Shown: positions 1 to 25,028 of the stretch, piece by piece
How the letters are laid out: each line of letters opens with the position of its first letter
How positions within the stretch are numbered: the first letter of the stretch is position 1
Virus record (IMG/VR): IMGVR_UViG_3300042894_005997
Span: 1 to 25,028 of that record
From: a virus
DNA length: 25,028 nucleotides
Strand: one strand, 5' to 3'
Notes under the pieces: generated by a model
Seen by the model: the letters and a program-made list of their open reading frames with translations, nothing else
Told to the model about the DNA's origin: nothing
Databases searched by the model: none
Translations under genes and position numbers: made by a program

Positions 1-582
1 AATGGTTATTTTAATCAAATTTCTGTTCAATCAGATTATGCTTATATGTCAGTAGAAGATACTGTAAATGGTATCGTTTCTGATGTATTTGCATATACTC
101 ATAGTTTAAGTTTGGGATATGCTTCGGCACCTTCCGCTACAATTGAGGAAATTACATTAAGCGATTATGGTATAAAGAATACTATAACTGGAACTTTTTC
201 AATACAGGATATAATTGGTAATGATTTGGTGTCAGTTTCCGATACTGGAACAGTTTCAATTTATGGTCTTACTAACAGTGCAGATACAAATGTTGTCACT
301 TGGAACTCAACAACAAAACAATTGGGATATAGAAGTCTTTCATCTACAAATAAATCAAGTTTTATTTCAGGAGCTTCTTTCTCAGGTGTGGGAAATTTGA
401 AATATGGAGTTACTTTCTCAACGGCATTTCCAGATACAAGTTATGGAGTTCAAATTACGGGTGAGGAAGCTAGAACTTGGACTGTTGAAAATAAATTATC
501 AACTGGATTTTTAGTTAATTCAAACTCATCAATACCTTTTACTAGTGATGTTTTTTGGTTTGCGATACCTTATGGACAATAA
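1..582 (+). CDS. Tail fibre / receptor-binding protein, C-terminal part (5' end outside window)
   Basis: The reading frame is open from base 1 and ends at TAA 580-582, so this is the C-terminal 193 residues of a longer protein; the ATG at 46 is internal to the frame and probably not the start. The visible part is rich in Ser, Thr, Gly and Asn with alternating beta-strand patterns, as in phage fibres. The last ~70 residues (about FSTAFPDTSYGVQITG through STGFLVNSNSS to WFAIPYGQ) resemble the compact beta-sandwich that ends many fibres (an H-type-lectin-like layout: F..AFPDTSY, GF, then a terminal W-x-AIPYG). A central VVTWNSTTKQLGYRSLSS segment resembles the N-terminal part of the next protein (ILVWDDNGGFTKYRTLES), suggesting a shared attachment or linker module. 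The next gene starts 15 nt downstream. Fibre assignment is by composition and context; receptor is unknown. Confidence 0.6.
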   Translation, partial: NGYFNQISVQSDYAYMSVEDTVNGIVSDVFAYTHSLSLGYASAPSATIEEITLSDYGIKNTITGTFSIQDIIGNDLVSVSDTGTVSIYGLTNSADTNVVTWNSTTKQLGYRSLSSTNKSSFISGASFSGVGNLKYGVTFSTAFPDTSYGVQITGEEARTWTVENKLSTGFLVNSNSSIPFTSDVFWFAIPYGQ

Positions 583-597
583 AATTAAATAAACTAT

Positions 598-1779
598 ATG
601 ACAACATATTCAATAAATGCGGCTTATATCGAAAATTCTTTACAACTTGGTACTGTATCTAGTTGTAATTCAGATTACATTTTAGTTTGGGATGATAATG
701 GAGGCTTTACAAAATATAGAACTTTAGAAAGTTTTGGTCTTCAAAGTGGTAGAGTTCCGTCATTAAGTTCTGATAGTACTACTTCAACAATTACTATACT
801 TGAAAAACCAACCTTAAATACTGGTACAAGTAATGTCTTTGTTGGCTTTGGGGCAGCTTCTGCAAGTTCTGTGGTAAATAGTTCACTATTATCTGGTGCT
901 AACGCAGGTAAAAACCTGGTAAACGCTGATGGTGTAATAGCTTTAGGTAAGGATGCGATGTTAAACAGCACTGTTGCTACTTCAAGTATAGTTATAGGTC
1001 GTTGTGCAGCTCCAAATACAGTTGGAATTTATAACATATTTATAGGTGATTGTGTTGCTTACACCATGACCATTGGTAGTTGCAATACATTTTTAGGTGC
1101 CTTTTCTGGATACTCAGCAACATCCAGTAATGGGAACGTTTTTATTGGATATAAATCAGGTTGTTTGACAACAACTGGAAACTCTAACGTTTTTATCGGA
1201 TCTGATAATGGTGCTAAAAATACAACTGGTTTTGGTAATGTATTTTCTGGTTATAGAAGTGGTTGTTCCAACACGATTGGTAATGGTAATGTTTTTATAG
1301 GACAGGATACAGGATCTGCAAATACTAGTGGTGATGGAAACGTTGTGATTGGATATTTAGCTGGTAGTAGTTTTAGTGGTTTAAGTAATAATATTTTTAT
1401 TGGATCTGGGGCCGCTAGATACACTTGTACCAGTTTAGGTATTGCAATAGGTGATCGTACAGCTGAGTTTGCTGATGGTGTTTCAAGTGTTTTAATTGGA
1501 AATGCAATTGGTGTGAGTCTTAATTTTACTTCTTGTTATAATACATTCTTGGGAGCTTGTTCTGGTCCAACTCAATCAGCAACGTATTCAAATTCTATAG
1601 CTATCGGATATGGTGCTAAAATATCTTCGAGTTGTCAATTATCAATTGCTTCATCTGGTAATCCACTTGGCACATCTTCTACTTATACCGATTATCCTGG
1701 GAATATTTGTCGTCCAGCTTTTTGGTTATGTGTTACCGTTAACGGTGTAAATGGGAAGATTCCAATTTATGGAGTTTAA
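598..1779 (+). CDS. Trimeric beta-roll tail fibre / adhesin-like protein with NVFIG repeats
   Basis: A 393-residue protein. After an N-terminal ~60-residue region, residues ~75-360 consist of degenerate ~20-residue repeats of the form GN-x-NVFIG-x-x-x-G-x-x-NTTG (examples: NVFIGYKSG, NVFIGSDNG, NVFIGQDTG, NSIAIGYGAK). This resembles the left-handed beta-roll of YadA-type trimeric adhesin heads and of similar phage fibre repeats. It is likely an extracellular virion fibre. About 12 cysteines are spread through the repeats, several at equivalent places after the FIG strand (YKSGC, YRSGC, IGRC, IGDC), which is unusual for a phage fibre. The short C-terminus (FWLCVTVNGVNGKIPIYGV) contains no visible S74 chaperone. 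The start ATG has an A/T-rich leader without Shine-Dalgarno. The stop codon overlaps the convergent gene's stop within TTAA 1776-1779. Confidence 0.65.
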   Translation: MTTYSINAAYIENSLQLGTVSSCNSDYILVWDDNGGFTKYRTLESFGLQSGRVPSLSSDSTTSTITILEKPTLNTGTSNVFVGFGAASASSVVNSSLLSGANAGKNLVNADGVIALGKDAMLNSTVATSSIVIGRCAAPNTVGIYNIFIGDCVAYTMTIGSCNTFLGAFSGYSATSSNGNVFIGYKSGCLTTTGNSNVFIGSDNGAKNTTGFGNVFSGYRSGCSNTIGNGNVFIGQDTGSANTSGDGNVVIGYLAGSSFSGLSNNIFIGSGAARYTCTSLGIAIGDRTAEFADGVSSVLIGNAIGVSLNFTSCYNTFLGACSGPTQSATYSNSIAIGYGAKISSSCQLSIASSGNPLGTSSTYTDYPGNICRPAFWLCVTVNGVNGKIPIYGV

Positions 1780-2075
1780 TAAGTCAAGACTTTTATAAGA
1801 TTTTCTTGTGTGAATCCGTGTAAAGGTTTTCCACCTTTCTTTAAATAATCTTGATAAATTTGTTGATAATCATCATATGTGTAGATTCTTGAATCTATTT
1901 CCGAATAGATTACTTCAGTATCATCTGTTGAAATTGTACTATTTCTAAGTTTGATAGAACCATAATTCGGACCCATTGGTCCAACTGGAGCAGTTGTTCC
2001 ACCACTAGCTCCGCCTACTGTTTGATCACCAATTGGAACATTTCTTTCATTAAATTGTTTCCAAGATTTAATCAT
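1776..2075 (-). CDS. Small protein with capsid-targeting-like N-terminus and Gly/Pro linker
   Basis: A 99-residue protein of unknown function. It begins MIKSWKQFNERN, matching the tag M-K-x-x-x-x-F-[EN]-x found on several proteins of this window. This is followed by a Gly/Thr/Pro-rich stretch (residues ~20-37, GGASGGTTAPVGPMGP) that looks like a flexible linker, then a mixed alpha/beta tail with a tyrosine-rich segment (IYTYDDYQQIYQDYLKKGG). The start codon at 2073-2075 overlaps the end of the upstream minus-strand gene by 8 nt, so the two are co-transcribed and probably translationally coupled. The 3' end shares TTAA with the fibre gene on the other strand. Its neighbours are tail genes, but the N-terminal tag would instead fit an internal head protein. 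No database family recognised. Confidence 0.6.
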   Translation of the reverse strand: MIKSWKQFNERNVPIGDQTVGGASGGTTAPVGPMGPNYGSIKLRNSTISTDDTEVIYSEIDSRIYTYDDYQQIYQDYLKKGGKPLHGFTQENLIKVLTY

Positions 2076-2523
2076 TTTTTACTGGTAATTTTTCAAAAAA
2101 CTCATCTTCCATTTCTAAGGACCATTCATCTTTATTTGTATTGTAAATTATATTGTAAAGTATATTATCTTGTAATTTAACTTTTTCTCCATTTTTTAGT
2201 GTCATGATGCAAGTTTCATCATCAAATCTATTATAGATTTTAACAATTTGAATTCCAATTTTACCATCTCTATCAACTAGATTGCAAATGACTTTTTTTC
2301 CATCTTCTAAAAGATTGGATATTTTAGTAAAGGTGGATTCTTTAGACAACATCCTGTAATCCATCATATCGTCTTCTGATGTTTGGTCATAATTATCTAA
2401 AAAATCTTGTTCAGTCTTAGATAATGTAACCTTTTTAGAGATTTTATCTAAGATTTGATTTAACCTAGCTTCTTTAAGAGATTCGGTTAATTTGAAATAA
2501 GAAATGAATTTCTTGAATGTCAT
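2068..2523 (-). CDS. Tagged small protein with ILDKI helical motif
   Basis: A 151-residue protein of unknown function. I chose the ATG at 2521-2523 because it gives an N-terminus (MTFKKFISYFKLTES) matching the capsid-targeting-like tag, with L-T-E-S at residues 12-15 resembling a T4 gp21-type cleavage site, and because a TATATA box then lies 26 nt upstream. ATGs at 2542-2544 and 2569-2571 are alternative starts. Residues 21-45 carry LNQILDKISKK...LSKTEQDFLDNY, a helix-turn-helix-like motif also seen in the protein encoded at 17128-17508. The C-terminal half (about residues 60-140) alternates hydrophobic and charged residues with turns (DRDGKIGI, LKNGEKVKL), like a small beta-barrel or SH3-type fold. 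It overlaps the downstream gene by 8 nt and is divergent from the large repeat protein at 2607. Confidence 0.6.
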   Translation of the reverse strand: MTFKKFISYFKLTESLKEARLNQILDKISKKVTLSKTEQDFLDNYDQTSEDDMMDYRMLSKESTFTKISNLLEDGKKVICNLVDRDGKIGIQIVKIYNRFDDETCIMTLKNGEKVKLQDNILYNIIYNTNKDEWSLEMEDEFFEKLPVKND

Positions 2524-2549
2524 AATGTTATTTCTATTTTTCATATTCT

Positions 2550-2555
2550 TATATA
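2550..2555 (-). promoter_or_regulatory. Candidate TATATA promoter box for the 2523 minus-strand gene
   Basis: Read on the minus strand, TTAATATATAAG lies 26 nt before the chosen ATG at 2523. It fits the spacing of the other TATATA boxes in this window, but it is only 5 nt before the alternative ATG at 2544. AT-rich background makes any single box weak evidence. Confidence 0.3.
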
Positions 2556-2573
2556 TTAAGAATGATATCATAA

Positions 2574-2584
2574 TTTATATATAC
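2574..2584 (+). promoter_or_regulatory. Candidate late promoter box TTTATATATAC upstream of the 2607 gene
   Basis: The 11-mer TTTATATATAC lies 22 nt before the ATG at 2607 and recurs exactly at 17574-17584 before another large virion-type gene. A near-identical form precedes the tail sheath gene. It resembles the AT-only -10 element of T4 late promoters (TATAAATA) in placement, though not in exact sequence. No -35 element was sought or required. Confidence 0.4.
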
Positions 2585-2606
2585 TCTACAAGATTAAGTT
2601 AATTAA

Positions 2607-5600
2607 ATGGATAAACAATTATTAGCAGCATTAGACAACCTTTCAATCGCTTTAGAGATGTTAACCGATTCTCTGAATAAAAATAAAGAGGCTAAAAGTC
2701 CCACTGCTACTGCCATGCAATCTGGTAATTTTGGAGAAGATTTGAAAAAGATTACGAAAGGAATACAAGAACTAAAAGATGATAATAAAAAGATTTTAGA
2801 TGATACTCAAACCATTATAAAACTCCAGAAAGAGAAGAAAGATAGTTCGATGAATGTTTTCGAAGGAGCAGGTAAGGAAAATAATAAAAAAATGTTAAAA
2901 GATGGAATATCTGTGATAGTTCTTATTGCTGGTGCTGTTTTGGCGATTGGATTAGCTTTCAAATTAATCGGTACTGTGGATTGGAAATCTGTTTTGGCTA
3001 TTTCAGTTGCTCTTCCGATGATCGCTTTCGCATTTGAAAAGATGGCACAAATAAAAGATTTAACGCCAGGTAAGGTTCTAATGATAGGATTATCAGTTGT
3101 TGGTTTATCTATTGCAATCATGTTGGCTTCAAGAGTATTAACCAAAGTAGTTCCGATTGGTTTGTTTCAGGCATTGACTGTTATTTTCATAGCTACGGCT
3201 TTTGGAGCGGCTGCTTTCGGTCTTGGTAATTTACTAAGAGCTTTTAAAGACATTAAGGCATCTGATGCACTAAAGGCATCTTTAGTTTTACCTTTAGTCT
3301 TATTAGCTGTTAGTGTTGCAATTGCACTTTCTTCTGTTGTTTTACAAGGTGTTCAACCAATAGGTTTATTTCAAGCTCTTACGGTTGTTTTAATTGCAGC
3401 TGCATTCGGAGTTGTTTCATATGGTTTAGGTAAATTGATTTCAGCATTCAAAGATATTTCACCTGGTGATGCAGTAGTTGCAGCATTTTTAATGCCAGTA
3501 GTGTTGATTGCTTTAAGTTATGCCATAGTAGAGACTTCTAAAATGTTTCAGTCCATAGTACCAATTGGATTATTTCAAGCATTGACTGCTATTCTAATCT
3601 CTGCAACTTTTGTTATCTTGGCTTACGCTGTGAAACCACTTATGAAAGGTGTAGAGGGTGTAACTTTAAAACAGATTGGTATGGGAACACTTGTTCTATT
3701 AGCTTTGACTGCTGCTGTAGTTGGTGCATCATGGTTAATGATGGGTCTAAAACCAGTTTCTTTTTCAACTATTGCAAAGTTTCTATTTTTATCAATTAGT
3801 CTTTCAGTATCAGTTATTGCTTTGGCTTTAGCGGTTAAAATTGTTAATAAACTTGGAACTACAAAAGATTATATTCAGGGTGGTGCTTCAATTGTTATAA
3901 TGGCAACCACTATAATGTTGAGTTCTTGGATGATTTCCAAGGGTAATTATAGTAATTATCCAGGATTATTTTGGAGTTTATTCTCAGGATTGGCAATCGC
4001 GGCATTTACCTTAGTAAACTGGTTAGTTATAAAGTTAGGAAGTGTAAAAGACTACATTCAAGGTGGTATATCAATTGTGGTCATAGCGACAACAATTATG
4101 ATTACTTCACATTTGATATCAGCTGGTAATTATACTAACTATCCACCATTAATGTGGTCAATTGGAACAGTTATAAGTATAGGATTATTTGGAATTGCCG
4201 CGGTTCTTTTGGGTACATTCTTGATGAATCCAACATTTTATATGGGACTGGCTGTTATTGTTATAATAGCTGCAACAATTGTTGCGGTTTCATACATTCT
4301 TGGGGCTGGTAGTTATGAAAAATATCCAACATTTGGTTGGTCAATGGGTGTTGGTTTGGCACTTGGAAGTTTTGCGGCAATGGCCGTTTTACTTGGTATA
4401 ATAGCTCCAATAGTTCTTTTGGGAGTTGCCACCGCTTTGATTATTAGTGGTTCAATAGTTGCTATTGATAAAATATTTCAAATGGGTTCCTACAAGGTTT
4501 ATCCACCTGACGAATGGGTTAATTCAACTATGATGTTGATAGGTAAGTTTGCCATAATGTCATCTGTATTAGCATTAGCTTTACCTTTAATTACCCTGGG
4601 TACAATTTCAATATTATTGATTGTTGGTGTGATTTATTTAATTGATAAAGTGTTTACTAGTGGTAAATATCGGAAATATCCAAATGAGATGTGGCAAAGA
4701 GGTGTGACAATGACTATCAATAAATTTGCCAGTTTAATTAAAGATATAAGAAAAAATGTAGGATTTGGAGATTTAATTTTTGGAATTTTGAAGATTATTG
4801 GACTGGCAGAGTCAATAGTTAAAATTGATAAAATATTTAGTGAGGGTAAATATGAAAAGTATCCTAAGAAAGAGTGGGTTGATGGTTCAATGTATGCTCT
4901 TGAGAAAATGAGTGACTTGGTAGGTAAACAAAGTATGTTTGCTGCAATTGGTGAAGCTATTGGCAACTTTTTTGGAGTTGGAGGTAAATCAACTGTGATT
5001 AAATTAGCCGAGGGTATTCTTCAATTGGATCAAGTATTCTCAAAGGGTAAATTTCAAAGTTATCCTTCTAAATCTTGGATAGATGGAATACAATATGCTT
5101 TGAATAGATTCCAGAATATGTTAGGTGGTAAAACTTTTATGGAATCTCTAAAGTCATTGGTTGGAATGGATTCAAATTCAGCTCTTATATCTCTTGCTAA
5201 ATCAGTTGGTCATGTTGCGGAAGCTTTTGCTAAAGGAGATTATACTAAGTATCCAAAACCTGAGTGGATAGATGGTACAATATATGCTCTTCAGAAATTT
5301 AAGTCTATATTGGGTATGTTAAATTTTGATGATTTAGGTTCCGGTGGCATTGTGAGTTCGATAAGTACTTTATTTGGTGGTAAAAGTCCACTAGAGCAAG
5401 CAGTTTCTAATATAACTTTATTAGCAATGGCATTTGAGAAGTTAGGTTCAGCTATGAGTTCTTTCTCAAATTCTATTCAAGACTTAGATGTTGAGAAACT
5501 TGGATTGGTTAAGAGTATGTCTAATAACGTCATCTTGCTTTCACTTATGGATCCTGATATGTTAGAAAGTGTTCTGACTAAGATAGAAGAAAAGGGTGGA

Positions 5601-6095
5601 ATATTTGCTGAATTAATTAAAGATTTTGAAGGTAAAAAAGAAACTTCTCCAACCGCAACACCAATGAAAGTGACAACAACCGGAACAAAACAAAAAACAG
5701 AAGGTCAAATTTTAGCTGAAAAAATAGATGGAATGACAGCTTTACTAGCAGATATATCAAGTGTTGTTGGTTCTAAAGGAGCTTTGAAAAATTATTTACT
5801 TTCAGTTAAAGAAAATCAATTGAATTCGTCGGGAAATGCTCCAAGTACAAGTCGTTCAGATAAAAGACTTAAAAATATATTGAAGAAAGTTGGTCAATCT
5901 ATTAGTGGTATAAATATTTATCACTTTACATACACATTCAATCCAAGGATTATTTACCAAGGTGTTATTGCTCAAGAGTTATTAAATACTCCGTTTGAAC
6001 ATGCTCTAGTTATAGATAAAAATGGATTCTATTCGGTTGATTATTCTAAATTAGATGTTCAGTTTAAAAAAATATCAACATCTGATACTTTTTGA
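2607..6095 (+). CDS. Giant hydrophobic tandem-repeat virion protein (tape-measure-like) with C-terminal S74-type chaperone
   Basis: A 1162-residue protein. Residues 1-95 are helical and charged (coiled-coil-like). Residues ~100-940 are built from about 12 tandem units of 59-69 residues. The first three carry P-IGLFQALT at P183, P251 and P319 (68-residue period), a fourth aligns at P383, and eight more carry G-[NSKD]-[YF]-x-x-YP-x-x-x-W at G446, 507, 568, 627, 686, 747, 814 and 877. The early units are strongly hydrophobic, with membrane-like helices; later ones are more amphipathic. Residues ~940-1060 contain a helical segment (SIQDLDVEKLGLVKSM, then VILLSLMDPDML). Residues 1084-1162 match the peptidase S74 intramolecular chaperone: SDKRLK (S1084, K1089 in dyad spacing), then YQGVIAQEL and GFYSVDYSKLD. 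A tape measure or tail-lumen/membrane-penetrating protein fits the length, hydrophobicity and tail-gene context; a fibre-like protein is the main alternative. Function is inference. Confidence 0.5.
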   Translation: MDKQLLAALDNLSIALEMLTDSLNKNKEAKSPTATAMQSGNFGEDLKKITKGIQELKDDNKKILDDTQTIIKLQKEKKDSSMNVFEGAGKENNKKMLKDGISVIVLIAGAVLAIGLAFKLIGTVDWKSVLAISVALPMIAFAFEKMAQIKDLTPGKVLMIGLSVVGLSIAIMLASRVLTKVVPIGLFQALTVIFIATAFGAAAFGLGNLLRAFKDIKASDALKASLVLPLVLLAVSVAIALSSVVLQGVQPIGLFQALTVVLIAAAFGVVSYGLGKLISAFKDISPGDAVVAAFLMPVVLIALSYAIVETSKMFQSIVPIGLFQALTAILISATFVILAYAVKPLMKGVEGVTLKQIGMGTLVLLALTAAVVGASWLMMGLKPVSFSTIAKFLFLSISLSVSVIALALAVKIVNKLGTTKDYIQGGASIVIMATTIMLSSWMISKGNYSNYPGLFWSLFSGLAIAAFTLVNWLVIKLGSVKDYIQGGISIVVIATTIMITSHLISAGNYTNYPPLMWSIGTVISIGLFGIAAVLLGTFLMNPTFYMGLAVIVIIAATIVAVSYILGAGSYEKYPTFGWSMGVGLALGSFAAMAVLLGIIAPIVLLGVATALIISGSIVAIDKIFQMGSYKVYPPDEWVNSTMMLIGKFAIMSSVLALALPLITLGTISILLIVGVIYLIDKVFTSGKYRKYPNEMWQRGVTMTINKFASLIKDIRKNVGFGDLIFGILKIIGLAESIVKIDKIFSEGKYEKYPKKEWVDGSMYALEKMSDLVGKQSMFAAIGEAIGNFFGVGGKSTVIKLAEGILQLDQVFSKGKFQSYPSKSWIDGIQYALNRFQNMLGGKTFMESLKSLVGMDSNSALISLAKSVGHVAEAFAKGDYTKYPKPEWIDGTIYALQKFKSILGMLNFDDLGSGGIVSSISTLFGGKSPLEQAVSNITLLAMAFEKLGSAMSSFSNSIQDLDVEKLGLVKSMSNNVILLSLMDPDMLESVLTKIEEKGGIFAELIKDFEGKKETSPTATPMKVTTTGTKQKTEGQILAEKIDGMTALLADISSVVGSKGALKNYLLSVKENQLNSSGNAPSTSRSDKRLKNILKKVGQSISGINIYHFTYTFNPRIIYQGVIAQELLNTPFEHALVIDKNGFYSVDYSKLDVQFKKISTSDTF

Positions 6096-6108
6096 TATAT
6101 AAATATAT

Positions 6109-6540
6109 ATGAGTATTTTAAAAGATTTGAGATTATTTTTTTCTTATAAATCTTCTATTCGTAAGAATAAAGTTCGCCTTCAGGGAGATTTCAATATGAG
6201 AATTGATAATGCTGATAGAATGTATACCGTTTTAAATATACCTACTAATTTGGTAGAGGAACCTTATAATTTAAGAAAGGAAGATATTGATAAAATAGCT
6301 CAAAATTACATTAGAGATTACATTAATGAGTTATCTGCTTTTCTAAATTCAATAGGTATTTCTGAATTGTATGACTTTTATGAACCAATTAAAAAGGTTG
6401 ATAAATATTCATATCTGATTGTTATTGGGTATAAACAATTAGATTCTGTTGAGATTAATAAAATCATATATCGAATCATTCTTCCAGTTATTTCAGTGAT
6501 TGGATTAATTTCTTTCACATTTTGGATGTGGAAAGGTTAA
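6109..6540 (+). CDS. Small protein with C-terminal membrane anchor
   Basis: A 143-residue protein of unknown function. Residues ~1-115 are soluble with mixed alpha/beta character; residues ~120-141 (IIYRIILPVISVIGLISFTFW) form a single predicted transmembrane helix followed by a Lys-Gly end, so it is probably tail-anchored in the inner membrane or associated with the hydrophobic virion protein encoded just upstream (13 nt gap). The 6109 ATG has only an AT box (GATATATAAATATAT) immediately before it. An in-frame ATG at 6196 has one of the few Shine-Dalgarno-like sequences here (AGGGAG, 8 nt spacing), giving MRIDNADRMYTVLNIP. I kept 6109 because the preceding residues look like ordinary protein sequence, but the later start is possible. 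Confidence 0.55.
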   Translation: MSILKDLRLFFSYKSSIRKNKVRLQGDFNMRIDNADRMYTVLNIPTNLVEEPYNLRKEDIDKIAQNYIRDYINELSAFLNSIGISELYDFYEPIKKVDKYSYLIVIGYKQLDSVEINKIIYRIILPVISVIGLISFTFWMWKG

Positions 6541-6586
6541 ACAAACTTTTCACTTTCTCTTATAATATAAAAATAAAAAATCATAA

Positions 6587-7012
6587 ATGAGTAAATTTTA
6601 CGAAGTTTCTGAGGACACTCAAAAAGAGTTCTTCAATGTTTTCAACAAAAAAGCTTTTCCGATTTCAGTTGGTTTCCAATTTGTTGGTTCGGAAAAACAA
6701 AAACAATTAATCAAAATATCTAAATTGGCTGATCAATATGCTTTCCTCCTAAATAAGGAGTTGTTAGTTTCAGTTAATGAGGATCTTTTCAATGTATTTG
6801 ATGAAGAATCTATTTCAATTCTAATCGAGCAAGAAATTGATAAAATTTCAATTGAAACAGAATCCGGAAAAATCAAAATGATTAAACCAGATTTATCAAC
6901 TTTTTCAGCTTTAATCACTAAATATGGAGTAGAGAAAGTTGGAAAAGCTAATCAAATAGAGTTGCTTTATCAACAACAAAAGGCTGATGGTACTGAAGAA
7001 TTTACTTTCTAA
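6587..7012 (+). CDS. Conserved-looking hypothetical phage protein
   Basis: A 141-residue, mostly acidic protein. The pattern suggests an alpha/beta domain: an N-terminal helix (QKEFFNVFNKKAFP), a strand (SVGFQFVG), a helix (KQKQLIKISKLADQYAFLL), a strand (ELLVSVNEDLF), and a helix (EESISILIEQEIDKISI). The layout (strand, NED, then a long helix with E and D at helix-facing positions) loosely recalls small metallopeptidase-like folds, but no HExxH is present, so I do not assign activity. It is followed after 18 nt by two more small genes ending at the terminator at 7936, which probably form one transcription unit. Leader is A/T-rich (ATAAAAATAAAAAATCATAA) without Shine-Dalgarno. Confidence 0.6.
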   Translation: MSKFYEVSEDTQKEFFNVFNKKAFPISVGFQFVGSEKQKQLIKISKLADQYAFLLNKELLVSVNEDLFNVFDEESISILIEQEIDKISIETESGKIKMIKPDLSTFSALITKYGVEKVGKANQIELLYQQQKADGTEEFTF

Positions 7013-7030
7013 AATAAAAAATAAATAATT

Positions 7031-7261
7031 ATGAATATATCAAAAACTTATATCAGTGCTCTTACTAAAAAGTATGAGGCTCAAATGGAAGAATCAAAAG
7101 CAAATTTAGCTTTGTATTTATCAAACTCAAATTTGGCAGCAATCGGAGAACACTCTGATTTGTTAAGTGAACATGATAGATGGGTTGGTCAATACTGTGA
7201 GGCTAAAGATAAATTAGAATCTTTGAATCTTTTAGTTGAAGAATTAGGATTAAAAAAATAA
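7031..7261 (+). CDS. Small helical hypothetical protein
   Basis: A 76-residue protein that looks entirely alpha-helical: one helix of about 25 residues (SALTKKYEAQMEESKANLALYL), a loop (SNSNLAAIGEHSDL), and a second helix (SEHDRWVGQYCEAKDKLESLNLLVEELG). This helical hairpin could dimerise or bind a larger virion component. Spacing to neighbours is 18 nt upstream and 9 nt downstream, consistent with one operon from 6587 to 7930. The leader is almost all A and T, as expected for a Bacteroidetes translation signal. No family recognised. Confidence 0.6.
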   Translation: MNISKTYISALTKKYEAQMEESKANLALYLSNSNLAAIGEHSDLLSEHDRWVGQYCEAKDKLESLNLLVEELGLKK

Positions 7262-7270
7262 AAAACAAAA

Positions 7271-7930
7271 ATGAATCAAAACGTACAAGTAAATACTGTA
7301 AAACCAGAATTATCATTTTTTGAAAATGATGTTTTAAATAGACTTCTGAATTTCGACCGAGAGCTTTTATTAGACTCTAAATCTGAAGAAGTTGAAGATT
7401 TCATGAAAAACAATCCAGGACATGGATTGTCAGAAGAAGTAAAGGATGTTCTTTATGGAAATGCTCAAAATTTATATAATGAGTATAAAAAGGCTTTAAG
7501 AGATGTTAAGTTTAACTTCTATTTAAACAGACCACAATATAATCTTTTAACCGATTTAATTTTGAAGAAGTTAGAATATGATGTAAACACTGTTTTCATC
7601 GCTATTGAGCTTACTGAACTTCTTGGTGGTATGGAAGGAACTAAATATCAAAATGATACTGAGATTAAGTTATTTGAGGTTACAGCAACTGAATTGACTT
7701 ATATCTACCATCTAATTCAAAATCATAAGGTTAAAGGATTAGCTAAGGAGGCTTATGTATTTTCTAAACTTCTTGTTAGAATTGGTGAAGTGTCTAAGGT
7801 GATTAATTATTATGATGCAACTGCAAAAAGATTACCAGAAGAAATATCTCAATGGGCTTTGAGAATGGATGCTTCTGATGTTATTTTATCAGAGGTTCTT
7901 CCTAAGACTGAAATACAATTACAATCTTAA
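7271..7930 (+). CDS. Helical hypothetical protein, last gene before a strong terminator
   Basis: A 219-residue, largely alpha-helical, acidic protein of unknown function. No signal peptide, membrane segment or catalytic motif is visible. Segments such as FENDVLNRLLNFDRELL, DVLYGNAQNLYNEYKKAL, LTDLILKKLEYDVNTVF and EAYVFSKLLVRIGEVSKVI suggest a helix bundle. It starts 9 nt after the previous stop (leader AAAAAACAAAA) and is followed within 6 nt by a cUUCGg terminator hairpin, so it closes the transcription unit. By position among tail genes it could be a virion or assembly protein, but the sequence itself does not show this. Confidence 0.65.
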   Translation: MNQNVQVNTVKPELSFFENDVLNRLLNFDRELLLDSKSEEVEDFMKNNPGHGLSEEVKDVLYGNAQNLYNEYKKALRDVKFNFYLNRPQYNLLTDLILKKLEYDVNTVFIAIELTELLGGMEGTKYQNDTEIKLFEVTATELTYIYHLIQNHKVKGLAKEAYVFSKLLVRIGEVSKVINYYDATAKRLPEEISQWALRMDASDVILSEVLPKTEIQLQS

Positions 7931-7935
7931 AAATT

Positions 7936-7958
7936 AAACCCTCTTCGGAGGGTTTTTT
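7936..7958 (+). terminator. Rho-independent terminator with UUCG tetraloop
   Basis: An 8-bp perfect stem, AAACCCTC (7936-7943) pairing with GAGGGTTT (7948-7955), closes a TTCG tetraloop with a C-G closing pair, the most stable tetraloop type. It is followed by a run of six Ts (7953-7958). It ends the plus-strand unit that closes with the 219-residue gene; the next start codon is only 5 nt beyond the T run. Confidence 0.9.
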
Positions 7959-7963
7959 ATTAG

Positions 7964-8155
7964 ATGAAAGATAAAATTAAAAAGATTAAACAATTAAGAA
8001 ATAGTAGAAATAATACTATTAATTATAGTCAGTATATAGCCGAATCTATTGATAAATCTATTTCTTATACTGACTATTTGAGTCAGAACCTTTATATTGA
8101 TGATCAAACTAATATAAGTTATTCGGAATATTTAGCTGAAAAAATCAAACCTTAA
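7964..8155 (+). CDS. 63-residue protein with three ISYSEYLAE-type repeats
   Basis: A Lys/Arg-rich start (residues 1-17) is followed by three 11-12-residue repeats: INYSQYIAESID (19-30), ISYTDYLSQNLY (33-44) and ISYSEYLAEKIK (51-62). The repeat form is I-[NS]-Y-[ST]-x-Y-[IL]-[AS]-[EQ]. I recall similar repeats in hypothetical proteins of other large phages, where copy number varies, but cannot verify this. The start ATG lies 5 nt after the T run of a strong terminator, with no room for a normal promoter between them, so expression must rely on readthrough or on a promoter overlapping the hairpin. It overlaps the convergent DUF3008-like gene by 11 nt. Function unknown. Confidence 0.6.
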   Translation: MKDKIKKIKQLRNSRNNTINYSQYIAESIDKSISYTDYLSQNLYIDDQTNISYSEYLAEKIKP

Positions 8156-8414
8156 ATTCTGAAAATCTAACTAGATGTGTTAGTGATTCTTCGACTTTAG
8201 TTACTTTTTCTGGTAATCCTTTGTGTTTAGTTTTAGCAAAATCTTTTAATGCTTTAGAACCTTTCTTTTTTCCCTTCTTCATAAAGGATTTAGCAACATT
8301 TTTTATGTATTCAGGTACATCCTTATTCTTACCGGTTGCGTAAGCATAAGCCGCTCCCATTAGTCTTTGTTGTTTTTTAGATTTCGATTTTTCATTAATC
8401 TGCATATTTTTCAT
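8145..8414 (-). CDS. DUF3008-like basic protein
   Basis: An 89-residue, very Lys-rich protein. KSKKQQRLMGAAYAYATGK, then IKNVAKSFMKKGKKKG, then LKDFAKTKHKGLPEKV match, from memory, the DUF3008 family of small phage and bacterial proteins (typically KSKKQQ..., a KSM-type helix, FA-TKHKGLP). Family function is unknown; the charge suggests nucleic-acid binding. The C-terminus (LTHLVRFSEFKV) is an extension that resembles the N-terminal tag seen on other proteins here (RF-SE-F). A second in-frame ATG at 8405 is possible. It is the last gene of a minus-strand group, 5 nt after the GNAT-like gene, and overlaps the convergent 63-residue gene by 11 nt. Confidence 0.65.
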   Translation of the reverse strand: MKNMQINEKSKSKKQQRLMGAAYAYATGKNKDVPEYIKNVAKSFMKKGKKKGSKALKDFAKTKHKGLPEKVTKVEESLTHLVRFSEFKV

Positions 8415-8419
8415 ATTAT

Positions 8420-8800
8420 TTATTTCTTTTCAAAAGTCACATTTGGATAATTTTGTATCAATTTATCCCAGAAACCACCACTCACATCTTGATCAATAAT
8501 AATTTTAAAATCGATTGGTAATGTATCAATTAAAGATTCTATGACTTTAGTTGCAAAACCTTTTTCACTAGTCGAGTTGACTATTGATTTTATCTCAACT
8601 GAGTCGTTATTTATTTTCAACATTAAACCTTTACATGGTTCTTTAGAGTCGATTCTAACTAATGGATTTTTTCCTTTGTCTAAAATGTTTGAGCAATAAA
8701 TAGTATTCTTTTTTACTTGTACATAGTCAAATAAATCCTCTAAAGACTTAGAGATTTTACCAATTAGTTGGAAAGATGATATTTCTAATATTAGTTTCAT
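8420..8800 (-). CDS. GNAT acetyltransferase-like protein (short, uncertain)
   Basis: With the ATG at 8798-8800 the product has 126 residues; I chose this start because it makes a classic ATGA overlap with the stop of the upstream hydrolase gene. A start at 8812 is also open. The C-terminal half, SEKGFATKVIESLIDTLP then DFKIIIDQDVSGGFWDKL and YPNVTF, resembles the last part of a GNAT fold: the G-x-[AG] loop and helix that bind acetyl-CoA, followed by the strand and [SG]GFW helix common in phage GNAT-like proteins. The N-terminal half is beta-rich and not recognisable. If active it would acetylate an amine on a protein or small molecule. The acetyl-CoA loop is weak (single G-F-A), so it may be degenerate. 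Confidence 0.45.
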   Translation of the reverse strand: MKLILEISSFQLIGKISKSLEDLFDYVQVKKNTIYCSNILDKGKNPLVRIDSKEPCKGLMLKINNDSVEIKSIVNSTSEKGFATKVIESLIDTLPIDFKIIIDQDVSGGFWDKLIQNYPNVTFEKK

Positions 8801-9414
8801 TTTATAGGACAATGTGATGCTGAGTAGATATATTTGTAATTTCTTTTGATATTAACTCCTAATTTCTCTGCAAGAGTCACTACATCTTCGAGACATTCAG
8901 AATCTGCTCCTCCAATAATTTCAACAGATTTACCTTTAAGATATTGTAAAATATCATAAAGTTTTTTAGGTGAATGAAACCAGACGTGCTTGTTACCAAT
9001 ATAGACAATAACCGTTCCTTCTTTTGTTGGGAACATATCACCTTTTTTAAGTCCTTTTTTGTCTTCTAAATTGGATATTTTATCATAAACTTCTTTATCT
9101 AATATCTTCTTATAGAAGTCAGCATCTACATCATAATTATATCGTTTTTCTATTCTTTCTTTTACATTTGGAAAGTTATAAAACTCATCTGAAATAGGAA
9201 TATCTGGATTCTTATCATATAGATAGTCTTTATCTACATTTTTACCCTCGTGATGATTATCAAATATCTGATAAACATTTTCAAAATTATTACAGTATTT
9301 TGTTAATTGATTAATATACATTTCGGTGAAGTACTTACTAAATGCTTTCTGTACGTCAACAATTATTAGATCTTTAATTCCGTTGTAATTTTCAAAAGTT
9401 TTAATCCATTTCAT
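8797..9414 (-). CDS. Isochorismatase-like cysteine hydrolase with capsid-targeting-like N-terminus
   Basis: A 205-residue protein from the ATG at 9412-9414; an upstream in-frame extension to 9444 falls inside the terminator hairpin and is rejected. After the tag MKWIKTFENYNG, the sequence follows the isochorismatase/nicotinamidase layout: a first strand with D20 (LIIVDVQKAF), K90 in IEKRYNYDVDADFY, and C174 in GGADSECLEDVVTLAEKLG. These would form the Asp-Lys-Cys catalytic triad. Such enzymes hydrolyse amides or vinyl ethers (nicotinamide, isochorismate, carbamoyl compounds); the substrate cannot be read from sequence. A phage enzyme of this type could alter NAD or amide metabolism. It starts just after a terminator and overlaps the GNAT-like gene by 4 nt (ATGA). 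Confidence 0.6.
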   Translation of the reverse strand: MKWIKTFENYNGIKDLIIVDVQKAFSKYFTEMYINQLTKYCNNFENVYQIFDNHHEGKNVDKDYLYDKNPDIPISDEFYNFPNVKERIEKRYNYDVDADFYKKILDKEVYDKISNLEDKKGLKKGDMFPTKEGTVIVYIGNKHVWFHSPKKLYDILQYLKGKSVEIIGGADSECLEDVVTLAEKLGVNIKRNYKYIYSASHCPIK

Positions 9415-9432
9415 ATAGTATATATAAAAAAA

Positions 9433-9461
9433 GAAACGAAACACTTTTGATGTTTCGTTTC
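9433..9461 (-). terminator. Rho-independent terminator after the Gln/Glu-rich gene
   Basis: A perfect 11-bp stem, 9433-9443 (GAAACGAAACA) pairing with 9451-9461, encloses a 7-nt loop. On the minus strand it is followed by a run of seven Ts (9426-9432). It sits between the stop of the minus-strand gene at 9488 and the start of the hydrolase gene at 9414, so it separates those two units. Confidence 0.85.
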
Positions 9462-9487
9462 AGATATTTTTAAATTTAATTATCTAA

Positions 9488-10108
9488 TTAAAGTGGAAGT
9501 TCTTCTTCACCTTGACCTTCTTCTTCACCTTGACCTTCTTCTTCACCTTGACCTTCTTCTTCACCTTGACCTTCTTCTTCACCTTGACCTTCTTCTTCAC
9601 CTACTTCTTCAAATTCTCCTTGTCCTTGAGCCTGTCCTTGTCCTTGAGCCTGACCTTGTCCTTGAGTCTGTCCTTGAGCCTGTTCTTGTGGTTCAGCTTC
9701 TGTTTGAACCTGAACTTGACCTACTTGAGATTGTGCCTGTGCTTGAGGTTGTGCCTGTGCTTGAGGTTGTGCCTGTGCTTGAGGTTGTGCCTGTGCTTGT
9801 GACTGTCCTTCAGGTGTTCCTTGAGCGTCACCAGTAAGTGCACCAGCTGGAACTTGATCAACATTAGTGAAGTTCAAAGTAACGTATTTTACAATTTCTT
9901 CTGCGATATCTATATCACCAAAGAATTGTCTTAAATTTTTTCCAGTGTTATCTTTAACCTTTTTAACATATGCGTTAATAAGAGATTGTGGAATATCAAT
10001 CAAAGTTCTTACTTTATAAATGTCGTTAACCTGAAGAACCGATTCTTTTATGATTTCATCTCTTCTCTTGTTAGTACGATAAGATTCAAATTTTCTAATG
10101 TGTTTCAT
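9488..10108 (-). CDS. Tagged protein with Gln/Ala- and Glu/Gly-repeat tail (candidate internal head or core protein)
   Basis: A 206-residue protein. The N-terminus MKHIRKFESYRTN matches the tag shared by several proteins here, and I-K-E-S at residues ~20-23 resembles a T4-type prohead protease site. Residues ~24-95 form a small alpha/beta domain (LQVNDIYKVRTLIDIP, then LRQFFGDIDIAEEIVKYV). The remaining ~110 residues are low-complexity: AQPQAQ units, then GQGQAQ units, then six EEEGQG-type units ending EEELPL. The tail is extremely acidic and lacks aromatic or Cys residues, so it must be disordered. Acidic, repetitive and tagged proteins fit a scaffold/core or internal protein of the head, but there is no homology evidence. 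A terminator follows within ~30 nt. Confidence 0.6.
   Translation of the reverse strand: MKHIRKFESYRTNKRRDEIIKESVLQVNDIYKVRTLIDIPQSLINAYVKKVKDNTGKNLRQFFGDIDIAEEIVKYVTLNFTNVDQVPAGALTGDAQGTPEGQSQAQAQPQAQAQPQAQAQPQAQAQSQVGQVQVQTEAEPQEQAQGQTQGQGQAQGQGQAQGQGEFEEVGEEEGQGEEEGQGEEEGQGEEEGQGEEEGQGEEELPL
9500..9602. repeat. 18-bp tandem repeat (five perfect copies plus a partial)
   Basis: The unit TTCTTCTTCACCTTGACC occurs five times without a mismatch at 9500-9517, 9518-9535, 9536-9553, 9554-9571 and 9572-9589, and continues as a partial copy to 9602. Read on the minus strand it encodes the six-residue unit Glu-Glu-Glu-Gly-Gln-Gly. Perfect identity points to recent expansion by slippage or recombination. 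Confidence 0.95.
9731..9802. repeat. 18-bp tandem repeat (three perfect copies plus one diverged)
   Basis: The unit TTGTGCCTGTGCTTGAGG occurs at 9731-9748, 9749-9766 and 9767-9784; a fourth copy at 9785-9802 differs at its last three bases. On the minus strand it encodes the Ala/Gln/Pro unit (AQPQAQ) of the same protein tail as the 9500 repeat. The repeats between 9602 and 9731 are similar but imperfect (GQGQAQ coding). Confidence 0.9.
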
Positions 10109-10129
10109 CCTATTTAAGATATTTTTTAT

Positions 10130-10142
10130 AACATATATATTA
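10130..10142 (-). promoter_or_regulatory. Candidate TATATA promoter box for the Gln/Glu-rich gene
   Basis: On the minus strand, TAATATATATGTT lies 21 nt before the ATG at 10108, in the 55-nt gap after the membrane protein gene. The spacing agrees with the other TATATA boxes ahead of first genes in this window. Confidence 0.35.
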
Positions 10143-10163
10143 CTTATAAAAAGTCATTTTTTG

Positions 10164-10685
10164 TTATTTTGTTCCGAAAAATATACCAAGAAAAATTGCT
10201 ATCGCAGAAACAACACCAGTTGTTGTCCACCCAGCTATTCCTTTAACTTTTGCTTTAGTTAGATCTTGTTTTAATCCTTTAATGATTGTTGAGTCATTAC
10301 TTCTTTGTTGTTCGCATAAATCAAGTCTGAAAAGTGCATTAGCTACTTGTGCTTTTAAGTCATTTACCATACCATCTTGTTTTTTCATTGCTTCATCTTG
10401 TTTACTAATTTTGACATTCAGAATTGCGATTTTGTCATTCATTTTATTTATAACACCTATATAGTAGGTATCCAAACTATCGCATTTAATTGAAAGTTTT
10501 TCAAATAAACCTAACAGTTCTGTATTATTGTCTAATTTTTGAACTTGTTCGATAGTTAGAAGAATGCCGATTGTATCACCATTTTGAACATAGTATTGTG
10601 GTAAATCTGCTTTTACGAAAGATGTCTGTGAGAATCCTAACATAACTGTTAGAATTAAACCTAAGGTTAGTAATAAGCTTTTCAT
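10164..10685 (-). CDS. Exported coiled-coil protein with C-terminal membrane helix (spanin-like candidate)
   Basis: A 173-residue protein. Residues 1-20 form a clear signal peptide (MKSLLLTLGLILTVMLGFSQ) whose FSQ end is typical of Bacteroidetes signal peptidase I substrates; there is no lipobox cysteine. Residues ~75-146 are a helical, coiled-coil-like region rich in K, D, Q and N. Residues ~150-171 (GIAGWTTTGVVSAIAIFLGIFF) form a membrane helix ending GTK. The protein would therefore cross the periplasm with its C-terminus in the inner membrane. Its start lies 2 nt after the previous gene, which encodes an N-anchored coiled-coil protein. A pair of periplasmic coiled-coil proteins suggests lysis spanins, although the missing lipoprotein signal argues against a classical o-spanin. 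Could also be a host-envelope modifier. Confidence 0.55.
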   Translation of the reverse strand: MKSLLLTLGLILTVMLGFSQTSFVKADLPQYYVQNGDTIGILLTIEQVQKLDNNTELLGLFEKLSIKCDSLDTYYIGVINKMNDKIAILNVKISKQDEAMKKQDGMVNDLKAQVANALFRLDLCEQQRSNDSTIIKGLKQDLTKAKVKGIAGWTTTGVVSAIAIFLGIFFGTK

Positions 10686-10687
10686 AA

Positions 10688-11140
10688 TTATTTCGTTTTT
10701 TCTTTTATAGATTCTAAAAGATTATCACCAGTTCTTTTAATTGGATTATCTTTTAAATCTTGAATTTCGGCTTTAGTTTTTGATATACCAGCTTTGAAAT
10801 CTTTCAAATCTTTATTAGCTTTGTATATTTGAGCATCTTTATCTTTTAATTTGATATCTAGATATTTTATTTCAATTTTAATTTTTTCTAAATCTGTTGA
10901 ATCTTTTTCAAACTTTTTTCGAAGTCTATCAAAGTCTTTCGATAAATCTTCTTTTTGTTTTTGTAATTCTTTGTTTTGTTTTTGGAGATATATTCTTTCT
11001 TTTCTATGATTTTCACCACCGAAATACCATTGTGTAAAAAATATACCAGATATGACAAATAGAACTACGATCATGATGGATTTTATGTCCAGAGTTTCTG
11101 AGTCCGGTTTCATAAATAATGTTTTAAATAATGTTTTCAT
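10688..11140 (-). CDS. N-anchored long coiled-coil protein (i-spanin-like candidate)
   Basis: A 150-residue protein with a short cytoplasmic start, one transmembrane helix at residues ~20-40 (KSIMIVVLFVISGIFFTQWYF), and then a nearly uninterrupted charged coiled coil from ~46 to ~130 (KQNKELQKQKEDLSKDFDRL and onward, heptad-like). This is the layout of phage inner-membrane spanins (Rz type), which bridge the periplasm to fuse inner and outer membranes at lysis. The second gene of the pair starts 2 nt downstream. No holin or endolysin is recognisable in the window to support a lysis cassette, so the assignment rests on topology alone. It is divergent from the HAD gene at 11205 across a 64-nt promoter gap. 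Confidence 0.5.
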   Translation of the reverse strand: MKTLFKTLFMKPDSETLDIKSIMIVVLFVISGIFFTQWYFGGENHRKERIYLQKQNKELQKQKEDLSKDFDRLRKKFEKDSTDLEKIKIEIKYLDIKLKDKDAQIYKANKDLKDFKAGISKTKAEIQDLKDNPIKRTGDNLLESIKEKTK

Positions 11141-11174
11141 TTTTTAATTATTTTTTGTATATTAGCTTACTTAA

Positions 11175-11182
11175 TATATATC
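11175..11182 (+). promoter_or_regulatory. Candidate TATATA promoter box for the HAD-ClpS unit
   Basis: TATATATC at 11175-11182, within TTAATATATATCTATAAATT, lies 22 nt before the ATG at 11205. The same 64-nt divergent gap must also hold the promoter for the minus-strand coiled-coil gene; there CTAATATAC (minus, around 11157-11165) is 16 nt before its ATG. Confidence 0.35.
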
Positions 11183-11204
11183 TATAAATTAACTTCTCAT
11201 TTTG

Positions 11205-11726
11205 ATGAAAAAAATAGTCAGCTTTGATTTTGATGGAACAATGTGTTTCACACCTGAACCAATAGAAGGTGAAAAAATATGGAAAGAAAAAACTGGTACA
11301 GTTTGGCCTTATACCGGTTGGTGGTCTAAGAAAGAAACTCTGGATATGAATATTTTTGATATTCCTGTCAATCCATTCGTTTATAAAAAATATTTAGAAG
11401 CAGTCGCTGAAGATGATACTATGGTTATACTAGCAACTGGTCGACTTCTTAAATTACAAAGAGAAGTTGAAAAGGTTTTACAATCACACAATCTTGAGTT
11501 TGATTTAGTACAGTGTAACTGGGGAGGAGAAACTTACAAGTTCAAAACTAAACTTTTTGAGGATTTAATTAATAAATATAAACCAGAAGTTTTTGTTATG
11601 TATGATGATAGACACGATCATCTTGTTCAATTTGAAATGTGGGCAAGGTTTCAACCATGTCGTGTTGAGATTATTGATGTAACAAAATCTGATAAAACCC
11701 CATTGATAATAAATTCAAGTAAATAA
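11205..11726 (+). CDS. HAD-superfamily phosphatase, Swiss-Army-Knife RNA-repair-like subtype
   Basis: A 173-residue protein starting at ATG 11205; a TTG three bases earlier is unnecessary. All four HAD motifs are visible: motif I FDFDGT (nucleophile D8, D10), motif II ILATGR (T78), a motif III lysine in FKTKLFEDL (K113 or K115), and motif IV MYDDR (D134, D135). Residues 38-47 (GWWSKKETLD) match, from memory, the GWW..(P)..SL signature of the HAD_SAK_1 family, which is found fused to or beside RNA-repair enzymes. The likely reaction is removal of a phosphate from a nucleic-acid end or small molecule. No ligase or kinase is present beside it in this window. ClpS follows 1 nt after the stop, so both are in one operon. 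Confidence 0.75.
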   Translation: MKKIVSFDFDGTMCFTPEPIEGEKIWKEKTGTVWPYTGWWSKKETLDMNIFDIPVNPFVYKKYLEAVAEDDTMVILATGRLLKLQREVEKVLQSHNLEFDLVQCNWGGETYKFKTKLFEDLINKYKPEVFVMYDDRHDHLVQFEMWARFQPCRVEIIDVTKSDKTPLIINSSK

Positions 11727-11727
11727 T

Positions 11728-12009
11728 ATGGCAACAATTACAAAAAAGAAAACTAAATCAGAAGTTGAACAAATTTTATCTAAACCCTTTAAAATCATAC
11801 TACATAATGATGATTTTAATTCTTTTGATTGGGTAATCACTTGTCTAATGAAGATATGTGGACATGAATACGAGCAAGCCAATCAAATCGCTCACCTAGT
11901 TCATTTCAAAGGTGAATGTGATGTTAAGTATGGTGATTTTGAAAAACTTTCAATTATGAAAGAGAAGCTTCAGAATGCTGGACTTTGTGTAACTCTAGAG
12001 GAGAATTAA
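11728..12009 (+). CDS. clpS: ClpS-like N-end-rule protease adaptor
   Basis: A 93-residue protein covering the full ClpS fold. FKIILHNDDFNSFDWVITCL matches the family start (y.viL.NDd.t....V...L), with N27-D28-D29 in the position of the residues that hold the N-degron alpha-amino group. The second half has ANQIAHLVHFKGECDVKYGD, matching A..I...VH..G......y, with H59 at the conserved histidine. ClpS binds proteins starting with Leu, Phe, Tyr or Trp and delivers them to ClpA (or ClpC) with ClpP. A phage copy could redirect the host protease or change its substrate choice. The N-terminal 20 residues (Lys-rich) may engage the ClpA N-domain. Start is 1 nt after the HAD gene; its stop shares TTAA with the TerL stop. 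Confidence 0.85.
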   Translation: MATITKKKTKSEVEQILSKPFKIILHNDDFNSFDWVITCLMKICGHEYEQANQIAHLVHFKGECDVKYGDFEKLSIMKEKLQNAGLCVTLEEN

Positions 12010-14105
12010 CCTTCCAATCCCCAACCTTTACGTGCTTCTTGAATTCTTCTACTCGATGTTAGATGTCTTCTTCTAACGTCTAGTAGTTGTTTATAATCTA
12101 CGCCTTCCGTATATTCAACTCTTTTCAAAACTTCTTCAATTAGATTTTGTATTTCGGTGTTTTGAAGACCAGTGAATAGGTCTTCTACAATACCTTTAAA
12201 ATCATTTTTACCATAAATTGCGGTTAAGTTTACAAGTGTCATTACTGTATCATCGTGTGATGAACCATCAGCTGCATATCTAACATTACCAGCAGTTGTA
12301 GTGTGTTTAATGAATGTAGTCATTTCTTGTATCGTTTCATGTTCACTAACAATAATTGCTCTACTATGAAGTCTATCTTGATAGTCTTTTACCATTAGAT
12401 TTTTATTTTCACCTACTTTCAGACCAATCTTTTCATCTAAAGCATCAACTCTATGTTTAAATCGGAAAAATACACCGGATCCATAGTCATTATTTCCACC
12501 GAAAACATTTGGTAAGTGAGCTAGTAACTCATTACCATAGGTATTCACCTCTAAAACCGATTTAACGTTATCTGAATTAAAATGTTCAAATGATAAAAGA
12601 TAAACTATTTCAGCTAAATCAGCCACAGATACAATATTACATCTATAAATACCGATTTGTTCTAATCTGACAAAATCTAAAACATCTTTATAGTTGGCTT
12701 TTTGTGAGTTAATTAAATCAACCGGTTTAGGAACCATTTTGAATATGTTAATTACTGAATAATCCAAACCTAATCCTTCCGCAACATCAATAGATAAAAC
12801 TATCTTATAATCTTTTCTTAATCTCGAATCATAAACAGATTCATCAGTTGACCATTTTAAGTCTTGATAAGAAAATCTTAACTTTCTATCAAATTCATCA
12901 ATTGGTTTCCATTCAAATTGTTTTTTATTTCTGGTTAGTTCGTCAATAAGTGCCTCATCGAGAAGACTTCTTGATGAGTTAATAAATCTCAAGTCAAATT
13001 CCTGGTTAAATGCTTCTTCCCCTCCGATATCTTTGATAGTTTCTTTTTTCCAAGTGGTTATTTCAGCAATCTGTGGTAGTTTTATTTCACCAATAGATTC
13101 TCTAATTACATCATCTTCAGAACAATCAACTGAGTTGAATACATTAATAACCCATTTTTTCAATTCTTCGTTATAGTATAACTCTGAGTTGTTTTTTGGA
13201 AATCTTTCTTTTAGATGGTTTAAAACCTGTTCAGATGTAATATTGAATTCTTCTAATTTCTTGGTATTCAACCTAACGTAAGTCACAAATCTTTTCGGAA
13301 CTTGCCACCAATAGACTCTCTTAGCTATATAAGATGATTTTTCACCTTCTGGCTTTTCAGCTTCCATAAGTAATTTGTGAAATAGATTAAATCCACTTGG
13401 TGTGGATGTTATGATAATTTTAGAGTTGTCAATGTTAGCAATGGTTGGGAAAACAGATTTATAGAACTTATCAGCAATATTATCTGGTAGATAAGCAAAC
13501 TCATCTAGATAAAGAAAGTCGGCAGATTGTCCAATAGAAGCTGTTTTAGTTGTGGCAAATCCTTTAATTCTACTTTTGTTTTCAAAAACTCTAAATTTTT
13601 GGTTCCAGTTAAGAATACCTTGTTGAAGAAAAAAAGGTAGTCTTTGATATATCTCTCCGATTTTATCAAGTACTTCAACTGCGGTATCTAATTTATTGGC
13701 GGTTACAAGAACATTTTTGTTATTATTGAAGAGAACAAAGTGTAACATTGTTATTGCTGATGAAATGGTTTTACCAGTTTGTCTTGAGGCCATTAGAATG
13801 TTAAATCGGTTGTTAAAGAAGTTATCTAAGATTTCTTTTTGATAATCTCTCAATCTTAATCGCACAGGTTCGCCTTTTTCACCTTTGACCCAACAATATT
13901 TCTCGGCAAAATATTGAATATCCATTTTACATTTAACATATTCATCAATTTCAGTAGATGACATTCGAAATGTTAATCCAGATTTTCTTAATCCAATTGT
14001 ATTTTCATAGAATGGATTTTCTATTCTACTTAAAACGAAACCGTTATTAATCTTTTCAGCGGCTTCTTCTATCATTTTTGTGTTCCAAATTATTTGTTTT
14101 GACAT
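12006..14105 (-). CDS. terL: Terminase large subunit (T4 gp17-like)
   Basis: A 699-residue DNA-packaging motor from ATG 14103-14105; an upstream GTG at 14159 would add an unlikely leader peptide. ATPase domain: Walker A ASRQTGKT (106-113; T4 has SRQLGKT), Walker B FLYLDEFAY (D201, E202), coupling motif ITSTPSG (232-238). Nuclease domain: IDVAEGLGLDY (D440), LEVNTYGN (E519), HDDTVMTL (D618, D619), which together supply the metal-binding acidic residues of the RNase-H-like headful nuclease. It cuts concatemeric DNA and drives it into the prohead. It is about 90 residues longer than T4 gp17, with extra sequence between the domains (about 285-345). It is a single-gene minus unit between ClpS (convergent, shared TTAA stop) and the 14166 gene (divergent). 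Confidence 0.95.
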   Translation of the reverse strand: MSKQIIWNTKMIEEAAEKINNGFVLSRIENPFYENTIGLRKSGLTFRMSSTEIDEYVKCKMDIQYFAEKYCWVKGEKGEPVRLRLRDYQKEILDNFFNNRFNILMASRQTGKTISSAITMLHFVLFNNNKNVLVTANKLDTAVEVLDKIGEIYQRLPFFLQQGILNWNQKFRVFENKSRIKGFATTKTASIGQSADFLYLDEFAYLPDNIADKFYKSVFPTIANIDNSKIIITSTPSGFNLFHKLLMEAEKPEGEKSSYIAKRVYWWQVPKRFVTYVRLNTKKLEEFNITSEQVLNHLKERFPKNNSELYYNEELKKWVINVFNSVDCSEDDVIRESIGEIKLPQIAEITTWKKETIKDIGGEEAFNQEFDLRFINSSRSLLDEALIDELTRNKKQFEWKPIDEFDRKLRFSYQDLKWSTDESVYDSRLRKDYKIVLSIDVAEGLGLDYSVINIFKMVPKPVDLINSQKANYKDVLDFVRLEQIGIYRCNIVSVADLAEIVYLLSFEHFNSDNVKSVLEVNTYGNELLAHLPNVFGGNNDYGSGVFFRFKHRVDALDEKIGLKVGENKNLMVKDYQDRLHSRAIIVSEHETIQEMTTFIKHTTTAGNVRYAADGSSHDDTVMTLVNLTAIYGKNDFKGIVEDLFTGLQNTEIQNLIEEVLKRVEYTEGVDYKQLLDVRRRHLTSSRRIQEARKGWGLEG

Positions 14106-14124
14106 AAAGGAAATAAACTTTTTT

Positions 14125-14133
14125 ACTATATAC
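14125..14133 (-). promoter_or_regulatory. Candidate TATATA promoter box for terL
   Basis: On the minus strand GTATATAGT lies 19 nt before the terL ATG, within the divergent gap that it shares with the box for the 14166 gene. Spacing agrees with other units; sequence is one base off the more frequent TATATATAC. Confidence 0.35.
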
Positions 14134-14139
14134 TTTACA

Positions 14140-14148
14140 TATATATAC
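14140..14148 (+). promoter_or_regulatory. Candidate late promoter box TATATATAC for the 14166 gene
   Basis: TATATATAC at 14140-14148 lies 17 nt before the ATG at 14166. The same 9-mer occurs within the boxes at 2574 and 17574. Confidence 0.4.
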
Positions 14149-14165
14149 AAATAATACACTCACTT

Positions 14166-14789
14166 ATGGGAACTCAATCAAAATTGGAAAAAGAGAAAAG
14201 TAGATTAACAGATGAATTTGATTTAATTCAAGAGGAAAATAAAGAGTTTGATATCAGTCAACACTTAGCAACTATTGATGATTTACCTGATTTGGGTCAA
14301 ATTGAACTTTATGATTATGATGCTGACTTAACAATGGTTAGTCAAAAAGGTATGGAAGTACTTGAGTCGTTGGTTGATTTGTATTTAGGTGAGTTTCCGG
14401 AACTTAAACACAATGCTTATATTAGAAATAAAGTAAAAGAGGATTCACTTGTATATGCTGAGACTCTTTTCTTACAGAAAATGACTCGTAAAAACTTTCT
14501 TTCTCAGTTGAGACAAGTGGATAACGGTGATAATTCAGCAAGAATGCACGAAGTAATCAATCAGACAATTAGAGAGGTTCGTGAAAACTCTAAATTTGCT
14601 TCTACGATGAGAAGTGATTTAGAAAAGTTCTATAAAGACTTCCGTGGAGATTTAATTGAAGTGGCTGATAAGATGAAACAAAATAATCCACAATCTCAAT
14701 CCGATGATTCGGTGGATGATGGTCAAGTTGTTGATTCTAAGAAATTGAATGATATGATTAACGAGGCACTTTTGAAAAAGAAAAGTTAA
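14166..14789 (+). CDS. Helical acidic protein divergent from terL (possible terminase small subunit)
   Basis: A 207-residue protein, mostly alpha-helical. Residues ~1-60 are acidic and probably flexible (TDEFDLIQEENKEFDISQHL, then DLPDLGQIELYDYDAD). The middle contains several helices (GMEVLESLVDLYLGEF, KVKEDSLVYAETLFLQKM, ARMHEVINQTIREV, MRSDLEKFYKDFRGDLIEVA), and the C-terminus is Gln/Ser/Asp-rich ending in a basic helix (LNDMINEALLKKKS). The size and helical content would suit a small terminase or a portal/neck-associated protein, and it abuts terL, but no helix-turn-helix or gp16 homology is visible, so this is only a suggestion. Its stop shares TTAA with the convergent gene's stop. Confidence 0.6.
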   Translation: MGTQSKLEKEKSRLTDEFDLIQEENKEFDISQHLATIDDLPDLGQIELYDYDADLTMVSQKGMEVLESLVDLYLGEFPELKHNAYIRNKVKEDSLVYAETLFLQKMTRKNFLSQLRQVDNGDNSARMHEVINQTIREVRENSKFASTMRSDLEKFYKDFRGDLIEVADKMKQNNPQSQSDDSVDDGQVVDSKKLNDMINEALLKKKS

Positions 14790-15052
14790 ATAATTTCTCT
14801 GTCTGCTACTTTGTCAATTTTTTCAAATGCCTTGTCAATAATTGTTTGAATTTTATAATCAAGAACATCTTTATCGATTGGATAACCATATGCGCTAGCA
14901 AAAGAGGAAAAATCAACCAGCCAAGATTTAAGATTTTCAGCCATTTTTCTGGGTGTTAATCTATTCAACTTGATAAATAAAATCATTAAAACTATGTGTG
15001 TGGTGACACTTATAGATTCGTTAAGTGAATATTCGTTAAATTTTTTAATCAT
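14786..15052 (-). CDS. Small tagged protein with L-N-E-S site
   Basis: An 88-residue protein of unknown function. The N-terminus MIKKFNEYSLNES matches the shared tag, and L-N-E-S (residues 10-13) resembles the [LI]-x-E before a small residue that T4's prohead protease cuts. After it, ISVTTHIVLMILFIKLNRL is hydrophobic enough for a short membrane or buried helix, followed by helical segments (AENLKSWLVDFSSFASAYG, KIQTIIDKAFEKIDKV). The start lies 10 nt after the previous gene (leader AACAACGGAT). The 3' stop overlaps the 14166 gene's stop in TTAA 14786-14789. Three downstream genes of this unit also have tag-like ends. Confidence 0.6.
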   Translation of the reverse strand: MIKKFNEYSLNESISVTTHIVLMILFIKLNRLTPRKMAENLKSWLVDFSSFASAYGYPIDKDVLDYKIQTIIDKAFEKIDKVADREII

Positions 15053-15062
15053 ATCCGTTGTT

Positions 15063-15920
15063 TTATTTTTTATTTATTAAATTGTAATTCTCAAAATTCT
15101 TAATCACATTAGAATATTCTAACTGAACAATAGTTTCTAAAAATTTCTTGGATTTATTATGAGTGTATTCTTTTACCACTAAAACATTTTCCATATTTTT
15201 AATCTTATCTTTAACTTTTAATTTAACATCTTTTTCAGTTTTCATTAAGAGGGATTCCAAAACATTATTTATTCTTTTGGATAACTCAATAGATGATTTA
15301 CTATCATCATAGAAGGTGATTTGAGTATAGTCTTTTATTTCCTCATTTACTATCTTATCCACTTCAGTTTTCAAACCAATGAGATGTTGTAGAATGAGTT
15401 TAACTTTAAGATGAGAAATATCATCTTCATTGCGATTCATAAATGTTTCGGATATATAATAGAAGTTTTTTATTTTTAAACCTTTTTCTTTTAAATCTTC
15501 CTCCAATTTTTGAATCTGTTTTTCGTAGTTTCTTTTATTATTCTTTGAACAGATGATATAAATATCATCATCGGTGTTAATTATTGAATTAAACGGAGAT
15601 AAATCGATTTGGAAAGGTATATTCTCAATTAGTTGTGGGTTGAGATACTCTTGGAGTGAAATAGCGAGGTTTGAAAGGTCAGCTCTATACTTTTTGGCAG
15701 CCAATTTAACTTTATTCATAGCTTCATTAGAAAGCCAGAATGTTTTGCCGTTGAATTCTATTTTATTATTTTGATTTCGATAGATTCCAGATTGAAATGT
15801 TTTAAAATCAGCCGGATCTATTTTCAAAATAGGTATATTAGGATTTTCTTTTGAAACAATCCAAGGTTTAGATTCGGTTTTAAGAATTACGTCTAAGTCT
15901 ATAAAATGAGCATTATTCAT
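15063..15920 (-). CDS. HAD-like domain protein with tag-like C-terminus
   Basis: A 285-residue protein. HAD-fold motifs can be traced: motif I FIDLDVIL near the N-terminus (D8, D10), a long cap-like insertion (~20-115), motif II IYIICSKNN (S125), a motif III lysine in HLKVKLILQHL (K172/K174), and motif IV ITFYDDS (D205, D206). Between II and III lies a coiled segment (KQIQKLEEDLKEKGLKIKNF). Motif I lacks the usual G-T/S after DxD, so phosphatase activity is uncertain; it may bind a phosphorylated ligand instead. The C-terminal ~50 residues (YTHNKSKKF, then VQLEYSNVIKNFENYNL) end in IKNFENYN, almost identical to the N-terminal tag IKTFENYN of the hydrolase at 8797. The start is 1 nt from the upstream gene's stop. 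Confidence 0.55.
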   Translation of the reverse strand: MNNAHFIDLDVILKTESKPWIVSKENPNIPILKIDPADFKTFQSGIYRNQNNKIEFNGKTFWLSNEAMNKVKLAAKKYRADLSNLAISLQEYLNPQLIENIPFQIDLSPFNSIINTDDDIYIICSKNNKRNYEKQIQKLEEDLKEKGLKIKNFYYISETFMNRNEDDISHLKVKLILQHLIGLKTEVDKIVNEEIKDYTQITFYDDSKSSIELSKRINNVLESLLMKTEKDVKLKVKDKIKNMENVLVVKEYTHNKSKKFLETIVQLEYSNVIKNFENYNLINKK

Positions 15921-15921
15921 A

Positions 15922-16188
15922 TTATTTTAACCATTTTTCTAAAGAATCTACGACCTGAGTTAAGTTATTTAGACTCTTTACTTCTTTATTTTTGAAGTAG
16001 TCTTTCCAACTTTTCTTATCGTTATAGAATACTTTCTTAGCCACTTTGGCAAATTTCTCGACATTATCATCAATTGATTTACGAGATTGACTATTAAATC
16101 TTTTGTAGATGTTCTTTACACTTTGAGGAAAGTTCTCAATAGTTTTCTTTTCTTCATCAAAGTTTTCGAATAGTTGTAGATATTTCAT
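15922..16188 (-). CDS. Small basic protein with tag-like N-terminus
   Basis: An 88-residue protein of unknown function: tag-like start MKYLQLFENFDEE, then Lys/Asn-rich helices (KNIYKRFNSQSRKSI, DDNVEKFAKVAKKVFYNDKKSW, LTQVVDSLEKWLK). The net positive charge after the tag could suit DNA contact inside a head. The start comes 15 nt after the terminator of the previous unit, with TATATA only 5 nt before the ATG (AATATATAGATATATG), which would give a very short or absent leader. The HAD-like gene follows after 1 nt, so they are co-transcribed. Confidence 0.55.
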   Translation of the reverse strand: MKYLQLFENFDEEKKTIENFPQSVKNIYKRFNSQSRKSIDDNVEKFAKVAKKVFYNDKKSWKDYFKNKEVKSLNNLTQVVDSLEKWLK

Positions 16189-16203
16189 ATATCTATATAT
16201 TAA

Positions 16204-16231
16204 AAAACCCAGTCATTTTTGACTGGGTTTT
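16204..16231 (-). terminator. Rho-independent terminator after the 16237 gene
   Basis: A perfect 12-bp stem, 16204-16215 (AAAACCCAGTCA) pairing with 16220-16231, has a TTTT loop. On the minus strand it is followed by a T run (complement of 16202-16207). It lies 6 nt after the stop of the gene at 16237 and just before the next minus-strand start. Confidence 0.9.
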
Positions 16232-16236
16232 AATTT

Positions 16237-16686
16237 TTAAGCTATTCCTTTTTCAATTGCGAAGTTATAAAGTGTTGCTAGATTCAGATATTTTAAAAAT
16301 CCTGTTCTTACATCTTTTAATGTTTTAGATTTCTTCAAGATAGAAATTATTAAAACACCGAATTCTTCTTGAAATTCTAATTGAACTTCGTGCCAGTATT
16401 TTTTGTAGTTTTCTTCACTTACCCACTCTTCATCTCCACCGGCCAACCAATATAAACATTTTGAGGGTTCAATATTATAGTAATCAATTTCAGATATTTC
16501 TAGATTCCAAATCTGGTCATTCCATTTAGATTTCAATCTCATCAAAATTGCCACCGCTTCTGCTAAATCATTAGTTACCTCCGTTCCTATTTCGAAATAA
16601 TAACCATTAAAATCTTGACCGATTTTAATCATTTCAGAGTTCCAAACATTGTTGGGTCTCATTACAGCTACTTTCTTCTTTTTCAT
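16237..16686 (-). CDS. Hypothetical protein (alpha/beta)
   Basis: A 149-residue protein of unknown function. It has a basic start (MKKKKVAVMRPNNVWN), a beta-alpha core (FNGYYFEIGTEVTNDLAEAVAILMRLKSKWN), a Trp/Tyr-rich middle (IWNLEISEIDYYNI, CLYWLAGGDEEWVSEENYKKYW) and C-terminal helices. Trp content is high (7 residues), suggesting a compact globular protein. No catalytic motif found. It starts 16 nt after the preceding gene and ends at a strong terminator, closing a two-gene unit. Confidence 0.6.
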   Translation of the reverse strand: MKKKKVAVMRPNNVWNSEMIKIGQDFNGYYFEIGTEVTNDLAEAVAILMRLKSKWNDQIWNLEISEIDYYNIEPSKCLYWLAGGDEEWVSEENYKKYWHEVQLEFQEEFGVLIISILKKSKTLKDVRTGFLKYLNLATLYNFAIEKGIA

Positions 16687-16702
16687 GTTAATTGATTGTT
16701 TT

Positions 16703-17002
16703 TTATATCCTTTCAGATTTTAAATTGATTCCTGATTGCCATTTTCCTTTAAAATTTCCATTTTCGAATATTCCATTTATGAAATTTCCATAGAAATTAC
16801 CTGATTTGAAAATGCCATATTCCCAGTCACCAGAGTAGAAATCTCCCGAATGCCAAATTAGAGTATCATTTTTAATCTCTATTTGAGCATTCTCGATTTC
16901 AGAGTCTAAGAGCCAGTAAAACTTTTTCAGGAGTAATTGTTTATGAATTTCATTTTGTGATTTGATTGCCTTGCCATCAATCACGAGTTCCGTATATCTC
17001 AT
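16703..17002 (-). CDS. Small protein with W/F-x-x-G beta-repeats
   Basis: A 99-residue protein. The C-terminal half is a run of short strand-turn units: WHSGDF, YSGDW, EYGIF, KSGNF, YGNF, INGIF, ENGNF, KGKW, QSGI. That is about nine G-x-[FW] turns spaced 4-6 residues apart, likely a small beta-solenoid or MORN-like sheet with stacked aromatic residues. I recall similar repeats in other phage proteins of unknown function. The N-terminal ~45 residues are helical (EIHKQLLLKKFYWLL). The protein has no signal peptide. It leads a two-gene unit with the 16237 gene; a TATATAAC box lies 25 nt upstream of its ATG on the minus strand. Confidence 0.6.
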   Translation of the reverse strand: MRYTELVIDGKAIKSQNEIHKQLLLKKFYWLLDSEIENAQIEIKNDTLIWHSGDFYSGDWEYGIFKSGNFYGNFINGIFENGNFKGKWQSGINLKSERI

Positions 17003-17027
17003 AAAGTATAACCAAAATTATTATTAC

Positions 17028-17037
17028 GTTATATATT
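17028..17037 (-). promoter_or_regulatory. Candidate TATATA promoter box for the 17002 unit
   Basis: On the minus strand AATATATAAC lies 25 nt before the ATG at 17002. It is similar to the TATATAAC form ahead of the sheath gene. A TAATTTTG element downstream of it would fit the Bacteroidetes -7 consensus, but the nearest TTTG is 24 nt away, longer than usual. Confidence 0.35.
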
Positions 17038-17089
17038 GATGTTACAAAACTAATTTGGAGAAGATATGGATTTTTTTAGAAAAAAGAAA

Positions 17090-17114
17090 AAACCCAACCT
17101 TTTGGGTTGGGTTT
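17090..17114 (-). terminator. Rho-independent terminator after the 17128 gene
   Basis: A perfect 10-bp stem, 17090-17099 (AAACCCAACC) pairing with 17105-17114, has a 5-nt loop. On the minus strand it is followed by TTTTTTCTTTTTTC-type T-rich sequence. It ends the single-gene unit at 17128-17508. Confidence 0.85.
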
Positions 17115-17127
17115 GTCTTTACTTTGG

Positions 17128-17508
17128 TTACTTAGAATTTCTATTCAAGAATAGTTTCTCTCTTGTTGTTAGAGATTCAATTCCTTTCTCATTTATTTTA
17201 TCAAGTAAATCATCTACTTCATAGTCTAATTTTAGAGCTGAGTTAGATTCTTTCATCGTTAATGGTTTGATGTTGGAAAGTGATTTTTCCATATCTTCTG
17301 TTAGTGCAAATGTTCCATCTTTTCTAACTACTGCGACAACAATTCCGTTTTTGATATCAATAAATGCTTTAGAAAACTTTGCTCTCATTTCTATCATAGC
17401 TTCGGGTATAAGTGGAACATTATTGTCCTCAGCTAATTTTTTATACTCTTCGATAGTTGAATATTTATTCAAACTTATTGAGATTACTTTGAAGTTATTA
17501 AAGTTCAT
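17128..17508 (-). CDS. Hypothetical protein with Bacteroidetes-type LLDKI..KG..SLT C-terminal motif
   Basis: A 126-residue protein of unknown function. Residues 1-85 look like an alpha/beta domain (FKVISISLNKYSTIEEYKKL, AFIDIKNGIVVAVVRKDG). Residues 99-126 form the motif DDLLDKINEKGIESLTTREK then LFLNRNSK. This is close, from memory, to the helical-hairpin tail of Bacteroidetes rhomboid-like and other membrane proteins (ILDKIs.kG.dSLT.eEk.FL...S), and a related copy is in the 2068 gene product. It is a one-gene unit with a Bacteroidetes-type promoter upstream and its own terminator, unlike the other genes here, so it may be expressed early by host RNA polymerase. Confidence 0.65.
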   Translation of the reverse strand: MNFNNFKVISISLNKYSTIEEYKKLAEDNNVPLIPEAMIEMRAKFSKAFIDIKNGIVVAVVRKDGTFALTEDMEKSLSNIKPLTMKESNSALKLDYEVDDLLDKINEKGIESLTTREKLFLNRNSK

Positions 17509-17527
17509 ATTATTTATTGTTTGTGTT

Positions 17528-17558
17528 ACAAATATATGGAATAATTTTCAATTTTCAA
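17528..17558 (-). promoter_or_regulatory. Candidate Bacteroidetes primary-sigma promoter for the 17508 gene
   Basis: On the minus strand TTTG (complement of 17555-17558) and TATATTTG (complement of 17528-17535, matching TAnnTTTG) are separated by exactly 19 nt, the spacing known for Bacteroidetes sigma-ABfr-type promoters. The ATG at 17508 is 19 nt beyond the -7 element. This is the best match to the host consensus that I found in the window. Confidence 0.55.
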
Positions 17559-17573
17559 AAAAGATATTTATAA

Positions 17574-17584
17574 TTTTATATATA
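17574..17584 (+). promoter_or_regulatory. Candidate late promoter box TTTATATATAC for the 17612 gene
   Basis: The 11-mer is identical to the box at 2574-2584 and lies 27 nt before the ATG at 17612. A second TATATA, in GTATATAATATTTATG, is only 6 nt from the ATG. Confidence 0.4.
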
Positions 17585-17611
17585 CTGTTAAATTAAAAGT
17601 ATATAATATTT

Positions 17612-20524
17612 ATGAATAAGATTTTGACGAGAGAACAATACTTAGACACATTAAGGACACAAAGATATATCAAATATACTGGTGTGCCAAAATACAATGA
17701 GGCTTTTGCCAATGATGTTAATTGGGGAGATTCTTGGGTTGGTCGAATGATTAATTCTATTATAAGAAAGGGAAAAATTGCGATTAACCTTAGAAGAGTA
17801 GATTCTCTTGGTAAAAGATTACAATCTATTTTTGATGAACTAGTTGATTCTGGTAAAGTAATAGCTAATAATGGGGTAAAATCATTTATTACTACCAGTT
17901 GTTTAATAGGTGAATTAGAAAAAATGGTTAAAGGTGAATCTGGTAAAGAAGGTACTGAATCAGATATTCCAAATATTATTTCGCACATTGTATTTTTAAT
18001 TGGTCAAGTTCAAAGTTATTATTTAGAAGATAAGGAGGAGCTAATAGAAGTTCTTCAGGAGTTCAAAAAATATTTAGAGGGATTATTAAAAAATGTTAGT
18101 AAAAATTCTGATTCAGATGAAGAAGGATTGTCTGATGAAGGTGATAGCGGTGATATCGGTGATTATAATCAAATATTTTTCCAAGAATCTAAAAAACTTT
18201 TACAATCAGTTGTAGATTTACACAATATGATTAAAAATAATGTAGTTCGTTTTTCAGAAGAAGAATATGGTAAAAAGATTAATGTTGGTCTGCAATTTGA
18301 CCTACAAAAGTTTAATTCACTAAAGACAACATTTGATAAAGCTAAACCAGAAAATAAATTGTCTATTTTAAGGCAACTTGTTCCTATTATTGAGGCTGGA
18401 TTAGATTCCTATAAGTTAAAAAAAGATAAAGCAAATATAACACTTTTTGATTCTTATTTTAAGAAGTATGCTGGAATATTAAGTGGATTGGAAAGAGAAG
18501 CTCTTGATAGAAATAAGAAGAAAGAATTGCCTGGTGGTTCAAAAGATGTTTCAAAAACCGAAAAGACGCCATCTCCTACTAGTAAATCAGTTGAAAAAGA
18601 AATTAAAAAAGTATCAAATGAATCTCTACTGTTTGAGGAAGTCGAACAAAATTTACAAAAGGGTGAATTACATGCGAAAAATGCTTGGAAAAAAGTTGTA
18701 GATGCTTATAATAAGTCGGGAATTGCTAAATATATTCCACAAATAGAGGAGCTTTTATCAGTTGGTGTTAAAGATGGTAAAGAAAAGGCTATTCAAGCTA
18801 AGAAGAATATTATCTTAGTTTGTAAGCAAGTAATTACTAATAAGTTAACAGTTGGAAAGCCAATATCCTTTGACGATTTGATAAAAGAGGGTATTTATGA
18901 CAATGATTTGCCTAAAGCAATTTCATTATTCGGTAAAATCTTACTTTCTTTCAATGAAGACTTAGGTCTTGCTAGTGCCTATGGTTCAAGAGGTAGAGAT
19001 CCTAAAACGGGTCAGGCACTTGGTACTAATCCAGTTAAAGTTTTTGTAAACTCATTTAATAGTCTTGAGAAGACACTTCCGAAACTTGGTGGTGTTAAAA
19101 AAGAATATAAAGCTGGTGATACCGTTAAATATAAATTGACAAAGGGTGGTGAAGGTGAAAAAGAAATTACAAAAGTCGAGGGAGATAGGTTCTTCTTTAA
19201 GAGTAAAAGTGGAGAGGAATTATCAGCACCATTAAAAATTATAACAGGGAAAGTAGAAAAGAAACAGGAATCTATAATATCAAATTATGTTAGTTTCTCA
19301 AAAATATTTGAGAAAACAGAAGGAGTTGATTATGATGAGGTCTCTGATAAGTTTGATGAACTATTTACAGATGAGATAATCAAAAAGTTCTCAATAGAAG
19401 AGTCTAATGTGGAGGAAATCAAAGGATTAGGAAGTGAAGGAGACACTATTATAATTACTGGTGCTGATCCAATTATGGAAATAGTTAGATTGTTTCAAAG
19501 AGCGTGGAGATTGCACACACCAGGTATAATTCCATCTGGAAGAACTGGTGGTAAAGTTTCAACATCTGTTTTCATGGAATATGAAAACCTGGGTGACCGA
19601 GATGGTACTCCAGATGCTCCTGGTTCAGGTCCTTATAGAAATATTGAGTTATATGAAAAATGGAATGAGGCTGTTATGAATATTTTGAGCAATTCTAAAT
19701 ACAGAACAACAATATTTAGTGATGATGCTAAATTTGCTTGGAATTATAAAGAAAAGACTGAGGTTGCTAAAATCAGTAAGGATAATTTATCTAAACAAGG
19801 AAAAGCAGAAATTGAAGGAGCAAAGCCTTTGGGTAAAATACTTCTTCGTTTCGTAAATAGACTATTATCTGATTCAGAAATGTATAAAAAAGATGGTGCA
19901 TTGCCTAAATTTCTAAATGAGTATTTTGGCCTTGATAAGGATTCCATTGATAAGTTGGGTGGTATAGTCTTCTCTGGATTTAAAAAGGATGCTAATGGCA
20001 ATACTGAAACAGCAGGTGAGATTAAACAAACTTTATGTAAATTTGAAAAGTGGAATAAGGTTGATGAGATGAGAAGCAAATCAGCTTTTAAGGATTATTT
20101 TAAGAGTGATGAGTCTGAAGGATTGGTTTTTAGAATTAAGGCTAACGGTAAATATAAATATTTTTATACTTTGAAAAAAATTCAAAACTCTGTTTATTTC
20201 TTAATTTTCGACTCTTTTGTTTTTGATACTAAAAATTGTAGTGTTTCTGAAAAAAGAAATCCAGTAAGTGATGCTAAAGTTGTTAAGTTTGATGTCAATG
20301 CTCAACAAAATTTTATTGATGGGAAAACTATAAAACTTGAAACTTGGGATGTATATGGAAAATTAGATAATGAAGGAATTTTGGACTACAAGTTGGAGTC
20401 AGAACCATCAGTACTTATTGATAATAAAGAGAAGAGTCCTTTTAAAGATTGTAAATTTGATAATCAGAATCAGAAGAAGAATATTAAAAATCACATCAAC
20501 AAAATTAAACCAAACTTGATATGA
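17612..20524 (+). CDS. Large multi-segment protein of unknown function (virion-associated candidate)
   Basis: A 970-residue protein. N-terminus: MNKILTREQYLDTLRTQRYI, then YNEAFANDVNWGDSWVGRMI (29-47), then a basic helix, a start pattern I associate with structural proteins of large phages. Residues ~60-165 and 190-300 are helical; ~166-185 is an acidic linker (DSDEEGLSDEGDSGD); ~303-335 is a Lys/Ser/Pro linker. Residues ~498-545 (YKAGDTVKYKL, EGDRFFFKSKSGEEL) look like an SH3- or Tudor-like barrel. Following it, SNYVSFSKIFEKTEG resembles the tag motif at an internal position. The last third is mixed alpha/beta with aromatic strands (YKYFYTLKKIQNSVYFLIFD). No enzyme motif found. It overlaps the next gene by ATGA at 20521-20524, so they are translationally coupled. 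Neighbouring sheath and terminase genes suggest a virion or assembly role. Confidence 0.65.
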   Translation: MNKILTREQYLDTLRTQRYIKYTGVPKYNEAFANDVNWGDSWVGRMINSIIRKGKIAINLRRVDSLGKRLQSIFDELVDSGKVIANNGVKSFITTSCLIGELEKMVKGESGKEGTESDIPNIISHIVFLIGQVQSYYLEDKEELIEVLQEFKKYLEGLLKNVSKNSDSDEEGLSDEGDSGDIGDYNQIFFQESKKLLQSVVDLHNMIKNNVVRFSEEEYGKKINVGLQFDLQKFNSLKTTFDKAKPENKLSILRQLVPIIEAGLDSYKLKKDKANITLFDSYFKKYAGILSGLEREALDRNKKKELPGGSKDVSKTEKTPSPTSKSVEKEIKKVSNESLLFEEVEQNLQKGELHAKNAWKKVVDAYNKSGIAKYIPQIEELLSVGVKDGKEKAIQAKKNIILVCKQVITNKLTVGKPISFDDLIKEGIYDNDLPKAISLFGKILLSFNEDLGLASAYGSRGRDPKTGQALGTNPVKVFVNSFNSLEKTLPKLGGVKKEYKAGDTVKYKLTKGGEGEKEITKVEGDRFFFKSKSGEELSAPLKIITGKVEKKQESIISNYVSFSKIFEKTEGVDYDEVSDKFDELFTDEIIKKFSIEESNVEEIKGLGSEGDTIIITGADPIMEIVRLFQRAWRLHTPGIIPSGRTGGKVSTSVFMEYENLGDRDGTPDAPGSGPYRNIELYEKWNEAVMNILSNSKYRTTIFSDDAKFAWNYKEKTEVAKISKDNLSKQGKAEIEGAKPLGKILLRFVNRLLSDSEMYKKDGALPKFLNEYFGLDKDSIDKLGGIVFSGFKKDANGNTETAGEIKQTLCKFEKWNKVDEMRSKSAFKDYFKSDESEGLVFRIKANGKYKYFYTLKKIQNSVYFLIFDSFVFDTKNCSVSEKRNPVSDAKVVKFDVNAQQNFIDGKTIKLETWDVYGKLDNEGILDYKLESEPSVLIDNKEKSPFKDCKFDNQNQKKNIKNHINKIKPNLI

Positions 20525-21141
20525 TAGAGATACTTAATTTTGAAAATTTTTCTAAAAATGAGTTGTTCGGATTTGGAAAAAAGTATGAATTCGATTCAAA
20601 AGCAATAGAAGTGTTCCAAGATTTATTGGAAAATATAGACAAAATTGAGGTTCAGAAATTTGCAGATTATAGAAGAGAGGTGACATTAACCAAGAAGAAA
20701 GAAGAACAAGATTCGTCTATTGAGAGCTCAGGTGAAGTGAAAGAGGCTAGAATTATGAGAGTTCCGAAATCTCAAACTAAAATTACAAAGGTTGGAAAAG
20801 TTGAATCTAAAAATAAACAAAATACTCAAATTGATGACACTGATGTTGCGGTACTTAAAAATTACTCAAAGCATAGAAAAAGTTCTAAGATATGGGGTAG
20901 TTTTAAAGAAAACTCTTACTCACTTGTAATAAATGGTAAACACTTTATAGGTGATGTTAGAGGTGAAGAAGGTAAAATGTTAGTAAATCCTAAATTAACT
21001 GAGATGTATTGGAATTTTCTGTCCGATGTTGCCAATTTACAAGAAAAATATCAAAAGCGATTAGTTAGCGATTCACAACGAGATTCAGAGTTAAGTAAAA
21101 TAAAGACAAAATATCAAGCACAACTTTCAAAGTTCAAATAA
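20521..21141 (+). CDS. Hypothetical protein coupled to the 970-residue gene
   Basis: A 206-residue protein of unknown function. It begins MIEILNFENFSKNE, a variant of the shared tag (F-EN-F then N-E). Residues ~45-105 are a charged, Lys/Glu-rich and probably disordered middle (LTKKKEEQDSSIESSGEV, VGKVESKNKQNTQ). Residues ~115-165 form a small folded segment (SKIWGSFKENSYSLVINGKHFIGDVRG), and the end is a coiled coil (DVANLQEKYQKRLVSDSQRDSELSKIKTKYQAQLSKF). The ATGA overlap with the upstream gene implies equal or coupled production, so the two products may act together. A strong terminator follows 3 nt after the stop. Confidence 0.65.
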   Translation: MIEILNFENFSKNELFGFGKKYEFDSKAIEVFQDLLENIDKIEVQKFADYRREVTLTKKKEEQDSSIESSGEVKEARIMRVPKSQTKITKVGKVESKNKQNTQIDDTDVAVLKNYSKHRKSSKIWGSFKENSYSLVINGKHFIGDVRGEEGKMLVNPKLTEMYWNFLSDVANLQEKYQKRLVSDSQRDSELSKIKTKYQAQLSKFK

Positions 21142-21143
21142 AC

Positions 21144-21169
21144 AAAAACCCCCAGATTTGGGGGTTTTT
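21144..21169 (+). terminator. Rho-independent terminator after the 20521 gene
   Basis: An 11-bp stem, AAAAACCCCCA (21144-21154) pairing with TGGGGGTTTTT (21159-21169), has a GATT loop and ends in five Ts. The five consecutive G-C pairs make it the most GC-rich hairpin of the window. It separates the 17612-21141 unit from the coiled-coil gene at 21197. Confidence 0.9.
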
Positions 21170-21196
21170 AGTTTAAATAAATCAATATATAGAATT

Positions 21197-21802
21197 ATGA
21201 AATTTCTTAAAGGTTTTAAACTATTCCTAGAGGCAGATGATGTAGAGATTCAAGAAACACCAGGATCAGATGAATTAGTCAAAGATAATGAAAAGACTAA
21301 TAAGGAATCACTTGATATGATTCAAAAGGATATTGCTTATTATAGATCGAAGAAAGATGTTATGCAAAAAATATTTGATAATTCCCAAAGACAAGATTCG
21401 GAAGTAAATATTGATTTACAAAAAAATGTTTATGCTAATGAAAAAGATGTTAAAAAAAGAAATCGATATCTCAAAGAACTTGAAAGTGTTTATACTTTAA
21501 AAAGAACAGCTGATAGATTATCAACTCAGATTGAAACTGATAAAAAAAGAGTAGATGAATTAACGAAACAAATGAATGATTTAAAAGATAGATTTAATCA
21601 ATTAGATGACTCATCTCAAAAGGTTAAGGTTTCGGAAAGAATTGAAAAGAGTCGTGATTATTTGAAGACTTTAAATCAAACAATACTCTTCAACAATTCA
21701 GAATATGCTAAGATTGATAAAAATTACAAAACTAAGAAGACTAATTTCGAAGCGATGATGAAAGTAGAAGAGCAGAAAATTAAAAATCTTAGTCAAAAAT
21801 AG
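21197..21802 (+). CDS. Tagged coiled-coil protein
   Basis: A 201-residue protein from ATG 21197; a longer frame back to 21158 runs through the terminator and is rejected. The N-terminus MKFLKGFKLFLEADDVEIQE fits the tag form, with L-F-L-E before A-D as a possible cleavage point. Residues ~30-200 are almost all charged helix with heptad spacing (KESLDMIQKDIAYYRSKKDV, DRLSTQIETDKKRVDELTKQ, RIEKSRDYLKTL), i.e. a long coiled coil; no membrane segment. Head-core scaffold proteins of T4-like phages are likewise long, charged and helical, so a scaffold-type role is possible, but so is a tail-assembly role next to the sheath gene. TATATA lies 5 nt before the ATG. Confidence 0.6.
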   Translation: MKFLKGFKLFLEADDVEIQETPGSDELVKDNEKTNKESLDMIQKDIAYYRSKKDVMQKIFDNSQRQDSEVNIDLQKNVYANEKDVKKRNRYLKELESVYTLKRTADRLSTQIETDKKRVDELTKQMNDLKDRFNQLDDSSQKVKVSERIEKSRDYLKTLNQTILFNNSEYAKIDKNYKTKKTNFEAMMKVEEQKIKNLSQK

Positions 21803-21825
21803 AAAAATATGGTTTTTTCTATTTT
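21796..21825 (+). terminator. Weak AT-only hairpin before the sheath gene
   Basis: A 12-bp inverted repeat, AAAATAGAAAAA (21796-21807) and TTTTTCTATTTT (21814-21825), has a 6-nt loop and overlaps the stop codon of the coiled-coil gene. Only two G-C pairs and no clear T run follow, so it may be a weak terminator or leader structure rather than a true terminator. Confidence 0.3.
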
Positions 21826-21834
21826 ATATATAAC
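21823..21834 (+). promoter_or_regulatory. Candidate late promoter box TTTATATATAAC for the tail sheath gene
   Basis: TTTATATATAAC lies 25 nt before the sheath ATG at 21860 and differs by one inserted A from the 11-mer shared by the 2574 and 17574 boxes. The A-rich leader after it (ATAAATAAAAAATAAATTTA) is typical of Bacteroidetes translation starts. Confidence 0.4.
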
Positions 21835-21859
21835 ATAAATAAAAAATAAATTTAAGAAT

Positions 21860-24800
21860 ATGGCAATCCAAATCGGTAAATACAAAAGACCAGGAATCTT
21901 CATCGAAGAATTTGATAATTCAGTTATTTCAAGTCCGATTGTAGAAGGTATAACAAACACCATCATTGGAGTTTCCAAGAAAGGACCAGTTAACACACCT
22001 ATCTTATTAAAGACAATTGGTGAATTAGAAAATATATTTGGACCTCTTGATAGACAATTAGAGAGAAAGGGTTCTTTCTTTCATAGAACTATATCTAAGA
22101 TGTTGGAATCTTCTCCAGTTTTTGCAATCAACTTGTTACTAACTGATGATGCACTTGATAGAATCGAGTATCAATCTCTTTCTGCTCAAACAACTGCTCA
22201 AAACGATATTGAGAGATTGGCACCTTATAGAAGATTTTTTGATACAACTGGTTTCTGGAAAAGAGATACAGAGTCATTCATCAATATAACTAAGGCTGAC
22301 CTTGATTATGAAAAAAGAGTTTTAAACTTTACAAACTTATCTGATAAGTATGTAACAATCTTTGTTTTCAAATCAAAAAAAGTCGGTTTCGATAGACCAC
22401 TTCTTGAGTGGTATGGTGGAATTGAGAAATTGCCTCCTTATGTTAATCCTACCGATTTAGCATCAGATTATTTAGTGGATGTTGTTGTGGTTGCTGGTGA
22501 CTATTCTGATTACAGAAGTTTATCAGTTGATCCAAGATTTTCTAATTACTTCTCTCCTACCGGTTTGAGAAAGAATCAAGTGATTGCATTTACTAATGAT
22601 AGAAATATAACAACATTAGCTTATGCTGATGGATTGTCCCTAATACCTTATTTTAGAGATTTAAACGGTCAAAATATTTTTATTGAAACTGTAATTAATA
22701 GAGGAACAGACCAACATGGTGTTTTCTGTTCATTCAATGCTGATCTTTTTGAAACTGATTACCCAACAGGTTTAGTTGACCTTATTGGTAATAATATGGT
22801 TGGTGATGATTTGACTGCAAATCCTCCAACTTCTGGTCCTACAAATTATGAAGAGCTTGACTCGAATGATGGTTCTGGTGATGGTGAAGTTAAAATTAAA
22901 TTCCTTTCTTATGAGGAAACTATCACTGACAGTAACTCATTTCTTCAAACTGTTCTTGACAGACCAGGTAACGTTATGGCTTTATTTGGCACACAATCAA
23001 AACCAATTGCTCCTGGAGACCATTCATACTGGAATTCAATTGATATGGCTAATCAACTTGGTGGTATCAAAGAAGGTTATGTGAATTCAAAAGAAAGAAC
23101 TTACTGGTTTTCTGAAGGTTATGTAAATGATATTTATCGTTCTGTGGCTACGGCTAGTGGAATGACTATTTCAGTTACTTATGACTTAGCTATACCTGCT
23201 TCAAATAATGGATACGCTGTTATCGGTGGTCAATTGGTTGATATCAAGGACACCGCATCCGACCCAAATGCTGTGACAGGATTAAATGGTGTCATTCAAT
23301 TGAGTACTAGTTACTATAGCACTTTAACTACTGCAACTGCTAAATCTTTTTACGCGGCTTTTGCTGTTGATGCCTCTGGTAATATCAAATCTTATCAAAC
23401 AACTTCTCCGAGTACTAAGCCACTTGTTTCGGCAACTGATATAGTATTTGGTTACGCATCTTTTTCACACTATTTTGGTTCATTTGTAACATCTTCTGTG
23501 ACTTTCCACAATGTTACAATCGGAACAGCTAATGCTGGTGGTGATGACGCATTTTTACCTTTGATTGGTGGACCTGGTGGAGATTTTCAATATACTATTG
23601 TTGGTTCAGCTTCAATGAAAGTAGAATTTATTGATACTAATCAATCTATTTCACCAAGAGATTATGAGAGATATAGAAGAATCAAAAACTTCAATTATCT
23701 TTTGGATTACCTAAATGGTTCTGCTTCAGATAAGGGTGTGTTACTTTTTGATCCACTTAAAACTTTGGATGGTTTTAGTCAGAAATTAAGTTTGGCTCTA
23801 ATTGATATCAAAAATATTAAAGATGTTAATACATTAAACAGATCATTCGAAATTCATGGTGTTATACCTACAACCAATCCATCAAACAACGTGGTTGTTC
23901 AAGATGATTATGTAGATAATTATTTCGTATCTAGTAATGACATCTCTTCTTTAGCCGATTACAATATTCCATTAGTAGTTTATAAATTTGACAATGAATT
24001 TATTTTAGGACCTAATGGACTTGAAACTAAATCAACTATCGCAGGAACCTATGGTGTTGCAGCTAGATACTCAAACTTCTACCAAAAGTATGAACAAGGT
24101 ATTATTAATACTACTGATGTAACTTATCAAAAAACAAACTACTCACCTCTTCAAGTTTATTGGATTTCAGGTGAATCTGTGACAGCTTCAATGGCTGGTT
24201 TTGATTACTTAGTATTCGGAGTGGATGAAACTGAAGAAGATTATTTTGGAAATGTTAGAACTCAGATAATCAATAGAAATAAAGGATACTTCAACGAAGT
24301 TGGAAATAATTTCGGATATCAATTTTTATTATCAGGTTCTCTGAATAGTGGTGTATTTAAAGTTTCAGCAGATAATGGATTCAATGATAGTGTAAACTTA
24401 GCACTTGCTGCCGCTGGTGGATTCAATTTTTTGACAGGATTTAACTTATTAACATTAACTTCGGAACAGAGAGCAGATGCTTTAGATATCTTATCTGGTG
24501 GATCTTATGGTTTCACATCTTCAGCAACATATAGTTATTATGGGTTTGAAGTTGAACAAAACGTTAAAGATGAATTCTTGTCAAAACTAGAGAACTTATT
24601 CTCTTATAATAGTAGCTTGGCAGATGCTCCAATTTATTTGGATATGTATTTAGATAATGAGTTGAACTTGAAAGTAAATTTTGAAGATAGAACTCTAAGT
24701 TCGACTGTTCCTTTTGATAGTATTGATGGTACTACACCTGGAGATCAACTTTGGGCTAACAATACTACTTGGATTAAATCTTTAGATTCTAACTATAAAC

Positions 24801-25028
24801 AATCAGTTGAATTAGAATTTCCAAGTGGTTATACTTATCAACCTAATAAGATTCTTGTTAGAGGTTCTAGATATACAGAAATTAAAGTTGGTGATTACTT
24901 AGAAGCTTATTACGATGAGACTGCTTTGAATCCAAACCAGATGCCTAAAAAACTTACAAGGATTCTTTCTAAGAAAACTTGGTCAGGTGACCCTAACTTA
25001 GTAGAAATTTCTTGTGATGCTGAAATTA
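21860..25028 (+). CDS. Tail sheath protein, N-terminal ~1056 residues (3' end outside window)
   Basis: The frame is open from ATG 21860 to the window end without a stop. The N-terminus carries typical contractile sheath features: YKRPGIFIEEFDNS, then GITNTIIGVSKKGPVNTPIL, IGELENIFGPLD and LERKGSFFHRTISKMLESSP followed by VFAINLL. This corresponds to the PGI...E, G...KGP, FG and crossing-strand region of T4 gp18. The sheath polymerises around the tail tube and contracts to drive it through the envelope. At 1056 residues the conserved C-terminal domain has still not been reached, so the protein is far longer than gp18 (659 residues). Beta-rich stretches at about 430-560 (SVTYDLAIPASNNGYAVIGG onward) and 940-1056 are probably inserted surface domains. 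It is preceded by its own box and an A-rich leader. Confidence 0.88.
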   Translation, partial: MAIQIGKYKRPGIFIEEFDNSVISSPIVEGITNTIIGVSKKGPVNTPILLKTIGELENIFGPLDRQLERKGSFFHRTISKMLESSPVFAINLLLTDDALDRIEYQSLSAQTTAQNDIERLAPYRRFFDTTGFWKRDTESFINITKADLDYEKRVLNFTNLSDKYVTIFVFKSKKVGFDRPLLEWYGGIEKLPPYVNPTDLASDYLVDVVVVAGDYSDYRSLSVDPRFSNYFSPTGLRKNQVIAFTNDRNITTLAYADGLSLIPYFRDLNGQNIFIETVINRGTDQHGVFCSFNADLFETDYPTGLVDLIGNNMVGDDLTANPPTSGPTNYEELDSNDGSGDGEVKIKFLSYEETITDSNSFLQTVLDRPGNVMALFGTQSKPIAPGDHSYWNSIDMANQLGGIKEGYVNSKERTYWFSEGYVNDIYRSVATASGMTISVTYDLAIPASNNGYAVIGGQLVDIKDTASDPNAVTGLNGVIQLSTSYYSTLTTATAKSFYAAFAVDASGNIKSYQTTSPSTKPLVSATDIVFGYASFSHYFGSFVTSSVTFHNVTIGTANAGGDDAFLPLIGGPGGDFQYTIVGSASMKVEFIDTNQSISPRDYERYRRIKNFNYLLDYLNGSASDKGVLLFDPLKTLDGFSQKLSLALIDIKNIKDVNTLNRSFEIHGVIPTTNPSNNVVVQDDYVDNYFVSSNDISSLADYNIPLVVYKFDNEFILGPNGLETKSTIAGTYGVAARYSNFYQKYEQGIINTTDVTYQKTNYSPLQVYWISGESVTASMAGFDYLVFGVDETEEDYFGNVRTQIINRNKGYFNEVGNNFGYQFLLSGSLNSGVFKVSADNGFNDSVNLALAAAGGFNFLTGFNLLTLTSEQRADALDILSGGSYGFTSSATYSYYGFEVEQNVKDEFLSKLENLFSYNSSLADAPIYLDMYLDNELNLKVNFEDRTLSSTVPFDSIDGTTPGDQLWANNTTWIKSLDSNYKQSVELEFPSGYTYQPNKILVRGSRYTEIKVGDYLEAYYDETALNPNQMPKKLTRILSKKTWSGDPNLVEISCDAEI

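Follow-up and report, generated by a model that had tools for sequence, protein, structure and literature searches.

A divergent isochorismatase-like cysteine hydrolase family of huge phages bears a recurring, capsid-targeting-like terminal peptide

The capsid-targeting sequence (CTS) of phage T4 consists of the first ten residues of the internal protein IPIII, in which targeting depends mainly on residues 4 and 7 and processing on residues 8 and 10, and the internal proteins of the T-even phages are diverse counter-defence proteins that have only the CTS in common (PMC9026906, PMC3012670). For phiKZ-like giant phages such as SPN3US and 201phi2-1, too, terminal peptides have been inferred to target proteins into the head. 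Among the huge phages, the Mahaphage clade, which includes genomes of 634, 642 and 735 kb, is predicted to replicate in Bacteroidetes (PMC7162821). Here we describe a hydrolase from huge phages, probably of this clade, that begins with a short peptide resembling the T4 CTS.

The DNA analysed (the window) is a 25,028-base IMG/VR virus record, a fragment of a virus genome. The open reading frame at 8797..9414, which a sequence-only reading had proposed as a gene without stating its strand, was borne out and lies on the minus strand, the plus strand being stop-rich; it runs from an ATG start to a TGA stop and encodes a divergent isochorismatase-like cysteine hydrolase of 205 amino acids. Relatives at identities from 93% down to about 30%, present on hundreds of viral contigs, attest that it is protein-coding. 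Near relatives occur in LR745206 (634,780 b) and LR756502 (642,428 b), and a distant one in LR756501 (735,411 b). No member was found in a collection of bacterial and archaeal genomes, nor in plasmids. The hydrolase represents a new divergent family within a known superfamily. As a separate observation, the start regions of the LR745206 open reading frames (ORFs) that we examined are A/T-rich and without an obvious Shine-Dalgarno sequence, which would fit a Bacteroidota host.

The first ten codons (9385..9414, minus strand) specify MKWIKTFENY, a capsid-targeting-like peptide that recurs at the N-termini of other proteins and, in the AlphaFold2 (AF2) models described below, lies outside the fold, disordered or weakly helical (pLDDT 41-46). 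Its recurrence was measured over the complete sequence of LR745206, which a longest-ORF rule divides into 894 ORFs. The pattern M[KRNEI]x[ILVM]xx[FY][EDNSQ]x[FYHWL], a strict form of the motif MK[YH][LI]Kx[FY]Ex[FY], starts 36 of these, compared with a mean of 0.68 when N-termini were shuffled (maximum 3 in 200 trials), and it occurs at only 4 of 3,190 internal methionines. Positions left free by the pattern are conserved as well: position 3 is Y or H in 30 of the 36, and position 5 is K or R in 25. A looser pattern gave 110 ORFs, some of which, a topoisomerase for example, evidently match by chance; the strict count alone therefore serves as evidence. With the looser pattern, L/I-x-E follows the tag in 42 of 110 ORFs versus 222 of 807, a modest enrichment. 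When 63 chosen tagged ORFs were compared with known families, those recognised included PPK2, NUDIX (two), DHH, a putative zinc protease, DUF2608 and a polynucleotide or thymidylate kinase. Within the hydrolase family itself the tag is present on 154 of 159 members, and its residues 1-10 are conserved at 61%, compared with 35% for the linker (residues 11-14). The motif that had been noticed at the start of the protein is therefore a recurring terminal peptide (36 ORFs against 0.7 expected).

Similar peptides are also found at C-termini. Two hydrolase members, on contigs L183 and L184, lack the N-terminal tag and begin right at strand 1. The L184 member ends in ESKILKFKDFIKNIK, and two adjoining ORFs end in KIIRTFENF plus a few residues; together, the ORFs of L184 with C-terminal tag-like peptides (KIIRTFENF..., ILKFKDF...), the hydrolase member included, lie at 1070-1447, 1440-2033 and 3969-4523, all on the minus strand. 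A few LR745206 ORFs likewise end in tag-like peptides (RIIKKFNKFK; IVKFESFISKK), although enrichment at this end is weak (4 versus 1.7 expected). Since codon choice at the tag positions is the usual one of the LR745206 genome, and since similar peptides occur at C-termini, we rejected a nucleotide-level origin and regard the tag as a modular peptide feature. The untagged L183 member (1986-3101, plus strand) carries a C-terminal extension of about 190 amino acids, similar to the way in which a neighbouring ORF begins (NESIKDILKGKSKEDI versus NENIKDLLVGKSSEDI).

The hydrolase gene sits in a head module. The large terminase subunit, identified by profile search at 12006..14159 (minus strand), marks the head and packaging genes, and adjoining it is a ClpS-like adaptor (11728-12009, plus strand; Pfam E 6e-18) that is kept in all main-clade loci compared. 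The order terminase, ClpS, HAD protein, two small proteins, tagged repeat protein, hydrolase was found in 7 of 7 such loci, and distant members have none of these neighbours in common. The repeat protein, immediately upstream of the hydrolase (9488..10108, minus strand), bears the tag MKHIRKFESY and a repetitive tail that is Q/A-rich and then E/G-rich, with only weak, low-complexity matches. Downstream, a gene at 8420..8800 (minus strand) overlaps the hydrolase stop by ATGA, and is probably translationally coupled to it, although it is kept in only some relatives; its product looks like a GNAT acetyltransferase to the eye and gave no profile match. Further tag-like peptides in the window occur on a small DUF3008-like protein (8145..8414, minus strand), where HLVRFSEFKV is a possible C-terminal tag, on a tagged ORF starting MKYLQLFENF (15922..16188, minus strand), and on an ORF with the tag-like start MIEILNFENF (20521..21141, plus strand).

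In LR745206 the hydrolase gene lies between the terminase, upstream, and the portal; genes for a head protease and a major head protein, both of T4 type, are also found downstream. PHROG profiles matched the head maturation protease (E 4e-30), the major head protein (E 4e-24) and the portal (E 2e-59); the protease matched Pfam S77 below cut-off only. The major head protein is followed by a row of three small ORFs whose starts are tag-like (208377-209168, minus strand) and which are possibly head core proteins; one of them (208377-208574) has a tag-like peptide at both ends.

How far does the tag resemble the T4 CTS? In both cases about ten N-terminal residues are carried by otherwise unrelated proteins, and the huge-phage tag has hydrophobic anchors at positions 4 and 7 and also a Glu at position 8. 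LR745206, a longer sequence than the fragment in the window, has genes for a head protease and a major head protein of T4 type. In contrast to the T4 CTS, the tag is found on dozens of proteins, metabolic enzymes among them, it has a different sequence with a conserved E8, and tag-like peptides also occur at C-termini, whereas the classical T4 CTS is N-terminal. At about ten residues it is also unlike the head-protein propeptides of phiKZ-like phages, most of which exceed 100 residues. The present hydrolase further differs from the T4 arrangement in having no L/I-x-E after the tag, but TFE at positions 6-8. Across the family L/I-x-E, after or within the tag, takes the forms LFE, LKE, LIE and ILE (17 of 56 non-redundant members, all [ILM]xE counted), and most other members have TFE at 6-8. 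In 201phi2-1, cutting at TFE has been reported (PMC5694885). Of the sequence-only reading's description of the tag as capsid-targeting-like, then, the recurring terminal peptide is strongly supported, and the analogy with T4, together with the nearby T4-type head genes, makes capsid targeting plausible; we consider it somewhat favoured as the role of the tag.

Another sorting role is less probable, though a real contender. The same enzyme would then be directed by its tag to some other place in the infected cell, such as a replication compartment, a membrane or some other assembly made by the phage, with no packaging involved. Consistent with this, tagged genes are spread all over LR745206, many of them encode enzymes of nucleotide or phosphate metabolism, and the set is larger than what T4 packages; the peptides at C-termini also depart from the N-terminal classical CTS. 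Against it stand the T4-type head genes that LR745206 also carries and the match to the T4 CTS at positions 4 and 7; moreover, T4 Alt, according to the literature, has propeptides at both ends. We give this possibility perhaps a third of our confidence.

We turn to the enzyme that bears the tag. Profiles from Pfam, PHROG and NCBIfam did not match the hydrolase, so that the lack of an isochorismatase HMM match, which the sequence-only reading had named as grounds for refutation, was in the literal sense observed. Specifically, none of 11 family members matched PF00857 (Isochorismatase) at E values up to 10, and matches to PF00857 were absent from LR745206 and LR756502. Sequence and profile searches of PDB chains with the hydrolase found nothing, and a fold search of BFVD returned nothing specific. 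Predicted structures were more informative. A first, independent AF2 model, built from 31 sequences, reached pLDDT 84; in the PDB it matched best the nicotinamidase SaPncA, along with 2a67, a protein of the isochorismatase family. The second, from 53 more diverse sequences (pLDDT 86, pTM 0.83), had as its ten best PDB matches only isochorismatase-like cysteine hydrolases, including 8rkz, 2a67, PnC1 and YecD, at modest Foldseek scores (probability 0.72-0.97, E 0.02-0.15, TM 0.35-0.47); among the ten are two proteins labelled MAR1, which have an isochorismatase-like fold. Both models have strand 1 ending just ahead of D20, strand 2 ending at D52 and strand 3 ending at K90, with C174 capping the helix after strand 4. 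At the level of topology, the predicted fold therefore does not set D20, K90 and C174 apart, which had been the other ground for refutation.

A profile-profile alignment against nine nicotinamidases and relatives gave E 1.7e-4, with a score of 34 versus at most 18 in 60 column shuffles, and paired hydrolase residues with nicotinamidase residues as D20-D9, Q22-Q11, F25-F14, D52-D47, H54-H49 and C174-C150. Most of this signal comes from strand 1, and with strand 1 left out the alignment was not significant. An hhalign match of the C-terminal half was rejected: it paired with the unrelated tail of the canonical PncA P0003, and once that tail was trimmed it did not beat the shuffles. Weak cysteine synthase matches, in faecal phage records and the PDB, were set aside as chance, L018 being part of an ordinary cysteine synthase. 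None of the comparisons included the Borreliella lp25 pncA piece.

The hydrolase shares with the isochorismatase-like superfamily (PF00857; 2a67, YecD 1j2r, PnC1 3r2j, SaPncA 6kua, 8rkz) its predicted fold and strand order, an Asp-Lys-Cys set at the ends of strands 1, 3 and 4, and a DxQxxF motif; it differs in having no profile match, an extra hairpin, a GGxDxECxxD nucleophile motif and an N-terminal tag. Weighing the fold, profile-profile and triad evidence with the null profile searches, we accept membership of the superfamily and place the protein outside the Pfam family as now defined. The earlier isochorismatase-like call is thus upheld for the superfamily, through the predicted fold and invariant triad, and not for the Pfam family.

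The triad was found at the positions given by the sequence-only reading. In the window, the codon of D20, the putative catalytic Asp at the end of strand 1 within DxQxxF, is at 9355..9357; that of K90, the putative catalytic Lys at the end of strand 3, at 9145..9147; and that of C174, the putative nucleophile at a helix N-terminus in GGADSECLED, at 8893..8895 (all on the minus strand; conservation and model, with alignment for D20 and C174). Among 160 collected members D20 is invariant in the 159 that cover it, and K90 and C174 in all 160. One member search fetched partly on IEKRYNY, which holds K90, and another on GGxDxEC, which holds C174; each of these two residues is nevertheless also invariant in a set whose search did not demand it, and D20 was required by only one of six patterns in a further search. 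D171, E173, C174 and D177 lie inside the DNA pattern of one search, so that their invariance is independent only in the remaining set. Q49, D52, F81 and G125 are also invariant. The spacing from K90 to C174 is 84 residues, versus 44 from K106 to C150 in P0003; the roughly 40 extra residues include a predicted beta hairpin specific to the family (codons 127-148, 8971..9036, minus strand; conservation and model), in which H143 is invariant and N141 and W145 nearly so.

Does the enzyme act on nicotinamide? The metal site of the nicotinamidase PncA has four ligands, one Asp and three His. The hydrolase resembles PncA in its triad, its DxQxxF motif and, in the main clade, D52 and H54 at two of the metal-ligand places. 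D52 (codon 9259..9261, minus strand), which aligns with the first ligand by conservation and alignment, is kept throughout, but position 54 is H in 152 members and N in 8, the N falling in the deep clade, and the other two metal His of P0003 have no counterpart in the family. Furthermore, LR756501 has, besides its hydrolase-family member, a gene for a canonical PncA (48 bits to PF00857; E 3.5e-39 to the NCBIfam nicotinamidase model). Since only the Asp ligand is fully kept and a canonical PncA coexists in LR756501, nicotinamide is not favoured as the substrate, and the earlier suggestion that the enzyme acts on nicotinamide or counters an NAD-based defence finds no specific support. This PncA, near 423 kb, is close to a NadR-looking ORF (NMN adenylyltransferase plus kinase), possibly a phage NAD salvage pair (1303-1974 and 2347-3327 in L101, both on the minus strand).

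A nicotinamidase proper, injected or made early, that rebuilds NAD or removes the nicotinamide released by NAD-cleaving defences is accordingly improbable: SaPncA and PnC1 are among the fold matches, and DxQxxF and D-x-H are shared, but the metal site and the insert differ, the separate PncA in LR756501 stands beside a NadR-looking ORF, and no nicotinate salvage gene was seen within the 25,028-base window. Equally unlikely is a non-catalytic structural or binding protein reusing the hydrolase fold, which the head-module position and the many invariant residues beyond the triad (Q49, D52, F81, G125, H143) might suggest, since D, K and C invariant at three strand ends across deep divergence form an active-site pattern, and distant members sit among unrelated neighbours.

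Taken together, the reading that we rate best, at about an even chance, is an isochorismatase-like cysteine amidohydrolase, of a family of its own, with a head-sorting peptide that has it enclosed and injected. By analogy with the superfamily, C174 would attack a small amide-type substrate at its carbonyl, D20 serving as the base and K90 having a stabilising role. By analogy with T4, the first ten residues would bind the head core during prohead assembly in the manner of the CTS, and the hydrolase would therefore be enclosed with the DNA and then injected into the bacterium.

The tag may have consequences beyond this one protein, and its genome-wide occurrence adds interest to what would otherwise be a divergent enzyme alone. 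It is conceivable, though we put it somewhat short of even, that Mahaphage-type huge phages load dozens of proteins, many of them metabolic enzymes, into the head by means of one short terminal zip code. If so, the cargo would include this hydrolase, a polyphosphate kinase and Nudix and DHH hydrolases, such that a ready-made enzyme set enters with the DNA. Even if the tag sorts its proteins elsewhere, it would be a terminal address common to some dozens of the proteins of one phage, and directly testable as such. If it does load heads, then the proteins injected by the largest known phages, which are metagenomic finds, could be listed by reading protein ends; the enzymatic cargo would greatly exceed that of T4 with its few internal proteins, and the hydrolase would represent a widespread enzyme family acting in the first minutes of infection.
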